The notes under the pieces were generated by a model. That model did not search any database, was not told where the DNA came from, and saw nothing but the letters and a program-made list of their open reading frames with translations. From contig NZ_JARKNC010000001.1 in the NCBI RefSeq assembly GCF_029360805.1, positions 496,001 through 560,000 of the forward strand: a stretch of DNA of 64,000 nucleotides, given 5' to 3'. The translations under genes were made by a program, and so were the position numbers. Source of the stretch: Daejeonella sp. JGW-45. Its GTDB lineage: Bacteria > Bacteroidota > Bacteroidia > Sphingobacteriales > Sphingobacteriaceae. This document shows positions 1 through 64,000 of this stretch, one piece after another. Position 1 is the first letter of the stretch. The number at the start of each line of letters is the position of its first letter.

Positions 1-20
1 ACGATGTACCAGCGTTGTCC

Positions 21-1451
21 TTACTCGATAAAAGTAACCTTGATCATATTTGTCTTACCCTTTTTTTCAATGGGAATAGCCGCAGTATTAATAACCACCT
101 GACCTACTTCGACCAGCTTTTCAGATTTAAGGATCTGGTTCACTTCCCGGATAGTTTTGTCCGTGCTTTCAAACTTATCATAAAAGAACCCACGAACTCC
201 CCAGAGTAAGCTTAGGGTATTCAAAAGTTTCACATTACTGGTGAAAATAAATGTAGCCGCCTTGGGACGATAGCTTGAAATCTCAAAAGCCGTGTAACCA
301 GACGACGTCATAGAAATAATCCCCACGGCATTAGTTTTCTCTGCAAGAAATACGGCTGATCCGCATACTGCATCACCCATATAAGTAGGTGATTTAATAT
401 TCAACTTCTTCGGATTATTAAACGGATAATCAGTTTCTTCAACGTTCCTTACGATCTTCTGCATCGTTTCAATTACTATGATCGGATAATCACCAACCGA
501 AGTTTCGCCGCTGAGCATTACTGCGTCGGCGCCATCAAGCACCGAGTTTGCTACGTCGTTCACCTCCGCACGCGTTGGGCGGGGCGAAGTAATCATACTT
601 TCAAGCATTTGAGTAGCCACGATAACCGGCTTTGATGCAGCACGGCATTTCTTCGCTATCATCTTCTGAAGCATAGGAACCTGCTCCATCGGCATCTCAA
701 CCCCCAGATCTCCTCTCGCCACCATCACACCATCAGTAGCCTCAATGATCTCATCAATATTGTCTATCGCTTCCGGCTTCTCTATTTTGGCAATAACACG
801 GGCTGCATTCCCGCTTCTTGCTATAATGCGCTTTAATTCTATAATATCATCAACAGACCTGACAAAAGACAAGCCAATCCATTCCACATCATTCTGTAAA
901 GCAAACTCAAGGTTATTAAGATCCTCTTCTGTCAGGCTTGGAATCGAGACCTTTGTATTTGGAAGGTTAACTCCTTTGCGGGAAGTCAGGTTTCCTCCGT
1001 AAACAACCTCACACTGCACAGTATCCTTATTATTGGTTGACAAAACCCGCATCTGAATCTTACCGTCATCAAGAAGAATTATCTCCCCTGCACGAACGTC
1101 GCTCGGAAAGCTCTGATAGGTGATATAAATCTGCTTATCATCACCCAGAAGCTCCTTTGTAGTGATTTCGATCTTTTGCCCGCTAACCAGATTTATCCCT
1201 CCGTCTTTAACCAGTCCGATACGGATCTTTGGTCCCTGAAGATCAGCAAGAATGCCAACGTTAGTCTTATATTTCTTATTTATGTCACGGATTATATCAA
1301 TCACCTTTTGATGATCTGCCTGGCCCCCGTGGGAGAAATTTAGTCTGCAAACGTCTACACCTGCCTTTATCATACTCAGCAATACTTCTTTCTTGGAAGA
1401 GGCAGGGCCCAGAGTAGCCACTATTTTAGTTCTGTTATGAACCGCTTTCAT
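21..1451 (-). CDS. pyk: Pyruvate kinase
   Basis: Catalyses the last step of glycolysis, phosphoenolpyruvate + ADP to pyruvate + ATP, in the cytoplasm. The 476-residue product has the N-terminal KIVATLGPAS segment (residues 9-18), CRLNFSHG (35-42), LADLQGPKIRIG (68-79), the catalytic-lysine stretch AKIEKPEAI (Lys222) and the Mg/PEP-binding MVARGDLGVEMP (243-254). Length is normal for bacterial PykF/PykA. It lies 60 bp downstream of the IPExxxVDY gene on the same strand and is probably co-transcribed with it. The start at ATG 1451 gives the family's usual N-terminus. No frameshift or missing motif is seen. Confidence 0.97.
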   Translation of the reverse strand: MKAVHNRTKIVATLGPASSKKEVLLSMIKAGVDVCRLNFSHGGQADHQKVIDIIRDINKKYKTNVGILADLQGPKIRIGLVKDGGINLVSGQKIEITTKELLGDDKQIYITYQSFPSDVRAGEIILLDDGKIQMRVLSTNNKDTVQCEVVYGGNLTSRKGVNLPNTKVSIPSLTEEDLNNLEFALQNDVEWIGLSFVRSVDDIIELKRIIARSGNAARVIAKIEKPEAIDNIDEIIEATDGVMVARGDLGVEMPMEQVPMLQKMIAKKCRAASKPVIVATQMLESMITSPRPTRAEVNDVANSVLDGADAVMLSGETSVGDYPIIVIETMQKIVRNVEETDYPFNNPKKLNIKSPTYMGDAVCGSAVFLAEKTNAVGIISMTSSGYTAFEISSYRPKAATFIFTSNVKLLNTLSLLWGVRGFFYDKFESTDKTIREVNQILKSEKLVEVGQVVINTAAIPIEKKGKTNMIKVTFIE

Positions 1452-1511
1452 CTTTATGTGTTTTGTTTAAAATTTGAAGGGAATAGTGTACAATTGACAC
1501 CATTCAGCCCG

Positions 1512-1931
1512 CTAAAATATGAGATTTTCTTTGGATTTCAATTTTCTGGGGTCAACTTCGGCTGCCACAAGCACCTCCGAAATCCGGTTTAACCCACTCA
1601 ATATATCCCTCAGCTCATCTTTATCGATGTAATTACGTATCAGCAAAAAGAAATCTACCTGCTTCATTTCAGGAACTAAAAAACCTTCTGTTCCTTTATT
1701 AGCAAGCACGTAAAATTCCGTTTCCGACTCCGGTATCATATAGAAGTATCTGCTGAAATAAAATAATTCTTCATCGGTACTGAATAACATTTCTAAATCA
1801 TTAATTTTAGTAAAGTCGGTACCCAGCTGTTTGTTAATTTTATAACAAAGCATATAATCCCTGAGTTGTGTTGTTATAGCAATCAGCACAAAGTCAAGGT
1901 CTAATTCGAATTTTAAGATAGTTTTATTCAA
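1512..1931 (-). CDS. IPExxxVDY family protein
   Basis: A 139-residue protein of unknown function from a family that I know only from Bacteroidota. The name-giving motif is visible as VPEMKQVDF near residues 97-105, and a further IPE occurs near residue 67 (MIPESE). There is no signal peptide or membrane segment. It is immediately upstream of pyk and divergent from acpP-fabF. That is a conserved type of neighbourhood, but it does not by itself reveal the role. The function is unknown. Confidence 0.85.
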   Translation of the reverse strand: MNKTILKFELDLDFVLIAITTQLRDYMLCYKINKQLGTDFTKINDLEMLFSTDEELFYFSRYFYMIPESETEFYVLANKGTEGFLVPEMKQVDFFLLIRNYIDKDELRDILSGLNRISEVLVAAEVDPRKLKSKENLIF

Positions 1932-1955
1932 GGCTGTGTGAAAAATATAAAATTA

Positions 1956-1963
1956 CAAAAGTA
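1956..1963 (-). promoter_or_regulatory. Candidate -7 box for the IPExxxVDY-pyk transcript
   Basis: The minus strand reads TACTTTTG, an exact match to the Bacteroidota -7 consensus TAnnTTTG. It lies 25 bp upstream of the ATG at 1931. I do not see a clear TTTG -33 element at the right spacing, so this is a moderate call. Confidence 0.45.
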
Positions 1964-2015
1964 AAACGCTTTGCAGTCTAAATTGTATGATATATCACAG
2001 GCTAAAACAAAAAGG

Positions 2016-2046
2016 TTTGAAAATTGACATAATTTATTTTTCTTTG
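2016..2046 (+). promoter_or_regulatory. Promoter of acpP-fabF
   Basis: A TTTG at 2016-2019, a 19-bp spacer and TTTCTTTG at 2039-2046 fit the Bacteroidota -33/-7 promoter with one mismatch in the -7 box. The predicted start near 2050 gives a 5' leader of about 30 nt before the acpP ATG at 2080. Confidence 0.6.
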
Positions 2047-2079
2047 CACAGAATTATTTAACAATTAAACTAAAAAACC

Positions 2080-2316
2080 ATGTCTGATATCGCTTCAAGA
2101 GTTAAAGCAATTATCGTTGAAAAATTAGGTGTTGACGAAAGTGAAGTTACACCAGAGGCATCTTTCACCAATGATCTTGGTGCTGATTCATTGGACACCG
2201 TGGAGTTAATCATGGAGTTTGAAAAGGAATTCAACGTAGCTATCCCTGATGACCAGGCTGAAACAATCGGCACTGTTGGTCAAGCTATCGCTTATTTAGA
2301 AAAGAACGTAAAGTAA
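2080..2316 (+). CDS. acpP: Acyl carrier protein
   Basis: A 78-residue acidic carrier that holds growing fatty acyl chains on a phosphopantetheine arm during type II fatty acid synthesis in the cytoplasm. The attachment site [11 protein letters not shown] is intact, with the modified serine at residue 37. Length and the EFNVAIPD helix III segment are typical. It is followed 21 bp later by fabF, the usual acpP-fabF pairing, so the two are surely one operon. The high conservation leaves little doubt. Confidence 0.98.
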
Positions 2317-2337
2317 TTTACGACACCCTCAATATAA

Positions 2338-3591
2338 ATGGAGCTTAAAAGAGTTGTTGTTACAGGATTAGGTGCGCTTACTCCGATTGGAAATACTGTA
2401 CCCGAGTTTTGGGAAAGTCTTATCAATGGGGTAAGCGGCGCCGGTCCGATAACTCATTACGACCCTGAGAAATTCCGCACAAAATTTGCTTGCGAAGTAA
2501 AAAATTTCAATCCTGAAGATTTTCTGGATAAAAAGGAGGCTCGTAAACTCGATCCATTTGTACATTATGCTATTGCAGCTTCCGATGAAGCTATAAAAGA
2601 CGCAGGCCTGGATTTTCCTAACCTTGATACTAACCGGATCGGTGTTATCTGGGGTTCAGGTATCGGGGGATTGAAGACCTTCACTGATGAGGTTGTTAAC
2701 TTCGCTAACGGCGATGGTTCTCCGCGGTTCAATCCTTTCTTTATTCCTAAAATGATCCTGGATATTGCACCGGGTCATATTTCTATCCGGCATGGCCTGC
2801 GTGGTCCTAATTTTTCTACTGTTTCTGCTTGCGCCTCATCAACCAATGCGCTGATCGACTCGTTCAATTATATTCGCCTGAATATGGCTGATGTGATCGT
2901 TTCAGGAGGTTCGGAAGCCATTATCTATGAAGCCGGCCTGGGTGGTTTCAATGCGATGCATGCTCTTTCCACACGCAATGACGACCCTAAAACAGCCTCT
3001 CGCCCTTTTGACAAGGATCGTGATGGGTTCGTAGCAGGCGAAGGCGCAGGAAGCATAATACTTGAAGAGCTGGAGCATGCGAAAGCCCGGGGTGCAAAAA
3101 TTTATGCCGAGCTGGTTGGTGGTGGAATGAGTGCAGATGCAAATCATATTACGGCGCCACATCCCGATGGTCTTGGAGCCAAGTTGGTAATGACCAATGC
3201 CTTACGTGATGCAGAACTTCAACCTGGTGATATTGATTATATCAACGTTCACGGAACTTCGACCCCTCTCGGAGACATAAGTGAGGTAAAAGCGATCGTT
3301 GACCTGTTCAGAGAACACGCTTTTAAACTCAATATCAGTTCTACAAAATCAATGACCGGTCACCTGTTGGGTGCTGCCGGTGCTGTTGAAGCAATTGCAG
3401 CAATCCTGGCTGTCAAAAATGATATTGTTCCTCCAACAATTAATCATTTTACCGATGACCCAGGTTTCGACCCAAAACTGAACTTTACTTTTAATAAAGC
3501 TCAAAAACGTACTGTAAATGCCGCATTATCCAATACATTTGGTTTTGGCGGGCATAACGCCTCCGTTATCTTCAAAAAATACACTGCGTAA
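2338..3591 (+). CDS. fabF: Beta-ketoacyl-ACP synthase II
   Basis: Condenses malonyl-ACP with acyl-ACP in fatty acid elongation. The 417-residue thiolase-fold enzyme shows the nucleophile in VSACASSTN (Cys165) and the two active-site histidines in NVHGTSTPLGD and KSMTGHLLGAAGA. GFGGHNASVIF closes the C-terminus. Length is standard for FabF. It is co-transcribed with acpP upstream, and rnc follows after 75 bp. Confidence 0.97.
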   Translation: MELKRVVVTGLGALTPIGNTVPEFWESLINGVSGAGPITHYDPEKFRTKFACEVKNFNPEDFLDKKEARKLDPFVHYAIAASDEAIKDAGLDFPNLDTNRIGVIWGSGIGGLKTFTDEVVNFANGDGSPRFNPFFIPKMILDIAPGHISIRHGLRGPNFSTVSACASSTNALIDSFNYIRLNMADVIVSGGSEAIIYEAGLGGFNAMHALSTRNDDPKTASRPFDKDRDGFVAGEGAGSIILEELEHAKARGAKIYAELVGGGMSADANHITAPHPDGLGAKLVMTNALRDAELQPGDIDYINVHGTSTPLGDISEVKAIVDLFREHAFKLNISSTKSMTGHLLGAAGAVEAIAAILAVKNDIVPPTINHFTDDPGFDPKLNFTFNKAQKRTVNAALSNTFGFGGHNASVIFKKYTA

Positions 3592-3666
3592 AATAGTATA
3601 AACCGCAAGTATTCCGGATCAATAAAACTGTATATTAGTTAGTCTTTATCCGATTTATATTCGTTA

Positions 3667-4395
3667 ATGCCCGTTTCCAGACTTTATAAACTTTATTTAT
3701 CTCCGGACCGAAAATATATCAGGTCGCTTAGAAACTTACTGGGATTTGTCCCCGGAAATTTAAGACTATACAGGATGGCATTCCGGCATCGTTCGGTAGC
3801 AGTTGAACTAAAAAACGGAACCAAAAACAGCAATGAAAGGCTGGAGTTCCTGGGTGACGCCATCCTCGGTTCGGTAGTGGCGGAGTTGTTGTTTAAAATG
3901 TATCCATATAAAGACGAAGGATTCCTGACAGAAATGCGCTCCAAGATCGTAAGCCGCTCAAACTTGAATCAGTTAGCCAAACGTCTGGGTTTGGATGAGC
4001 TTATTGAATTTGATACGCGGATCCTGTCTTACTCCAATAAACAGGGTTCGCTGCTTGGGGATACGTTTGAAGCAATGATCGGAGCCGTTTATATGGATAA
4101 GGATTATGATTTTACTCGTAATTTTCTCCTCACCCGCATTATCAAACCCCATATTGATATTCATACTCTTGAGCTTACTGAAACGAATTTTAAAAGCAAG
4201 CTGATCGAATGGTGCCAGCGCCATAGCAAGGATATATCCTTTGAAATTATCCCCAATGCAGAGGGCGAAAACTCGAAACTGTTTACTGTCCAGGTAACCG
4301 TAGATGGCGAATTATGCGGATTAGGCAGGGACTATAACAAAAAAAACGCTGAAAAACTGGCCGCCGAAAAATCCTGTGAATTCTTAAAGATCTAG
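3667..4395 (+). CDS. rnc: Ribonuclease III
   Basis: A double-strand-specific endoribonuclease for rRNA precursor processing and structured mRNAs. The 242-residue product has the RNase III signature NERLEFLGDAI at residues 56-66 and the second metal-binding segment GDTFEAMIGAVY. A C-terminal double-stranded RNA binding domain spans about 170-240 (FKSKLIEWCQ to NAEKLAAEKSC). The N-terminal extension of about 25 residues is longer than in the E. coli enzyme, as is common in Bacteroidota. It ends 1 bp before the next gene, suggesting one transcript with the glycosyltransferase and plsC. Confidence 0.95.
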   Translation: MPVSRLYKLYLSPDRKYIRSLRNLLGFVPGNLRLYRMAFRHRSVAVELKNGTKNSNERLEFLGDAILGSVVAELLFKMYPYKDEGFLTEMRSKIVSRSNLNQLAKRLGLDELIEFDTRILSYSNKQGSLLGDTFEAMIGAVYMDKDYDFTRNFLLTRIIKPHIDIHTLELTETNFKSKLIEWCQRHSKDISFEIIPNAEGENSKLFTVQVTVDGELCGLGRDYNKKNAEKLAAEKSCEFLKI

Positions 4396-4396
4396 G

Positions 4397-6040
4397 ATGA
4401 AAGCATATTCAGCATACTTGGATCAAAAAAGGCTGCTGACTGCCATCATCATCCTTATTCCTGTCGCTTTTTTTCTGCGGCTTAATTCGTACCAGCTTCT
4501 GTTTGAAGAACCAAGACGAGCATTGGTAGCCCTTGAAATGCTTATTGCAGATAATTGGCTTATACCTACAACCAACGGCGAGCTATATTATAATAAACCC
4601 CCTTTATATAACTGGATCCTCATCGGTTTTATGAATTTGTTCGGCAAGGCAGAATGGGTCATTCGCCTGCCCTCTGTCTTATCAGTATTTGCCACTGCAG
4701 CACTTCATTACTGGATAAGCAAGAAATATATCAGTAGACAGGCTGCCCTGCTTTCTGCTCTTTTTTACATTACCAGCGCCGATATTCTCTTTTACTTTTC
4801 CTTGCTTGGTGAAATAGATCTGTTCTTCGCACTAATCGTTTATGCGCAATGTGCATTAATCTTTCATTTCTACCAGCAGAAACAAATTCACTGGCTTTAC
4901 TTAAGTTCATATTTGCTGACAGCCGTGGGTGTTCTCACTAAAGGCATCCCATCGCTCTTTTTTCAGGCCATCACCCTGCTGGTGATCGCCTTCTTGAACA
5001 AAGATCTCAAGCGCCTTTTCTCGGTGTGGCATTTTGCCGGTATAATTTTGCTCGCCTTAACGTCCGGAGGGTATTTCTATCTATATTCCCTCCATCATGA
5101 CGTGGATCCGTATTTAGCAAGGCTGTTCACCGAAACTTTCTCCAGGACCGCCATGGAAAGAAGCATTGTCGATAATTTTAAGCACCTTTTTAATTTTCCG
5201 GTGATGCTCATCAAAATTTCGGCGCCCTGGTTTCTCTTATTTCTGCTCACTTTAAAAAGCAATTGGAAACAACGATTGAGGGATAATCCTTTTTTAGCCT
5301 TCTGCTTTTGGTTCTGCATAGCAAACGGTCTTGTATACCTTTTCTCACCAGGTACACGCGAAAGATACCTTTACATGTTCTTCCCATTTGTTTATTCATT
5401 GCTTGCGGCTGCAGCCTGCAATTTCAAACCCGACAATCTGTGGATAAAGAGGTTTTACCTGTTCGTGGCAATAACCGTTACATTGGGCCTCGCGGGGATG
5501 GCAGTTTTCGGGCTACTAAGACATTCCCTATTTCCTTCAGTTCTATGCCTTGCCCTTAGCCTGGCTACACTTGCCTGGCTTATTTATGCAAAGGTAAATC
5601 AGTCTTATCTGCGTATCCTTGCGTCGATTCTGCTTGTTTTGGTAGCGCGCATGGGATTTGATCTGGTGATACTTCCCACAAAAAAACAAAACGATCCTTA
5701 TAAAGCCGATGCGCTAAAAATGTCGGAGATTACCGGCGCTGACCCGATATATCTTAGCGGTCCGCCCGAGCTAAAAGTCGACAACGTAAAGTTCGCAGGC
5801 CATAACTTCGTAACCCTGACCCGCAACGAGCCTACCTATCTCACTTTCCAAACGTCGTTCTACTTGTCACGATACACCGATCATATACTTAAGTATACTG
5901 AAAATAAGTCGCATAAAGGCTTTTACATCAGCCCCGAGGGCTTTGCCGATCCCGCCGCCATCCGTGTGTTTTACAGGTTTAATAACAGGGCGAATAAAGA
6001 AGATCACTGGTATATCTTATATAAGTTTAAGGATCCATGA
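4397..6040 (+). CDS. ArnT-like membrane glycosyltransferase (GT39/GT83 type)
   Basis: A 547-residue integral membrane protein with about 11-12 hydrophobic segments. It resembles the PMT/ArnT superfamily, which transfers sugars from polyprenyl-phosphate donors to lipid A or other envelope acceptors. The first periplasmic loop carries the acidic-basic signature FEEPRRALVALEM (residues 37-49), which corresponds to the catalytic loop of the family, followed by YYNKPPLYNW. The acceptor cannot be told from sequence. It starts 1 bp after rnc and overlaps plsC by 4 bp (ATGA), so translation is probably coupled to an envelope lipid gene. Confidence 0.8.
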   Translation: MKAYSAYLDQKRLLTAIIILIPVAFFLRLNSYQLLFEEPRRALVALEMLIADNWLIPTTNGELYYNKPPLYNWILIGFMNLFGKAEWVIRLPSVLSVFATAALHYWISKKYISRQAALLSALFYITSADILFYFSLLGEIDLFFALIVYAQCALIFHFYQQKQIHWLYLSSYLLTAVGVLTKGIPSLFFQAITLLVIAFLNKDLKRLFSVWHFAGIILLALTSGGYFYLYSLHHDVDPYLARLFTETFSRTAMERSIVDNFKHLFNFPVMLIKISAPWFLLFLLTLKSNWKQRLRDNPFLAFCFWFCIANGLVYLFSPGTRERYLYMFFPFVYSLLAAAACNFKPDNLWIKRFYLFVAITVTLGLAGMAVFGLLRHSLFPSVLCLALSLATLAWLIYAKVNQSYLRILASILLVLVARMGFDLVILPTKKQNDPYKADALKMSEITGADPIYLSGPPELKVDNVKFAGHNFVTLTRNEPTYLTFQTSFYLSRYTDHILKYTENKSHKGFYISPEGFADPAAIRVFYRFNNRANKEDHWYILYKFKDP

Positions 6041-6783
6041 AAGCTTTAAGACGAATTCTCTCCCTGATCTTCATCATCTGGAGTTTTCTGATCTTTATTT
6101 CAGCTATGCTTCTGGTATTACCGTTCATAGTCACTTGTTCCGCTTTATTACGGGGAAAGAAGGGCGACGACATTATTTTCTTCTTCCTTAACATTTGGGG
6201 ATGGATTTTCTGCACTTTTTGCTTTTTCAGCATTCGAACAAAGAACAAAAAAGCAATAAAGCCCGGAAAGGCTTACATTTATGTGTGTAATCACAACTCA
6301 TACCTGGATGCAGTAGCGATAGTCAGGGCAATTCCCGGCGCTTTTAAGCCGCTTGGCAAAATTGAAATGGTGAGAGTTCCAATTTTTGGGATCATTTATC
6401 GCAGGGTGGTTGTCATGATCGACCGCGCAAGTAAGGAAAGCCGGGCCAAAAGCGTGGAACAATTAAAAGCAGATCTGGCAGAAGGACAGTCCATATTGAT
6501 ATTTCCCGAAGGCACAATGAACCGCACAAATAGAGCCCTGACTGAATTTTACGATGGAGCTTTTCGCTTAGCGATCGAAACCCAAACCCCAATTGCACCA
6601 ATGGTGATCATCAATGCCCGAAATCTATTTCCAAGAGCGGATCCGCTGGCTGCAAGACCTGGTACGATCACCTGCGTTTTTGGCGAGCCTGTTGAGATCT
6701 ATGGTTTAGTTGCAGAAAACCTGGACGATTTAAAAGCGAGGGTCCATAAGCGAATGTCCAGCCTTATCGAAACTTACGGCTAG
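6037..6783 (+). CDS. plsC: 1-acyl-sn-glycerol-3-phosphate acyltransferase (PlsC family)
   Basis: Acylates lysophosphatidic acid to phosphatidic acid at the inner membrane. The 248-residue protein begins with two hydrophobic stretches (about residues 5-35 and 50-65) and carries the HX4D motif NHNSYLD (about residues 84-90) and FPEGTMNR (about 153-160), the two hallmarks of the family. Its start overlaps the stop of the upstream glycosyltransferase. Its 3' end overlaps by 4 bp the convergent gene at 6780-7550. The substrate could also be another lysolipid, as the family is broad. Confidence 0.9.
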   Translation: MKALRRILSLIFIIWSFLIFISAMLLVLPFIVTCSALLRGKKGDDIIFFFLNIWGWIFCTFCFFSIRTKNKKAIKPGKAYIYVCNHNSYLDAVAIVRAIPGAFKPLGKIEMVRVPIFGIIYRRVVVMIDRASKESRAKSVEQLKADLAEGQSILIFPEGTMNRTNRALTEFYDGAFRLAIETQTPIAPMVIINARNLFPRADPLAARPGTITCVFGEPVEIYGLVAENLDDLKARVHKRMSSLIETYG

Positions 6784-7550
6784 TATTTCAGGTTTCTTTC
6801 TGTTAGATCAGGTGCCTTCGGCAAGGCTGGCAAACTTAATAAGCCCTTGGGTCTCCCCGATTTGTTAAAAGATTCGACTGATCTTTTGAGATAGCTGATA
6901 AGGGCGTATTCGTCCATCGCCGACAAGTTTTCATAAGCTGGCCGGTAAAGAACCATGAAGTTTTTCAGATCGGCATCAGCAAGCCCGGTCATCTTGCCCA
7001 CAAACACAGCATTAAATCTGCGATCGATCTCCGTCTGCTCCATCTCTCTGATGTAAAATAAGTTAAATCGCTTTGCCTGGTTTGGAGTTTTCCCCACCAA
7101 TTCGTATAAAGCGGTAAGAGGCTGGAAAAAATAAGCGAGTAATGGCGGTTTGCCTCTATAAAAGGAACCTTTCTTGCGATATTGATCTTTAAACTCCTGA
7201 AACTCTTCCTGTTTGCTCTGGCCCAAGACTTTCACCTCCGCCAGTTCAATCACCCTTTGCATCTGCAGTACCAGGTCGGTCATCGATAAAAGCGGCTTAA
7301 TAATATCGACATATCCGGATTTAGAGAATAAAAGAGTATCGCCCGTCGCAGCAGAAATTTGAAACAGTCCCAATTCGTTACTTAATGCTTTTGAACCAGT
7401 ATTTTTATTAAGAACAGAAACATTTGCCACGCGCGAAGCGCCGGCTTTTTCCAACAGTAACCCCTGCACAATATTCTGGGCACTTAGCCTGCCGGCATTC
7501 CAAAGAAGAATGATGAGCATGCAAAAAAATCCGGGCAAATGTTGCTTCAT
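6780..7550 (-). CDS. Secreted protein with carboxypeptidase-regulatory-like domain
   Basis: A 256-residue protein with an N-terminal signal peptide (hydrophobic residues about 7-24, ending SAQN). A CarboxypepD_reg-like beta-sandwich follows (VQGLLLEKAGASRVANVSVLNK to DIIKPLLSM), the same domain that begins many SusC proteins, and then an alpha-helical C-terminal half with no recognised fold. It is a common Bacteroidota exported protein type with unknown function. It is convergent with plsC and overlaps its last 4 bp; upstream is the divergent yicC operon. Confidence 0.7.
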   Translation of the reverse strand: MKQHLPGFFCMLIILLWNAGRLSAQNIVQGLLLEKAGASRVANVSVLNKNTGSKALSNELGLFQISAATGDTLLFSKSGYVDIIKPLLSMTDLVLQMQRVIELAEVKVLGQSKQEEFQEFKDQYRKKGSFYRGKPPLLAYFFQPLTALYELVGKTPNQAKRFNLFYIREMEQTEIDRRFNAVFVGKMTGLADADLKNFMVLYRPAYENLSAMDEYALISYLKRSVESFNKSGRPKGLLSLPALPKAPDLTERNLKY

Positions 7551-7649
7551 AATATTATTCGCTTAAAATTAACAATTAGAGTAACCCAAACCCCTTAAAT
7601 AATGTTAAATGTGATCTAACCAGTCTAAGTACCTTTAGGTATTAAATCT

Positions 7650-7657
7650 TATCTTTG
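7650..7657 (+). promoter_or_regulatory. -7 box of the yicC-gmk-nadD operon, almost touching the start codon
   Basis: TATCTTTG matches TAnnTTTG exactly and ends only 4 nt before the yicC ATG at 7662. If used, transcription would begin at or within a few bases of the start codon, giving a leaderless mRNA. A clear TTTG -33 element is not seen. Confidence 0.5.
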
Positions 7658-7661
7658 CCCG

Positions 7662-8537
7662 ATGATAAAATCCATGACAGGATACGGTTTGGCCACCAAA
7701 GATTTTGCAAACGCAAAATATACCGTAGAGATCAAATCATTAAACAGCAAGTTCCTTGAACTTTCTTTAAAGATGCCAAAGGCGTTATCGGATAAGGAAT
7801 TTGTTTTAAGGAACGATTGCAGCAAACAGATTGAACGTGGAAAAGTAAATATAAGTGTGAATGTAGAATATGCTGAAGCCACACTTAAAACTTCCACAAT
7901 CAACCAACCGCTGCTTAGACACTATTACGAACAGCTTAAAAATTCCGCAGACGAACTAGGCGATTCAGGAAGCAATATCTTGCAGATAGCGTTAAATTTC
8001 CCCGATGTAATACAGTATACGGCTGACGAGAATACAGAGGACGAATGGAAAACCGTATATAAAACATTCGAGGAAGCGCTCGCCAATTTCCAGAACTTTA
8101 GACGTGATGAGGGGAATATTTTAAAGCAGGACCTTATACTCCGGATAAATAATATTTCTGAAGGCATGCGCCTGGTTTCAGAACAGGAACCACATCGTAT
8201 TCCAGCAATCCGGGAACGCCTGAACCATTTTTTAGAAGAAGCAGCAGGGAAGGAAAATATAGATAAAAACCGCTTTGAACAAGAGCTGATCTATTATATA
8301 GATAAACTTGATATAACTGAAGAGAAAATTCGCCTTAAAAGCCACCTGGATTATTTCCTGGAAGCCCTTAAAGACAAGGATGCTAATGGTAAAAAATTAG
8401 GCTTCATTTCCCAGGAAATAGGACGCGAAATAAATACCATGGGATCAAAAGCTAATGACGCTAAGATGCAGCAGATTGTAGTTGGGATGAAAGAGGAATT
8501 GGAGAAGATAAAGGAACAATTATTAAACGTATTATAA
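7662..8537 (+). CDS. yicC: YicC/YloC family endoribonuclease
   Basis: A 291-residue protein of the YicC/YloC family, now regarded as an endoribonuclease linked to mRNA and small RNA turnover. The conserved start MIKSMTGYG is present, as are KSLNSKFLELSLKMP and the C-terminal GFISQEIGREINTMGSKAND. Length matches the family. It sits directly upstream of gmk, the usual association. The nearby -7 box suggests a very short or absent 5' leader. Confidence 0.93.
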   Translation: MIKSMTGYGLATKDFANAKYTVEIKSLNSKFLELSLKMPKALSDKEFVLRNDCSKQIERGKVNISVNVEYAEATLKTSTINQPLLRHYYEQLKNSADELGDSGSNILQIALNFPDVIQYTADENTEDEWKTVYKTFEEALANFQNFRRDEGNILKQDLILRINNISEGMRLVSEQEPHRIPAIRERLNHFLEEAAGKENIDKNRFEQELIYYIDKLDITEEKIRLKSHLDYFLEALKDKDANGKKLGFISQEIGREINTMGSKANDAKMQQIVVGMKEELEKIKEQLLNVL

Positions 8538-8639
8538 GTTATACGTTTTAAGTGATACGTTTTAAGTTTCTTACAGACGTACCAATATAATTCAAAAGTA
8601 GCCGAGCAGACGTACAACGTAACACGTACAACTTACAAC
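8536..8639. repeat. Word-repeat inverted pair between yicC and gmk
   Basis: The left arm (8536-8568) is made of two copies of a word like ATACGTTTTAAGT. The right arm (8610-8639) is made of words like ACGTACAAC and is roughly the reverse complement of the left arm. The RNA could fold into an imperfect hairpin with a loop of about 40 nt between two genes that are probably co-transcribed. The arms are internally repetitive, unlike a normal terminator. Confidence 0.55.
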
Positions 8640-9206
8640 ATGAAAGGTAAACTCATCATATTTTCAGCCCCCTCAGGCGCCGGTAAGACTACGATAGTCC
8701 ATCATTTATTAAAAACTATACCGACCCTTTCTTTTTCTATTTCTGCTACAACCAGAGAAAGAAGGGGAGATGAGATTGATGCTAAAGACTATTATTTTAT
8801 ATCACAGTCTGACTTTCTTCACAAAATAGCACAAAAGGAATTCGTAGAATTTGAGGAGGTTTATTCCGGCACATTTTATGGCACGCTACGTTCTGAGATC
8901 GAACGGATCTGGGCTACCGGAAAACATGTGATATTTGATATCGATGTGGAGGGAGGTCTGCACCTCAAAAGGAAGTATGGTGAAAACGCCTTGGCTATTT
9001 TCGTCGACCCTCCATCCCTTGAAGTTCTTGTTGAACGCCTGACCAGCCGGGGAACTGATAAACCTGAAAAACTGGCTGAACGCATTAAAAAAGCAGATAA
9101 GGAACTTCAATACTCAAGCAGGTTTGACGTGGTATTAAAGAACCATGATTTAACAGTGGCTTGTGCTGAAGCGGAAAAGCTGGTAACAGATTTTTTAAAA
9201 GATTGA
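8640..9206 (+). CDS. gmk: Guanylate kinase
   Basis: Phosphorylates GMP to GDP with ATP, part of purine nucleotide supply. The 188-residue protein has the P-loop SAPSGAGKTT (residues 9-18), the GMP-binding segments SATTRERRGDE and EFEEVYSGTFYGT, and DIDVEGGLHLK. Length is slightly short but normal for Bacteroidota. It is located between yicC and nadD on the same strand, 18 bp before nadD. Confidence 0.97.
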   Translation: MKGKLIIFSAPSGAGKTTIVHHLLKTIPTLSFSISATTRERRGDEIDAKDYYFISQSDFLHKIAQKEFVEFEEVYSGTFYGTLRSEIERIWATGKHVIFDIDVEGGLHLKRKYGENALAIFVDPPSLEVLVERLTSRGTDKPEKLAERIKKADKELQYSSRFDVVLKNHDLTVACAEAEKLVTDFLKD

Positions 9207-9224
9207 TCATTCAATGATAATGCG

Positions 9225-9797
9225 ATGAAGGTCGGCTTATTTTTCGGTTCTTTTAATCCCATACATATTGGCCACCTGATTATTGCAAATTATATGGCTA
9301 ATCATACCGATCTTGATCAGGTTTGGTTGATAGTATCGCCTCACAACCCCTTAAAAGAAAAAAGCGACCTGATTAACATGTACGATCGCCTGGAAATGAG
9401 TAAGCTCGCAACAGATGATGCTGATAATATCCGCGTCAGCGATGTGGAGCTTAAATTACCGCAACCATCCTATACGATTGATACCCTGACCCATCTCCAT
9501 GAAAAATATCCTGAACATCAGTTCAGCCTGATCATGGGATCGGACAACCTGGTGTCGCTGAAAAAATGGAAGAACTACGAGCTGATACTCCGCGACTATC
9601 TAATTCATGTTTATCCGCGACCCGGATTTGAAAATGCCGAACTTCTAAGCCACCCCTCAGTACACATAACAGACACCCCGCTGATGGAGCTGTCGGCAAC
9701 CTTTATCCGCAGATCTGTTAAAGAAAAAAAGAATATTCAATACTTTGTAACTGATAAAGTTTTGAAATTCATAGAGAACAAGAATTTATACAATTAG
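9225..9797 (+). CDS. nadD: Nicotinate-nucleotide adenylyltransferase
   Basis: Adenylates nicotinate mononucleotide to deamido-NAD in NAD biosynthesis. The 190-residue protein contains the nucleotidyltransferase signature GSFNPIHIGH (residues 8-17), MGSDNLVSLKKW and the C-terminal SATFIRR, which corresponds to the ISxTxIR motif. It directly follows gmk and is probably in the yicC-gmk-nadD transcript. Confidence 0.95.
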   Translation: MKVGLFFGSFNPIHIGHLIIANYMANHTDLDQVWLIVSPHNPLKEKSDLINMYDRLEMSKLATDDADNIRVSDVELKLPQPSYTIDTLTHLHEKYPEHQFSLIMGSDNLVSLKKWKNYELILRDYLIHVYPRPGFENAELLSHPSVHITDTPLMELSATFIRRSVKEKKNIQYFVTDKVLKFIENKNLYN

Positions 9798-9834
9798 TAT
9801 TTATCATTAGTTGTTCGTTGTCAGATCATTCAGA

Positions 9835-9868
9835 CGTAAAACGTACAACGTATAACGTAAAACGTCTT
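9835..9868. repeat. ACGT-word repeat upstream of the miaE-like gene
   Basis: Four near copies of a word of the form ACGTAMAACGT are packed in 34 bp immediately upstream of the ATG at 9869. Because ACGT is self-complementary, the tract can pair with itself. It belongs to the same style of degenerate intergenic word repeats seen near 8.5, 24.4, 33.2 and 51.3 kb. Confidence 0.5.
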
Positions 9869-10468
9869 ATGGGCGAAAAGACCATACTCAAGCTCCAACT
9901 CCCTACAGACCCGCTGTGGGTAAAGAACGTAGTTGAGAGCAATATCGAAGAAATTTTGACTGACCATGCTTTCTGTGAACAAAAAGCAGCCAGCAATGCT
10001 ATAACTCTGATCGTTCAAAACCCAAACCTTTCTGACCTCGTACAGGAGATGGCTATGCTTGTACAGGAAGAAATGGATCACTTCAAACGGGTACACGACA
10101 TCATTCTTGCACGGGGTTTCGTACTGGGAAGAGAACGGAAAGACAATTATGTGAATGAGCTGATGCAATTCATCATTAAAGGAGGAAGCCGGCAGGACCA
10201 GCTGATTGACCGGCTGCTGTTTTCGGCTATGATCGAAGCCAGAAGCTGCGAGCGGTTCAAAGTTATGTCAGAGCATATCAAAGACGAAGAGCTTTCAAAG
10301 TTCTATTACGAGCTGATGGTAAGCGAGGCTACCCACTACACGATGTTTATCGGCCTGGCACGTAAATATGCCGGCGATATAGATGTGGAGAAACGATGGA
10401 AAGAATTTTTAGATTACGAAGCTATGGTGATCCAGAATTATGGGAAGTCAGAAAGTATACACGGCTAG
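9869..10468 (+). CDS. miaE: tRNA-(ms2io6A)-hydroxylase family protein (MiaE-like)
   Basis: A 199-residue helical-bundle protein of the MiaE family, a nonheme di-iron oxygenase acting on a modified adenosine at position 37 of tRNA. Ligand-type residues are visible in QEEMDHFKRVHD (E..H), MIEARSCERF and VSEATHYTMFI (E..H). I chose ATG 9869 rather than an upstream in-frame start at 9818, because the 17 extra codons are made of the ACGT word repeat and are not family-like. The family assignment is firm. The exact substrate in this organism is assumed. Confidence 0.85.
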   Translation: MGEKTILKLQLPTDPLWVKNVVESNIEEILTDHAFCEQKAASNAITLIVQNPNLSDLVQEMAMLVQEEMDHFKRVHDIILARGFVLGRERKDNYVNELMQFIIKGGSRQDQLIDRLLFSAMIEARSCERFKVMSEHIKDEELSKFYYELMVSEATHYTMFIGLARKYAGDIDVEKRWKEFLDYEAMVIQNYGKSESIHG

Positions 10469-10482
10469 CTCTTTAAACTGCG

Positions 10483-10530
10483 TTGCTTCGCTTGCAGTGA
10501 TAATGAGTTTTTCATTTCGAAGCGAAGCAA
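10483..10530. terminator. Bidirectional hairpin between convergent genes
   Basis: A perfect 11-bp inverted repeat, TTGCTTCGCTT at 10483-10493 and AAGCGAAGCAA at 10520-10530, lies between the stop of the miaE-like gene and the stop of the RsmI-like gene. Its position between convergent genes suggests transcription termination on both strands. The U-tracts are weak. Confidence 0.55.
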
Positions 10531-11241
10531 TTACCTTTTAAAAATTAAGAATATTACCGGCTTTTTGTGCAATTCGGGTACAGCAGCTTTCCAGTCCTTA
10601 ACTGATTTAGTCTTAACAAATTCTTGTTCCGAAGTCAGGTCACACGCAATACACAGTCTGGTCTCGGATTTACAGCTCCTAAGGATCTCTTCCAGCATTG
10701 GATTATTACGAAATGGGGTCTCTATAAAGATCTGGGTTTGATCGTAACGCTCGGCGGCATTCTCGAGCTCTCTTAACTTATTAGCACGTGCAATTTTGTC
10801 TATCGGCAGGTATCCATGGAAAGTAAAGCTTTGGCCGTTGAAGCCCGACGCCATCAGCGCCAGTAAGATAGAGCTTGGCCCTACAAGCGGTACCACTTTA
10901 ATTCCCCGCATATGTGCATAAGCAACTATTTCAGACCCGGGGTCGGCTACGCCAGGGCAGCCTGCTTCGCTCATCAGCCCCACATCCCTGCCCGAAAGCA
11001 GGCCCAAAAAAAATTCCTTGATATTATTATCGCGATTATGTTTTCCGTAATCATGCACAATCAATTCATTTTGAGGAGTTTTTAATCCTGCTTCCTTTAA
11101 AAATTTGCGGGCTGTCTTGCTGTTCTCAACGATATATTCGTTAATATGGTTAATGGTATCAACCAAATACGGAGTGAAAGATTTTGCAGAGGCGTTTTCC
11201 GCCAGAGGCACTGGGATTAAATAGAGGATACCGATTGACAT
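10531..11241 (-). CDS. RsmI-like SAM-dependent methyltransferase
   Basis: A 236-residue member of the tetrapyrrole-methylase superfamily, related to RsmI (2'-O-methylation of 16S rRNA C1402). The glycine-rich AdoMet segment reads LMSEAGCPGVADPGS, close to RsmI LVSDAGTPGISDPG, followed by VVPLVGPSSILLALMASG and FIETPFRNNPML. The N-terminus differs from true RsmI (LIPVPLAENASAKS instead of VPTPIGNL..D), so this is probably the shorter paralogous branch common in Bacteroidota and may have another target. I start at ATG 11241 (MSIGILYLIP), not at the upstream in-frame start at 11304. Confidence 0.8.
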   Translation of the reverse strand: MSIGILYLIPVPLAENASAKSFTPYLVDTINHINEYIVENSKTARKFLKEAGLKTPQNELIVHDYGKHNRDNNIKEFFLGLLSGRDVGLMSEAGCPGVADPGSEIVAYAHMRGIKVVPLVGPSSILLALMASGFNGQSFTFHGYLPIDKIARANKLRELENAAERYDQTQIFIETPFRNNPMLEEILRSCKSETRLCIACDLTSEQEFVKTKSVKDWKAAVPELHKKPVIFLIFKR

Positions 11242-11480
11242 AGTTGAGATTTCAGTAAAAATAGGGATTTTATAGGGAACTAAGATTGAGATCGTTCGTG
11301 TCACCTCCCTGGAGCGATATTACGCAGTGAGCAAGCTTTAAATCGTTACAAATCAATCACAATTACTGACGCCTTAATCCGTTATCTCTGAAACGATCGT
11401 AATTAATCTGATACAATACAACCCCCGACCAAATATGACCATCTTATCATTAAGAATGAACAAATTAAATTTTAAGCGCC

Positions 11481-12746
11481 ATGAAAAGAAAGTATGAGTT
11501 GACGGCCTTTATGTTTGGGATACTAGTAACCCTGGTATCCTTTATTTCTACCCCTGTGCACGCACAGTACGGCGAGGATGTATCCCTCGAAACATTTTAC
11601 GAAGAACTATCACCTTACGGTGTGTGGATTGATGATCCGCAATATGGTAAGGTGTGGCGGCCGGATGTTGATCAGGATGAATTCAGGCCTTACTACACTA
11701 ACGGTCACTGGGAGATGACCAAGTATGGTAATACTTGGGTATCAGACTACGATTGGGGATGGGCGCCCTTCCATTACGGGCGTTGGCATCATCACAGCCG
11801 CAGAGGCTGGGTATGGATCCCCGGCAGGGAATGGGGGCCGGCCTGGGTAAGCTGGAGAAGCGGAGGCGGACATTACGGATGGGCTCCTCTTGGCCCCGGT
11901 ATAAATATTAATGTCAATATTGGCCGTATTCCAAGTTTTTGGTGGGTGTTTATACCACAGCGCCATATCTATTACAGGTCTTATCCACGTTATGACTACC
12001 GAAGGTATGGTAACATTTACCACAACACCGTGATCATCAATAATACCTACGTATACAATAACCGTAGCAGGTATTACACTGGCCCCCGGGCGGAAGAGAT
12101 CAGGAGAGCAACTCGGCAGCCGGTAACGATACACGACGTGAGAAATCAGGGCCCGAGTCGCTACGCCAATGGACGTGACAACAGGCCTGAAGTAAATCGT
12201 GGCTCTGCTCAAACTCCGAGACCGGCACGTGCCAGTGACAATGCAAGAGGAACAGTTAACGGCCGGGGAGATACCCGAATAGTCGACAGATCCGGCGATA
12301 ACAGAGGATCTGTGAGTAGCAGGCCTGACAGGACAGTCGCAGGAAGACAAGGTGATAACTCTGTAAACCGGGGTGCTGTTACCAACCGTCCAGACCGCGT
12401 TTATACAAGGCCAACCGAGCGGAGGGCTGCACAGCAGGGAGAACGAAAATTACCGGCATCTTCCCAGCGTTCCGCACGAACCTATGATAACCAGTCAATC
12501 GGAGGAAACTCTTCTGCACAGCGCGAGCGACGCGAGGTGGCGGAACGCCAGCCACAGCAAAGCAGACCATCAGCGCCGCAAAGGGAGCAAAGAGCAGAGC
12601 GCCCAACACAACAACGGGAAATGAGCCGCGGGAATAGCAGCGGACAGAGATCCCAGGGCGGCGGCTCTGTTGATAGAGGCAGCAGCTCTTCCGGCAGAAG
12701 CTCTGAGCGCGGCAACGGTGGCGGAAGGCCGTCGAGAGGTCAATAG
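11481..12746 (+). CDS. Secreted DUF6600-like tryptophan-rich protein with Arg/Gln/Ser-rich tail
   Basis: A 421-residue protein with a signal peptide (hydrophobic about 8-28, ending VHAQ). The first 170 residues hold repeated Trp/Gly/Tyr motifs such as SPYGVWIDDP, VSDYDWGWAPFHYGRW, WVWIPGREWGPAWVSWR and YGWAPLGPG, typical of the DUF6600 / YXWGXW type of exported proteins. From about residue 200 the sequence is low-complexity and basic (repeats of RPD, RGD, Q and S) and likely disordered. The function is unknown; an envelope or stress role is only a guess. A strong terminator follows the gene. Confidence 0.75.
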   Translation: MKRKYELTAFMFGILVTLVSFISTPVHAQYGEDVSLETFYEELSPYGVWIDDPQYGKVWRPDVDQDEFRPYYTNGHWEMTKYGNTWVSDYDWGWAPFHYGRWHHHSRRGWVWIPGREWGPAWVSWRSGGGHYGWAPLGPGININVNIGRIPSFWWVFIPQRHIYYRSYPRYDYRRYGNIYHNTVIINNTYVYNNRSRYYTGPRAEEIRRATRQPVTIHDVRNQGPSRYANGRDNRPEVNRGSAQTPRPARASDNARGTVNGRGDTRIVDRSGDNRGSVSSRPDRTVAGRQGDNSVNRGAVTNRPDRVYTRPTERRAAQQGERKLPASSQRSARTYDNQSIGGNSSAQRERREVAERQPQQSRPSAPQREQRAERPTQQREMSRGNSSGQRSQGGGSVDRGSSSSGRSSERGNGGGRPSRGQ

Positions 12747-12760
12747 AATAGAGAGTTGAG

Positions 12761-12791
12761 AAAAGCCCTGGTATCTCTACCAGGGCTTTTT
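12761..12791 (+). terminator. Rho-independent terminator after the DUF6600-like gene
   Basis: GCCCTGGTA at 12765-12773, the 4-nt loop TCTC and TACCAGGGC at 12778-12786 form a perfect 9-bp stem, flanked by AAAA upstream and TTTTT downstream. It could work on both strands, also ending transcription of the aminotransferase gene. Confidence 0.9.
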
Positions 12792-12830
12792 ATTAAAACT
12801 ATTTTCTGCCCGCCTTCCTTCTCCGTCCAG

Positions 12831-12857
12831 CAACTTTCAACTTTCAACTTTCAACTT
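12831..12857. repeat. CAACTTT word repeat that forms the end of the aminotransferase gene
   Basis: Three to four tandem copies of CAACTTT run across the stop codon of the gene at 12837-14102. The last codons of that gene (Lys-Val-Glu-Ser-stop on the minus strand) are therefore made of the repeat, which suggests the repeat expanded into the coding end. Confidence 0.6.
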
Positions 12858-14102
12858 CGCCAGCGCTTCCCCCACCTTTGGCAGCATCTCTTCTATATCC
12901 TGTAAAGAACATCCGCCAACAGAAGCTCTGAACCAGTTCATGCCGGGGTCTGTTCCAAAAGCAGAAAATGGAACAATGCCCATGCCCGCTTCATTGATCA
13001 GATAGAAAACGAGATCAGCACCAGTCTTTAACACCTCTCCCGCCGGGGTTTTTTTACCAAGATAATCTATCTGTATTGTGAGGTAAATAGCTCCCATGGG
13101 CTGGATCGCATCTACCGCAAAGCCATCTGCTTTGAGCTTTTGAAATCCCTGGTAAAGCGTATCCAGACTTTTCTGAACCTTGCCCTTAAAGCTGGTTAAA
13201 AACTCATTCCAGTCTGCTGTTTGGGTAAGAAATTTGCCTGTGGCTACCTGCTCTGCTTTAGGGGACCAGGCACCTACGTGGCCGATGATAGTTTTCATCT
13301 TGCTGATCACGTGCTCCGGACCAAAAGCCCATCCCACACGCACACCAGTCGCGGCAAGGCACTTCGAAATACCATCGATATATACAACCCTGTCTTTTAA
13401 TTCAGGTCTCAGCGATACCGGGTTATAATGAACCTGTCCGCCAAAGGTAAGTTGCGAATAAATCTGATCGTACATGATATATAAGGGCTTTTCGCTTGCC
13501 GAACGACTCTTATTCTCTTCGATTACCAGGTCACAGATTTCTTCAAGGTCTTCCTTTGAAAACATCGTTCCGGTAGGGTTTAAAGGTGAACAGAGAGCCA
13601 GCAGTGTTGCACCTTTTAAATAAGGTTTGATCTCTGATGCCTTAGGCATAAAGTTGTTTGCAGCCGACGTCTGGACCGGTACATCTGTAGCCCCCGTAAA
13701 ACGGCAATAGTGGTTATTGTTCCACGATGGAGTTGGATAAACAACCCGGTCGCCCGGATCAACCAAAGCCATATACAGCCCATAGATCAGCGGACGCGAA
13801 CCGCCGGAGACTTGTATCTCTTTTGCACTGTAATCGAGATTAAAATGCGATTTAATAAACGCTGAAACACTGTCCCTTAAAGATACAACGCCCTCGGCCG
13901 GCGGATAGTTCGTTTGATTAGAACCATAAGCTTCCATAATATTGTCAGTAAGCTTACCTGGGATAGGGAAAATATTGGAATCGAAATCCCCGATTGTGAG
14001 ATTAGCAATTTTCTGACCCTGTGCTTTCAATGCATTGATCTCACCAGAGATCTTTATGATCTCAGACCCTTCAAGAGTGTTCGCAATTTTAGAAATATTC
14101 AT
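12837..14102 (-). CDS. Pyridoxal-phosphate-dependent aminotransferase (class I/II)
   Basis: A 421-residue fold-type I aminotransferase. Visible are the substrate-loop TIGDFD, the cofactor segment SGGSRPLIYGLYMAL, the SPLNPTGT motif, YDQIYSQL (D/Y pair contacting the pyridine ring) and the Schiff-base lysine in GISKCLAATGVRVGW. It is the last gene of the minus-strand arginine cluster, 48 bp after argH, so an aspartate or similar amino-group role is plausible. The substrate cannot be fixed from sequence. The final four codons fall in an intergenic-type word repeat. Confidence 0.85.
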   Translation of the reverse strand: MNISKIANTLEGSEIIKISGEINALKAQGQKIANLTIGDFDSNIFPIPGKLTDNIMEAYGSNQTNYPPAEGVVSLRDSVSAFIKSHFNLDYSAKEIQVSGGSRPLIYGLYMALVDPGDRVVYPTPSWNNNHYCRFTGATDVPVQTSAANNFMPKASEIKPYLKGATLLALCSPLNPTGTMFSKEDLEEICDLVIEENKSRSASEKPLYIMYDQIYSQLTFGGQVHYNPVSLRPELKDRVVYIDGISKCLAATGVRVGWAFGPEHVISKMKTIIGHVGAWSPKAEQVATGKFLTQTADWNEFLTSFKGKVQKSLDTLYQGFQKLKADGFAVDAIQPMGAIYLTIQIDYLGKKTPAGEVLKTGADLVFYLINEAGMGIVPFSAFGTDPGMNWFRASVGGCSLQDIEEMLPKVGEALAKLKVES

Positions 14103-14149
14103 TTTTTGGATTTGTTGCGGAACGAGTCCGCATATTTTCTATTCTGGTT

Positions 14150-15484
14150 CTAGGAAAGAAGTGCACTGATCGCCTTGTCAACTTTTGCAAAGCTAAAGTT
14201 TTTAAGAGTAGCTTTAAAAGACTCATAGATCTCTTTGTTACAAAGATTTCCGATGCTTCCTTCATGCGTATGATTGACCATTTCGGGGGCGTTAAATTCT
14301 CCTTTTTCAATAGCCGAACCGACGTTCCTATATGCTTCACGGAAAGGAACACCTTTTAAAACTTCGGCATTCACAGCCTCAACACTAAAGAGATAAGCAT
14401 ATTTAGCATCCTTTAAGATGTCTTCTTTTATTCGGATAGCCTGCAGCATTAAAGACGTCATTTCAAGGCATTCATTCAATGATGCAAAGGCTGGGAAAAG
14501 GTTTTCCTTCAGCAGCTGCAGGTCACGGTGGTAGCCTGATGGAAGATTGGTAGTCATGAGGGCGATCTCATTTGGCAAGGCCTGGATCTTATTACATCTT
14601 GAGCGGATCAGTTCGAAAACATCCGGGTTCTTTTTATGAGGCATGATGCTTGATCCGGTTGTCAGCTCATCAGGAAAAGTAATGAATGCAAAGTTCTGAT
14701 TAATGAACAAGCACGCGTCCATTGCGAGCTTTGCCAATGTTGCCGCGACAGAAGACATGGCCTGAGCGAGTATCCGTTCTGTTTTTCCCCTCCCCATTTG
14801 TGCATAAACAACATTATAATTCAATGCATCAAAGCCCAGCAATTCCGTTGTCATTGTCCGGTTTAGAGGAAACGATGAACCATAACCCGCGGCAGAACCA
14901 AGGGGGTTCTTATTACAGATCTTCCAGGCTGCGAGCATCAATTCCATATCGTCGGCAAGGCTTTCAGCGTAGGCTCCGAACCACAGACCAAAAGATGAAG
15001 GCATAGCTATCTGCAAATGGGTATAACCCGGAAGCAGTTTGTCTTTATGTTCCTCACTCTGAACGATCAGCTGATCGAAAAGTACTTCTATATTCCCTGC
15101 AAGCTTCTGGATCTCAGACCTAAAAAACAATTTAAGATCAACCAAAACCTGGTCATTGCGGGAACGCCCGCTATGAATTTTCTTCCCTGCCTCTCCAATT
15201 CTCTGTGTCAGAAGAAACTCGACCTGTGAATGGACATCTTCGACAGTGGGCTCGATAACGAACTGCCCGTCCTCAATTTCCTTGTAGATCTTCTTCAGTT
15301 CCCTCTGAACCAGTGCAAGATCTTCCTTTTCCATTAATCCTATGCTTTCCAGCATTTGAGTATGAGCAAGGGAACCGAGGACATCAAACGGCGCCAGCAA
15401 CAGATCCATTTCACGATCGTTGCCAACCGTAAATTTCTCCACTGACTTTTCTGTGTTTGTGTTTTTTTGCCAGAGCTTACTCAT
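14150..15484 (-). CDS. argH: Argininosuccinate lyase
   Basis: Splits argininosuccinate to arginine and fumarate, the last arginine step. The fumarase-superfamily signature GSSIMPHKKNPDVFE is intact, along with the HSGRSRNDQV and GYTHLQIAMPS segments that carry the other active-site residues. I start at ATG 15484 (MSKLWQKN), giving 444 residues, because the upstream in-frame extension to 15622 is not family-like and runs into the preceding acetyltransferase gene. With this start the two genes overlap by 8 bp. It is within the arginine operon. Confidence 0.95.
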   Translation of the reverse strand: MSKLWQKNTNTEKSVEKFTVGNDREMDLLLAPFDVLGSLAHTQMLESIGLMEKEDLALVQRELKKIYKEIEDGQFVIEPTVEDVHSQVEFLLTQRIGEAGKKIHSGRSRNDQVLVDLKLFFRSEIQKLAGNIEVLFDQLIVQSEEHKDKLLPGYTHLQIAMPSSFGLWFGAYAESLADDMELMLAAWKICNKNPLGSAAGYGSSFPLNRTMTTELLGFDALNYNVVYAQMGRGKTERILAQAMSSVAATLAKLAMDACLFINQNFAFITFPDELTTGSSIMPHKKNPDVFELIRSRCNKIQALPNEIALMTTNLPSGYHRDLQLLKENLFPAFASLNECLEMTSLMLQAIRIKEDILKDAKYAYLFSVEAVNAEVLKGVPFREAYRNVGSAIEKGEFNAPEMVNHTHEGSIGNLCNKEIYESFKATLKNFSFAKVDKAISALLS

Positions 15485-16070
15485 ACGATACAAAATTTGT
15501 AAAATACTGTTCCTTAATGGTATCCCATTCAGACCGCAAAATACTGTAATACACTGTGTTACGGATATAACCGTCGTGCAGCTTAATATGTTCACGGAGT
15601 ACACCCTCGCGGGTTGCACCAATTCCCAAAATAGCCTGCCGTGAGCGATGGTTACGTTCGTCAGCTTTCAGTTCTATCCGGTTTAGCCCCAAAGTTTCAA
15701 AACCATAACTCAGGATAAGGAATTTCATTTCCTTATTAAGCCCGCTTCCCTGAAAATCATTTCCTATCCAAGTCCAGCCTATCTGGCCACGCTCATCCCT
15801 CCACGAAATCTCTGCAAGGCGCGTGCAGCCCGCAATCTGGTTTGTTGCTTTATCAATTATCACCCAGACGGCACAAATTCCGTTACTGCGATCCGCAATG
15901 GCATTGGCTATATATTTTCTTAGTTCACCCGGTTTCGAAAGATCCGATATTCCGTAGATCCATAAGCCATCATCGTTTGCAACTTCCTGTAATGCTATTT
16001 CGTCATCTTTTGTTAGCGGACGAAGAAGCACTCTCTCACTTTCTAAACTTCTATTCAGATCCGGTATCAT
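15477..16070 (-). CDS. GNAT family N-acetyltransferase (RimJ/RimL-like)
   Basis: A 197-residue GNAT-fold protein of the ribosomal-protein-alanine acetyltransferase type. It has SERVLLRPLTKDDE at the N-terminus, GWTWIGNDFQGSGLNKEMKFLIL in the acetyl-CoA binding region, NRIELKADERNHRSRQAILGIGATREGVLREHI and NTVYYSILRSEW. It sits inside the arginine operon between the argE-like gene and argH with an 8-bp overlap and no gap. It might acylate a small molecule rather than a protein, but this is inference from position only. Confidence 0.8.
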   Translation of the reverse strand: MIPDLNRSLESERVLLRPLTKDDEIALQEVANDDGLWIYGISDLSKPGELRKYIANAIADRSNGICAVWVIIDKATNQIAGCTRLAEISWRDERGQIGWTWIGNDFQGSGLNKEMKFLILSYGFETLGLNRIELKADERNHRSRQAILGIGATREGVLREHIKLHDGYIRNTVYYSILRSEWDTIKEQYFTNFVSYE

Positions 16071-17129
16071 TTATATTATTTTTGATAGTAATTTGATATA
16101 AAGGTCAATACCTTCCCTTATCTCATTTAAGTGAATAAATTCATCAGCCATATGCGATCTGGCAGAATCTCCCGGCCCCATCTTTAAGGACGGGATGTCA
16201 AGTAAAGCCTGGTCGCTGGTCGTTGGTGAACCATAAGTTGTTCTTTGCAAAGCCAGTCCGGCTTCTACTATTGGATGATCCTTCCTGATAAATGAGGGCT
16301 TTAACCTCGTCGACCGGGCGGTAACTTCGCAATTGACGTTCTTACGGATAATGTTCAGCACCTCCTCGTTCCTGTAAGCATCAGTGACACGTACATCGAC
16401 AGTAAATTTACAAATTGCCGGAACAACATTATGTTGTGACCCCGCTTCGATAATGGTCACACTCATCTTAACAGGACCGAAGAGTTCTGATTTCTTGGAG
16501 AACTTATAAGTTCTGAACCATTCTATATCTCTCAAAGCCTTATAGATAGCATTATCGCCCTCCTCTCTTGCTGCATGACCTGCCCTTCCGTAAGCGATGC
16601 AATCAAGCACCATAAGGCCTTTTTCAGCAATAGCCATATTCATTAAAGTAGGCTCGCCAACGATCGCAAATTCCAGTTCACCCAATTCAGGAATTATCAG
16701 TTCCAGGCCATTCTGACCGGAAATTTCTTCTTCTGCTGTGAGAGCAATGCAAAGGTTATATTTTAGGTTTTCCTCGTTATAGAAATGCAAAAACGCAGCT
16801 ATTAAAGAAACGAGGCAGCCCCCCGCATCATTGCTTCCAAGCCCGTAAAGTACCTCATCTTCAACATTCGCAGAGAAGGGATCACGCGTATATCCCGGAT
16901 TAGGTTTTACCGTATCATGATGAGAATTAAGCAGGATGGTAGGCTTAGCCGCGTCAAAAAACTTATTGTAAGCCCATACATTATTAAGCTTACGCACAGT
17001 TTTAACGTTCCTCGCCGTCAAAAACTCATCAATGATCGATGCAGTTCTGTCTTCTTCCTTGCTGAATGAGGGAATACTAATCAGTTTTTTAAGTAATTCT
17101 ACACTGTCGTCAATAAGCGTTTCAGACAT
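16071..17129 (-). CDS. argE: M20-family N-acylornithine deacylase (ArgE-like)
   Basis: A zinc amidohydrolase predicted to remove the N-acyl group (acetyl or succinyl) from citrulline or ornithine in arginine synthesis. The 352 residues show NSHHDTVKP (metal His), GLGSNDAGG (bridging Asp), TAEEEISGQNG (catalytic Glu pair), VGEPTLMN and the late histidine in GDSARSHMADEF. The operon context with the argF' type carbamoyltransferase implies it acts on N-acylcitrulline rather than N-acetylornithine. It lies between proC (4-bp gap) and a GNAT gene (no gap). DapE-like activity is the main alternative. Confidence 0.85.
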   Translation of the reverse strand: MSETLIDDSVELLKKLISIPSFSKEEDRTASIIDEFLTARNVKTVRKLNNVWAYNKFFDAAKPTILLNSHHDTVKPNPGYTRDPFSANVEDEVLYGLGSNDAGGCLVSLIAAFLHFYNEENLKYNLCIALTAEEEISGQNGLELIIPELGELEFAIVGEPTLMNMAIAEKGLMVLDCIAYGRAGHAAREEGDNAIYKALRDIEWFRTYKFSKKSELFGPVKMSVTIIEAGSQHNVVPAICKFTVDVRVTDAYRNEEVLNIIRKNVNCEVTARSTRLKPSFIRKDHPIVEAGLALQRTTYGSPTTSDQALLDIPSLKMGPGDSARSHMADEFIHLNEIREGIDLYIKLLSKII

Positions 17130-17133
17130 TATA

Positions 17134-17949
17134 TTATCCTTTTGTGTAAAGTTCGCCGGCCTTCAGGGCCGACAACTTGATTCCCTTTATTAATGATGAA
17201 CTGAAGCCCTGATGTTCCATCTCATTTAAACCAGCTATGGTACAGCCTTTAGGTGAGGTTACCTTATCGATCTCATGCTCGGGGTGACTGTTCTGAAGTA
17301 ACAGAAGATCGGCAGCGCCTTTGGCAGTTTGAACAGCCATTTTTAAGGCCTCATCTGCATGGAACCCGATCTCGATACCACCCTGCGAAGCCGCCCTGAT
17401 CGCCCTTAAAAAGAACGCAACCCCACAAGCGCATAAGGCTGTAGCTGAAGTCATCAGATCTTCATTGATCTTAATGACCGAACCCACGGTTTCAAACATT
17501 TTTGTAACCTCAGCTATGTTTTCAGCGCTGGCGTTATCCGATGCGATACAGGTCATAGATTGCCCAATAGCGATAGCAGTATTCGGCATCGCACGGATAA
17601 CCTGAACATCGCTACCCAGTTTAGCCTTGATGTCGGCACAGCTGACACCAGATATGACCGAGATAACCACATGCCTTTTCGAATCAATGGCCCCATTGAT
17701 CTCCCCCAATAAAGTATTTAATTGTTGCGGGAGAACCGCAAGAATGATCACGGCAGAATCTGATACAGCATTCGAATTCTGATCACTGGTTTTGAAACCC
17801 TGAGCTGCCTCTTCAGAAAGGTGCTGAACGGCCCGGCGGGTGAGCGTGATATCACCGGGTTTACAATAATCAGCTTTTACCAGCCCCCTGGCAAGTGACA
17901 TCCCAATATTTCCGCTTCCTAAAATTGCAATTCTCTCTGATTTGGCCAT
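17134..17949 (-). CDS. proC: Pyrroline-5-carboxylate reductase
   Basis: Reduces pyrroline-5-carboxylate to proline using NAD(P)H. The 271 residues begin with the Rossmann motif AILGSGNIGMSLARGL, then AVLPQQLNTLL, RAMPNTAIAIGQSM and the C-terminal signature around VTSPKGCTIAGLNEMEHQGF. It overlaps argB by 1 bp. Its place inside an arginine operon ties proline and arginine formation from glutamate under one transcript, an arrangement seen in Bacteroidota. Confidence 0.93.
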   Translation of the reverse strand: MAKSERIAILGSGNIGMSLARGLVKADYCKPGDITLTRRAVQHLSEEAAQGFKTSDQNSNAVSDSAVIILAVLPQQLNTLLGEINGAIDSKRHVVISVISGVSCADIKAKLGSDVQVIRAMPNTAIAIGQSMTCIASDNASAENIAEVTKMFETVGSVIKINEDLMTSATALCACGVAFFLRAIRAASQGGIEIGFHADEALKMAVQTAKGAADLLLLQNSHPEHEIDKVTSPKGCTIAGLNEMEHQGFSSSLIKGIKLSALKAGELYTKG

Positions 17950-18761
17950 TATTTCTCTGATTTTAACCGTGTTCCAAATGTTTTTTCCTTTAACCGGGAG
18001 AGCGCATCCGCTTTCCCTATATAAACCTCACTGAGGCCTTTGCTTATCGCTTCAAATGCGTTATCGAGTTTAGGAACCATGCCCGAGTGGATAGCACCTT
18101 CTTTCTTCAATTGCTTATATTCCTCCGGATCAATGCCCGGGATAACCGACCCTTCATCATTTACATCCTTAAGAACTCCGCTCTTTTCGAAGCAGTAAAC
18201 AAGCGAAGTGGTGTACAACCCTGACATAGCCACGGCAATCACAGAAGCAATAGTATCGGCGTTTGTGTTTAATAACTGACCGTTTCCGTCATGAGTGATG
18301 GCGGAAAAAACCGGTGTAAAGCCTGCTTGTACCAGTTTATAAATTGCCTGTGCATCTACAGAATTATCATCCAGATCGCCAACGAAGCCGTAGTCGATCT
18401 GGCGGCCGTCTGCTATCGTTTTAAGCGGACGCTTTTTAGCCCTGATAATATTTCCGTCCGCACCGGCAAGACCTATCGCATTACAATTTCTCTTTTGCAA
18501 ACCGGCGACAATATTCTTATTGATCAGCCCTGCGTAAACCATCGCTACAACTTTCAGGCTTTCGTCATCAGTGACCCTTCTGCCTTCGATTAGCTCGGAT
18601 TTAATTCCAAGATCCTCAGCAAGCTTGGTCGCGATCTTACCTCCGCCGTGCACCAGTATCTTATACCCCTCCAACTCAGAAAAATCCTTAAGGAAGCTTT
18701 CCATCTGCACCGGGTCGTCGATAATATTTCCACCGATCTTTATCACATAAAGCGGTTTCAT
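17949..18761 (-). CDS. argB: N-acetylglutamate kinase (N-acylglutamate kinase)
   Basis: Phosphorylates the gamma-carboxyl of N-acylglutamate. The 270 residues carry the amino-acid-kinase motifs KIGGNIIDDP (residues 8-17), VHGGGKIATKLAEDLG and EGRRVTDDESLKVV, plus VVAGLQKRNCNAIGLAGAD. It overlaps argF' upstream by 4 bp and proC downstream by 1 bp, so it is firmly within the operon. Whether the acyl group is acetyl or succinyl is open here (see the argF' entry). Confidence 0.94.
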   Translation of the reverse strand: MKPLYVIKIGGNIIDDPVQMESFLKDFSELEGYKILVHGGGKIATKLAEDLGIKSELIEGRRVTDDESLKVVAMVYAGLINKNIVAGLQKRNCNAIGLAGADGNIIRAKKRPLKTIADGRQIDYGFVGDLDDNSVDAQAIYKLVQAGFTPVFSAITHDGNGQLLNTNADTIASVIAVAMSGLYTTSLVYCFEKSGVLKDVNDEGSVIPGIDPEEYKQLKKEGAIHSGMVPKLDNAFEAISKGLSEVYIGKADALSRLKEKTFGTRLKSEK

Positions 18762-19720
18762 TTCAAGTCCTCCAGCATCTTCTTAAGAACGGCCTGCGCC
18801 GCCCAGGTCCTGTTGCCCGCCTCTTTGATCACAATAGAATGAGGACCATCGAGTATCTCGGCCGACAATTCATAGTCACGTCTCACCGGCAAACAATGCA
18901 TTACTTTTGCTTCATTAGTAGGTGCTAATTTGGCATTGGTCATCATCCATGATTCAGCGCCCGGTAAAGTTTGTCCGTAATCTCTATAGGAAGACCAGTT
19001 TTTAACGTATACAAAATCAGCACCTTCAAGCGCCTTATCCTGGTCTGTGATAATCGTTGCTCCCTGAGTAAATTTCTCGTCAAGCTCAAAACCTTCCGGA
19101 TGTGTGATCACAAACTCGATCATCCCTTCCTTTTGCGCTTCAGACATCCATTCAGCAAAGGAATTCGGCACCGCCTGGGGCAGCGCCTTAACATGCGGAG
19201 CCCAGGTTAAAACAACCTTCGGCTTCGCTGTCTTCTTATGTTCTTCAATGGTGATCAGGTCCGCAAAACTTTGCAAAGGATGCAGCGTTGCACTCTCCAG
19301 ACTCACAACAGGTACTCCGCTGAACCTGACAAATTTGTTGAAGAGGCTTTCGCTGTAATCTTCTTCCCGGTCCTGTAACTTTGGAAATGACCGGAATCCA
19401 AGGATATCACAATATTCACCCATTACAGCAGCAGCTTCCCGGATGTGCTCCACGGTAGTGCCGTTCATAACCACACCGTCTTCAGTCTCTAAAGCCCAGC
19501 CTTCTTTGTCAAGGTTCATCACCATGACATTCATCCCCAGGTTTAATGCTGCCTTCTGTGTACTTAATCGCGTGCGCAGGCTTGGGTTAAGAAAAACCAA
19601 ACCAATTGTTTTGTCCCTGCCCAATGATTTGTTGGCAAAGGGATCGGCTTTAAGGACCAAAGCCTCTTCGATAAATTTTTTCAGATCAGTTACATCCCTG
19701 ACCGAAGAAAATAGTTTCAT
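18758..19720 (-). CDS. argF': N-acylornithine carbamoyltransferase (ArgF' type)
   Basis: Transfers a carbamoyl group to an N-acylated ornithine, giving N-acylcitrulline. The 320 residues contain the carbamoyl-phosphate motif SLRTR (residues 47-51), HCLPVRRDYELSAEIL and the C-terminal AGNRTWAAQAVL, all in the form used by N-acetyl and N-succinyl enzymes rather than ordinary ornithine transcarbamylase. From family knowledge, one residue before an EHI/EHL motif separates the two (Glu in the Xanthomonas acetyl enzyme, Pro in the Bacteroides fragilis succinyl enzyme). Here that residue is Val90 (GTTVEHI). This removes the glutamate and leans to succinyl, but it is not proof. Confidence 0.9.
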   Translation of the reverse strand: MKLFSSVRDVTDLKKFIEEALVLKADPFANKSLGRDKTIGLVFLNPSLRTRLSTQKAALNLGMNVMVMNLDKEGWALETEDGVVMNGTTVEHIREAAAVMGEYCDILGFRSFPKLQDREEDYSESLFNKFVRFSGVPVVSLESATLHPLQSFADLITIEEHKKTAKPKVVLTWAPHVKALPQAVPNSFAEWMSEAQKEGMIEFVITHPEGFELDEKFTQGATIITDQDKALEGADFVYVKNWSSYRDYGQTLPGAESWMMTNAKLAPTNEAKVMHCLPVRRDYELSAEILDGPHSIVIKEAGNRTWAAQAVLKKMLEDLK

Positions 19721-19748
19721 AATACGCAGCTAAAAGAACAACAAACAC

Positions 19749-19776
19749 GGCTCTCCCGGGTCTATAGCCGGGAGCC
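19749..19776. other. GC-rich hairpin between argD and argF'
   Basis: On the plus strand GGCTCTCCCGG and CCGGGAGCC form a stem with one bulge around a 7-8 nt loop, in the 68-bp gap between argD and argF'. It lacks a U-tract, so it looks like an mRNA processing or stability element inside the operon, not a terminator. Confidence 0.5.
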
Positions 19777-19788
19777 TATAAATTAACC

Positions 19789-20943
19789 TTAAGAAAGGCT
19801 TTTCTCAAATTTACCCAACAGCTCCAGGCTGAAAGCCTCCAGGAACTGGTCAGCATGCGCCCTCGTCAGGTTCAATGCAGGCAATAACCGGATAACATTA
19901 GGTTTGGCCTCACCGGTAAAGATACGATGTTTAAAAAGTAAATTTTTCTTCACGTGGCTTAGTTCTTCAGGCAGCTCTATACCGATCATCAAACCCCGTC
20001 CCCTGACTTCTTTGATCTGGTCAAACTTCCTAAGTTCCCCGATCAGATAATTGCCGACTTCGTCGGCATTTTGCATCAGCCCGTCCTGCTCCATCACTTC
20101 AAGAACTGCCAGCGCGGCTGCACAGGCTAGGTGGTTACCACCAAAGGTGGTTCCGAGCATCCCGTGCCATGGTGTAAATTTAGGTGCAATCGAGATTCCC
20201 CCTATCGGGAAACCGTTACCCATACCCTTGGCCATGGTATAAATGTCCGCATCAATATCTGCATGATCGTGGGAATAAAACTTACCGCTCCTGCCATACC
20301 CGCACTGTACGCTATCCGCTATAAAAACCGCATCATACTGATCGCACAAGATCCTGATCTTCTGAAGGAAACTTTCTGTGGCGACTTTAATTCCACCTAC
20401 ACCCTGGATGCCTTCAATGATCACCGATGAGATCTCATTTCCATGAGCGTTGAAAGCTTGCTCTAAAGCAGCTTCGTCATTGTGAGGAAGGAAGATAATA
20501 TTGTCAGTTTCGTTAACCGGTGCAACGATCTTTGGATTGTCTGTAGCTGCAACTGCCAAAGATGTTCTTCCGTGGAATGCACCTTTAAAAGAAATAATTT
20601 TCTTCCTGTTATTATAGAAAGATGCAAGCTTCAATGCGTTTTCGTTGGCTTCCGCGCCGGAGCTGCACAAGAATAACTGGTAGTCGGTTTTACCCGATAT
20701 CTTCCCAAGCTTTTCAGCCAACTGAACCTGTAATGGAATCTTAACTGAATTAGAGTAGAAACCAACTTTGTTTAGTTGATCGGTTAGTCGTTTTACATAA
20801 TGTGGATGTGTATGGCCGATAGAAATGACAGCGTGACCGCCATACAGATCAAGATATTCATTCTCATTTTCATCCCATACTATGCTGCCTTGCGCTTTAA
20901 CAATTTCAATATCGTTTAAAGGATAAACGTCAAATAATTTCAT
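19789..20943 (-). CDS. argD: N-acylornithine aminotransferase
   Basis: Class-III PLP aminotransferase making N-acylornithine from the semialdehyde. The 384 residues include SGAEANENALKLA, KGAFHGRTSLA, the Schiff-base region YTMAKGMGNGFPIG and GTTFGGNHLACAAALAV. In place of the usual DEVQ.G.GR the protein reads DSVQCGYGRSG. Other key positions are intact, so I think the enzyme is active. It lies between argC (182-bp gap) and argF' (68-bp gap). Confidence 0.93.
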   Translation of the reverse strand: MKLFDVYPLNDIEIVKAQGSIVWDENENEYLDLYGGHAVISIGHTHPHYVKRLTDQLNKVGFYSNSVKIPLQVQLAEKLGKISGKTDYQLFLCSSGAEANENALKLASFYNNRKKIISFKGAFHGRTSLAVAATDNPKIVAPVNETDNIIFLPHNDEAALEQAFNAHGNEISSVIIEGIQGVGGIKVATESFLQKIRILCDQYDAVFIADSVQCGYGRSGKFYSHDHADIDADIYTMAKGMGNGFPIGGISIAPKFTPWHGMLGTTFGGNHLACAAALAVLEVMEQDGLMQNADEVGNYLIGELRKFDQIKEVRGRGLMIGIELPEELSHVKKNLLFKHRIFTGEAKPNVIRLLPALNLTRAHADQFLEAFSLELLGKFEKSLS

Positions 20944-21025
20944 GTTTGTAAGATTTGTGGTTCGGCTTTCTTTTGAATTAGCTTAACCTGTTATAAATAT
21001 TTAAGAATTTCTAGTTAATGGAGTG

Positions 21026-21109
21026 TTATACACATCGTCGCGGACGTGCATCAATGAAAGGTTTTCTCATTGTTAACTCTAATTCCATCTTTGAATTCTT
21101 ATTCTTCAT
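21026..21109 (-). other. Possible 27-codon ORF in the argC-argD gap
   Basis: The gap between argC and argD is 182 bp, much longer than the 0-70 bp gaps elsewhere in the operon. On the minus strand it holds an ATG-started ORF of 27 codons ending IDARPRRCV, with three arginines in four codons (CGT, CCG, CGA, CGA). This could be a second arginine-sensing leader or chance. The support is weak. Confidence 0.25.
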
Positions 21110-21125
21110 AAATCTAATTTTAAAA

Positions 21126-22115
21126 TTAAAACGCAGAGGCCTTAAGTTTCAGGCCAATGGTCTCCTCCAAGCCAAACATCAAATTCATATTTTGCACTGC
21201 ATGTCCACTGGCACCCTTAAGCAAATTGTCAAGCATCGAAATAATGAACAACTTATTGCCATGCTTTTCTATATGCACCAGGGCTTTATTGGTATTCACA
21301 ACCTGTTTGAGGTCGATGTTTTTAGTGCTAACATGCGTAAACGGATGACCAGCATAAAAATCATCATAGATCTGGGTCGCTTCTTCCAGAGTCAGATCAC
21401 TTTCAAGATAAATCGCAGCTAAAATTCCCCTGGTGAAATCCCCCCTTTGTGGGATAAAATTGATCGTCTGATCAAAGCCATCTTGCAGAGCTGTTAACGT
21501 TTCCCCTATCTCATTCAAATGCTGATGCCCGAACGCTTTGTAGATCGAAAGGTTATTGTTTCTCCAGGTAAAGTGCGACGTTGCTGCCAAACTTTGGCCT
21601 GCCCCGGTAGATCCGGTAGTAGCGTTAATATGGATCTCGGAATTCAGTAAGCCCTTAGCCGCTAACGGAAGCAGACCTATTTCTATGGTTGTAGCAAAAC
21701 ATCCCGGGTTGGCAATATTGCTTGCAGTTTTGATCTTATCCCTGTTCAGCTCCGGCAAGCCGTAAACAAAGCTTCGGTCTTTCAGCTTTGAGTTTTGAGC
21801 CAGTCTGAAATCCTGGCTGAGATCAATGATTTTAACGGAGTCTCCTATGGTGTTGGCATCCAGGAATTTCCTGGCATCTCCATGCCCTACGCAGAGGAAG
21901 AGCACATCAATATTCTGCGATAGCGTACTGGTAAACTTCAGATCGGTATCACCATACAGGTCGGTGTGCACTTCATAGACCGGGTTGCCTGCATTGCTGT
22001 TACTGTGAATGCATATTATGTCCACCGCCGGATGATTGATCAATATCCTGAGTAGTTCACCTCCTGTATATCCTGCACCGCCGGCTATTCCGACCCGTAT
22101 TTTACCGTCTGTCAT
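21126..22115 (-). CDS. argC: N-acetyl-gamma-glutamyl-phosphate reductase
   Basis: Reduces N-acylglutamyl phosphate to the semialdehyde with NADPH. The 329 residues start with the dinucleotide-binding motif VGIAGGAGYTGGELLRIL, have the catalytic cysteine in NPGCFATTIEIGLLPL and the histidine region GHQHLNEI. It starts 2 bp after argG ends, so translation is tightly coupled. Confidence 0.95.
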   Translation of the reverse strand: MTDGKIRVGIAGGAGYTGGELLRILINHPAVDIICIHSNSNAGNPVYEVHTDLYGDTDLKFTSTLSQNIDVLFLCVGHGDARKFLDANTIGDSVKIIDLSQDFRLAQNSKLKDRSFVYGLPELNRDKIKTASNIANPGCFATTIEIGLLPLAAKGLLNSEIHINATTGSTGAGQSLAATSHFTWRNNNLSIYKAFGHQHLNEIGETLTALQDGFDQTINFIPQRGDFTRGILAAIYLESDLTLEEATQIYDDFYAGHPFTHVSTKNIDLKQVVNTNKALVHIEKHGNKLFIISMLDNLLKGASGHAVQNMNLMFGLEETIGLKLKASAF

Positions 22116-22116
22116 T

Positions 22117-23307
22117 TTATTTTTTCTCGTTAACTCTATGATAGATCATCGTCTGGTTGCCGAAGATCTTTGAAAATCCTTTTACATCCTCGCCCGACCA
22201 CGAATTGTTCATCTCGCCGTAACTGCCGAATTTATTCGACATCAGGTCGTGCCCGGATTCAATACCTATTACCTGGAATCTGTAAGGATGAAGCTTAACA
22301 AATACTTTTCCTGAAACAGTCTCCTGCGTGTCTGCCAAAAACGCCTCCATGTTCCTCATAATCGGATCATGGAACTGCCCTTCATGAAGCCAGTTACCGT
22401 AGAAGCCAGCCAACTGGTCCTTCCAGCTTAACTGCCATTTGGTTAATGTATGTTTCTCAAGCGTGTGATGCGATTTGATGATAATAATCGGTGCAGCAGC
22501 CTCGAAACCTACCCGGCCTTTGATACCGATAATTGTATCGCCAACGTGGATATCCCTGCCAATACCATAAGGTTGTGCGATGGCCTGCAATTTCTGGATA
22601 GCTTTAACCGGAGACAACTTCTCGCCGTCAATACCAACTAATTCACCTTTTTCAAAGGTCAGTTCAATATCTCTCTCCTTAGTTTCAGAGACCTGCGTAG
22701 GCCAGGCTTCTTCAGGTAGAGTTTCGCGGGATGTCAATGTTTCCTTACCGCCAACAGAAGTTCCCCAAATTCCTTTGTTAATGGAATACCTTGCTTTCTC
22801 AGCCGTATATTCCACACCATGTTTATTCAGGTATTCAATCTCTGCTTCGCGGCTTAACTTCAGGTCCCTGATCGGAGTAATGATCTCCACTCCAGGGATC
22901 ATGATATTAAATATCATATCGAAGCGTACCTGGTCATTACCAGCACCGGTACTCCCGTGAGCAACGTAGTCTGCTCCAATTTTCTTTACATAATTAGCGA
23001 TAGCTGTAGCCTGGCTTACTCTTTCAGCACTTACGGACAATGGGTAAGTTGCATTCTTCAGCACATTTCCGAAGATCAGGTACTTAATACAGCTGTTATA
23101 GTAATTCTCGGTTTCATCCACAACTGCGTGTGAAGAAACACCAAGTGCATAAGCGCGTTTCTCAATTTTCTTCAGCTCGTCGTCGGAAAAGCCTCCGGTA
23201 TTAACGATCACAGAATGAACTTCCAGATCACGGTCTTTCGTTAAATAGATACAACAAAACGAAGTATCTAAACCTCCGCTGAAAGCTAAAACTACCTTCT
23301 TCTTCAT
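22117..23307 (-). CDS. argG: Argininosuccinate synthase
   Basis: Ligates citrulline and aspartate with ATP. The 396 residues show the PP-motif AFSGGLDTSFC (residues 8-18), AHGSTGAGNDQVRFD and KARYSINKGIWGTSVGG. Length is close to the family norm. It follows the operon's first structural gene (GNAT) by 1 bp, so it is the second gene of the arginine transcript. Confidence 0.95.
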   Translation of the reverse strand: MKKKVVLAFSGGLDTSFCCIYLTKDRDLEVHSVIVNTGGFSDDELKKIEKRAYALGVSSHAVVDETENYYNSCIKYLIFGNVLKNATYPLSVSAERVSQATAIANYVKKIGADYVAHGSTGAGNDQVRFDMIFNIMIPGVEIITPIRDLKLSREAEIEYLNKHGVEYTAEKARYSINKGIWGTSVGGKETLTSRETLPEEAWPTQVSETKERDIELTFEKGELVGIDGEKLSPVKAIQKLQAIAQPYGIGRDIHVGDTIIGIKGRVGFEAAAPIIIIKSHHTLEKHTLTKWQLSWKDQLAGFYGNWLHEGQFHDPIMRNMEAFLADTQETVSGKVFVKLHPYRFQVIGIESGHDLMSNKFGSYGEMNNSWSGEDVKGFSKIFGNQTMIYHRVNEKK

Positions 23308-23308
23308 T

Positions 23309-24034
23309 TTAATTTTGTAAAAGTTTAATTATTGTAATACTCGTCATAGCAATCATTTTTAATGAATTGCGCAATTTTTCTTCAAGTCTCTCCAGAAGGC
23401 TCTGCTTCCGCGATACTTTGCTTAGCCGCTCCTCATCCTGCTTCTGCTTAAGCTCATCAGCCTCCCTCATTTTCCTTTCGATCTCCTTAGCTTTTTCTTC
23501 GGGATCCCAGAGCATCGCCGTACACATGCAGTTCTTACGCTCTTTCATTTTAAGGATATCGTAATTCACGCAACTCTGGCAGCCCTTCCAGAAATCCTCA
23601 TCCTGGGTAAGCATGGAATACGTGACCGGCTCGTAGCCTAGCTCCGAGTTGATCTTCATCACAGCCAAACCGGTGGTAAGGCCAAATATCTTTGCCTCAG
23701 GGTACTTGTGTCTTGAAAGTTCAAACACTGCCTTCTTGATCATTCTGGCTAAGCCCCTATTCCTGTATTGCGGATTAACTATCAGGCCCGAATTGGCTAC
23801 AAAGGTACCATGGCTCCAGGTTTCTATATAACAAAATCCGGCCCAGGTCCCATCTTCATGCAATGCAATAACTGCCTTGCCCTCAAGCATTTTCTGAACG
23901 ATATACTCCGGGCTTCTCCGGGCAATGCCCGTACCCCTCGCCTTAGCAGATTCTGCCATTTCATCACAGATCTGTTCAGCGTATTTAATATGTTGTTCTG
24001 TTGCCGGAATGACAACAAATTCGTTTTCTTTCAT
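23309..24034 (-). CDS. GNAT acyltransferase, candidate first enzyme of arginine synthesis (ArgA role)
   Basis: A 241-residue protein. Residues 1-150 form a GNAT fold: AEQICDEMAESAKARGTGIA, then the acyl-CoA loop NPQYRNRGLARMIKKAV (R/QxxGxG/A type). A cysteine-rich stretch follows (CQSCVNYDI, then RKNCMCTAMLWDP: CxxC and CxC), and then a charged coiled coil (about 185-225). No classical argA, argJ or argA-type kinase fusion is present in the cluster, and this gene opens the operon immediately before argG. I recall a GNAT in the same position in Bacteroides thetaiotaomicron being linked genetically to N-succinylglutamate formation. I therefore infer glutamate N-acylation, not proven here. Confidence 0.7.
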   Translation of the reverse strand: MKENEFVVIPATEQHIKYAEQICDEMAESAKARGTGIARRSPEYIVQKMLEGKAVIALHEDGTWAGFCYIETWSHGTFVANSGLIVNPQYRNRGLARMIKKAVFELSRHKYPEAKIFGLTTGLAVMKINSELGYEPVTYSMLTQDEDFWKGCQSCVNYDILKMKERKNCMCTAMLWDPEEKAKEIERKMREADELKQKQDEERLSKVSRKQSLLERLEEKLRNSLKMIAMTSITIIKLLQN

Positions 24035-24068
24035 GTACTTTGAAGAAAAAAATCCGGCTTTGAGGCGG

Positions 24069-24093
24069 AAAAAAGACTACGTTTTTAGTCTTT
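24069..24093 (-). terminator. Terminator-like hairpin in the arginine-operon leader (attenuator candidate)
   Basis: Reading the minus strand, AAAGACTA, a 6-nt loop (AAAACG) and TAGTCTTT form an 8-bp stem that runs straight into TTTTTT. It lies 35 bp upstream of the first structural gene and about 70 bp downstream of the leader ORF stop. A terminator placed before the whole operon only makes sense as a regulated one. Confidence 0.6.
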
Positions 24094-24122
24094 CCTTTTG
24101 TGAATAATATCATTGATTGAGG

Positions 24123-24143
24123 AACCGGAAGAATTTACCGGCT
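24123..24143 (-). promoter_or_regulatory. Leader hairpin between the leader ORF and the attenuator
   Basis: On the minus strand AGCCGG and CCGGTT pair (one G-U) around a 9-nt loop. Another AGCCGG occurs at 24053-24058 after the terminator, so the CCGGTT arm has two possible partners. Such competing pairings are typical of attenuators, but the energetics are not computed here. Confidence 0.4.
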
Positions 24144-24162
24144 GTATGTTTTGATGCCAAGA

Positions 24163-24297
24163 TCAAGTCCGCGGCATAAAGGGTCGTCGGAAACGCAATA
24201 CTAATTTTTCAGCGCTGAAATTACTACGTACACAACCCGCCTGGCAAGCCGGGTGACCTGCAGATCCCGTGTGTGTTTGGTAGTTTAAACTATTCAT
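24163..24297 (-). CDS. Arginine-rich leader peptide ORF upstream of the arginine operon
   Basis: A 44-codon ORF (ATG 24297, TGA 24163-24165) in the long untranslated leader of the arginine operon. The peptide begins MNSLNYQTHTG, has a CxxxC pair (HPACQAGC) and ends RSNFSAEKLVLRFRRPF followed by MPRT. Five arginines fall in the last 21 codons, including adjacent CGA CGA. The stop is followed by a hairpin and a terminator-like stem with a U-tract before the first structural gene. That is the layout of an attenuation leader in which ribosome stalling on arginine codons controls readthrough. The DNA also contains an ACCCG/CGGGT hairpin and the palindrome TTTCAGCGCTGAAA. No Shine-Dalgarno is seen, as usual for the phylum. 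Confidence 0.6.
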   Translation of the reverse strand: MNSLNYQTHTGSAGHPACQAGCVRSNFSAEKLVLRFRRPFMPRT

Positions 24298-24395
24298 CTT
24301 TAATAGTATGTGTGTTTCTAATTATTATGCAAATAACAGAGAAAATCTCGAATAATACAATAGGACAGGTTTATTATTACAATTTGTTAACAAGG

Positions 24396-24507
24396 AGTAA
24401 GTTGTAAGTAATAAGTTGTAGGTTATAAGTTTCTATACGCTGTAAAAAAAGGTCTGAATTAATTTTCCAGGTGTTCGGAAAACTTACAACTTATAACCTA
24501 CAACTCC
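24396..24507. repeat. Word-repeat inverted pair downstream of the lipoprotein gene
   Basis: AGTTGTAGGTTATAAGTT at 24414-24431 is perfectly inverted at 24488-24505 (18 bp) around a 56-nt loop. The left arm also contains extra copies of AAGTTGTAAGT. It abuts the stop codon of the lipoprotein gene, so it may act as that gene's terminator. It also separates it from the arginine leader. Confidence 0.65.
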
Positions 24508-24508
24508 T

Positions 24509-24985
24509 TTACTGTTTCGCAAGGGTCAAATTAATATAAGCTGTTTGACCCGACGTCATTACAGGAGTCTTAAAAACTACACTGTTGTTGGAGACATCGC
24601 CAAACTCAATGGAATAACCCGTTTCGACGTCTTTTGGCCTCTGACCGTCCATCAGCTTTTTAAACTGAAAAGTGGGCATTGCTGTGGTCTTGTTAATCGA
24701 CCAATAAATTGGCTGGACAGTTCCATTGGTGAGGCTGATGGTACCTGTACCGCCGCCTTTCAAATCCCAGGTACTGCCCTGAAAATCCTGCGCATTTGCT
24801 ATATCAAATACCCTACCGGCCGATGTACCCGCCGGGAAGCCCTGCATATCAACGCTGGTTACGGTCCATTTTCCTGAAACATCTCCCCTCGAAACGGTGG
24901 GTGTTGTTGCCGTGTTTGTTGTAGAACAAGCCGCGAAGACTGCTACGAAGCCTAAAATTAAAGTGCTTTTGAATATTGTTTTCAT
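24509..24985 (-). CDS. Small exported lipoprotein with lipocalin-like features
   Basis: A 158-residue protein with a lipoprotein signal: hydrophobic residues 8-19 ending AAC (Cys20), followed by a Ser/Thr-rich linker. The mature part (SGKWTVTSVDMQGFPAG to AYINLTLAKQ) is a beta-rich domain opening with GKWTVTSV, as in lipocalin-like lipoproteins of Bacteroidota. It has no catalytic motif. It is isolated between the arginine leader and a degenerate region. The function is unknown. Confidence 0.7.
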   Translation of the reverse strand: MKTIFKSTLILGFVAVFAACSTTNTATTPTVSRGDVSGKWTVTSVDMQGFPAGTSAGRVFDIANAQDFQGSTWDLKGGGTGTISLTNGTVQPIYWSINKTTAMPTFQFKKLMDGQRPKDVETGYSIEFGDVSNNSVVFKTPVMTSGQTAYINLTLAKQ

Positions 24986-25030
24986 GATTTTATAGATTGA
25001 TTATTTCTTGTTGGAGATAGTTAAGCAGAA

Positions 25031-25070
25031 ACCTTGCCAATTGCTTCGCTGCGCTCGCGATTGGCAAGGT
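25031..25070. other. Hairpin with 11-bp perfect arms
   Basis: ACCTTGCCAAT at 25031-25041 and ATTGGCAAGGT at 25060-25070 are perfect inverted arms around the 18-nt loop containing GCTTCGCTGCGCTCGC. It is immediately followed by a short GTTGAGAGTTGAAAG word repeat (25073-25089). It may be a terminator or an intergenic repeat unit; it lies 45 bp upstream of the lipoprotein start on the minus strand. Confidence 0.5.
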
Positions 25071-25189
25071 GAAAGTTGAGAGTTGAAAGCGGCTGTCGTG
25101 CCATGACGGTGAAGAATCGGCGGAATAAACGTTTCCGATGTTGACACGGCATTGTACGAAATATTTAAGTGGGAAACGAGACCACATAA

Positions 25190-25297
25190 ACAAAGTAATG
25201 ATGGATAGTGATCTGGCAGATCTATACGGCACAGAAACCAAACACTCAATCAGACGATCAATAGAAATATCGACCGGTTCGCGGAGTATTCCCGCAT
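25190..25297 (+). pseudogene. ORF6N-domain gene remnant, frameshifted
   Basis: Translation gives VMMDSDLADLYGTETK, nearly identical to VMLDSDLAELYAIETK of the intact ORF6N gene at 30675. After this a one-base loss shifts the frame, and the match continues as LNQTINRNIDRF against LNEQVRRNRERF. Everything downstream is missing: within about 10 bp the fragment meets the 3' end of the DUF4369 gene on the other strand. It is a clear relic of a second ORF6N copy. Confidence 0.75.
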
Positions 25298-25305
25298 CTC
25301 CCTTC

Positions 25306-26091
25306 TCACTTCACCCCAAACATCACTTTCCCCTGGTTGCTCCTCACCAGGTTTTCACTGAGTCCGTTGAGCAGTGGAATATACTCCGCGTAGGTAAGCC
25401 TTTTTGCTTCCCACAAGGAGTTGAGGGTATACATGCTAACAAAAGAATCGGGATGGTCTTTAATAAACTGCAAAACCTTGCCCTTGGCCTCATCACGCAT
25501 GGCCCGGATGGCCGACTGCATTTCATAAGGTAACTCGTTAATATCGGTGATTACTCGCCTGTTAATTACCTGCCCCGATGGCATTGGTCTTCCGCGGGAC
25601 TGACTTATCGCCCGCGGTGGCATAGAACCGGCCGGGACAGCCACAATCTGAGTTGTTTGAACTACTTGAACCTTCTCAGGCTGTGCAAAATTATCTCCAA
25701 GCAGTAACTTATCCATTTTCTTTCTGTCGGCACTGGCAGGACTGCCCATAATGTCGGCCGTAGAAAGCATCATCTTAGAGTTTATAGCAATATCCAGCGG
25801 CTCGATATAGAATTTTATCATATGCTGCGCGGCAACTTTTCCGCCTGGCTCTTTGATCACGATGCTCGCCGGCCTGGGTTCATCAACTTTACCCTTAAAG
25901 GTGAAGCTGCCCCCCTCGATCGCAACAGAATCTACGATCTTTCCATTAAGGCCTTCATACTGCAAATAGGCCATGCCCTTGGAAGGGTGTTTTTTCACCG
26001 ACGCACTAATCGTATAGTCCTTATCTTGTGCCAACAGGGTTGCTGAAAAGCAAATTAGCAGAAGGATGGTAAAAGTAAAGTTGTATTTCAT
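25306..26091 (-). CDS. DUF4369-domain protein, probably truncated (thioredoxin domain missing)
   Basis: A 261-residue exported protein (signal peptide to about residue 22, ending LLAQ). The N-terminal DUF4369 domain (DYTISASVKKHPSKGMAYLQ to VIKEPGG) and the helical middle region with FIKDHPDSFVSMYTL and LLNGLSENLVRSNQGK are as in Bacteroidota TlpA-like thiol-disulfide oxidoreductases. Those continue into a thioredoxin domain with CxxC, whereas this one stops a few residues after GK. The stop lies next to an ORF6N relic, so the 3' half was probably lost by rearrangement. The start at ATG 26091 is chosen for the signal peptide. Confidence 0.75.
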   Translation of the reverse strand: MKYNFTFTILLLICFSATLLAQDKDYTISASVKKHPSKGMAYLQYEGLNGKIVDSVAIEGGSFTFKGKVDEPRPASIVIKEPGGKVAAQHMIKFYIEPLDIAINSKMMLSTADIMGSPASADRKKMDKLLLGDNFAQPEKVQVVQTTQIVAVPAGSMPPRAISQSRGRPMPSGQVINRRVITDINELPYEMQSAIRAMRDEAKGKVLQFIKDHPDSFVSMYTLNSLWEAKRLTYAEYIPLLNGLSENLVRSNQGKVMFGVK

Positions 26092-26150
26092 AGGATATCT
26101 TCTCGGATACATAAATATAGTAATATCTTTAATACCAATTAACGTCGCCT

Positions 26151-26609
26151 ATGACTATCGATCCTATGGCAGAAAAGAAATCAAAACACGTCGAAATAAA
26201 AACAAAACCCACCGCTTCAAACGTGGAGGATTTTATCAATGCTCTTCCCGATGAGCAAAAACGGCGAGACAGCTTTACGCTTCTCAAAATGATGAAAGAG
26301 GCAAGCGACGAAGAGCCCGTTCTATGGAGCAGTTCGATCATCGGTTTTGGTAATAAGCGGTATAAAAGCCCGGCCACCGGAAGGGAAGTCGACTGGTTAC
26401 TCATAGGATTCTCACCGCGAAAAGCAAGTTTGTCTCTGTATGTGAGTGTTAATATCCAGGAGCATGCTGCCGCGCTCGAGAAGCTCGGCAAACATAAGAC
26501 TGGTGTTGGTTGCCTTTATATTAACAAATTGGAAGATATTGATCTGGATGTTTTGAAGAGCATTATTAGGACCGCTTACCGCCGTTCTATGTCGACTACA
26601 GGCTCCTGA
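26151..26609 (+). CDS. DUF1801 domain-containing protein
   Basis: A 152-residue cytoplasmic protein of the DUF1801 family (YdhG-like fold). Visible motifs are VEDFINALPDEQKRRD, SSSIIGFGNKRYKSP and KTGVGCLYINKLEDIDLDVLKSII. Its biochemical role is unknown. The ORF could also start at ATG 26166 (MAEKKSKH). It converges with ppc, ending 12 bp from the ppc stop. Confidence 0.85.
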   Translation: MTIDPMAEKKSKHVEIKTKPTASNVEDFINALPDEQKRRDSFTLLKMMKEASDEEPVLWSSSIIGFGNKRYKSPATGREVDWLLIGFSPRKASLSLYVSVNIQEHAAALEKLGKHKTGVGCLYINKLEDIDLDVLKSIIRTAYRRSMSTTGS

Positions 26610-26620
26610 CTCTCTCTTTC

Positions 26621-29170
26621 TTAAGCCGAATTCCTTTCCGCATTTATAATCCCAAAAGAACACCGCATCACCAGCTTCTCGAATATTTCTACCCCTGGGG
26701 AATCAACTTTATTTCCCTTTTCGCGTATCATGGTTAATGCATACTGCTGAATGGTGATCAGCGGCAACTCGATCCGCTGGCGCATTTGTATGGAGAGCTG
26801 ATCAGTTTCGCGCTCTGACATTAACTCGGATTTACCCGTTAGCATTAAGGTGTATTTTTTAGTGCGCATAAACTCGTCATGGAACATATTCCACAGAACG
26901 CCGTATTTAGGATGCTTGGATAAATATGCGGTCAAAGGGAAGAAGCACTTGCTCATCGCCATTTCGCAGTTCCCAATAAGGGTACGGAAATACAATGAAC
27001 TCTGGTAAAGCTCCATAACCTGGTTCCACTTACCTTCTTTTTCCATCTTCTCGAAAGCTATACCCACTCCATAATAACCGGGAATATTTTGCTTGAGCTG
27101 GCTCCACGCCCCCACGTAAGGCACTGCGCGAAGGTCATTCAGGTTAAGCTTTCCTGCTTTACGTTTCGAAGGCCGGCTGCCAATATTTGCTTCTGCATAA
27201 TAACGCAGCGGGCTTGCAAAGTTCAGGTACTCCAGGAAATCCGGATCATCCTTCAATATCCGGAATGCGTCGTAGCTTTCATCAGATAACTCCTGCAGTA
27301 ACTGTTCTTCACTTTGGCTCATCGTTGCCGTCCGGGAAGAAAATAAGCCATTGCTTATCCCCGAGTGCATTAGCTGCTCAATATTATAACGGGCTGCCTC
27401 CCGCGTTCCAAAATTTGAACTGATCGTCTGCCCCTGTATTGTGAGCTGAATCTCTTTGTTGGCAATATTCTGGCCCATAGATGCATAAAACTGGTGGGTT
27501 TTACCGCCACCGCGTGCAGGGGGCCCGCCGCGGCCATCAAAGAAGACCACCTCCACATCATACTCCCGCGAAATACGCGTCAACTCTTCTTTAGCTTTAT
27601 AAATACTCCAGTTAGCCATCAGGTAACCTCCGTCCTTAGTTCCGTCAGAAAACCCAAGCATGATAGTCTGAACCCTGTCCCTGCGTTTCAGATGTTTCTG
27701 GTAGGCCTCATTCTGGTAAAGCAGGGTCATCGCCTTAGCCGCATTCTGAAGGTCGCCGATGGTTTCGAACAGAGGAACAAAATCAACCGTAAGATGCTCT
27801 TTCTTCCAACCTGCCATTACAAACAACGCATATACCTCCATCACGTCTACAGCACTGGTTGTGTGACTGATAATGTAGCGGTGACAGCCTTCCGAACCAT
27901 TAAATTTCTGGACAGTCTGAATTGTGAGCAGCGTTTCAAAAGCATCTTTATCAATATCGGTATCAACTACCAGGGCGTCAACACTCTGGAGGGTTTTGAT
28001 CTTTGCTTCGTCGCTGAGGGATGTATAATTTTCAGGAAGAACGGAAGTTTTCTCGGCAATCTGTTCGATGAGCTCCTTGTGGGCAGAGCTATCCTGCCGT
28101 ACGTCCAGCGAGGCAAAGAACAAGCCGAATAAGTTAACTTTGGTCAGCAGGTTATTCACTTTTGCCAGGAACAGGCTGTTATGTTTTTCGATCAGGATAT
28201 CTCTGATCTCCTTCAGTGTATCAGTGATCTCCTCCTTGGAGAGATCAGCCTTATAACCGGGGATAAACAAGTTCTTGTAAAGTCGATCTTCAAGAGTGGC
28301 CAGCAGCGTATCCACGCCCTGGAAAGTCAGTCTGCCTTTCAGCAGCCGCACATCACGATAGTAGCATTTAATGATGCTTCCCCTTAGTGCTTCGGCAACC
28401 TTAAGAGTAGTATCCGCTTTTACGAAAGGATTACCATCCCTGTCGCCACCCGGCCAAAACCCCATTCTGATCAGCTGGTTCTTCTCGGTGACAACACCAG
28501 GGAACTCGTTGGTAAGGAATGATAAAATGTTACCTGCTGAATGATAGAAAACGTTCTCCAGGAACCAGATCAGGTTAACCGCCTCATCATAAGGCGTAGG
28601 CTTCTTCTTTTTAAAGAAAGGAGTTTTCCCTAATTGCTGCAGGTAGGTATTCACCAGCACCGTATCATCACGTAAAAGCGCCTTGCCAAGATCGTGTATG
28701 ATCCCCAGCACCTCGCTCGGATAAAACTGATTAGGATGAGCGGTAAGCACCATCCGAACCGAAAAGTCCTTGAGCTTTTCGGCAAGCGCCTGCTGTGCGT
28801 TAGATTGTATCACCTCTGCCTGAAGCTGCTTTAACGTACCTGAGCCATTCATATCATGAGTTGCCCCGAATGCGGCATCCTCCAGCGCATCAAATAATAC
28901 CACCTGCCGCTCAGAGTACTGGATAAAACGGAACAACAGGTCTATTTGGTCCTTCTCATTTTCATAAGTAGTATACTGGCGAAAAAATGACTCGATGATC
29001 TCAGCAGGGCTTTGCTCTTTCCGGAATCCTTCTTCGCAATGCAGCAGAAATAATGAAAGTAAAATTCCGGTCTTTTCTACCCGGTGAAACGGTAAAGAAG
29101 TAAACAAACTGTTATACATCTCAAACTTGGTTCCAACCAGATTCTTAAACTCCGCGAGGGCACTACTCAT
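26621..29170 (-). CDS. ppc: Phosphoenolpyruvate carboxylase
   Basis: Carboxylates PEP to oxaloacetate, refilling the TCA cycle. The 849 residues contain diverged but recognisable motifs: VLTAHPNQFYPSE (classical TAHPTE), GGDRDGNPFV, GFSDGTKDGGYLMANW and FFDGRGGPPARGGGKTH (classical HGRGGxxGRGG), then QTISSNFGTREAA. The C-terminus ends NAERNSA instead of the classical QNTG, which I take as a feature of this Bacteroidota subfamily. Monocistronic; upstream is a divergent membrane protein gene. Confidence 0.92.
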   Translation of the reverse strand: MSSALAEFKNLVGTKFEMYNSLFTSLPFHRVEKTGILLSLFLLHCEEGFRKEQSPAEIIESFFRQYTTYENEKDQIDLLFRFIQYSERQVVLFDALEDAAFGATHDMNGSGTLKQLQAEVIQSNAQQALAEKLKDFSVRMVLTAHPNQFYPSEVLGIIHDLGKALLRDDTVLVNTYLQQLGKTPFFKKKKPTPYDEAVNLIWFLENVFYHSAGNILSFLTNEFPGVVTEKNQLIRMGFWPGGDRDGNPFVKADTTLKVAEALRGSIIKCYYRDVRLLKGRLTFQGVDTLLATLEDRLYKNLFIPGYKADLSKEEITDTLKEIRDILIEKHNSLFLAKVNNLLTKVNLFGLFFASLDVRQDSSAHKELIEQIAEKTSVLPENYTSLSDEAKIKTLQSVDALVVDTDIDKDAFETLLTIQTVQKFNGSEGCHRYIISHTTSAVDVMEVYALFVMAGWKKEHLTVDFVPLFETIGDLQNAAKAMTLLYQNEAYQKHLKRRDRVQTIMLGFSDGTKDGGYLMANWSIYKAKEELTRISREYDVEVVFFDGRGGPPARGGGKTHQFYASMGQNIANKEIQLTIQGQTISSNFGTREAARYNIEQLMHSGISNGLFSSRTATMSQSEEQLLQELSDESYDAFRILKDDPDFLEYLNFASPLRYYAEANIGSRPSKRKAGKLNLNDLRAVPYVGAWSQLKQNIPGYYGVGIAFEKMEKEGKWNQVMELYQSSLYFRTLIGNCEMAMSKCFFPLTAYLSKHPKYGVLWNMFHDEFMRTKKYTLMLTGKSELMSERETDQLSIQMRQRIELPLITIQQYALTMIREKGNKVDSPGVEIFEKLVMRCSFGIINAERNSA

Positions 29171-29307
29171 AATCTTTTAACTAGTATTAAAAAGGAATGT
29201 GTAAAAATGGGAAAAATTGGCGAAAGAATGGGTACGGAGCAGAAGAACAAAGAATAAGAAGAAATATTATATTATCTTACAGTATCATTTTACACTAAAG
29301 AGTAAAC

Positions 29308-30261
29308 ATGCTGCCCATAATCGTAGTCCGGCGTCCGTGGAGCTTTTATTTCCTCCAGCTATTGGTTTTTATTATTATTTCCGGGATCGGATGCGGCATT
29401 GCGAGTCGGGCAGTTCTTAAGATTAATAGTGCAGCTTCACTGAATCGGGGTGATTACCTGGGACTAGCTCTTGGAGGAGTGTTTGTCTTTCTCGCCGTTT
29501 ACATGGTCTTCCGATATTTTAAAAATGCGCCTTCAATAATAGCCGGCGAATCCTCGATAAGCTTCGGCGGGCGTGAGGTTTATGCACTTGCAGATATCCT
29601 GGATATTCGGTTCACAGGTAAGGTTCCCCTCCATGTTCTTTGGAGTTTCCCGGTTGAGGGCACCCGCATACTTTTAAAGAACGGCACGGAAAAATACATT
29701 TATGACGATTTCTATCCAAATACCTGGGAGTTAAAATCTTTTCTTAAGCAAAGAGTAGTTGACAAGAAAATTTATGAACCTATTGTTCCACAGGATGCAA
29801 CTAACAATGACGATCCTGAAAGCATCGTGTTCTTTAAAGGAAATCCTATTTTAAGCTTTAGTCCGATAATGGCCTGGACCTTAATTGCATGTGCAAGCTA
29901 TTTGGGGTATATAATGATACAAAGGGGGGAACCGGGGGTAATTTTTATTGGACTTGCTGCTTTCCTTTTCCTGGCACTCTCTTCTTCTTTGAATTATTTC
30001 GGGCTCTCTAACAACTATTTTATTGTCAGGAACCACCATTTTCTTTGGATGAGACATGCCTTTCGTATTGAAAATATTAAGGAAATAATTTTTGAGACTA
30101 CCCCCAGAGGACCGAACCGCCTCCGAATAATAACCCACGATTTTCGGTCTAAAATATACGGTGCAAGTACCCTAAGAGAGAAACATTGGCTTGCGCTGAT
30201 GAATAAACTCATGGATAAAGGTATTGTTGTCAGGGATGAATGTATAAAACCAAACGGTTAA
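29308..30261 (+). CDS. Two-unit membrane protein with PH-like (STM3941-type) segments
   Basis: A 317-residue protein with two similar units, each a pair of transmembrane segments (about 12-32 and 48-66; then about 185-200 and 208-226) followed by a beta-rich PH-like segment. The first includes VEGTRILLKNGTEKYIYDDF and the second RLRIITHDFRSKIYGA. It resembles small Bacteroidota membrane proteins of unknown function. A decayed, internally deleted paralogue lies downstream at 31240-31650. The start ATG 29308 gives a short N-terminal cytoplasmic part. Confidence 0.65.
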   Translation: MLPIIVVRRPWSFYFLQLLVFIIISGIGCGIASRAVLKINSAASLNRGDYLGLALGGVFVFLAVYMVFRYFKNAPSIIAGESSISFGGREVYALADILDIRFTGKVPLHVLWSFPVEGTRILLKNGTEKYIYDDFYPNTWELKSFLKQRVVDKKIYEPIVPQDATNNDDPESIVFFKGNPILSFSPIMAWTLIACASYLGYIMIQRGEPGVIFIGLAAFLFLALSSSLNYFGLSNNYFIVRNHHFLWMRHAFRIENIKEIIFETTPRGPNRLRIITHDFRSKIYGASTLREKHWLALMNKLMDKGIVVRDECIKPNG

Positions 30262-30415
30262 AGCACAACCTGGAATATTGCAGGAAAAGCCTTGAGTACC
30301 TTCACCAGCTAAGGCCAGCCACGGTTCTTATGAACTCTCCTAAGGAATAAGAATACGTAATTATATACAACCCACAGCTAATTTCAATAAGTATCGACTT
30401 TCCGGAAATTTTATA

Positions 30416-30531
30416 CAGGCACCATCTGGGGAAACATCTTCTATTTCCTTGATAACGACCACAGGGCCCAGGCTTATGTTTACCTGAGATCTTTAGGGAT
30501 TGAGCCACCGGCGTTCCGGGACAGATACTAA
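30416..30531 (+). pseudogene. DinB-family gene fragment (C-terminal part only)
   Basis: Translation GTIWGNIFYFLDN then HRAQAYVYLRSLGIEPPAF to a stop is nearly identical to the last 40 residues of the intact DinB gene at 32697-33194, with a 6-bp in-frame deletion. The rest of the gene is absent. It lies in a 412-bp non-coding stretch (30262-30674) in which I see nothing else functional. Confidence 0.8.
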
Positions 30532-30674
30532 TCAGTGGAGATTGGAGAACTTGCCTGCCTCAGGCAGATTGAAAGTGTGCAACCGTCTATAGAGATTCAG
30601 AACCATTAACTTTCATTGTTCTACCGTTTAATAAGCCGAATTTCTATAGATTATTTATAGTCTTATTTTCGAAT

Positions 30675-31211
30675 ATGACTGCGGGCGAAACTCCGATCTC
30701 TGAAAAAATTGTTATAAACAAGATATACGAACTGCGCAGCTATCGTGTAATGCTGGATAGTGATCTGGCTGAACTCTATGCAATCGAAACCAAACGCTTG
30801 AATGAACAGGTAAGAAGAAATAGAGAACGTTTTCCGCCAGATTTCATGTTTCGGATCAACGAAGATGAATGGACAGTTTTAAGGTCGCAAATTGCGACCT
30901 TAAAACGTGGAAAACACTCAAAATATCGTCCTTTCGCTTTTACTGAATATGGAATGTTAATGCTATCCAGTGTACTAAACAGTGGGAAGGCTATCCAGGT
31001 TAACATTCAGTTAGTCCGCATATTTTCCAGGCTGCGGCATTTAATAAATGATCATCATTCGCTCCGGATAGATATTTCGGAAATAAAAATTAAACTAAAT
31101 AATCACGACAAAAGCATCGAGCTTGTTTTTACTTACCTGGATGAGCTGACAGAAGCTAAGGCAAATCCGGAGCCAAGAAAGAGAATCGGATATATGCCCG
31201 ATGAAATATAG
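30675..31211 (+). CDS. ORF6N domain-containing protein
   Basis: A 178-residue protein whose first 90 residues form an ORF6N domain (KIYELRSYRVMLDSDLAELY to FAFTEYGMLMLSSVL), a DNA-binding module known from phage KilA-N/ORF6N proteins and common in Bacteroidota mobile or accessory regions. The rest is a helical, coiled-coil-like tail (SLRIDISEIKIKLNNHDKSIE). A 15-bp perfect inverted repeat is embedded in the coding sequence at 30876-30906. Remnants of another copy lie at 25190. The function is not known; it may be a mobile-element-derived regulator. Confidence 0.85.
   Translation: MTAGETPISEKIVINKIYELRSYRVMLDSDLAELYAIETKRLNEQVRRNRERFPPDFMFRINEDEWTVLRSQIATLKRGKHSKYRPFAFTEYGMLMLSSVLNSGKAIQVNIQLVRIFSRLRHLINDHHSLRIDISEIKIKLNNHDKSIELVFTYLDELTEAKANPEPRKRIGYMPDEI
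30876..30906. repeat. 15-bp perfect inverted repeat inside the ORF6N gene
   Basis: GTTTTAAGGTCGCAA and TTGCGACCTTAAAAC are separated by one A. The stretch encodes LRSQIATLK, a conserved segment of the domain. The mRNA would fold into a very stable hairpin here. Confidence 0.8.
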
Positions 31212-31239
31212 ATCTTACGTCGTTACAAAGACGTAGTAT

Positions 31240-31650
31240 GTACCTTGTTTACCGGGCATGGGATTTTTGAAATTCATATCTCAGTCAAACGATCCGGGGG
31301 ATCTTTACTTGATTTTCCCGTGGAAGGCACAGCCCTTCATTTTAAAGACGGCACGAGGAAGTTCGTTTATGATGATCCGTATTCAAATGGGTGGGAGTTA
31401 AAGTCATTCCTGGAGCAAGAACCATCACTTTTTCTGGAAGCATCATTTTTATAGGCTTAGCGACATCAGAGAGATCGTTTATGAAACTCAACCTAAAGCG
31501 CCATACTCACTTTGATTGATTACCAGGGATTTCAAAACTAAGCGCTACCCTGCCGGTACCCTGCATGACAAGCACTGGCTTGAACTGATGGATAGGCTGC
31601 AGCAAAAAGGTGTGGTCGTAAGGAATGAGTGTATCTCTATAAATAATTGA
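31240..31650 (+). pseudogene. Decayed paralogue of the two-unit membrane protein
   Basis: The 5' part translates to FEIHISVKRSGGSLLDFPVEGT and then WELKSFLEQ, matching the first PH-like unit of the gene at 29308. It then jumps, with a frame change, to KNHHFFWKHHF and IREIVYETQPK, matching the second unit. The central membrane part (about 85-90 codons) is missing. The second unit carries an in-frame TGA where the parent has arginine (before LITRDF), and the 3' end KGVVVRNECI matches KGIVVRDECI. The first 46 bp after the ORF6N gene hold a small ACGTC/GACGT hairpin. Confidence 0.85.
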
Positions 31651-31850
31651 TATCGGCACTTCTCCGACGCTTTTAACACTATATGTGAGCCCTTCTCGGG
31701 CCGAATTGCTATAGTCCAAAAATCCAATCAACTCTCCGCAATTCCGGATTATAAACGTTTATACCCGTGTAACTCCGGCTAACGATATTCCTTTTTTCAA
31801 ATTTACATCTGCAAACTGTTATCATTTAAAGTAACGCATAGTATTAAATG

Positions 31851-31881
31851 TTGCACTATCGGATAACTTTAATTATCTTTG
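31851..31881 (+). promoter_or_regulatory. Promoter of the higBA locus
   Basis: TTG at 31851-31853, a 20-bp spacer and TATCTTTG at 31874-31881 fit the Bacteroidota promoter. The -7 box ends 2 bp before the original toxin ATG (31884), so the transcript would be leaderless or start inside the toxin ORF. The 230 bp before it (31651-31850) show nothing else. Confidence 0.55.
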
Positions 31882-31883
31882 AA

Positions 31884-32224
31884 ATGGAAAATCAACAACA
31901 TATAAGAACAGTTTTTCTGTACAAGAACTACTTCTTTGATTTTTTTCATAAACAACGGTAAAAGATAAAATCTACTGGACGTTGAAACTGATTGCAACGG
32001 TACACAAGGTACCGGGCGATTATCTAAAACATATTGAAGGCACCGCAGGGCTTTATGAGGTCAGAGTTAGTCATGGAAGCGATGTCTTCAGGATATTTTG
32101 CTTTTTCGATGAAGGTAAGATAATAGTCCTCGTCAATGGCTTTCAGAAAAAAAGCCAAAAGACACCTATGTCTGAAATCCAGAGCGCATTAAAAATTAAG
32201 AAAGAGTATGAAGACGAAAAATAA
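31884..32224 (+). pseudogene. higB: HigB/RelE-type toxin gene, frameshifted
   Basis: The toxin is split into two frames. ATG 31884 gives MENQQHIRTVFLYKNYFFDF then FHKQR and a stop at 31959. The next frame resumes the family sequence as VKDKIYWTLKLIATVHKVP, then GLYEVRVSHGSDVFRIFCFF and FQKKSQKTP to the stop at 32224. The two parts join with a small deletion (about 7 bp compared with the family pattern HKQRPKVQEK). The downstream ORF can only start at TTG 31982, giving 80 residues without the N-terminal helix. The toxin, an mRNA interferase by family, is probably inactive. Confidence 0.75.
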
Positions 32225-32510
32225 CTTAAAATCCCTCGACCAGTTTATTGACGAACAATACGGCGAAAAAGGAACAGCTAAGCGTGAAACTCTGGAAGAA
32301 GGTTTTGAGTCTTTCAAACTAGGTATAATGCTCCAGCAAGCCCGTATTGAAAAGGGGATGACTCAGGAAGAACTTGCCGAAAAATGTGGTACTAATAAAG
32401 GCTACATTTCTAAAATCGAAAATGATATTAAAGAGGTTCGTCTCTCAACTCTCAAAAAAATTGTAGAGTTAGGCTTAGGCGGGCAATTGGAATTATCTAT
32501 AAAGTTATAA
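32208..32510 (+). CDS. higA: HigA-type antitoxin, XRE helix-turn-helix protein
   Basis: A 100-residue DNA-binding antitoxin. Residues 40-95 form an HTH_3 domain (IMLQQARIEKGMTQEELAEK, CGTNKGYISKIENDIKEVR). The N-terminal part is a helical segment that would neutralise the toxin. It overlaps the 3' end of higB by 17 bp, the usual toxin-first HigBA order. The antitoxin is intact while the toxin is frameshifted, so it may persist as a regulator or a protective relic. Confidence 0.88.
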   Translation: MKTKNNLKSLDQFIDEQYGEKGTAKRETLEEGFESFKLGIMLQQARIEKGMTQEELAEKCGTNKGYISKIENDIKEVRLSTLKKIVELGLGGQLELSIKL

Positions 32511-32664
32511 TCATCACTCACAGCTTGACGATAGCAAACGAAACTCCTTAATTTTGTCTGGAATTAGTGCGCTTTCAACTCTTAAGAACCTTTGCTTGAA
32601 AGCTACCGGTAAATTATTTTCACATCAAAATTTCTGCTGACATACTGTTGTCACAAGCCCCCCG

Positions 32665-32672
32665 TACTTTTG
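32665..32672 (+). promoter_or_regulatory. -7 box of the DinB gene
   Basis: TACTTTTG matches TAnnTTTG exactly and lies 24 bp upstream of ATG 32697. The -33 element is not clear. Confidence 0.45.
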
Positions 32673-32696
32673 ATATATAAACTAAAAATCAAACGT

Positions 32697-33194
32697 ATGA
32701 ACACCGTAGAAACATCAGAAAAAATCAACGTAGTTATTACACCAGAAGAACTCCTAAAACATTGGGAAGGACATCGCGGACTGACCCGCAGACTGATCGA
32801 AGTTTTCCCTGAGAAAGAGTTTTTCGAGCATTCCATTGGAGGAATGAGGCCTGCGGCACAACTGATCCAGGAGATGATGGATGTGAGCACTGGCGGTGTC
32901 CGTGAAATGGCTGGCGGCGATTCCGGCGAAATTGCCGGGCATGGGGTAAAAGCAACATCCATTGCCGAGGCGCTTGACAACTGGGATAAGGATACTGCAG
33001 AGCTTTTTGAGAACCTTGCCAAGATCCCGGTTGAGAAATTTCATGAGAGGATATTATCGTTCGGACAATATGAAGGCACCATCTGGGGAAACATCTTCTA
33101 TTTCCTTGATAACGAGATCCACCACAGGGCTCAGGCGTATGTTTACCTGAGGTCTCTGGGAATTGAACCACCGGCATTCTGGGACAGATATTAA
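32697..33194 (+). CDS. DinB family protein
   Basis: A 165-residue four-helix-bundle protein of the DinB/DfsB superfamily, whose members often bind a divalent metal through three histidines and act as thiol-dependent transferases or in stress responses. Metal-ligand-type histidines are seen in EHSIGGMRPA and in the late HHRAQAYVYLRSLG. I start at ATG 32697 (MNTVETSEK) rather than the upstream in-frame start at 32670. A C-terminal fragment of a near-identical copy lies at 30416. A word-repeat hairpin follows the gene. Confidence 0.82.
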   Translation: MNTVETSEKINVVITPEELLKHWEGHRGLTRRLIEVFPEKEFFEHSIGGMRPAAQLIQEMMDVSTGGVREMAGGDSGEIAGHGVKATSIAEALDNWDKDTAELFENLAKIPVEKFHERILSFGQYEGTIWGNIFYFLDNEIHHRAQAYVYLRSLGIEPPAFWDRY

Positions 33195-33195
33195 A

Positions 33196-33300
33196 ATAAC
33201 TGAAAGTTGAAAACTGAAAACTGAAAGTTGAGCAACTGTACCTCAAGAAACTGTTTTAGGCGGTCTCGCTTCAGTTTTCCACTTTTCAGCTTTCAGCTCT
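33196..33300. repeat. Word-repeat inverted pair downstream of DinB
   Basis: The left arm (33199-33232) is built from ACTGAAAGTTGAAA words and the right arm (33268-33300) from TTTTCAGCTTTCAG words. The arms are imperfect reverse complements around a loop of about 36 nt. It immediately follows the DinB stop and could end its transcript. Confidence 0.6.
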
Positions 33301-33357
33301 CGTTCATGTGTAACACCTTCTTATATTTAAACGTATAGTACTATAATATTTCTTGCC

Positions 33358-33576
33358 ATGAAACAAGTACTGGTATTTAAGACTTCGGTCGGCAGCTCTG
33401 AGGATGTGGTAGCGGTGGGACCTTTACTGAATAATTTATTGAATGAAACGGACCGATGGACTTTTGACCTTGAGGATTGCGATAGAGTGCTTCGGGTAGA
33501 AGCCGAATCCGTTGGAGCTGATTCTATTATTGAGAAACTTGCAGGTGCCGGTGTAATGTGTGCTGAATTGGAGTAG
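33358..33576 (+). CDS. Small HMA-like protein without metal motif
   Basis: A 72-residue protein with an alternating beta-alpha-beta pattern (KQVLVFKTSV, WTFDLEDCDRVLRVEAESV, DSIIEKLAGAGVMCAELE) like heavy-metal-associated ferredoxin-fold domains. The metal-binding CxxC is absent, replaced by GSSEDVV. Such CxxC-less small proteins are common in Bacteroidota; their role is unknown. It stands alone between the DinB and ArsR genes. Confidence 0.65.
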   Translation: MKQVLVFKTSVGSSEDVVAVGPLLNNLLNETDRWTFDLEDCDRVLRVEAESVGADSIIEKLAGAGVMCAELE

Positions 33577-33650
33577 ACGTCTGTTAGCAACCCCCGTATT
33601 ATTTAAAGTTTAGTCTTTCTTCCAGGCCATAAAATTTTTTTTTAGGATAA

Positions 33651-33682
33651 TTTGCGAAACCAAATAGTTGCATGTATATTTG
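33651..33682 (+). promoter_or_regulatory. Promoter of the arsR-type operon
   Basis: TTTG at 33651-33654, a 20-bp spacer and TATATTTG at 33675-33682 match the Bacteroidota consensus in both boxes. The predicted start is near 33687, inside the palindromic operator, leaving about 14 nt before ATG 33701. Confidence 0.75.
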
Positions 33683-33698
33683 CAACCATATAGTTGCA
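33667..33698. promoter_or_regulatory. Palindromic operator for the ArsR-family regulator
   Basis: GTTGCA at 33667-33672, then TGCAAC (33681-33686), six bases and GTTGCA (33693-33698): an inverted pair plus a third direct copy around the -7 box and start point. Placement is ideal for autorepression by the regulator encoded immediately downstream. This is inferred from geometry. Confidence 0.55.
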
Positions 33699-33700
33699 CA

Positions 33701-34027
33701 ATGGAGACAAGAAGAGATATTTTTCAGGCTATAGCCGACCCCACAAGGCGGGCTATTATTACACTTATTGCGTTACAGGCAATGACGCCAAACGCCATTG
33801 CCGAGCATTTTGATGCAACCCGTCAGTCCGTTTCAAAACATTTACGTATTCTGACAGAATGCGAATTAATAACGCCGCAACAACAAGGAAGAGAAATATA
33901 CTATCAACTGGAAGTAAACAAAATGAAGGAAATCGACAAATGGCTTGAGCAGTTCCGTAAGATCTGGGAAGTACGATTTAATCAACTTGACGAGGTCCTA
34001 TCAAAAATTAAAGCCAAGAAACAATGA
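33701..34027 (+). CDS. ArsR-family winged-helix regulator
   Basis: A 108-residue helix-turn-helix protein: [16 protein letters not shown], then the recognition helix region [19 protein letters not shown] and the wing GREIYYQLE. It lacks the cysteine metal motif, as in the ArsR subgroup paired with SRPBCC (AHSA1) genes. I start at ATG 33701 because the in-frame start 33668 lies upstream of the predicted transcription start. It overlaps the next gene by 4 bp (ATGA). Confidence 0.88.
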
Positions 34028-34989
34028 ACAGTAATTTAACATTTGACTTTACCGTCGATAAAACAAACAGCGCGGTAAAAGTGAGTCGCGAATTTAGCGC
34101 AGACCTCGAAATGGTTTGGGATGCCTGGACAAATCCCGAAATTCTTGACCAATGGTGGGCACCGAAGCCGTATAAAAACAGGACAAAGTCAATGGATTTT
34201 AAAGATGGCGGAATGTGGCTTTATTCAATGACCAGTCCGAAAGACGAGGTCCATTGGTGCAAGGCAGACTACAAAAAAATAGACCATCAAAAAAGCTTTT
34301 CATACACAGATAATTTTTGTGACGAGAATGGGAATATGAGTCAAAACTTCCCGAACTCATTTTGGAGAAATGTTTTCATCGAAAACGCAGAAACCACAAC
34401 TGTAAACATTACTATTCAATATGACAGTTTAGAGGCGCTTGAAAAAGTTATCGGTATGGGCTTTAAGGAAGGCTTCGGTATGGCTATGCAAAATCTTGAC
34501 CAATACATTGAAGCAAAATTTAAGCTTCGGAAGCAAAACAAAATCAGCAACAGAGCAAGGGTATCGAATTATCTGAACTTTGACGGTAAAACCGAAGAAG
34601 CATTCCTGTTTTATAAGACGGTTTTCAAAACAGAATTCATCGGCAAAGGCATTGAGCGTTTTGGTGATATACCCGCGAATGCCGGGCACCCGCCTGTTGC
34701 TGAGGAAATTAAAAAAATGGTGCTCCACGTTGAGTTACCGATAACAGGAAACCATATTTTAATGGGAACAGACGCACCAAAGGAAATGGGTTTTACCTTA
34801 ACACGGGGGAACAATATGCACATGTGTATTGAGCCGGAAACAAGAGAGGAGGCCGACCGCCTGTTTAACGAACTCTCAGCCGGAGGCAATATCACTATGC
34901 CTATGGCAGATATGTTTTTCGGCGCTTACTTTGGTGAGTTTTCCGACAAATACGGCATTAATTGGATGATAAATTTTCAAAATAAGTAA
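34024..34989 (+). CDS. Fusion of an SRPBCC (AHSA1-like) domain and a VOC/PhnB-like domain
   Basis: A 321-residue two-domain protein. Residues 10-165 match the AHSA1/SRPBCC family ([47 protein letters not shown]). Residues 180-320 match the PhnB/VOC family ([51 protein letters not shown]). In relatives these are normally two adjacent genes of an ArsR-controlled operon, so the fusion likely arose by loss of an intergenic stop. Both domains look complete. The ligand and reaction are unknown. Confidence 0.85.
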
Positions 34990-35129
34990 TGAAAAGGACA
35001 AACATATTTTATTGGGTATTCACAGGACTGTTTAATCCCAATGTTCGGATTGGATTCTGTCATAGAAAATTATTGTACCGGTTATTGCAATTTACTACAG
35101 TAATGCAGCAAAAAGGTGCAACGTTGTAG
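34989..35129 (+). pseudogene. DoxX-like gene truncated after about 15 codons
   Basis: The ATG overlaps the previous stop (TAATG). The first residues, [15 protein letters not shown], match the start of DoxX-like membrane proteins that commonly follow ArsR-SRPBCC genes. After that the similarity ends (NPNVRIGFCH), and the frame runs into the 42-bp minisatellite and stops at 35127. The membrane protein has been lost and the repeat sits at the break. Confidence 0.6.
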
Positions 35130-35305
35130 TAAATTACTACAGTGACGGAGCAAATTACTGCAACGTTGTAGTAACTTACTACTTTGATGCAGCAAAAAGG
35201 TGTAACGATGCAGTAAATTACTACAATGACGGTGCAAAAAGGTGCAACGTTGTAGCAAGTTACTACAGTGATGAAACAAATTGGTGCAACGTTGCAGTCA
35301 ATTAC
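35085..35305. repeat. 42-bp minisatellite, about five copies
   Basis: Head-to-tail units of 42 bp start TTACTACAGTGATGCAGC, then AAAAAGGTGCAACG and TTGTAGTAAA. About five diverged copies run without spacers; one copy is interrupted. Each unit begins TTACTACA and ends TGTAGTAA, so every unit, and each junction (TGTAGTAA A TTACTACA), can fold as a hairpin. Because 42 is a multiple of three, several frames stay open across it, but I do not think it is translated. Confidence 0.85.
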
Positions 35306-35338
35306 TGTAATGCTGGGAATCCGGACTTTGCAATACAT

Positions 35339-35387
35339 AAAAAGCCCCACCGGCGCAGCAGGCAGCTGCACCGGTGGGGCTATGATC
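35339..35387 (-). terminator. Strong terminator of the 156-residue hypothetical gene
   Basis: AGCCCCACCGG (35344-35354) pairs with CCGGTGGGGCT (35372-35382), and inside the loop GCAGC pairs with GCTGC. On the minus strand the stem is followed by TTTTTATG. It ends the gene at 35417-35887 and also insulates the minisatellite. Confidence 0.88.
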
Positions 35388-35416
35388 CGCAATATTGTGA
35401 TGTGGGAGTCCGGATC

Positions 35417-35887
35417 CTAGACCTTAAGAGCCTCTATGGGCCTGCTACGCCTTACAAACCGCTTTGCAATATCGGCTGTAATGCTTTTTACACCAACATT
35501 ACTTTTAGATCCTCGTTTCAGATAGGCATATACCAGGTCAGCAAACTGCATAGCGTCTGATCCGGCCGCCAGCATGGTATCATTTATCCCTTCCAGAAGG
35601 GCTTCTACCTCTATACGGATAGCCATTAACTGATTAACCAGGGTGACATCCTTCGAAAATTCCGTAACGTCAACACTCGCCGGTATAAGCGACCCGAATG
35701 TTTGAGAACCCTGCAAACTCAGGTTCACATATTCTACGCTTTTTGCACCCATTTTCCGGCTTCTTCGCCTTTCCTGTACCGATAAATTAATAAGAAAAGG
35801 CATTTTGTCTTTCACCTGCGATAATGATTCTAATACTGTTGTTTTGTCTGCATCGTTTAATATCGCAGACACTCTGTTTGTGCTCAT
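35417..35887 (-). CDS. Hypothetical protein, Bacteroidota-type helical protein
   Basis: A 156-residue, mostly helical cytoplasmic protein (RVSAILNDADKTTVLESLSQ to KRFVRRSRPIEALKV) with the pattern VQERRRSRKMGAKSVEYV, DVTEFSKDV and LLEGINDTMLAAGSDAM. Similar small proteins are frequent in Bacteroidota, often in several copies, without assigned function. It has its own terminator. Confidence 0.7.
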   Translation of the reverse strand: MSTNRVSAILNDADKTTVLESLSQVKDKMPFLINLSVQERRRSRKMGAKSVEYVNLSLQGSQTFGSLIPASVDVTEFSKDVTLVNQLMAIRIEVEALLEGINDTMLAAGSDAMQFADLVYAYLKRGSKSNVGVKSITADIAKRFVRRSRPIEALKV

Positions 35888-36341
35888 AAGTTTAATTTTT
35901 TTAAGTTCATAAAATAGTTCAGAACGTTAATCAAAATAGTATTTTCAGAGCTGTTCCATACCTGCACGCAGGTTCCGTCTGCCTGGCTGGATTTGCTTAC
36001 TAAATGTAATAAAAAGTCATGAGAAAAGCAAGAATAAAACGATAATTATTTGATTGATTATCAGTACTTTAAAACTATTTTTTGAGGCTATTTTTGGTCT
36101 AAAAATCGCCACTGAAATGGCCGCTTTATACACGGATTTTTTCATAAAAACCACTTCATTTTCCTGCTTATATTGGATGCTCTGCTGGCATTTCCTAAGT
36201 CACCCCGCCACGGGTAAAGATGAAACTTTTAGCCGTGCAGACGGCGGAGTTAATTAAATCTCTTTTGCAAGTTTTTGTCTCGCAGAATGGCTATTTGGAA
36301 AACGTTTAGTAGATTAACCATAAATAAAAGACACCGGCATC
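35888..36341. other. Non-coding stretch, 454 bp
   Basis: No convincing ORF or promoter. A 67-codon open frame at 36054-36257 has no family-like composition. ACCTGCACGCAGGT near 35960 is a short palindrome of the intergenic-repeat type. The stretch separates divergent genes, so regulatory elements for both are expected but not recognisable. Confidence 0.4.
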
Positions 36342-36866
36342 ATGACGCTCAAATTGATCTCTGCAGTATTGCTATTTTCTTTCACCATTTTGCTGGGCCT
36401 GAACGCTCAGGTGCCTCCTGTTAAACTCAGATCTGCTACAGATAACAGCACTTTCGAACTAAAAAAAGAAAGGGGCAAGTTCGTTGCTCTCCACTTCCTT
36501 CTAAAAACCGAATGCCCTTTCTGTATAAAGCATACCCGGGACTACTTCTCAAAGGCGAAAACCCTTCCGAACGTCAGGCAGGTTTTTATTAAACCGGATT
36601 CTGAATTGGAGATCCAGGCCTGGGCAAAGAAATTATCCCCGGGCGAGCAAGCCCAATTCCCGATCTATCGGGACCCGGATGCAAAATTGGCTGACCTGTT
36701 CAAGATCCCCAATGGCTATCGTTTTCACGGCCAGGTGGTTCACTACCCAGCTACTATTCTGATCGATCCGAAAGGGAAAGAGGTTTATAGGTATGTAGGG
36801 AAGAGTAATACGGACAGGTTGAGCTTCGAGGCCCTTGCTGAGAAAGTGAAGGAGTTTAACCGGTAG
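36342..36866 (+). CDS. Exported peroxiredoxin-like protein (AhpC/TSA family)
   Basis: A 174-residue thioredoxin-fold protein with a signal peptide (residues 1-22, ending LNAQ). The redox motif CPFC occurs at ALHFLLKTECPFCIKH, followed by YRDPDAKLADLFKIPNGYRFHG and the cis-proline region HYPATILIDPKGKEVYRYVG. It probably acts as a periplasmic thiol peroxidase or disulfide reductase. It has no close operon partner. Confidence 0.8.
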   Translation: MTLKLISAVLLFSFTILLGLNAQVPPVKLRSATDNSTFELKKERGKFVALHFLLKTECPFCIKHTRDYFSKAKTLPNVRQVFIKPDSELEIQAWAKKLSPGEQAQFPIYRDPDAKLADLFKIPNGYRFHGQVVHYPATILIDPKGKEVYRYVGKSNTDRLSFEALAEKVKEFNR

Positions 36867-36933
36867 TATATATGGCGTCTCATCTGGCTTACTGTTGCGA
36901 GACTGAGCACGAAGAATGACGAACACTAAATAT

Positions 36934-36968
36934 AAAATCCCGCTCCCTAACTATAGGCAGACGGGATC
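36934..36968 (-). terminator. Terminator of the SusC-SusD operon
   Basis: ATCCCG (36937-36942) and CGGGAT (36962-36967) pair; on the minus strand the stem is followed by TTTATATT. It lies just after the last gene (PHP) of the operon. Confidence 0.6.
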
Positions 36969-36975
36969 TTTCTAT

Positions 36976-38151
36976 TTATAAAGGTTTAAGCGTTATTACA
37001 GTACTTAAATCTTCATTGACGCCTGTAAATAAATTCTCAACACGGCATTGAAGATCTGTTGCTGAGGGCGAATCCCATACAGCTTTCAAAATAACATTCA
37101 CTTTTTCCTTCGCATTCACTGTTACTCTTCCCATCGGAAAACCTTCGATCATATATTTTGAAGATAACTTTAGCTTGAAAGGGATATCGGTATTATTCTG
37201 AAAGGTAATGACCAGGATATTTTCCTCATTTCTCTTTTTGTATTCGCTGCTAACGGTTACCGCTGATCTGAAGAACGGTTCCAATTCTGTCTTTCTTCCG
37301 ATCAGGATGTCATCATAATACACAATCGTCCGGCGTGCAATCATAGCCTCCTGTATACTTTCCACGCTTTTCTCACGTGCAAGCACCAGGGTCATTGGAC
37401 GATGAGTATTCTTATAGCTGTTGCTGATATCGTAGTGCTCATCCGAATTGGCAATCATGGTGAGGTTGTGCTTTATTGCCATATCATGCCCAATCACATT
37501 ATATTTACCTGAATTTACGACCTCAACTCCACCAAGGATCTTTTTGTCAAGCAGCTCCTGGTGAAAATCAGTAAAAATATTCCGGTCCTTTTTGTCCCAC
37601 CACGAGTATCCCGGATGATTGTAAAACACAAAAGCGCCCTGATCTTTTACTTCCAGAAACGGCGACATTAATTCGGCCCGTTTAATAGAATCTTTCATCA
37701 CAAACTGCTTATGAATGGTTTTCATGTAGTCATATTTCAGTTTGTTCGGGTCTTTCACAAAAAGGGCGTTGTGGTGATAAGGAGAGACACGCGGAGAGAT
37801 CTCCAGCCCTTTCACGATCAGCACGTTGGTTTTTTTTGCAGACTCGGTAGCAATCTCATACGAACGGTTACCATCACGTTTCAGATCTTCAGGATATCCT
37901 TCATAATCGAAGTGCTCCGTTAACGATATGGCGTCGAGACCATCCCGTTCGGCTTCACGTACCCGGAAGCTCGGCCAGACATGCCCGTCAGAAAAGACAG
38001 TATGCAGGTGGAAATCACACTTCAGGGTTATAAATCCGGGAATATTTACAAGCACAGGGTAGTTTTGCCTGACACTGTCTGCCAGTCCTGAGCCATAAGA
38101 ACTTAACGCTGCAAACAGCAGCGCTAAGTTTAAAACTAATTTTAATCTCAT
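36976..38151 (-). CDS. Exported PHP-domain phosphoesterase (Sb-PDE-like)
   Basis: A 391-residue protein with a signal peptide (1-23). PHP metal-binding motifs are visible: CDFHLHTVFSDG (HxH), SLTEHFDYEG, KGLEISP, YNHPGYSW and NSDEH. A C-terminal beta-sandwich-like part (SAVTVSSEYKKR to VITLKPL) follows. It resembles the Sphingobium-type phosphodiesterase family (Sb-PDE), which hydrolyses phosphodiesters. It is the last gene of the susC-susD-glycosidase-PHP operon with a 1-bp gap, so it likely acts on a phosphodiester or phosphate released from the imported glycan. Confidence 0.85.
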   Translation of the reverse strand: MRLKLVLNLALLFAALSSYGSGLADSVRQNYPVLVNIPGFITLKCDFHLHTVFSDGHVWPSFRVREAERDGLDAISLTEHFDYEGYPEDLKRDGNRSYEIATESAKKTNVLIVKGLEISPRVSPYHHNALFVKDPNKLKYDYMKTIHKQFVMKDSIKRAELMSPFLEVKDQGAFVFYNHPGYSWWDKKDRNIFTDFHQELLDKKILGGVEVVNSGKYNVIGHDMAIKHNLTMIANSDEHYDISNSYKNTHRPMTLVLAREKSVESIQEAMIARRTIVYYDDILIGRKTELEPFFRSAVTVSSEYKKRNEENILVITFQNNTDIPFKLKLSSKYMIEGFPMGRVTVNAKEKVNVILKAVWDSPSATDLQCRVENLFTGVNEDLSTVITLKPL

Positions 38152-38152
38152 C

Positions 38153-39118
38153 TTATTTTCTGGATGTAACGATCAGCGAATTTCTGATCCTTCGTTGTCC
38201 GTAATGATCGAATTTCTTATCATCAGTAGGATAGTTTATCACCCCGGTAGAGCTCACATTACTATCTTTCAGCCACATGGTAGTAGATCCACCGCCATCA
38301 AGATTCAGCGCGTCCTTAGGATTAAACCATTGGCGGATAAACTGAGTAAGCTCTTTGGCCGACATCCCTGCTGCTTTTTCAGCCCTGCCATCCACAGTAA
38401 TCAGGAGAATGTGATTATTCTCAGTTCTTGCCACGGCAGTTCTTGGATGACGAACACCCTGGTGACGGTCCGGATCTTCGTAATTCAGGCTGTCCAAAGG
38501 CTTCTCGCGCGGCTTGGCGAAGTTTTCGCCTACCGGCTTATAATCAAATATCAGCATCGGCGATCCACTGATCACATTGGCATATGGCAGGCTCCGGTAA
38601 ATCTTGTTATTACCGTAGATAATTCCACTGTTTTGTTTAGCAGGATCATAATAGAATGCTCCTTCATGTTTCCAAAATAACCGATGTCCTTCAGGAACCG
38701 ACACTTCGATCTTAACCTTATTTGCTGACTTGAAGAACGATGATGACACAGAATCTCCTGGATTATCTTTATTCCTGAGGATCTCATAATAAGTACCGTT
38801 GACAGCTGCAAGCGCATTTGGAATTTTCTGCACCACCGATGATAGCGAGTCCGAAGGTCTTGAATCGACGAAGGTGATCTGACTTTCCGGGTTATTCAGA
38901 TCGATATCTAATACATTCACTATCTGCCCGGAATTAAATGGCTGATAAAACCCTTCGTATTGATAGTGGGTCAGCCAGCTTTTCAGACTGCTTTTTTTCC
39001 AAACTGTCGCTGTGGTGCCGGCAGCAAAAGCCCGACCTGCTGCTACCTTTTGCTGCCCTTTTACTGATCCGAAGGCCAGTACAAGAAAGGCTAACAAGTA
39101 TAAACGATTTGCTTTCAT
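38153..39118 (-). CDS. Phosphodiester glycosidase family protein (NAGPA domain)
   Basis: A 321-residue exported enzyme (signal peptide ending SVKG). The NAGPA (uncovering-enzyme-type) domain shows ALAAVNGTYYE, RHPRTAVARTENNHILLITVDGR split over two strands, and the signature LNLDGGGSTTMW. The family cleaves sugar-1-phosphodiester bonds such as GlcNAc-1-phospho-6-mannose. I start at ATG 39118, 1 bp from the SusD stop, because it gives a proper signal peptide. Together with the next gene it implies processing of phosphodiester-linked glycans. Confidence 0.88.
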   Translation of the reverse strand: MKANRLYLLAFLVLAFGSVKGQQKVAAGRAFAAGTTATVWKKSSLKSWLTHYQYEGFYQPFNSGQIVNVLDIDLNNPESQITFVDSRPSDSLSSVVQKIPNALAAVNGTYYEILRNKDNPGDSVSSSFFKSANKVKIEVSVPEGHRLFWKHEGAFYYDPAKQNSGIIYGNNKIYRSLPYANVISGSPMLIFDYKPVGENFAKPREKPLDSLNYEDPDRHQGVRHPRTAVARTENNHILLITVDGRAEKAAGMSAKELTQFIRQWFNPKDALNLDGGGSTTMWLKDSNVSSTGVINYPTDDKKFDHYGQRRIRNSLIVTSRK

Positions 39119-39119
39119 G

Positions 39120-40445
39120 TTAATATCCCTGGTTCTGAACAAGTTTTCCATTAGACAGGGTTATTTGCGCACCAGGTATTGGCATTACATATTTATCCTG
39201 AGTTTTAATATTGGGAAGCTGCGCTGCCTTATTTGTCCGCACCAGATCATAAAACAAGAAACCTTCGCTAAACAGCTCCCGTCGTCTTTCCTCCAGGATC
39301 AGGTTCAGGTAATTATCTGCCGTACCAGATTCTGCGAGCGTTAGTGCAGGCAAGCCGCGTTTCACACGGATAGCGTTTAAGTAGTCTAACCCTTGTGCCT
39401 GCGCGAAACCTTCGGCACAGATCAGATGCATCTCCGAGATCCTCGACACAATGATGGGCTGGACGTCCCAATATTTGCTGATGATCATATTGAACGTACC
39501 GTCTGTGTTAGTGATCTTTTGAATATTGATCGTCTTACGCTTGTCGTCTGCCGGATAGAGCTGGTTCAGCACATAATCAGACGGTTGTACAAAATAAGAT
39601 CCGGCCCATGCAGTTCCATACGGCCAGAACAGCGCCGAAAAACGCAGATTTTTCTCTGACTTCAGATTTTCAAAGGCAAAAATCGCCTCCGGTGCCGACG
39701 ACGTTCTAAAAATATCGCCATAGTTATCTGCAATAGCAAGCCCTGTCTGATCTATCACTTCTTTAGCAAGCTTTGCAGCACCTGATTTATCCCCCAGCGC
39801 TAGCAAGACACGCGCTTTTAACGCTTTAGCGCCTTCTATTGATACCGTTTTAACCCCGGTGGTTTTTAATGCCCGGCCGTTGCCAATAGCATAATCAAGA
39901 TCCTTGTTGATCTGATCCCAGACTTGCGCTTTCGGTGTCTTGGCAATATTCTCAGTAGTATTAACAATAATTAAAGGAACATCGCCAAAGGTTGTTACGA
40001 GCTGGTAGTACAAGTAAGCCCTGAGGTAGCTGGTCTCTGCTTTAACCGCGGTAATGGCTGCATCAGACCCTAATGATTCTGCCGCCGTCAAAATAATGTT
40101 TGCATTGTAGATGTTGCGATAGCTGTTTGTCCATATCCGGGATGAGAAGCCATTCCGGTCATCTAATGTATTCCCGGTAATAAGAGCGCCATACGCACTG
40201 TTGTTTCCAGAAAGAGCAGTCCAGGTATAGTTACCTCCGCGAAGATCGTTCAAAAAGTAATCGTCACGGTCGCCGAAGGTTCTCAGGTAAAGTCCGTTCA
40301 GGAAAAACCTGATGTTTGAAGCGCTGATCTGATCAGGCGAAACTGCGCTTTCCGGTTTCACGTCCAGTTTATCGGCACATGCACCCAATAGAAACGAGCC
40401 GATCACAAAAAGGATGATGAATTGTATTTTAAATATCTTAAGCAT
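39120..40445 (-). CDS. susD: SusD/RagB-family outer-membrane glycan-binding lipoprotein
   Basis: A 441-residue lipoprotein (signal MLKIFKIQFIILFVIGSFLL, lipobox LLGAC) that forms the lid over the paired SusC transporter. Typical SusD parts are present: ETSYLRAYLYYQLVTTFGDVP, the TPR-like helices KALKARVLLALGDKSGAAKLA, and the C-terminal LNAIRVKRGLPAL and LILEERRRELFSEGFLFYDLVRT. The start ATG 40445 lies 11 bp after susC. The ligand is unknown, but the two downstream enzymes point to a phosphorylated glycan. Confidence 0.95.
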   Translation of the reverse strand: MLKIFKIQFIILFVIGSFLLGACADKLDVKPESAVSPDQISASNIRFFLNGLYLRTFGDRDDYFLNDLRGGNYTWTALSGNNSAYGALITGNTLDDRNGFSSRIWTNSYRNIYNANIILTAAESLGSDAAITAVKAETSYLRAYLYYQLVTTFGDVPLIIVNTTENIAKTPKAQVWDQINKDLDYAIGNGRALKTTGVKTVSIEGAKALKARVLLALGDKSGAAKLAKEVIDQTGLAIADNYGDIFRTSSAPEAIFAFENLKSEKNLRFSALFWPYGTAWAGSYFVQPSDYVLNQLYPADDKRKTINIQKITNTDGTFNMIISKYWDVQPIIVSRISEMHLICAEGFAQAQGLDYLNAIRVKRGLPALTLAESGTADNYLNLILEERRRELFSEGFLFYDLVRTNKAAQLPNIKTQDKYVMPIPGAQITLSNGKLVQNQGY

Positions 40446-40455
40446 GACTTTAAGT

Positions 40456-43400
40456 TTAGAAATTAACATTTAGACCCAGCATGAAACTCCGTGGCTGAGG
40501 TGTAACCAGGTTATCAACACCGAACGAACGAGCGTCAAGCCCCATAGATGCTTCCGGATCATAACCACTGTATTTGGTAAAGGTGTACAGGTTGTTTACT
40601 GATGCAAAAACACGTGCCTGGCTGATACGAAGCTGTTTGATCAGATTAACCGGAAGCTGGTATCCAAGAGTGACATTCTTAATTCTCAGAAAGGAGCCGT
40701 CTTCCAGGTAATAAGTGCTGTTGCGAACGTTATTTCCGCTCTTTGTTGCTCTTGGTACCGTATTACTTGTGCCCGGTCCTGTCCATCTCTTCAGATAATT
40801 ATCCTTGAAAGCGCCGTAGTTACTGGCACCCATATGATCCAGGCCAGTTCTCCAGCCTGCTGCAATATCGCTGCCGACAGAGAAGGTATTAAATACAGAA
40901 AGATCAAAATTTGAGAACTTGAAGCTGTTGGTAAGGCCTCCGGAAAAGTCCGCCTGTGAAGTACCGATCTTTTTACGGTCACTTGAGTTAATGATATTGT
41001 TCTTATCGAGATCTTCAAAAATGACATCTCCCGGACGAACGCCTGCACCCTGCAACTGTGCCGGGATCTCAGACAAATTCTGGTAGATACCTAACTGCTT
41101 GTATCCATAGAATATGCCCAGAGCCTCACCGGGGATAATAGCATTCCATCCGCCAACGGTGATCGGTTCTTCTCCTATCAGGCTTAACACCTCGTTACGG
41201 ATAAATGAAATATTAAAGCTTGTTGACCATCTCAGGCGTTTATCGATATTCACGCTGCTGATACTGAGCTCATGGCCACGGTTTTCCATAGAGCCGATGT
41301 TAGACGTCCGCGTAGTAAAACCACTGGTTCCCAGAACCGGAAGGTTATACAGAAGGTCTTCGGTCTTCTTAATGAAATAATCATAGGTAATACCCAGGCG
41401 GCCTTTGAAAAACGAAAGGTCGATACCAAGATCTGATTGCGTTGCGGTTTCCCACTTCAGGTCTGTATTGCCAAGTGCAGTTACGCTTAAACCGGTTTGC
41501 AGGTTGTAATTATAGCCTCCGGAAGCAAGCGGCAAATAGCTGAAATTACCGATACCGTCCTGGTTACCTGTTTTGCCCCAGCTTAAACGAACCTTACCAA
41601 ACTCAAGCCAGTCAGGCGTATTGATAAAACTTTCATTGGTAACAGCCCAGGCGCCCGAAACCGAAGGGAATGTTGCAAACCGATTGGCTTTGCTGAATTT
41701 GGATGAGCCGTCATATCTCGCTGAAGCGGAAAGAAAATAACGGTCTTTAAAATTCAATGTCAGCCTGCCGAGATAAGACTCGATGGCATATTCTGAAGCA
41801 TCACCATCAGCAGTTCGGATAGTTGCGGAGGTAACGTTCTGGAAATCATCGGAAGGGAACTCCGTACCTGTCGCCTGGTTAAAATTATACTTATTCTGGA
41901 AAAAGCTATGGCCGGCAACAACATCTACATTAAGGCCGTTCGTCCAGGTGTTCTTATAACTAAGCGTATTGTCAAACGTAGCGGAGTAACGGTTATTCCG
42001 GATATCGTTTGTGTATCCTTTAGCATTATACGGGTGTTCCATTTCTTGGTGGCGGAAACCCCTTCCCTGCCGGATCTCAGTGTTATAACCGCTATGATAG
42101 GTAAAATGCTTCAGGAAGTTAACGTTTCCGTAAAGGTTAACTAGTCCCTGAAAGTTGTCGTCGAAAGTATCATCCTTCGCCAGGATCAGCACACCATTGT
42201 GCCTTAGAATATCCTTGCCGCCAACAGCGAATGAACCATTAGGCAGGTAAGGTCTGTCGTATGGCCGCTGTTCCAGGTTACGCTGAAATAAAGCAGTACC
42301 CTGATCACCATTAGGAATAGATGTAGAGTGAGTAAAATTACCTCCCAGCCTTAACCCGAAATTAAAGGTTTGATTAGGCTTGAAATCAATGTTACTTCTT
42401 AATGAATAGCGTTTCAAAGAACTTTTTTTGATCAGGCCTTCCTGATACTGATACCCGGCAGAAGTGAAGTGGTTCATATTATCATTACCACCGCTGAACG
42501 AGAAATCAGTCTGGTTTGAAGCCGCAGGATCATTGATGATCAGCTCCTGCCAGTTTACATCGTATGGATCAGCCGGTACAACACCCAGTACCGTTGCAAT
42601 ATTTATATAACCGGTTTGACCTGGCTGATAGTTCATATCACGGTTGAAGTTGTTTGTTGCCTCTGTCTGGAGTGCGATATACTCTTGCGGATTAAGCAGG
42701 TTAAGTTTTTTTGGCATTGTCTGAATCCCTGACAACTGCGAAACAGCAATACGCGGTGTGCCTTTCTTACCTTGTTTGGTTGTAATTAATATCACTCCGT
42801 TAGTTGCACGGCTACCATAAATAGCAGCGGCGGCGGCATCTTTTAAAACATCGATTGACTCAACATCGGATGGATTAATAAGCGATAATGGGTCCTGCCT
42901 GTATTCTCCGGAAAAGTTATAGCTCGCCAGGTCTTTTGATAAAGGGATTCCGTCGATCACATAAAGTGGCTCATTATCACCATTGATAGAGCTTACACCT
43001 CTGATGCTGACCCGCGACGCGCCGCCGGGTGTGCCGTTTGAAACAGTCATATTGACCCCGGCGATCTGTCCCTGCATCAATTGATTAGCAGAGGTTACAT
43101 TACGCTCGGAAACATCCGCGGCATCCAGGCGGGAAACGGCATTGGTTAGGTTACGTTTGGTATTTTTACCATATCCTACCACCAGCACTTCGTTCAGGTT
43201 ATTCTGGTCAACGTCAAGGGTTATAACTAGCTCGCGACCGGTCGGCCTTACTTCTGCTGGTTTATACCCGATAGAAGTAATTATAAGGATAGCATTATTG
43301 TCCGGCGCATTAATGCTGAATCTGCCATCCACATCCGTGCTGGTTGCTGTCTGCGTGTTTTTGATCTTTACTGATGCACCGGGCAAGGGTAAGCCCTCTT

Positions 43401-43587
43401 TATCAATCACCCGGCCCCGGATAATTGCCCGTGAGAGTTTGGAACCTGCTACAGTTGTTGCAGCCGCTTTTGTAAGGTTTACTTCATTACTATAGCCTGT
43501 ATTTATAGTAACGAGAAGTAACAAGACCGGCACGGAAAACCGGCAAAATAAATGGAATGGTTTATTCCACACTAGAGATAATTTCAT
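40456..43587 (-). CDS. susC: SusC/RagA-family TonB-dependent outer-membrane transporter
   Basis: A 1043-residue transporter. In order: signal peptide; CarboxypepD_reg-like domain (GRVIDKEGLPLPGASVKIKN); plug domain with LNEVLVVGYG and GVNMTVSNGTPGGASRVSIRG, then NEPLYVIDGIPL; and a long beta-barrel ending in PRSFMLGLNVNF with a terminal phenylalanine. No N-terminal signalling (STN) domain or adjacent sigma/anti-sigma pair is seen. I choose ATG 43587 because the upstream 17 residues are not signal-like. Confidence 0.96.
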   Translation of the reverse strand: MKLSLVWNKPFHLFCRFSVPVLLLLVTINTGYSNEVNLTKAAATTVAGSKLSRAIIRGRVIDKEGLPLPGASVKIKNTQTATSTDVDGRFSINAPDNNAILIITSIGYKPAEVRPTGRELVITLDVDQNNLNEVLVVGYGKNTKRNLTNAVSRLDAADVSERNVTSANQLMQGQIAGVNMTVSNGTPGGASRVSIRGVSSINGDNEPLYVIDGIPLSKDLASYNFSGEYRQDPLSLINPSDVESIDVLKDAAAAAIYGSRATNGVILITTKQGKKGTPRIAVSQLSGIQTMPKKLNLLNPQEYIALQTEATNNFNRDMNYQPGQTGYINIATVLGVVPADPYDVNWQELIINDPAASNQTDFSFSGGNDNMNHFTSAGYQYQEGLIKKSSLKRYSLRSNIDFKPNQTFNFGLRLGGNFTHSTSIPNGDQGTALFQRNLEQRPYDRPYLPNGSFAVGGKDILRHNGVLILAKDDTFDDNFQGLVNLYGNVNFLKHFTYHSGYNTEIRQGRGFRHQEMEHPYNAKGYTNDIRNNRYSATFDNTLSYKNTWTNGLNVDVVAGHSFFQNKYNFNQATGTEFPSDDFQNVTSATIRTADGDASEYAIESYLGRLTLNFKDRYFLSASARYDGSSKFSKANRFATFPSVSGAWAVTNESFINTPDWLEFGKVRLSWGKTGNQDGIGNFSYLPLASGGYNYNLQTGLSVTALGNTDLKWETATQSDLGIDLSFFKGRLGITYDYFIKKTEDLLYNLPVLGTSGFTTRTSNIGSMENRGHELSISSVNIDKRLRWSTSFNISFIRNEVLSLIGEEPITVGGWNAIIPGEALGIFYGYKQLGIYQNLSEIPAQLQGAGVRPGDVIFEDLDKNNIINSSDRKKIGTSQADFSGGLTNSFKFSNFDLSVFNTFSVGSDIAAGWRTGLDHMGASNYGAFKDNYLKRWTGPGTSNTVPRATKSGNNVRNSTYYLEDGSFLRIKNVTLGYQLPVNLIKQLRISQARVFASVNNLYTFTKYSGYDPEASMGLDARSFGVDNLVTPQPRSFMLGLNVNF

Positions 43588-43786
43588 AAATTTGAGTTTG
43601 ATGCGTAATAAATTCAGGCGGATGTGTTCACACCACATTCGTCTGCTTTTTTGATACTTCGATCCGGATGGTTAAATCATCATTTGTTAATCCATTTTTT
43701 CCTTTCATAATTCATTGCTGATCCTAAGTATTCTTGCAAAGGATCGATCGGTGGGTTGTGAAGAAGACATGGTCCTGTCACGCCGG

Positions 43787-43794
43787 CAAAAGTA
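43787..43794 (-). promoter_or_regulatory. Candidate -7 box of the susC operon
   Basis: The minus strand reads TACTTTTG, an exact TAnnTTTG match, about 200 bp upstream of the susC start. The implied 5' leader of nearly 190 nt could hold post-transcriptional control. No -33 TTTG is seen at the right distance, so this remains tentative. Confidence 0.35.
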
Positions 43795-43878
43795 TCAGCC
43801 CGCAGTTAGCATAAGGTTATATGTATGTTAATAAATCAAACCCTTTTTAATTATATTAGAGTGCTTAAATAATCTCAT

Positions 43879-44874
43879 TTGAAATCACTCAAGTCGTTTA
43901 AACTGCTTATAATACTTCTTCTAAGCAGTACCGATGTGGTTTTGTCACAGGCATTAACAGATCAAAATATTAAGGGGTACGGCAAGATTGATTCTATCAA
44001 TAGGCCTGAAGAAGTTGAAGCGTTCGTCCGCTCAATTGAAAATAGATACTCAAGTTTCATGGTTAATACGGTACTGACTTTCGACGATGACAATTGTTTC
44101 CGGCTGGGTGATCTCAACAAGTTAACTGCGATTACCAAAGCTGATTTCGATAAAAACGGTTTCACCGACTTGCTGGTGATCGGAATGCTCGGAAAACACC
44201 CTGTAGTTCTTTGTCTCATGGGTTCTATTAACAATGAGATTGATATGCACGTAATAAGTAAACATTTTCGGCGAACGTGCTCAATCGCCCGGATAGTTTA
44301 TGAGAACGGTACCCCATTGATTGAGTACAAGTACTTTAAAGCTAACTATGCGATTGTGTACAAAGATGAACCGGTCAATTCGGACAAACTGATTTTCAAG
44401 TTCGGCGGTTTTGTCGATTACAACCTGTCACCGAAAAAATACAACATCGAAAAAATCGAATATACCATGGGCGCAGGAGGGGATCCGTTATCAAGTTTCT
44501 CAATGGAGATTAATTCCAAGCACAAGGGCAGGTATATTAGCCAGAACGTTGATTTTTTGTCCCGTAAAAACACTGAATATATAAATTTCAATGGGATGAT
44601 ACCCGATACTATACATGACGAAATATTCGGGCTACTCAATTATGCAGACTTTCCAAATCTTAACGACAACTATGCAATCACCGCTACAGACCATGCAACT
44701 GCCTTACTAAAAATAACTTATGATGGCGGCAAGATCAAAACTATAAGAGACTATGGCCTTCTAGGCACCCAAAGCTTAAACAGGCTCTATCAAATAATGG
44801 ATTCTCTGAGAAGCCAGGTTTGGACACCTGAGCCCATTAAAGCTATAATTCCGTTGCCCGGCGCTACAAATTAG
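43879..44874 (+). CDS. Exported DUF6438-like protein
   Basis: A 331-residue protein with a signal peptide (hydrophobic 9-23, ending VLSQ). A middle part includes DFDKNGFTDLLVIGML, reminiscent of FG-GAP-like repeats. The C-terminal domain (FSMEINSKHKGRYISQNVDF to TIRDYGLLGTQSLNRLYQIM) matches the DUF6438 pattern. No catalytic motif. The only available start is TTG 43879; no ATG fits. The function is unknown. Confidence 0.65.
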   Translation: MKSLKSFKLLIILLLSSTDVVLSQALTDQNIKGYGKIDSINRPEEVEAFVRSIENRYSSFMVNTVLTFDDDNCFRLGDLNKLTAITKADFDKNGFTDLLVIGMLGKHPVVLCLMGSINNEIDMHVISKHFRRTCSIARIVYENGTPLIEYKYFKANYAIVYKDEPVNSDKLIFKFGGFVDYNLSPKKYNIEKIEYTMGAGGDPLSSFSMEINSKHKGRYISQNVDFLSRKNTEYINFNGMIPDTIHDEIFGLLNYADFPNLNDNYAITATDHATALLKITYDGGKIKTIRDYGLLGTQSLNRLYQIMDSLRSQVWTPEPIKAIIPLPGATN

Positions 44875-44896
44875 CCATCAATACAGGATAGTGACC

Positions 44897-45370
44897 ATGT
44901 TCGAAATCTCCTTTAGAATAGCAAATTTTTCAGATTTGCCCGAGATGCAGCAATTATTTGTGGATACCGTAAGGGCCATTTGCCGTAAAGATTATAATGA
45001 CGAGCAAATACAAGCCTGGATTTCAGGAGTGAAGGATACGCAACGCTGGCGGCAGCGTTTAGATGAACAGCATGTATTGCTGGCGCTCACGGGAGATCAG
45101 ATCACCGCCTTCGGCACCATAAAGGACGGAAACTATATTGATATGTTTTTCGTGCACAAAGACTTCCAGGGGCAGGGTATTGCGGGAAAAATATATTCAG
45201 AGCTTGAAGACAAAGCTCGTGAACTTAATTCGGACTACATTGATTCTAAGGTAAGTATCACCGCAAGGCCTTTTTTTGAGAAGATGGGTTTTTTGGTCTT
45301 AGCTGAACAGACGGTGAAACGGATGGGGGTTGAGCTGGTGAATTATAGGATGCGGAAAATGGTAAAGTAG
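44897..45370 (+). CDS. GNAT family N-acetyltransferase
   Basis: A 157-residue acetyltransferase: FRIANFSDLPEMQQLFVDTV, the RWRQRLDEQ segment and the acetyl-CoA loop VHKDFQGQGIAGKIYSELED (QGxGxA). ITARPFFEKMGFLVLAEQ closes the fold. It resembles YafP/PA4534-type small-molecule or protein acetyltransferases. A GTG at 44891 in frame is possible, but ATG 44897 fits better. The substrate is unknown. Confidence 0.82.
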   Translation: MFEISFRIANFSDLPEMQQLFVDTVRAICRKDYNDEQIQAWISGVKDTQRWRQRLDEQHVLLALTGDQITAFGTIKDGNYIDMFFVHKDFQGQGIAGKIYSELEDKARELNSDYIDSKVSITARPFFEKMGFLVLAEQTVKRMGVELVNYRMRKMVK

Positions 45371-45394
45371 CCCACAGGTATGAACACATAGAAT

Positions 45395-45550
45395 GACCCC
45401 GAAGGTGGTCATATGTTTATAGAAAATTAGGCTAGTCGTGTTCCCGACCCGAAGGTGGTCGCATGTGAAGTTACAACACATACGACCACCTTCGGGGTCG
45501 CTTGGTCAGTGACATTCTTTTGCTATAAACATACGACCCCTTCAGGGTCG
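45395..45550. repeat. BIME-like cluster of four palindromic units
   Basis: Four copies of GACCCCGAAGGTGGTC-type units occur, two forward (45395-, 45449-) and two inverted (to 45501, to 45550). Each is linked to ATATGTTTATAG or its complement, and the outer pair inverts over about 150 bp. Each unit is itself partly palindromic (GACCCC..GGGTC). This resembles REP/BIME elements mobilised by RAYT transposases; no transposase is present here. Confidence 0.7.
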
Positions 45551-45883
45551 AACAGCCAAACCCATGGTTAAACTAGATGATTCACTTGTTCCTTCAATAG
45601 CAGCACGAACCAACCCGATCTAAACCTGATGGCAGCGCAAAGCCCGGAGCCGAAGACAAAATTGATTCTTTAAAGAGAAATTACAATGGCGAGGACTTGC
45701 AGCGAACAGCAGGTCTGCCTGTTCCTATGAAAATCAGGCCTTGCTTTCCAAAAAATCAAAATACCCCGGATGATGCGCACTAAATTCAAATCTCCATAGT
45801 CCACTACCAGCCTATACCCCGATAAGTTCTCCTTTAGCTTTCAGTTTTCAGCTTTCAGCTCCTCAGAATTTTCAACCCAACTA
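45551..45883. other. Non-coding stretch with degenerate repeat material
   Basis: About 330 bp with no supported ORF. The segment near 45690-45720 (GGCGAGGACTTGCAGCG) looks like worn repeat-element sequence, and 45838-45861 is a single arm of the AGCTTTCAGTTTTCAGC word repeat. Nothing suggests a gene. Confidence 0.4.
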
Positions 45884-45914
45884 TTTGCGCTTTAATGAAA
45901 TTCTCCTATCTTTG
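45884..45914 (+). promoter_or_regulatory. Promoter of the rplM-rpsI-rpsB operon
   Basis: TTTG at 45884-45887, a 19-bp spacer and TATCTTTG at 45907-45914 match both boxes of the Bacteroidota consensus. The start near 45919 falls at a perfect 14-bp palindrome (CCCGAAATTTCGGG, 45919-45932), so the mRNA would begin with a hairpin, possibly for stability or autogenous control. Confidence 0.85.
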
Positions 45915-45968
45915 CAGTCCCGAAATTTCGGGGCAATAGAATATATTAAATAATTTAAATTCAAGCAA

Positions 45969-46412
45969 GTGAATACGTTAAGTTACAAAACTGTCTCTGC
46001 CAACAAAGCGACCGTCAGCAAAGAATGGGTAGTTGTTGACGCTCAAGGAGAGATTTTGGGGCGCTTGTCTTCTAAGATCGCAATGATGATCAGAGGAAAA
46101 AACAAGCCATCGTACACCCCACACGTAGACTGCGGCGATAATGTAATTGTTATCAACGCAGACAAAGTCAAATTGACCGGAAACAAATTCGCTGAAAAGC
46201 AGTATGTTTCTTACACCGGTTATCCTGGTGGTCAGAAATTCATTTCTCCTAAGGAATTGATGGCTAAGCATCCTACCCGTGTGGTAGAGAAAGCTGTACG
46301 TGGAATGTTACCTAAAAACAGCCTGGGCCGTGCCTTGTACAAAAACCTTCATGTTTATGCAGGTGCTGAACATCCGCATGCAGCGCAAAATCCTAAAACC
46401 ATTAAACCGTAA
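45969..46412 (+). CDS. rplM: 50S ribosomal protein L13
   Basis: A 147-residue protein of the large subunit that binds 23S rRNA early in assembly. Motifs: WVVVDAQGEILGRLSSKIA, TPHVDCGDNVIVINADKV, GYPGGQKF and the signature region VRGMLPKNSLGRALYKNL. Initiation is at GTG (45969), no ATG fits. It leads the rplM-rpsI-rpsB cluster and has a textbook promoter. Confidence 0.97.
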   Translation: MNTLSYKTVSANKATVSKEWVVVDAQGEILGRLSSKIAMMIRGKNKPSYTPHVDCGDNVIVINADKVKLTGNKFAEKQYVSYTGYPGGQKFISPKELMAKHPTRVVEKAVRGMLPKNSLGRALYKNLHVYAGAEHPHAAQNPKTIKP

Positions 46413-46421
46413 TCAAGAGAA

Positions 46422-46811
46422 ATGTCAACTATCACCAACACTTCAGGAAGAAGAAAAACAGCAGTTGCGCGCATTTATCTGCAAGATGGAAGCGGCACAG
46501 TTACCGTGAACGGTAAAGATTACAAGGAGTATTTTCCAACATTGCCATTACAATATATCGTGATGCAGTCAACAGAAGTTTCTGAATCTATCGGAAAATT
46601 CGATGTGGTTGTTAACGTTGCCGGCGGTGGTGTTAAAGGACAGGCAGAAGCCGTTCGTTTAGCAATCGCCAAAGCTATTGTAGAACTGGATCCAGAGAAG
46701 AAACCTGCATTGAGAGCTAAAGGCATTATGACCCGTGACGACCGTATGGTTGAGCGTAAAAAACCAGGTCGTAAGAAAGCCCGTAAGAAATTTCAATTTA
46801 GTAAACGTTAA
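46422..46811 (+). CDS. rpsI: 30S ribosomal protein S9
   Basis: A 129-residue small-subunit protein whose basic tail reaches the P site. TSGRRKTAVARIYLQDGSG, GGGVKGQAEAVRLAIAKAIV and the C-terminal ending KKFQFSKR are characteristic. It follows rplM by 9 bp, the universal pairing. Confidence 0.98.
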   Translation: MSTITNTSGRRKTAVARIYLQDGSGTVTVNGKDYKEYFPTLPLQYIVMQSTEVSESIGKFDVVVNVAGGGVKGQAEAVRLAIAKAIVELDPEKKPALRAKGIMTRDDRMVERKKPGRKKARKKFQFSKR

Positions 46812-46815
46812 TCTC

Positions 46816-46821
46816 AGGAGG
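46816..46821 (+). promoter_or_regulatory. Strong Shine-Dalgarno sequence before rpsB
   Basis: AGGAGG lies 8 nt upstream of the rpsB ATG. Other starts in this window lack such a site, as expected for Bacteroidota, so this is exceptional and may serve special translational control of S2. Confidence 0.75.
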
Positions 46822-46829
46822 ATAAGACA

Positions 46830-47687
46830 ATGGCAAGAACAACATATCAGGACTTACTGGATGCAGGTGTACACTTTGGTCACCTTACCCGCAAATGGGA
46901 TCCGAAAATGGCTCCATACATTTTCATGGAGCGCAACGGCATCCACATTATAGATTTAAATAAAACTTTAACAAAATTAGAAGAAGCTGCGGCTGCGATC
47001 AAACAGATCGTAAAATCAGGGCGTAAGATCTTATTTGTTTCTACCAAGAAACAAGCTAAAGACATCGTTGCTGAGCAGGCCCGTTCTGTAAACATGCCTT
47101 ACGTAACCGAGCGTTGGTTAGGTGGTATGTTAACTAACTTTGCTACTGTTCGTAAATCGATCAAAAAGATGTCTAACATCGATAAGATGACTAAAGACGG
47201 AACTTATGACGTTTTATCGAAGAAAGAAAAATTGATGATCCAGCGTGAGCGTATCAAATTAGAATCCCTTCTTGGAGGTATTGCTGATCTGAACCGTTTA
47301 CCGGCGGCATTATTCATTATCGACGTGAAGAAAGAGCATATCTCTGTTGCTGAGGCGATGAAATTAAACATCCCTACATTTGCAATGGTTGATACCAACT
47401 CTGATCCGTCAAACATCGACTTCCCGATCCCGGCTAACGATGATGCTACTAAATCAATTACATTGATCACTGAAGTTATCATGAAAGCTATCCACGAAGG
47501 ATTGGACGAGCGTAAACGTGAAAAAGAAGAAGAGGCTGACAAAGAAGCTGCTTCTGCTAAAGCAAAAATTGATACTGATGGCGAAGCTAAAGACGAGCCA
47601 GCTACTCCGGGCAAACGTACCCGTAAAGCTGCAGGTGTTGAAGGTGTAGCTGTTGACGCAGAAGCTGAAGCGAAGAGCGAAGAGTAA
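46830..47687 (+). CDS. rpsB: 30S ribosomal protein S2
   Basis: A 285-residue small-subunit protein. The core has TYQDLLDAGVHFGHLTRKWD, FVSTKKQAKDIVAEQA, ERWLGGMLTNF and AMVDTNSDPSNIDFPIPAND. The last 50 residues are an acidic/alanine-rich extension (REKEEEADKEAASAKAK to AEAKSEE), longer than in E. coli and likely disordered. It is followed by tsf after two hairpins. Confidence 0.97.
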   Translation: MARTTYQDLLDAGVHFGHLTRKWDPKMAPYIFMERNGIHIIDLNKTLTKLEEAAAAIKQIVKSGRKILFVSTKKQAKDIVAEQARSVNMPYVTERWLGGMLTNFATVRKSIKKMSNIDKMTKDGTYDVLSKKEKLMIQRERIKLESLLGGIADLNRLPAALFIIDVKKEHISVAEAMKLNIPTFAMVDTNSDPSNIDFPIPANDDATKSITLITEVIMKAIHEGLDERKREKEEEADKEAASAKAKIDTDGEAKDEPATPGKRTRKAAGVEGVAVDAEAEAKSEE

Positions 47688-47712
47688 TCTCTTATTCCCG
47701 GTACATTCGGGA

Positions 47713-47790
47713 GGTCCCCGCATTCGCGGGGATGACAACAATATTAATTTTTAATAATTACAGGACCGCATACAAATGTGGTCCTGTATT
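47713..47790 (+). promoter_or_regulatory. Two hairpins between rpsB and tsf
   Basis: TCCCCGC-ATTC-GCGGGGA (47715-47732) and CAGGACCGCAT-acaa-ATGTGGTCCTG (47761-47786, one mismatch) stand in the 117-bp gap. The second is followed by TATTAAATAA, only a weak U-tract. They may attenuate or process the transcript between S2 and EF-Ts. Confidence 0.55.
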
Positions 47791-47804
47791 AAATAAGCAA
47801 AAAC

Positions 47805-48644
47805 ATGTCTACAGTACAAATTACTGCCGCAGATGTAAATAAATTACGCCAGCAAACCGGTGCCGGTATGATGGATTGCAAAAAAGCATTGACCGAAGCT
47901 AACGGTGACTTCGAAGCAGCTATTGATTACCTGCGTAAGAAAGGCGCTAAGGTTGCTGCAAGCCGTCAGGACCGCGAGTCGAACGAAGGTGTAGTTATTG
48001 CAAAAACAACAGCAGACGGAAAACGTGGAGTAATCGTTGAATTCAATTGTGAAACTGACTTCGTAGCGAAGAACGCTGATTTCATAGCTTTTGCAAACAG
48101 CATTGCTGATCTTGCAGTCGACAAGAACCCAGGTTCTGTTGAAGAATTGTTAAGCCTTGAGCTTGATGGTGAGAAATTATCTGACACGATCATTTCGAAA
48201 ACCGGAACTATCGGTGAGAAAGTTGGTGTATCTAAATACGAAACGGTAACCGGCGAAAAAGTTATCGCTTACATCCACGGGAACTATCGTCTAGGCGTAT
48301 TGGTTGCCCTTAGCTCAAATCCGGCAAGTGCGGATGAAGTTGGTAAAGATGTGGCTATGCAGATTGCTGCAATGAATCCTGTAGCTATTGACAAGGCTGA
48401 CGTTGATTCAAAAACGATCGAAAAAGAACTTGAGATCGCTAAAGATCAGATCCGTGCAGAAGGCAAGCCAGAAGAAATGGTTGAAAAGATCGCTGCTGGT
48501 AAGCTGAACAAATTCTACAAAGATTCTACTTTATTAAACCAGGAGTTCGTTAAAGACTCATCGAAGTCGGTAGCTCAATTCCTTAATGATGTGGATAAAG
48601 GCTTAACCGTTACCGCATTCAAGCGGGTTCAGTTAGGAGCTTAA
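47805..48644 (+). CDS. tsf: Elongation factor Ts
   Basis: Nucleotide-exchange factor for EF-Tu. The 279 residues show the N-terminal UBA-like domain (VNKLRQQTGAGMMDCKKALT), VIVEFNCETDFVAKNADF and IQVAAM-type MQIAAMNPVAID. Typical rpsB-tsf order, with a terminator following. Confidence 0.97.
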   Translation: MSTVQITAADVNKLRQQTGAGMMDCKKALTEANGDFEAAIDYLRKKGAKVAASRQDRESNEGVVIAKTTADGKRGVIVEFNCETDFVAKNADFIAFANSIADLAVDKNPGSVEELLSLELDGEKLSDTIISKTGTIGEKVGVSKYETVTGEKVIAYIHGNYRLGVLVALSSNPASADEVGKDVAMQIAAMNPVAIDKADVDSKTIEKELEIAKDQIRAEGKPEEMVEKIAAGKLNKFYKDSTLLNQEFVKDSSKSVAQFLNDVDKGLTVTAFKRVQLGA

Positions 48645-48654
48645 TATCATTTAG

Positions 48655-48684
48655 ATCCTCTCCGAATTGGAGAGGATTTTTTTT
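48655..48684 (+). terminator. Terminator after tsf
   Basis: ATCCTCTCC (48655-48663), loop GAATT and GGAGAGGAT (48669-48677) form a perfect 9-bp stem followed by seven more T. The nagA promoter overlaps its 3' side. Confidence 0.9.
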
Positions 48685-48691
48685 GCCCTTT

Positions 48692-48699
48692 TATTTTTG
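48692..48699 (+). promoter_or_regulatory. -7 box of nagA, next to the start codon
   Basis: TATTTTTG matches TAnnTTTG exactly and ends 6 nt before ATG 48706. An ATTG at 48666-48669 inside the terminator stem could act as the -33 box (22-bp spacer). The transcript would have almost no leader. Confidence 0.45.
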
Positions 48700-48705
48700 A
48701 ACAGT

Positions 48706-49815
48706 ATGAAAACTGCTCTTGTCAATGCTATATTATTTACTGGTAAAGAAAAGCTTGATAACAAGGCTCTCCTGGTCGTTGATGGTACGGTCCATTCGAT
48801 CGTAGAAAACTCGGAAGTTCCCGCAGATTTTATCAAGACTGATCTTACAGGTCTGAACATTGCGCCTGGATTGATCGATCTTCAGATCTACGGGAGCGGC
48901 GGAAAGCTATTCGGAGCGCTGCCCGATGTTGAGGGATTGAAGCAAATGGAAACAGATCTTCTGGCGCAGGGGACAACCGGTTTCCTCGCCTGCTCGGCTA
49001 CCAACAGCGCTGAGGTTTTCGAAAAGGTTATCGATTCAGCCAGGGAATATCGCAAGTCGGCAAAAGGAAATTTCTGGGGCATACACCTGGAGGGGCCTTA
49101 TCTTAATCCTGCTAAAAAGGGTGCTCACCCTGACGAGTTTATCAGGAAAGGCAATATCCCGGAAATGAGATCATGGATCGAACGCGGTGCGGGAGAGGTG
49201 AAGATGATGACTATTGCTCCGGAACTCCAGGATCCGGAATTTATCGATTATCTCAATTCCGAAAAGATCATCATCTCTGCGGGGCATAGTAATGCCACGT
49301 ATGATGAGGCAATGGGTTTTCTGAATAATCCGGTACAAACTTGTACCCATCTTTTTAATGCCATGCCCCAGATCCATCACCGCGACCCAGGGCTGATACC
49401 TGCTATATTTAAGCTCAAGCCATACGCCAGCATTATCGCCGATGGTATGCATGTTGCTTTTCCGTTGATAGAAATAGCAAAAAAGCAAATGGGCGACAAA
49501 CTATTTCTGATCACAGATGCTGTGACTGAGGCGCGGGAAGGTATTTATCAGCATATTTTTACCGGCGAAAAATACGTCATGCCCGATGGTACCTTGTCCG
49601 GTTCGTCCATGACCATGCTTCAATCTGTTGCCAATTGCGTTCAAAAGGCTGATATAGAACTTGATGAAGCTTTACGGATGGCGTCGACATATCCGGCAAC
49701 GCTGTTCGGAACTACAAAAAAAGGATACCTCACGCCAGGCTCGGATGCGGATATTATTGTCTTTACAAGTGACTTTAAACATCACAGCACTTACCTGGCG
49801 GGTACATTGAACTAA
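48706..49815 (+). CDS. nagA: N-acetylglucosamine-6-phosphate deacetylase
   Basis: Removes acetyl from GlcNAc-6-phosphate in amino-sugar recycling. The 369 residues show GLIDLQIYGSGG, HLEGPYLNPAKKGAHP, ISAGHSNATYDEA, THLFNAMPQIHHRDPG, DGMHVAFPLI and LITDAVTEA, the set expected of the metal-dependent amidohydrolase. ATG 48706 is used; the longer in-frame start at 48667 lies in the tsf terminator. Its place between tsf and pyrH splits the usual tsf-pyrH-frr run. Confidence 0.93.
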   Translation: MKTALVNAILFTGKEKLDNKALLVVDGTVHSIVENSEVPADFIKTDLTGLNIAPGLIDLQIYGSGGKLFGALPDVEGLKQMETDLLAQGTTGFLACSATNSAEVFEKVIDSAREYRKSAKGNFWGIHLEGPYLNPAKKGAHPDEFIRKGNIPEMRSWIERGAGEVKMMTIAPELQDPEFIDYLNSEKIIISAGHSNATYDEAMGFLNNPVQTCTHLFNAMPQIHHRDPGLIPAIFKLKPYASIIADGMHVAFPLIEIAKKQMGDKLFLITDAVTEAREGIYQHIFTGEKYVMPDGTLSGSSMTMLQSVANCVQKADIELDEALRMASTYPATLFGTTKKGYLTPGSDADIIVFTSDFKHHSTYLAGTLN

Positions 49816-49846
49816 AATTTAATAACTTTACAAAAATATTCTCTTC

Positions 49847-50554
49847 ATGACTTATAAACGCATACTGTTAAAATTAAGCGGCGAATCATTAATGGGCGAC
49901 AAGCAGTACGGCATCGATATTGACCGGGTAGCGCAATACGCAAAAGACATTAATGAAGTACATGCACAGGGAATTGAAATTGCAATAGTAATCGGCGGCG
50001 GGAACATTTACCGTGGCCTCAGTGCCGAGAAAGCCGGCATGGACCGGGTTCAGGCCGACTATATGGGAATGCTTGCTACCGTTATCAATAGTATGGCGCT
50101 CCAGGACGCGCTTGAAAAAACCGGTGTTAAGACCAGGCTGCTAACTGCTATCAAGATGGAGCAGATCTGTGAGCCATTCATTCGCCGTCGTGCAGTGCGC
50201 CACCTCGAAAAAGGCAGGATCGTGATTTTTGGTGCTGGTACAGGTAACCCCTATTTTACGACCGATACAGCGGCCTCGTTAAGGGCCGTGGAGATCAATG
50301 CCGATGTGGTAATGAAGGGAACACGCGTGGATGGCATCTATACAGCTGATCCTTTGAAGGATCCATCCGCTACGCGATTTGATGAAATTACCTTTACGGA
50401 AGTCTACAAAAAGAACCTGAATGTGATGGACATGACGGCTATTACTTTATGCCAGGAAAATAATTTGCCCATCATCGTATTTGATATGAATAAGCCGGGC
50501 AATTTTAAACGGATCACAAACGGAGAACCTATTGGAACTTTAGTTAAAGGGTAG
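49847..50554 (+). CDS. pyrH: UMP kinase
   Basis: Phosphorylates UMP to UDP. The 235 residues of the amino-acid-kinase fold have [49 protein letters not shown] and [15 protein letters not shown]. Length is standard. It is followed by frr after a 96-bp gap containing a word repeat. Confidence 0.97.
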
Positions 50555-50558
50555 TGGG

Positions 50559-50602
50559 CTATCAGCTATCAGCCCTGAGCTATCAGCTGAAAGCTCATTA
50601 CG
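50559..50602. repeat. GCTATCA word repeat between pyrH and frr
   Basis: Four copies of a GCTATCAGC-type word, with an internal GAGCT / AGCTC pairing at the 3' part. Same style as the other intergenic word repeats. Confidence 0.5.
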
Positions 50603-50650
50603 TATAAGCTCATAGATTTTAATTATTTTTACAGATCGAACAGGACCATT

Positions 50651-51214
50651 ATGAACGACCTTATAAAAAAACAATTAGATGATGCCAGAGCTCACATGGA
50701 TAAAGCCGTTGAGTTTTGTGATAATGAATTGGTAAAGATCCGTGCCGGTAAGGCGATGCCTACTATGCTTGACGGCATTTTTGTAGATTATTACGGCACA
50801 CCAACCGCCTTGAATCAGGTAGCGGCTGTTAACACACCCGATGCACGTACACTTGTTGTGCAGCCCTGGGAAAAAACCATGCTCATTCCAATCGAACGGG
50901 CCATTATGGAAGCCAATATCGGACTGAACCCACAGAATGATGGTACGGTTATACGTCTGAACGTTCCGCCTCTAACCGAAGAACGCCGCCGTGACCTTGT
51001 GAAAAAAGTTAAGGAAGAAGTAGAGAGAGGGCGTATTGCAGTGCGTAATATCCGGAAAGATGCAAATGAAAAGATCAAACGTACCAAAGGCGAAGGGGTT
51101 TCGGACGACGAAATAAAAACAGGCGAAGGGGAAGTACAAAAACTGACTGATGGTTACATAGTTAAAATAGATAAACTGATGGAAGCCAAAGAAAAAGATA
51201 TCATGACGGTTTAA
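50651..51214 (+). CDS. frr: Ribosome recycling factor
   Basis: Splits post-termination ribosomes with EF-G. The 187-residue protein shows FCDNELVKIRAGKAMPTML, DYYGTPTALNQVAAV, ANIGLNPQNDGTVIRLNVPP and LTEERRRDLVKKVKEEVE, all conserved. It is the last gene of the translation cluster and has a terminator. Confidence 0.97.
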   Translation: MNDLIKKQLDDARAHMDKAVEFCDNELVKIRAGKAMPTMLDGIFVDYYGTPTALNQVAAVNTPDARTLVVQPWEKTMLIPIERAIMEANIGLNPQNDGTVIRLNVPPLTEERRRDLVKKVKEEVERGRIAVRNIRKDANEKIKRTKGEGVSDDEIKTGEGEVQKLTDGYIVKIDKLMEAKEKDIMTV

Positions 51215-51236
51215 TAATAATCTGTTTGTAAAAAGG

Positions 51237-51270
51237 AAAGGGAATAGGTTAAATGCTTATTCCCTTTTTT
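51237..51270 (+). terminator. Terminator after frr
   Basis: AAAGGGAATA (51237-51246) and TATTCCCTTT (51258-51267) form a perfect 10-bp stem ending in a T-run. Confidence 0.9.
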
Positions 51271-51276
51271 ACTTTT

Positions 51277-51377
51277 GAAGAATCAAGAGCCGAGAATCAG
51301 GAGTCAAGACATCGCCACCAATCTTTCGTCTTATTATCGACCATTTTATGTCTTGGTTCTTGATTCTTGGCTCTAAT
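51277..51377. repeat. Word-repeat inverted pair before the ABC exporter
   Basis: The left arm (51277-51312) contains GAATCAAGAGCC, GAATCAGGAGTC and AAGACAT; the right arm (51349-51377) contains their complements in the order ATGTCTTGG, TTCTTGATTCTTGGCTC. The arms pair imperfectly around a 36-nt loop and each is internally repetitive. Confidence 0.65.
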
Positions 51378-51438
51378 TTATGCACCTTTAATCCCCCAGT
51401 CCCGGCTGATACACCTAAGGATCAACAACATAAATCAA

Positions 51439-53193
51439 ATGAAGCTATTACTTGAATATTTAAAGAATTATAAAGGCCTGATTGCTCTGGCGCTGGTCCT
51501 TGCTGCAGTTAACCAAATATTCTCTCTTCTAGATCCATGGATATTTCGCAAGATCATTGATACTTACGTAACGAGGTATGAGGAATACACAACTGAAGAA
51601 TTCTTTAAAGGTGCGGGATTGCTCATCCTGGCTGCAATGGGTGTGGCCATGGTTTCAAGGATCGCCAAGAATTTCCAGGACTACTACGTGAACGTGATCA
51701 CACAGCGCCTCGGCGCAAAGATCTACTCGGACGGACTTGCACACTCACTGGAGCTGCCTTATTCAGTATTTGAAGACCAGCGCAGCGGGGAGACCTTAGG
51801 CATATTGCAGAAAGTACGAACCGACACGGAAAAACTCATCACGGCGTTCATAAATATTGTGTTTACATCACTGGTGGGTGTAACATTTGTATTTATTTAT
51901 GCGATCAATATTCACTGGTCCATAGCCGTGGTCTATATGTCTGTAATCCCTATCCTGGGTTTTATCAGTTCTGTCCTCAGCAAAAAGATAAAAGTCGTTC
52001 AGAAGCTTATCGTCAGCGAAACAACCGCGCTTGCAGGATCAACCACAGAGTCGCTTAGAAATATAGAGTTGGTGAAGAGCCTTGGCTTATCAAACCAAGA
52101 GATAAACAGGCTTAACGGTGTGACTGAGAAGATACTTAAACTCGAGCTAAGGAAAGTAAAGTATGTGCGAAGCCTGAGCTTCGTGCAGGGAACTTTAGTA
52201 AACCTTTTGCGAAACGGGATCCTGCTGCTGATGCTCTATCTGATCTTCGCAGGCAGGATCAGCGTTGGTGAGTTCTTTTCCTTGTTTATTTATTCCTTCT
52301 TCATATTTGGTCCGCTGCAGGAATTGGGGAATATTATTAATATTTACCGGGAAACGGAAGTCTCGCTTGATAACTTCAGAGGAATATTAAATACCCCTAA
52401 GGAGAAAAAGCCATTGAATCCAGAGCGCCTCGGTCGAATAAACAGGCTCCGTTTTGATTCGGTCAGCTTTAAACATCAATCGGCAAACCGCAATGCTCTT
52501 GAAAATATATCATTTGAGACGCATAAAGGCGAAACTATCGCATTTGTTGGACCATCCGGCTCAGGCAAAACAACACTGGTAAAATTATTGGTAGGCCTTT
52601 ATCATCCCAGCAGCGGCGAAGTGCTGTATAATAACGTTTCAGGAACGGAGATCAATCTCGACGAGCTGCGGGAAAAGATTGGTTTCGTAACACAGGATAC
52701 ACAGCTATTTTCCGGGACGATCCGTGAAAACCTGTTGTTTGTCCGTCCGGACGCAAGCGACGAAGAATGTATGCGGGTTTTACACAAAGCAGCCTGCCAG
52801 AATTTACTGGCCCGTGCTGATAAAGGCCTGGATACTATTATCGGTGAAGGCGGAGTAAAGGTGTCGGGAGGTGAAAAACAGCGCTTATCCATCGCAAGAG
52901 CTCTTCTTCGTCAACCTAACATTCTTGTCTTTGATGAGGCTACATCTTCCCTGGATTCCATAACGGAGGAAGAAATCACAGAAACCATCCGTGATGTATC
53001 GGTTATCAGCGACCATATTACCATCCTGATAGCCCACAGGCTTTCCACGATCATGCATGCCGATAAAATATTTGTCCTGGAGAAAGGGAGCATTATTGAA
53101 TCGGGGAGACATCTTGAACTCCTGGCCGAAAAGGGGTTATATTATGCGATGTGGCGTCAGCAAATTGGTGAAAAGCATACACTTGAAGTATAG
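51439..53193 (+). CDS. ABC-type exporter, fused permease and ATPase
   Basis: A 584-residue half-transporter. Six membrane helices fill about residues 15-310. The nucleotide-binding domain has Walker A VGPSGSGKTTLVK, Q-loop FVTQDTQLFSGT, signature VSGGEKQRLSIARAL, Walker B ILVFDEATSSLD and the switch IAHRLST. It is of the lipid/peptide/drug exporter type; the cargo is unknown. ATG 51439 is chosen because the 24 upstream codons overlap the word-repeat hairpin. Confidence 0.88.
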   Translation: MKLLLEYLKNYKGLIALALVLAAVNQIFSLLDPWIFRKIIDTYVTRYEEYTTEEFFKGAGLLILAAMGVAMVSRIAKNFQDYYVNVITQRLGAKIYSDGLAHSLELPYSVFEDQRSGETLGILQKVRTDTEKLITAFINIVFTSLVGVTFVFIYAINIHWSIAVVYMSVIPILGFISSVLSKKIKVVQKLIVSETTALAGSTTESLRNIELVKSLGLSNQEINRLNGVTEKILKLELRKVKYVRSLSFVQGTLVNLLRNGILLLMLYLIFAGRISVGEFFSLFIYSFFIFGPLQELGNIINIYRETEVSLDNFRGILNTPKEKKPLNPERLGRINRLRFDSVSFKHQSANRNALENISFETHKGETIAFVGPSGSGKTTLVKLLVGLYHPSSGEVLYNNVSGTEINLDELREKIGFVTQDTQLFSGTIRENLLFVRPDASDEECMRVLHKAACQNLLARADKGLDTIIGEGGVKVSGGEKQRLSIARALLRQPNILVFDEATSSLDSITEEEITETIRDVSVISDHITILIAHRLSTIMHADKIFVLEKGSIIESGRHLELLAEKGLYYAMWRQQIGEKHTLEV

Positions 53194-53240
53194 TTGTAAA
53201 ACTTAACAGGCTATTGGCTGTTTGTTTTAAAACTTAAATT

Positions 53241-53465
53241 ATGCTTTGCGCAATAAGCCTGGAATTCGGACCATCAGAAATCGCTATGGTGATATTTGCC
53301 ATACTCATTTTATTGGTACTGGTTCCGTTCACAATTATCGACAGCCTCAGATCCCCAAACCTAACGCCTATTCAGAAATTTGCCTGGATTGTTTTTATCA
53401 TTATTGCTCCGTACCTTGGAGCAATAGCTTATCTTCTCTGGGGAAGAAAACAAAAAATGGTATGA
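53241..53465 (+). CDS. Small PLDc_N-like membrane protein 1
   Basis: A 74-residue protein with two hydrophobic helices (IAMVIFAILILLVLVPF and FAWIVFIIIAPYLGAIAYLL), then WGRKQK. This is the PLDc_N (phospholipase D-nuclease N-terminal) small membrane domain, found alone in Bacteroidota. The role is unknown. Its stop overlaps the ATG of the next similar gene (ATGA). Confidence 0.75.
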   Translation: MLCAISLEFGPSEIAMVIFAILILLVLVPFTIIDSLRSPNLTPIQKFAWIVFIIIAPYLGAIAYLLWGRKQKMV

Positions 53466-53677
53466 TCACACTAAGCATTGTCCTTTTTATCGGCGGTCTT
53501 TTCAGGTTTATTTTCGCAATAATCTGGTTTATCCTGCTCATCATCACCTTGATGGACCTGTTTAAAAGCAACTTTCCTTTAAACACAAAGCTCCTCTGGC
53601 TGATCGTGATACTGCTTGCACCGGTACTCGGGTGTTTAGCGTATCTGTTTTGGGGAAAGCACCAAAGCACGATTTAA
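53462..53677 (+). CDS. Small PLDc_N-like membrane protein 2
   Basis: A 71-residue protein with the same two-helix plan (FRFIFAIIWFILLIITLMDL and LLWLIVILLAPVLGCLAYLF) ending WGKHQ. It starts at ATG 53462, overlapping the preceding stop, so translation is coupled. The pair appears to be a tandem duplication. A longer open frame from 53246 through this gene is not real. Confidence 0.7.
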   Translation: MITLSIVLFIGGLFRFIFAIIWFILLIITLMDLFKSNFPLNTKLLWLIVILLAPVLGCLAYLFWGKHQSTI

Positions 53678-53939
53678 TTTTTGATTGAATTAGTTCCTTA
53701 ATGGTCGGTTGCGGCTCTTCCCTGACTTGATCAGGGATCTCGTCATAGACGCGGCGCAGCCCGCGTCCTCTGCAAATTAAACGTGGAAGCACGCATCTAG
53801 CGAAGCTGAATTAATTATCATAGTGAATTAAACAAACGACAAAGACCGGTCTACACCTGTGGCAGTCCGCGTGCCAGGACGAGACCCTGCCTACGCAGGC
53901 AGGCCCGGATAAATCGGGAAAGAATTCGCGTCGAATACC
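53678..53939. other. Non-coding stretch with REP-like palindromes
   Basis: Contains TGATCAGGGATC, the CCTGCCTACGCAGG palindrome (53885-53900) and CCCGGATAAATCGGG. These are typical short intergenic palindromes. No gene is supported. Confidence 0.4.
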
Positions 53940-55214
53940 TTAATCCAGATTGATCTGCTTTAAACTCAATGGAATTAATTTCTTTGTCTTAAGGTACGTG
54001 ACAAATACGATTATCAGTGTCATTGATCCGCCAAACAACACCGATGGAATGGTTCCCATAAGCCTGGCCGTGGCTCCCGATTCAAAGGCCCCGATCTCAT
54101 TGGACGACCCTATGAACATTGAATTTACCGCCGATACCCGCCCCCTCATTTCGTCGGGTGTTAAGATTTGAAGAATGGTGGACCGGATAATCACACTGAC
54201 GCTGTCGAAGGCACCTTCGAAAAACAGGATAAGCAAGGAAAGGTAGAAATTTCGCGACAGGCCAAACGCGATGATACAGATACCAAACCCACTTACTGCG
54301 AGCAGCAGATTTTTCCAGGGCTTATTCATGGGGGGATATTTCGCCATTATAAACATGGTGATTACCGCTCCCAGAGCCGGCGCTGCACGCAGTAAGCCCA
54401 ATCCTTCTGACCCCACCTTTAAAATATCGTGAGCAAAGATCGGCATCAATGCCACCGCTCCGCCAAAGAACACGGAAAACATGTCAAGACTTAGTGCTCC
54501 AACCAACATACGACTTTTAAACACAAAACGGATCCCCTCTTCCAGGCTTTTATATATGCTCTCTTTGGGGATAAACTTCACCGGATGGCTTTTAATAAAG
54601 AAAATAATACATGTGAGCGACATCGTAATAAATGATATAATTACGACAAAACAAGATGTTATTCCCCCGAAGCCGTAGAGGAGACCTCCGGCTGCCGGGC
54701 CAACAATAGACCCTAACTGATAGGCCCCGCTGTTCCATGTGGACGAATTCGGATAATGTTCTTTTGGAATGATCTGTCCCATGGTGGCGAAAGCGGTGGG
54801 TGAATAAAATCCGCGCGCGAGACCGATACAAAAGATCATAAGATACATGACGGTAATTATCAACGTCTGGGATAGTATACTCAAGGCCTCTTTCGATGTG
54901 ACGAAAGCCAGAACTGAAGAACATACTAACATCGTCGCCATGATCTTTATAAGCATGGTCTTTTTGTTCGACTTATCGGCAACGTATCCGCCGTAGAGCG
55001 TTACTGTAATAGAAGGTATTGCTTCTGCAAGTCCGATGAGACCAAGTGATAATGGGTCTTTAGTAAGCTGATAGATGTACCAGCCTACTACAACGGCCTG
55101 GATCTGGTAGGCAAAAGTGAAAAGAAAACGCATAGCAATGTAGGAGCGAAACTCCGGGAATCTCAATGCTATATAAGGATCAGTTTTGGTTCTGACCGGG
55201 GGTATATCATCCAT
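53940..55214 (-). CDS. MFS transporter (EntS/MFS_3-like)
   Basis: A 424-residue permease with about 12 hydrophobic helices. YVADKSNKKTMLIKI is the loop 2-3 motif (GGxxADxxxRR-like), and YHPNSSTWNSG-type HYPNSSTWNSGAYQLGSIVG and LTPDEMRGRVSAVNSMF match the MFS_3 family of exporters such as enterobactin exit proteins. The substrate cannot be deduced. It is monocistronic, and recG starts behind it on the same strand. Confidence 0.85.
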   Translation of the reverse strand: MDDIPPVRTKTDPYIALRFPEFRSYIAMRFLFTFAYQIQAVVVGWYIYQLTKDPLSLGLIGLAEAIPSITVTLYGGYVADKSNKKTMLIKIMATMLVCSSVLAFVTSKEALSILSQTLIITVMYLMIFCIGLARGFYSPTAFATMGQIIPKEHYPNSSTWNSGAYQLGSIVGPAAGGLLYGFGGITSCFVVIISFITMSLTCIIFFIKSHPVKFIPKESIYKSLEEGIRFVFKSRMLVGALSLDMFSVFFGGAVALMPIFAHDILKVGSEGLGLLRAAPALGAVITMFIMAKYPPMNKPWKNLLLAVSGFGICIIAFGLSRNFYLSLLILFFEGAFDSVSVIIRSTILQILTPDEMRGRVSAVNSMFIGSSNEIGAFESGATARLMGTIPSVLFGGSMTLIIVFVTYLKTKKLIPLSLKQINLD

Positions 55215-55275
55215 TTTTAGTAAAGCAATTATCCGGCATTTGGTTTATATTCTAAGGTGTTTTATAAACGCTGGC

Positions 55276-57381
55276 TCAGGATATTTTATCCCAACTTATA
55301 CCACCTGACTTACGCTCAAAATACTGACTTAATAGTTTGTTTTCTTCATTTTTTAACTCCGGATCTTTTTCCAGCGCCTTGATCACCGTTTGTCGTGCTT
55401 CCGTTAATATCTGCTGATCTAAAGCCAGGTCTGCAAGTTTGAGATCAAGCACACCACTTTGCTGAGTGCCCTCGATATTACCCGGCCCCCGAAGCTGAAG
55501 ATCTATTTCGGCTATCTCAAAGCCGTCATTGGTTCTCACCATCGTCTCAAGCCGTACTGTTGCATCCTGACTGAGCTTATTACCAGACATCAATATACAG
55601 AAAGATTGTTCCGCTCCCCGGCCGACCCGACCCCGCAGTTGATGGAGCTGTGACAGGCCAAAACGTTCGGCATTTTCAATGATCATGACACTCGCATTAG
55701 GAACGTTTACGCCTACCTCAATTACTGTTGTAGCAACCATAATCTGAGTTTGCCTTCTAACAAAGCGCTCCATCTCTGACGACTTTTCTTTGGCTGTCAG
55801 CTTTCCATGGACGATACTGATATTATATAAAGGCGACGGGAACTCGTTGCTGATTGCTTCTATGCCCGCTTCCAGGTAAAGCAGATCGAGCTTTTCGCTT
55901 TCTTTGATCAGAGGATATACAATATAGATTTGCCGGCCCTTTGCTATTTCTTCACGCATAAAACCAAACATCCGGAGGCGCTGGTTATGGTACATATGAA
56001 CTGTCTTTATTGGCTTTCTGCCTGCGGGCAATTCGTCAATAACAGAAACATCCAGGTCGCCATACAAAGTCATGGCAAGGGTGCGTGGAATCGGTGTAGC
56101 GGTCATAACCAAAACATGAGGAGGAATGGAGTTCTTCCGCCAAAGCTTGGCACGCTGTTCCACGCCAAACCTGTGCTGCTCATCTATAACCACGAGCCCC
56201 AGGTTCTGAAACTGCACTGCGTCTTCGATCAACGCGTGCGTTCCGACTAAAATATGGAGTGAACCATTTTCGAGTCGCTCATGCAGTGCTTTTCTCGATT
56301 TTTTAGAAGTCGATCCGGTTAGAATTTCAACTTCCACAAGACCATCACCAACTAATGCTTTAATAGAGAGATAATGTTGCTGGGCCAGGATCTCAGTGGG
56401 TGCCATCATACAAGCTTGGAAGCCATTATCTATTGCTAAAAGCATCATCATTAGCGCGACAACCGTTTTGCCGCTGCCGACATCGCCCTGCAACAATCGG
56501 TTCATTTGTATTCCTTTCTGCGTATCCTGCCTGATCTCTTTGATCACCCTTTTTTGGGCTTCAGTCAGGGAGAAGGGAAGCCGCTCATTATAAAAAGTAT
56601 TAAACTTGTCGCCTACAATGGAGAAAACGGCTCCTCTGAATTTATGAGTGCGTAATAACTTGGTTCGTAATAGCTTTAATTGAATAAAGAATAGCTCATC
56701 AAACTTAAGCCTTCTTTCAGCCGACCTGAGCAACTCTGTATTATCCGGGAAATGAATGTTAAATAGAGCTCTTTGGCGGCTCATCAGTTTATGCCCGGCC
56801 AATACGTAGGCCGGGAGGGTTTCGTCCACCTGACGTATTACCTGATCGATCAGGTGGGCCTGGATCTTCTGCAAACCTCGGCTGTCGAGATTAAATTGCT
56901 TAAGTTTTTCGGTGGAGCTATAAACCGGCTGCAGGGTAAGATTACCCCTGTTTATTGCCTTAGGCTGATACTGTTCTATTTCTGGATGGGTCACAGAAAC
57001 CCGCCCGTTGAAAACGCCTGGCTTTCCAAAAATCATGTACACTGAGCCCACCTGAATTGTCTTATCTATCCACTTTACACTCTGGAACCAGACGAGTTCA
57101 ATACTGCCCGTTTCGTCCTTGAATTGTGCTACGAGACGCTTTGTCTGCTTCTCGCCAAGAATTTCTTTTGAAACAATCCTGCCTAAAACTTGCACTGCCG
57201 GGAGCTCCCCATGTAATTCCCGAATCTTATAAAAACGGGTACGGTCTATATAGCGAAATGGATAATGCTCAAGAAGATCACCATAGGTAAATACACCCAG
57301 ATCCTTTTTTAGAATATCAGCGCGCTGCGTACCGACGCCCTTTAGATATTCAACCGGCGTCTTTAAGATATGTTCTGTCAC
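55276..57381 (-). CDS. recG: ATP-dependent DNA helicase RecG
   Basis: Remodels stalled replication forks and Holliday junctions. The 701 residues have the N-terminal wedge/OB domain (VEYLKGVGTQRADIL to VSVTHPEIEQY), Walker A LLQGDVGSGKTVVALMMM, the DEQH box VVIDEQHRFGVEQR, TATPIPRTLAMTLYGDLD and motif VI QLHQLRGRVGRG. Length is typical. It is 23 bp after the EamA gene on the same strand. Confidence 0.96.
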   Translation of the reverse strand: MTEHILKTPVEYLKGVGTQRADILKKDLGVFTYGDLLEHYPFRYIDRTRFYKIRELHGELPAVQVLGRIVSKEILGEKQTKRLVAQFKDETGSIELVWFQSVKWIDKTIQVGSVYMIFGKPGVFNGRVSVTHPEIEQYQPKAINRGNLTLQPVYSSTEKLKQFNLDSRGLQKIQAHLIDQVIRQVDETLPAYVLAGHKLMSRQRALFNIHFPDNTELLRSAERRLKFDELFFIQLKLLRTKLLRTHKFRGAVFSIVGDKFNTFYNERLPFSLTEAQKRVIKEIRQDTQKGIQMNRLLQGDVGSGKTVVALMMMLLAIDNGFQACMMAPTEILAQQHYLSIKALVGDGLVEVEILTGSTSKKSRKALHERLENGSLHILVGTHALIEDAVQFQNLGLVVIDEQHRFGVEQRAKLWRKNSIPPHVLVMTATPIPRTLAMTLYGDLDVSVIDELPAGRKPIKTVHMYHNQRLRMFGFMREEIAKGRQIYIVYPLIKESEKLDLLYLEAGIEAISNEFPSPLYNISIVHGKLTAKEKSSEMERFVRRQTQIMVATTVIEVGVNVPNASVMIIENAERFGLSQLHQLRGRVGRGAEQSFCILMSGNKLSQDATVRLETMVRTNDGFEIAEIDLQLRGPGNIEGTQQSGVLDLKLADLALDQQILTEARQTVIKALEKDPELKNEENKLLSQYFERKSGGISWDKIS

Positions 57382-57404
57382 TTCCGGCTGGTATTTCCTG
57401 ATGT

Positions 57405-58328
57405 TTATTCAACAGGCCTTTTAACTAATTCTTTAATGGTACTCCAGTTAAATACTACCACAGCGATCGCAAGCATGGTATAAGCGTATAACTGATGGGA
57501 ATTAATTCCTTCGTGAAAATAGAAAAATGCTACACCAAAAGCAACGATGGGATTTAGATAAATGATGATCCCCAGTGTAGAAGAGGGCATCCCAATAAGA
57601 GCATAAAGGCTCAAAAACAGAGGGACTATGGTAAATACAACTGAAATCAATATTATAATCAGCCAAAAATGCAGGTCTGCGGGAAGGGCCTGAAAGTCAG
57701 CCAGGAATAAGGGCAGTATGACAAGTGTAGCAATAAGTAAATGTATTCCAAGCATAACCAGCTTGTCGACTTTACCCATCACCCTCTGGATAATCAGGTA
57801 GAAAGCGTAGAGAGATGCAATCAAAACGGACCATAACACCTCTTTCGCAGAGCCCTGAGAAAGTACAATAATGCTAATCACGGCAAGACCCAGAGCCAGT
57901 AGTTGTAACCCTGAAAGACGCTCCTTCAAAATAAAAAAACCACCAATTGCTGTTATAAGAGGGCATACCATATAGGCAAAAGCTGCCGACGTTAGGCTGA
58001 CCTCATTGACCGCGTAGATGTAAGTAAACCAGTTACCTGTGATAAGAAAGCCTGCGAAAATAGTTAGCCATATTAACCTTTTTCGTTCTTTGCGGGAATC
58101 TGCCCTGAGATCCTCTATATTTTTCCTTAGATACTTAAGCCGGAAAGTTAAGATAACGATCCAAGTAATAACCAGCGAAATGAATACCCGGTAATACAGG
58201 ATGTCTTCGGGTTTATAATCACTAATGACTCTAAGGGGAATTGCGAAGAAGCCCCAAATAACTACAGCTACTAACGCAGCCAAAAAGTATTTACTTCTGT
58301 TTGCCTTCAATTCAGGCTTTATAAGCAA
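57405..58328 (-). CDS. EamA/RarD-like permease
   Basis: A 307-residue ten-helix DMT-superfamily permease with two EamA halves. VVIWGFFAIPLRVI, NWFTYIYAVNEVSLTSAAFAY and YLNPIVAFGVAFFYFHEG follow the RarD subgroup pattern. The substrate is unknown. It overlaps the start of ridA by 17 bp, so it is co-transcribed with ridA and recG. Confidence 0.85.
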   Translation of the reverse strand: MLIKPELKANRSKYFLAALVAVVIWGFFAIPLRVISDYKPEDILYYRVFISLVITWIVILTFRLKYLRKNIEDLRADSRKERKRLIWLTIFAGFLITGNWFTYIYAVNEVSLTSAAFAYMVCPLITAIGGFFILKERLSGLQLLALGLAVISIIVLSQGSAKEVLWSVLIASLYAFYLIIQRVMGKVDKLVMLGIHLLIATLVILPLFLADFQALPADLHFWLIIILISVVFTIVPLFLSLYALIGMPSSTLGIIIYLNPIVAFGVAFFYFHEGINSHQLYAYTMLAIAVVVFNWSTIKELVKRPVE

Positions 58329-58692
58329 TAACTGAAATCTCTACATTGACATTCTTGGGTAATCCAAGAACGGCAACTGTTTCCCTTGCCGGAAAATCAG
58401 ATTCAAAATATGAGCCGTAAACAGAGTTCACTGCGGCGAAATGGTTCATATCACTCAGAAAAATACTTGTCTTTATTATATCTCCGAAGGAAAAACCAGA
58501 AGCGGCCAAAAGTGCTTTGATATTTAGCATAACCCGTTCAGTCTCCCCCTCAATATTTCCCTCGACAAGCTCGTTCGTTTCGGGATCAATTGCGATTTGC
58601 CCGGACAGGAAAAGCATATTACCGGCTTTAACCGCCTGGCTATATGGTCCTATCGGTGAAGGAGCATTCTTAGTGTAAGTTATAGATTTCAT
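58312..58692 (-). CDS. ridA: RidA family reactive-intermediate deaminase
   Basis: Hydrolyses reactive enamines/imines released by PLP enzymes. The 126 residues show GPYSQAVKAGNMLFLSGQI, IEGETERVMLNIKALLAASG and the active-site arginine in FPARETVAVLGLPKNVNVEI. Length is standard. It is preceded by a 47-codon membrane protein gene on the same strand. Confidence 0.95.
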   Translation of the reverse strand: MKSITYTKNAPSPIGPYSQAVKAGNMLFLSGQIAIDPETNELVEGNIEGETERVMLNIKALLAASGFSFGDIIKTSIFLSDMNHFAAVNSVYGSYFESDFPARETVAVLGLPKNVNVEISVIAYKA

Positions 58693-58731
58693 AAAGAAGA
58701 ATCTATGTTAGCGATAGTAACAGGAGTCTCA

Positions 58732-58875
58732 TTACTTGGATAAGATAAACCAGTCTAATAACTTGTACAGTATTCCGCCGATGAACATAATAATAGCTAG
58801 TGCATTTATATAATGCATGACACGCAGATTAAAACTAGTTGGCCGGTCTGGGTCCTGTTTTCTAAAAAAGTACAT
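58732..58875 (-). CDS. 47-residue membrane protein
   Basis: ATG 58875 to TAA 58732 encodes a basic N-terminus (MYFFRKQDPDRPTSFNLRVM) and one membrane helix (NALAIIMFIGGILYKLLDWF), ending SK. The pattern FRKxDPxRPTxFNLRVMHxIN resembles short Bacteroidota proteins of the DUF6728 type. It is too short for usual ORF calling and sits between ompA (with its terminator) and ridA on the same strand. The function is unknown. Confidence 0.7.
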   Translation of the reverse strand: MYFFRKQDPDRPTSFNLRVMHYINALAIIMFIGGILYKLLDWFILSK

Positions 58876-58887
58876 CTAAACAAATTT

Positions 58888-58924
58888 ATAAAAAAAAATC
58901 CCGTTCCGAATAACGGAACGGGAC
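58888..58924 (-). terminator. Terminator of ompA
   Basis: TCCCGTTCCG (58899-58908), loop AATAA and CGGAACGGGA (58914-58923) form a perfect 10-bp stem, followed on the minus strand by eight T. Confidence 0.93.
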
Positions 58925-58953
58925 TCTTTACAATATGCTTATATACAATATTG

Positions 58954-60336
58954 TTATTGTACTCTGAACTCAACACGACGGTTTTGAACACGACCAGACT
59001 CAGTTGCGTTAGACGCTACCGGACGGCTTTCACCAAATCCTGTTGTAGAAATTCTGCTTGCAGCGATACCAGAGTTAACCAGGTAAGTCTTAACTGAATT
59101 TGCTCTATCTCTAGACAAAGTCATGTTATACTCAGTAGTTCCTTCTGATGAAGCGTGGCCATCTAACTGAACACGTGCTGAAGAATTTGATTTAAGATCA
59201 GAAGATAATTTATCTAATGTTGGGAACGCATCAGTTCTTAATACAGAAGAGTCAAACTCGAACTGGATAGTAGAACCAACTACACCAGCAGGAGCAGGGC
59301 ATCCGTTGTATTCTGCAGTACCTTTAACAGTAGGGCAAGCATCTTTTGAATCTGGAATACCATCAGCATCCACATCAAGAGGGCAACCTGAACCGTCAAC
59401 TTTAATTCCAGCTTCAGTGTTAGGGCACTTGTCTAATTTATCAGCAACACCGTCACCATCTGAATCTTTTAACAGATCCTGAGCTTCAAGAGCACTAACA
59501 CGGCCTTTAAGAGCCTCAACTTCCTGACGTAATGTAGGATCTTTTAATTCATCATACATTAAAGCTACAGGGTTAACCCAGTCTAAACTTGGCTTAGCAG
59601 TAGAACCTAAAGAGAATTCTAATCCAGCTGAAGCGTAAGACCATTTGTCTTTAGAATTAGGTTTTGCATAAATCCCATCAAGATTATCTCCATCAAGGAA
59701 GTTCATGGTGTATCCTAAGTCAAAGTTTACACGCTCAGAAACTTTAAATTTAGCTCCCACACCAACTGGGTAGAAAGACTCCTGAACATATTTCTCATCA
59801 CGGTTATCACCTGCTTTACCTTTCCAGTCAAACGGAACTCTAGGAGCAAATCCAACGATACCCCAACCTGCTTTTGCAGTGAAGTTCAAATTGTTTTCTC
59901 TTTTAAGGAAATCAACTGTAACAACGTTTACAGTTCCTGCAAGAGATAATGCGTAAGCAAGATCTGTTTCGAAAGAAGTGTAACTTCCAGCTGGAACAAA
60001 TGATTTAGTAGGATCGTTTTCACCTGAAAGCTCTCCGCGCACAGCATCAAACTGAAGTCCGAAAGAGTGGCCAAGTTGTTTACGAAGTGACAAGCCGTAA
60101 CCTAACTCAAGATTCACCTTGTTGAAGTCGTTAGTACCGCCAATAGCAACCATCGGTGCTAAAACACCTGCATTAATTCCCAGACTCCATGTTCTGTACT
60201 GTCCTGCTCCGCCAAATATTTTGGCAGACGAACTCGCCGGCGTCGAAGTGGCGTCCTGGGCATTAGCGACACCGCTAAAGCCTAAGGCTGCTACTAACGA
60301 AAACGCAACGGCTTTCTTAATTGTAGAATAATTCAT
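58954..60336 (-). CDS. OmpA-family outer membrane protein with thrombospondin type 3 repeats
   Basis: A 460-residue porin/anchor. Signal peptide (1-26, ending ANAQ), an N-terminal beta-barrel (about 40-270), calcium-binding type 3 repeats (DSDGDGVADKLDKCPNT and DVDADGIPDSKDACPT, about 290-340) and a C-terminal OmpA domain that binds peptidoglycan (IQFEFDSSVLRTDAFPTLDK, LDGHASSEGTTEYNMTLSRDRANSV split in two, and VQNRRVEF). It has a strong promoter and terminator and is likely abundant. Confidence 0.94.
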   Translation of the reverse strand: MNYSTIKKAVAFSLVAALGFSGVANAQDATSTPASSSAKIFGGAGQYRTWSLGINAGVLAPMVAIGGTNDFNKVNLELGYGLSLRKQLGHSFGLQFDAVRGELSGENDPTKSFVPAGSYTSFETDLAYALSLAGTVNVVTVDFLKRENNLNFTAKAGWGIVGFAPRVPFDWKGKAGDNRDEKYVQESFYPVGVGAKFKVSERVNFDLGYTMNFLDGDNLDGIYAKPNSKDKWSYASAGLEFSLGSTAKPSLDWVNPVALMYDELKDPTLRQEVEALKGRVSALEAQDLLKDSDGDGVADKLDKCPNTEAGIKVDGSGCPLDVDADGIPDSKDACPTVKGTAEYNGCPAPAGVVGSTIQFEFDSSVLRTDAFPTLDKLSSDLKSNSSARVQLDGHASSEGTTEYNMTLSRDRANSVKTYLVNSGIAASRISTTGFGESRPVASNATESGRVQNRRVEFRVQ

Positions 60337-60383
60337 ACTTTGTTTTTTTAAAGGTTAACAATTTTTTATTAATGTAATTTACA

Positions 60384-60414
60384 CAAAAATAGTCATAAGT
60401 TTGACATGTGCAAA
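60384..60414 (-). promoter_or_regulatory. Promoter of ompA
   Basis: On the minus strand TTTG (60414-60411), a 19-bp spacer and TATTTTTG (60391-60384) fit both boxes exactly. The start near 60380 gives a leader of about 45 nt. Confidence 0.85.
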
Positions 60415-60496
60415 TTAACAAATACTGTTCCAATTATTTTTCAACAACAATTGTTTTCTTTTAGAGTTTTATTTGCCATCATAATTTGTTGCTACA

Positions 60497-61786
60497 ATGA
60501 AATACCCAGCAATCAACAACCAACTATTTCGACTAAATCGCAAAAACTTCACGAATAAGCTCTCCCGCAACTCAATAGCCATATTTCAATCCCATGATGA
60601 GTTTCCCAGAAGCGGTGATCAAAATCATGTGTTTAAACAGAATCCAGACCTGTTTTACCTAAGTGGCATAGATCAAGAACAGTCTGTTTTGCTATTATTT
60701 CCAGACTGTCCTAATCCACTATACAGAGAAGTACTATTTTTAAGACAGACCAATGAACACATTGCAGTTTGGGAAGGACATAAGCTTTCAACAAGCGAAG
60801 CAAAAAAAATATCGGGAATAGAAAATATATTCTGGCTGGACGATCTTTGGAAAATCCTGCCATCCATTATAAATTACGCAGATAAGATCTATCTTAACAC
60901 AAATGAAAACGATCGTTATGTTCATCAGGTACCTTACCGTGATATTCGATTTATCGAAGAAATAAAGAAATATTATCCGCTTCATCACTATGAACGTGCG
61001 GCTCCCTTGTTGCGGGATCTCCGTCCCGTTAAATCGGAAATAGAGATAGAACTTACAAAAAAAGCATGTAGTATTACCAGGGATGCCTTCATCAGGATAC
61101 TTAAGTTCATAAAACCCGGTGTTGCCGAATACGAGATCGAGGCAGAAATAATTCATGAATTCATCCGCCAGCGGTCTACAGGACACGCTTATGCACCGAT
61201 AATCGCATCAGGAAAGAATGCCAACATCCTTCATTATACCGACAATAACCAGGTTTGCAAAGACGGCGAGGTAATCTTATTTGATTTCGGAGCTGAATAT
61301 GCAAACTATAACGCGGACATGAGCCGGTCGGTACCCGTGAACGGTAAATTCACTACACGACAGAAAGAAGTTTATAACTCCGTTCTCAAGATAATGAGAG
61401 AGGCCAAAAAAATGCTTGCTCCTGGTGTTGTATGGAACGATTATCATAATGAGGTTGGTAAGGTTGTTACCTCAGAATTGCTTACGCTTGGCTTGCTGGA
61501 CAAACATGACGTAGCAAAACAAGATCCTGCCATGCCGCTATACAAGAAATATTTCATGCATGGCACGTCCCACCATTTAGGAATAGACGTGCATGATTTT
61601 GCCAGTCGCTACAAACCATTCGAAGAGGGGAATATTTTAACCTGCGAACCCGGCATATACATTCCTGAGGAAGGATTGGGCATAAGGCTTGAAAACAATA
61701 TCGTTCTCATGAAAAATGGCAATATTGATCTGATGGACGATATTCCCTTAGAAGCTGAGGAAATTGAAGAGATTATGAATTCCTGA
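60497..61786 (+). CDS. pepP: Xaa-Pro aminopeptidase (M24B)
   Basis: Removes N-terminal residues preceding proline. The 429 residues consist of an N-terminal AMP_N domain (1-165) and a pita-bread metallopeptidase domain. The metal ligands are in LFDFGAEYANYNADMSRSV (two Asp), HGTSHHLGIDVHD (His), LTCEPGIYIPEEG (Glu) and GIRLENNIVL (Glu). All five are present. It converges with meaB, with a 4-bp gap. Confidence 0.93.
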   Translation: MKYPAINNQLFRLNRKNFTNKLSRNSIAIFQSHDEFPRSGDQNHVFKQNPDLFYLSGIDQEQSVLLLFPDCPNPLYREVLFLRQTNEHIAVWEGHKLSTSEAKKISGIENIFWLDDLWKILPSIINYADKIYLNTNENDRYVHQVPYRDIRFIEEIKKYYPLHHYERAAPLLRDLRPVKSEIEIELTKKACSITRDAFIRILKFIKPGVAEYEIEAEIIHEFIRQRSTGHAYAPIIASGKNANILHYTDNNQVCKDGEVILFDFGAEYANYNADMSRSVPVNGKFTTRQKEVYNSVLKIMREAKKMLAPGVVWNDYHNEVGKVVTSELLTLGLLDKHDVAKQDPAMPLYKKYFMHGTSHHLGIDVHDFASRYKPFEEGNILTCEPGIYIPEEGLGIRLENNIVLMKNGNIDLMDDIPLEAEEIEEIMNS

Positions 61787-61789
61787 TCG

Positions 61790-62680
61790 TCAGTTTATTG
61801 ATTCAATAAACTGATAAAGATTAAAATCAGGGTTTTTATATGCCAGGTTAATCTCGTCAAACAGCTTTTGCCGGTCGACGCTCTTCATTCGCTTGTACTG
61901 CAGCAATTTCCACGCTTTTTCCGCCAGTAAAAAGGGTTTCCGATCGGCTTTTGTAATTGTGTGACTCTCGATGGCAGATATCAGGTCGCGAACTCCTTCA
62001 GAGCGGTTTGCAGTTGTTTTGATAACGGGAATAAGTTGCGGTCTCCCGTGAACGAGATTTTTCAAGTTATTAGCAAAAGTATCTGCGCCTTCCCTGTCAG
62101 ACTTATTTACCACAAATATGTCGGCAATTTCCATCAATCCCGACTTAATGTTTTGTATTTCATCTCCCGATTCAGGCACAAGCACAACAACGCTGATATC
62201 TGCAAGACCAGCTATCTCTACTTCAGACTGCCCTACCCCCACCGTTTCTATCAAAATATAATCAAAACCTGCAGCTTTCAGCACGTCGGTCATTTCAATG
62301 GTCTTACTGGAAAGGCCTCCTAAAGAACCCCTGGTGGCTATTGACCGGATAAAAACATTTTTCTTGTTGAATTGCTCCGACATTCTGATCCTGTCGCCGA
62401 GTAGTGATCCCAGATTAAAGGGAGAAGTAGGGTCTACCGCAAGAACAGCAACCGACTTCCCATTTCCAGACCAATAGTTTACTAATCCGTTTACCAAGCT
62501 GCTTTTTCCCGCACCCGGCGGACCAGTGATGCCAATAACCGGCGTTTCTCGGTTAGTGAGGGATTTCAAAAACTCGGCGGAGCCGGCAAGGTCATTCTCA
62601 ACAATGGTTAAAGCACGAGCAAGGCTTTTGAAATTACCTGATCTTACCTGAACTACCATTTCCGGGAGCGATATCGCCAT
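61790..62680 (-). CDS. meaB: Methylmalonyl-CoA mutase-associated GTPase MeaB
   Basis: G-protein chaperone that protects and reloads the B12-dependent methylmalonyl-CoA mutase. The 296 residues have the P-loop GITGPPGAGKSS (50-61), the FVRS-type segment VFIRSIATRGSLGGLS, DYILIETVGVGQSE and VVNKSDREGAD (NKxD). The mutase genes are not in this window. It is slightly shorter than the E. coli protein (ArgK/YgfD). Confidence 0.93.
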   Translation of the reverse strand: MAISLPEMVVQVRSGNFKSLARALTIVENDLAGSAEFLKSLTNRETPVIGITGPPGAGKSSLVNGLVNYWSGNGKSVAVLAVDPTSPFNLGSLLGDRIRMSEQFNKKNVFIRSIATRGSLGGLSSKTIEMTDVLKAAGFDYILIETVGVGQSEVEIAGLADISVVVLVPESGDEIQNIKSGLMEIADIFVVNKSDREGADTFANNLKNLVHGRPQLIPVIKTTANRSEGVRDLISAIESHTITKADRKPFLLAEKAWKLLQYKRMKSVDRQKLFDEINLAYKNPDFNLYQFIESIN

Positions 62681-62737
62681 TAACCTATATTTTATCTAAA
62701 TTTGTACAAATAAAGGAATTTTATCACACCTTCAGAT

Positions 62738-63730
62738 TTGAAAGATTTGAACATTTCAGTTGTCATTCCGAACTATAATGGTGTGCATCTATTTCCAGAA
62801 ACCCTTCCACCACTGATCCGGGCACTGGAGCAATCCGGCAAGCAATTTGAAATTATAATTAGTGACGACTGCTCAACCGATGATTCAGTGAATTATCTGA
62901 AACAAAATTTTCCAGGAACCTCGGTATTAACCAACGAAAGAAATTCAGGGTTTTCCATTACCATTAACCGGGGTATAGCAAAATGTAAATACGAACTGGT
63001 TTTGTTGCTTAACAGCGATGTTAAACTCACAGATAATTATTTCACAGATCAATTTAAGTATTTCCAGATGCCCGATACATTCGGGGTAATGGGTAAGATT
63101 ATTGGCTGGCATGATGATATTGTGCAGGATGGAGCGAAGTATCCGAAGTTTGAAGGCTTCAAGCTTAAAACCTCTGTCAATCATTTACCCGATTCGAACA
63201 ACCCTGTTTACAGCATGTATCTCTCGGGGGCAAATGCCTTGGTAGACAGAAAAAAAATACTTAGTCTTAATGGATTTGACGAGCTGTTCAGTCCCTTTTA
63301 CATGGAAGATGTAGATCTTTCCATAAGAGCCTGGAGGATGGGATGGAAATGCTACTTTGAACCTGGCGCAGTTTGCCGTCACAAGACGTCCACGAGTATT
63401 ACGTCTAAAAACAAAAAAGACTTTATAAGACAGATCTATAACCGCAACAAAATGTACTTTCATGCAATTCACTTGCAAGGTTTATCGCTGATAGGATGGT
63501 ATATTCAAACTTTACTCGAACTGGTTTTCAGGGTACTCACATTTCGTTTTGATTATTTGAGGTCTTTTGTTGACTTTATACGAAACATCGATGGAGTCAG
63601 GAGCTCAAAAGTCAAAATTAGTAAACTGAGTAAAATCACCCAGACCAGCTTAAGTCTTCGCAAGGTGGTTGACAAAATAAGAAACTCTATCTCCGAAACA
63701 AATACCAACATTCTTAAAAGGAATGCATGA
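62738..63730 (+). CDS. Glycosyltransferase family 2
   Basis: A 330-residue GT-A fold transferase for surface polysaccharide. SVVIPNYNGVHLFPETLPPL, IISDDCSTDDSVNYL, LLNSDVKLTDNY (DxD-like) and the acceptor loop FYMEDVDLSIRAWRMGWKC are typical of the rhamnosyltransferase-like subgroup. The only start near the family N-terminus is TTG 62738. A TAAATTTG box at 62697-62704 could be its -7 element. Confidence 0.88.
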   Translation: MKDLNISVVIPNYNGVHLFPETLPPLIRALEQSGKQFEIIISDDCSTDDSVNYLKQNFPGTSVLTNERNSGFSITINRGIAKCKYELVLLLNSDVKLTDNYFTDQFKYFQMPDTFGVMGKIIGWHDDIVQDGAKYPKFEGFKLKTSVNHLPDSNNPVYSMYLSGANALVDRKKILSLNGFDELFSPFYMEDVDLSIRAWRMGWKCYFEPGAVCRHKTSTSITSKNKKDFIRQIYNRNKMYFHAIHLQGLSLIGWYIQTLLELVFRVLTFRFDYLRSFVDFIRNIDGVRSSKVKISKLSKITQTSLSLRKVVDKIRNSISETNTNILKRNA

Positions 63731-63767
63731 GCATTGTAATATGCATAAGGAGTACTCTCCAAATGAG

Positions 63768-63775
63768 TAACTTTG
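63768..63775 (+). promoter_or_regulatory. -7 box before the terminal ABC transporter gene
   Basis: TAACTTTG matches TAnnTTTG and lies 17 bp upstream of ATG 63793, giving a leader of roughly 13 nt. Confidence 0.45.
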
Positions 63776-63792
63776 CACGCTAATCCCGATTA

Positions 63793-64000
63793 ATGAAGAC
63801 TTTTTTTCGACTTTTGCGCTTTGCGACACCCATAGAGAACTTCGCTGTTCCTTTCTTTATAACATCTATTTTAGGAGTAATTTTCGGTCTCTTGAATTTT
63901 ACGTTGCTGATACCTGTATTCGAGTTATTGTTCAATCAGACTAGCGAATTTGGAGCTAAGGCGCCCCAGGTAGCGCCAGTTTTTGATTTTAGCTTGTCCT
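63793..64000 (+). CDS. ABC transporter permease/ATPase, N-terminal fragment (cut by window edge)
   Basis: The first 69 codons begin MKTFFRLLRFATPIENFAVP and continue with a hydrophobic segment (FFITSILGVIFGLLNFTLLI). This is typical of MsbA-like exporters of Bacteroidota that carry a long first periplasmic loop (FNQTSEFGAKAPQ). The remainder lies outside the window, so the ATPase part cannot be checked. Confidence 0.6.
   Translation, partial: MKTFFRLLRFATPIENFAVPFFITSILGVIFGLLNFTLLIPVFELLFNQTSEFGAKAPQVAPVFDFSLS

Follow-up and report, generated by a model that had tools for sequence, protein, structure and literature searches.

Classical leader-peptide attenuators are those of the his, trp, leu, ilv, thr and phe operons, and theory holds that attenuators use codons whose tRNAs lose their charge first. 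The arginine codon CGA pairs poorly with a tRNA carrying the ICG anticodon, through a weak I-A wobble. Most genes of Bacteroidota start without Shine-Dalgarno pairing.

Several more specific systems have been described. The Salmonella speF leader orf34/SpeFL senses arginine by two consecutive Arg codons, and pausing at low arginine is reported to yield a stable, translatable mRNA structure (PMC6386406). In tests of the Salmonella his leader, pairs of Arg codons containing CGA are described as giving high de-attenuation (PMC4046918). The Arg-codon leader peptide rbfL of Staphylococcus aureus is tied to arginine supply, and pausing is said to repress translation of a biofilm regulator (PMC13009471). 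In the LEU element of actinobacterial leuA, the run of regulatory codons is described as pairing with the first gene's initiation region, with a pseudoknot enclosed between them (PMC1262725). For Flavobacterium psychrophilum, attenuation by leader peptides was put forward in a general way as a mechanism at amino-acid operons (PMC9723704).

The window analyzed here is the whole 64,000-nt stretch of contig NZ_JARKNC010000001.1 from Daejeonella sp. JGW-45. It carries a short open reading frame (ORF) upstream of an arginine operon (Table 1). Like classical attenuators, this locus combines a short ORF, tandem codons for the product of the operon itself and a biosynthetic operon; a hairpin overlaps the ORF end, and predicted alternative hairpins precede the first gene. 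Unlike them, it concerns arginine and Bacteroidota, relies on one near-fixed rare codon pair, and has an output structure that varies by genus, an ORF of 41–46 codons with the pair at codons 37–38 (in the window) and no strong GC-rich terminator.

The consecutive Arg codon pair is shared with orf34/SpeFL, which differs in the controlled gene (ornithine decarboxylase), in the position of the pair (codons 12–13), in the involvement of Rho and RNase G, and in that rare codons are described as unneeded there (PMC6386406). A Pfam scan of the leader ORF gave 0 families at E ≤ 0.001, so there is no match to orf34 (DUF2618). The rbfL leader, as described, has the opposite sign and an unrelated gene (PMC13009471). 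Leaders of Sphingobacterium and Olivibacter share the described layout of the LEU element, a base stem made by codons and an inner pseudoknot (PMC1262725), with Arg for Leu, in another phylum and with GGTC for the Shine-Dalgarno box; the window type is without the base stem. In the window itself we found no pairing between codons and the initiation region, and the codons are Arg codons before an arg operon rather than Leu codons before leuA.

Leader-peptide attenuation as a mechanism class is already known. The first-pass annotation of this DNA knew of no description of attenuation by arginyl-tRNA supply in this phylum; the idea is not entirely new there, since a general proposal exists for amino-acid operons of F. 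psychrophilum. That proposal shares phylum and idea, and the conserved 5' elements named in its main text belong to pheA and hisG rather than to arginine genes (PMC9723704). Neither an arginine leader of Bacteroidota nor an exchange of repressor and leader was found in searches of an open-access library.

The leader ORF and its operon

The genes follow each other on the minus strand in the order GNAT-argG-argC-argD-argF'-argB-proC-argE-GNAT-argH. The GNAT acetyltransferase encoded by the first gene received no curated family name in the NCBIfam comparison; we infer that it is probably an N-acetylglutamate synthase. Matches to this protein are present in 99 of 295 Bacteroidia genomes. A gene of the proC type sits within the arginine operon.

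Table 1. Positions of the leader elements and operon genes in the window.
Feature	Position	Strand	Remark
Leader ORF, 44 codons, MNSLNYQTHTGSAGHPACQAGCVRSNFSAEKLVLRFRRPFMPRT	24163..24297	-	stop TGA at 24163-24165
Regulatory pair CGA CGA, codons 37-38	24184..24189	-
P1, hairpin across the stop codon (ATGCC ... GGCAT)	24154..24177	-	5' arm within the ORF
P2, CCGG hairpin	24123..24143	-	other hairpins at this place in relatives (by eye)
H1, stem AAAGACTA/TAGTCTTT	24072..24093	-
H2, hairpin CCGCCTCAAAGCCGG then ATTTTTTTC	24045..24068	-	terminator-like
5' strand CGGACTTGA of the alternative helix against H2	24163..24171	-	folding prediction, weak beyond the closest loci
3' strand TCAAAGCCG of the alternative helix, within H2 loop and 3' arm	24055..24063	-	folding prediction
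GNAT acetyltransferase, first operon gene	23309..24034	-	best NCBIfam match far below cut-off
argG	22117..23307	-
argC	21126..22115	-
argD-type transaminase	19789..20943	-	below curated NCBIfam cut-off
N-acetylornithine carbamoyltransferase-like (argF')	18758..19720	-	below curated NCBIfam cut-off
argB	17949..18761	-
proC, pyrroline-5-carboxylate reductase type	17134..17949	-
argE/dapE-type deacylase	16071..17129	-	below curated NCBIfam cut-offs
Second GNAT gene	15477..16070	-
argH	14150..15553	-	start uncertain

The 44-codon ORF and its Arg codons CGT, CGA, CGA and CGG are in the sequence as the first-pass annotation had read them. That annotation had named missing codon-level conservation as grounds for giving up its attenuation reading; in relatives the frame, the length and the CGA-CGA pair are kept. 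A CxxxC pair in the peptide, also pointed out there, is not conserved: it is absent from all 11 closest relatives, three of which carry CX5C, and we dropped it as a feature.

Regions of up to 500 bases upstream of the GNAT gene were sampled at 126 Bacteroidia loci. ORFs of this kind precede the same GNAT in most sampled Sphingobacteriaceae, often with the tail RRPxxPRx-stop. The best short ORF had at least four Arg among its last 13 residues at 59 of the 126 loci; the reverse complements gave 7 such cases in 126, and dinucleotide shuffles gave 61 in 2520. As this count is inflated by kinship, family and out-of-family loci were separated. Such tails were found at 40 of 52 loci inside Sphingobacteriaceae and at 17 of 73 loci in other Bacteroidia families (L124, a second, diverged GNAT copy, omitted), with 1.1 expected and 4 in the reverse complements. 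Arginine is the single residue clearly enriched before the stop codon at these 73 loci; the counts for other residues were 10 for Leu (7.0 expected), 3 for Pro (0.9 expected) and 1 each for Cys and Asp (about 0 expected). Tails with fewer than three Arg (32 of 73) arise through true absence, argR carriers being among these loci, or through a missed start or another leader.

The DNA pattern of the tail was matched by 81 stretches of the genome collection, 80 of them listed. Among the listed matches, 73 have a GNAT match starting 140–277 nt downstream, all in genera of Sphingobacteriaceae or in unplaced Bacteroidota bins and isolates; the other seven belong to unrelated phyla and are without this operon. 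About 7.5 matches are expected by chance (calculated for a pattern with 18 fixed bases in a collection of 257 billion bases). The leader ORF is not due to chance.

A tail pattern scanned across the family had matches in no more than 111 of its 399 genomes and 13 of 25 genera, some matches not being leaders: nine of the 40 that were fetched (L199, L206, L220–L226) were excluded on reading. Two large genera, g14 and g15, are mostly without this pattern. In g14 an ORF of the same length ends in FTPRI, the Arg pair being lost (L109, L110). Two further leaders (L097, L099) end in PRR and have, by eye, a hairpin directly around the stop codon, AGACGC-TGAT-GCGTCT; also by eye, CTTACGT may pair there with ACGTAAG close to the start codon.

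The motif TAnnTTTG, which we take to be the promoter consensus, was not seen by eye upstream of the ORF in the window; within 90 nt upstream of the ORF it occurs in 12 of 43 relatives (3.3 expected).

Codon choice and tRNA supply

Fifty leader ORFs were picked by a peptide motif (RR in the tail) blind to codons; they are related to each other and include the window and a few from other families. The first codon of the Arg pair is CGA in 47 of them and the second in 46, whereas outside the pair these ORFs have 154 Arg codons, 13 of them CGA. Their length is 41–46 aa in 45 cases. Among the Arg codons of 51 long ORFs of the window, CGA is the least frequent (51 of 845), and the pair CGA-CGA is absent from the 17,615 codons of these ORFs. 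With its pair nearly fixed, the leader lends itself to testing the theory that codons of the first-discharged tRNA are those chosen by attenuators.

All 38 listed tRNA genes were typed. The Arg anticodons are ACG, TCT, CCT and CCG, a second CCG tRNA-Arg being detected by ARAGORN only. No tRNA-Arg with the TCG anticodon was found among the 38 genes, so CGA should be read by the ICG tRNA alone; the genome is 97.6% complete, hence a tRNA gene may be missing.

In the 12 closest loci, including the window, pN/pS equals 0.13 for codons 32–44 and 0.55 for codons 2–31. For 63 ORFs of the type with GGTC before the gene start (GGTC type, below) it is 0.18 in the tail and 0.81 in the front part. Synonymous changes (pS) are likewise fewer in the tail than in the front. 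Amino-acid constraint together with fewer synonymous changes is what an overlap of codon choice, peptide and RNA would lead one to expect.

Hairpins and long-range pairings

The hairpin across the stop codon, P1, is predicted in the window (p = 0.075 against shuffles). A stop-straddling hairpin reaches p ≤ 0.05 against shuffles at 31 of 72 loci, and the pre-start folding energy does so at only 13 of 72. Covariation in P1 was counted formally in the sister genera. When 38 leaders from Sphingobacterium, Olivibacter and relatives were aligned, the paired share of cells was 95.4%, compared with 33–54% in slid versions, and 23 two-sided changes were present; the sequences are related, so that cell counts do not represent independent events. 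None of 500 shuffles reached the observed pairing or two-sided counts. The number of additional pair types in these leaders did not stand out from shuffles (7 vs 6.1; 103 of 500). Alignments A3 and A4, with hairpins off by at least one base, were excluded from the counts. P1 is a hairpin at the ORF end of the kind that a stalled ribosome would open.

Downstream of P1, the CCGG hairpin (P2) noted in the first pass is present. The 8-bp stem described there as running into six U also exists (H1), with three of the six U belonging to the stem itself; H1 is conserved by eye, with changes on both sides of the stem, e.g. GGCTA/TAGCC in L018. The second AGCCGG copy, offered as an alternative partner, is at 24054-24059 and forms part of a further small hairpin (24054-24068), after which comes ATTTTTTTC. 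Pairing of P2 with the second CCGG as a general switch was rejected, because P2 of several relatives retains no CCG (by eye).

The switchable element in the window can be H2, the hairpin after H1. Its U-rich tail stops 10 nt ahead of the GNAT start codon. H2-like hairpins were found in 26 of 100 distinct leaders; these were derived from 140 leaders, with L115, L139, L150, L181 and L260 omitted as no gene start was found. A terminator scan of the locus gave 0 terminator-like sites, RNAalifold predicted no pairs for the window-type alignment A1, and in the window there were 0 Rfam matches at the gathering score (T-box, Bacteroid-trp and others).

For the window, H2 is predicted to form with a probability of 0.90 when the ribosome is at the stop codon and of 0.00 when it is at CGA-CGA, because CGGACTTGA at the stop codon then pairs with TCAAAGCCG of H2; with no ribosome the probability is also 0.00. 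This probability is predicted to be lower in the stalled state than at the stop codon in all 12 closest loci, the window included, the change being small in two of them (0.94 to 1.00 and 0.00 to 0.04). At the other 14 loci of the H2 type, the predicted direction is right in four, tied in four and opposite in six. We also compared native with swapped partners in about 480 scan-window pairs, the leaders being thinned to 41 of the GGTC type and 19 of the H2 type. In the latter set, the stop region and the H2 loop gave the top signal (z = -4.0); in a test of the exact segments, swapped partners were equally good in 121 of 2000 permutations. We regard the predicted H2 switch as plausible locally, but not as conserved.

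A different arrangement is seen in the sister genera. GGTC occurs upstream of the start codon in 36 of the 38 first-examined leaders of Sphingobacterium, Olivibacter and relatives, 13–16 nt from it in all but L092, where the start is misplaced; for L091–L126 the distances are approximate, their gene starts being accurate to about ten bases. GGTC can pair with Arg-Pro codons of the leader (CGACGACC), the informative base being the third one of the Pro codon. In 65 distinct leaders selected for having GGTC, this base and its partner are T-A in 40, C-G in 15 and T-G in 4, i.e. pairable in 59, and mismatched in 6 (A.A in 5, C.A in 1). Since the type is defined by GGTC, this selection leaves the native-versus-swapped comparison alone unaffected, and there the Arg-Pro/GGTC pairing shows the largest difference of the approximately 480 scan-window pairs (z = -6.2; 41 thinned leaders). 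RNAalifold found this stem and P1 unaided in 37 distinct leaders. Single-locus Arg-Pro/GGTC duplexes were mostly not significant against shuffled pre-start sequence. A second pairing in the sister type joins the last codons and the stop with a region 36–52 nt past the stop, close to the loop of the hairpin that follows (native -9.8 vs swapped -8.4 kcal/mol, z = -5.9, top of 268 pairs). The window type has neither GGTC before the start codon nor the second pairing. In this type no sequence ahead of the start codon paired with CGACGACC better than shuffles did, and such a partner was rejected.

Proposed control, alternatives and the distribution of ArgR

We consider it likely, judging from the sequence comparisons, that the leader ORF senses charged arginine tRNA and controls the arg operon by the position of the ribosome. 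The CGA-CGA pair would be the sensitive stall site, each codon being read by the ICG tRNA through weak wobble. When arginine is plentiful, the ribosome would reach the stop codon and cover the region after the tail, H2 would form, and expression of the operon would go down. When arginine is scarce, the ribosome would stall at CGA-CGA and cover the 5' arm of P1, assuming the footprint of a ribosome whose A site is at the second CGA. P1 would then be opened, and the freed CGGACTTGA would pair with the loop and the 3' arm of H2 (TCAAAGCCG), leaving no H2 and increased expression. H2 may act by termination or by blocking initiation.

Translation-dependent attenuation by arginyl-tRNA had been put forward in the first-pass annotation. 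The sensor half of that claim is strongly backed by the frame, the length, CGA-CGA, pN/pS of the tail and Arg enrichment: a conserved, constrained ORF with tandem codons for the product (CGA-CGA and Arg clusters) precedes the biosynthetic operon. The output half is less settled, as a consistent predicted H2 switch is confined to the window and the 11 closest loci, and sister genera pair differently near the start codon. The model predicts that the output differs by lineage, namely loss of H2 in these 12 loci and the Arg-Pro/GGTC pairing in the Sphingobacterium and Olivibacter types.

Part of the same evidence is compatible with arrest by the nascent peptide, where the tail RRPxMPRx-stop in the exit tunnel would sense free arginine or a relative, as in TnaC or SpeFL, and Arg codons would be there for their residues. 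The low pN/pS of the tail fits this explanation, as do the stable ORF length despite the drifting N-terminal sequence and the retention of Pro after RR through four different codons (CCC, CCT, CCG and CCA). An arrest peptide, however, needs no near-fixed codon identity at the pair and not elsewhere, and tails outside the family have mainly Arg clusters in common; we regard arrest as unlikely. It is a good deal more credible, if still short of an even chance, that control is translational only: the leader would gate initiation at the first gene with no termination, and in Sphingobacterium and Olivibacter a stalled ribosome would remove the Arg-Pro codons from GGTC. The pairable informative base in most GGTC leaders, the top native-versus-swapped signal and the stem recovered unaided by RNAalifold all point that way. 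Against it, the window type is without GGTC at that place, two of the first 38 leaders are without it as well, six of the 65 are mismatched in a set chosen for GGTC, and single-locus duplexes mostly do not differ from shuffles.

An RNA that binds a metabolite or a protein like a riboswitch, with an incidental ORF, could account for the conserved hairpin and the long-range pairings of the sister genera. It is very improbable given the ORF constraint at both codon and amino-acid levels, the variation of structures among genera in which the Arg pair persists and a window that reaches no Rfam gathering score. Short ORFs as such are frequent (a single 16-kb stretch is overlapped by 139 that are 30 aa or longer), yet an ORF without any role is hardly conceivable here, being contradicted by the comparative counts: the tail pattern before the operon, the codon pair, the Arg enrichment and pN/pS.

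If the leader senses charged arginine tRNA as proposed, Bacteroidota without ArgR would gain a means of arginine control. The model of the C-terminal ArgR domain had no match in the genome of the window or in those of 59 relatives (60 in all). Among 295 Bacteroidia genomes it matched 12, of which 11 matches are good; the twelfth (G506) scores 25.0 bits, at the cut-off, contains an internal stop and lies away from the operon. Seven of the 11 genomes with a clear ArgR also have this GNAT, and in all seven argR is directly upstream of it on the same strand (its identity was read in L126, L171, L183, L184 and L185, and the other two were placed by coordinates). Thus, the leader takes the seat of argR.

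Tentatively, we suggest an exchange of regulators: argR would head the arg operon in part of Bacteroidia, and an arginine-sensing leader of about 44 codons would stand there in many other families. In Sphingobacterium and Olivibacter relatives, the eight nucleotides CGACGACC would be at once stall site, peptide code and the RNA strand that closes the site where translation of the first gene begins. This would be the LEU element invented a second time, independently and with no Shine-Dalgarno box. A repressor that binds DNA and a sensor acting at the RNA level would then alternate at one locus. As Bacteroidota mostly start genes without Shine-Dalgarno pairing, a leader gating initiation would reveal how such control operates in a phylum in which it has received little study.

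A plasmid search gave no match. Just 5' of the leader, two inverted copies of CTTATAACCTACAACTT, one of them mismatched, are located at 24413-24429 (-) and 24490-24506 (+). Genome-wide, CTTATAACCTACAACTT has nine matches with at most one mismatch, and the reversed control has none; the copies look like a small dispersed inverted-repeat element.
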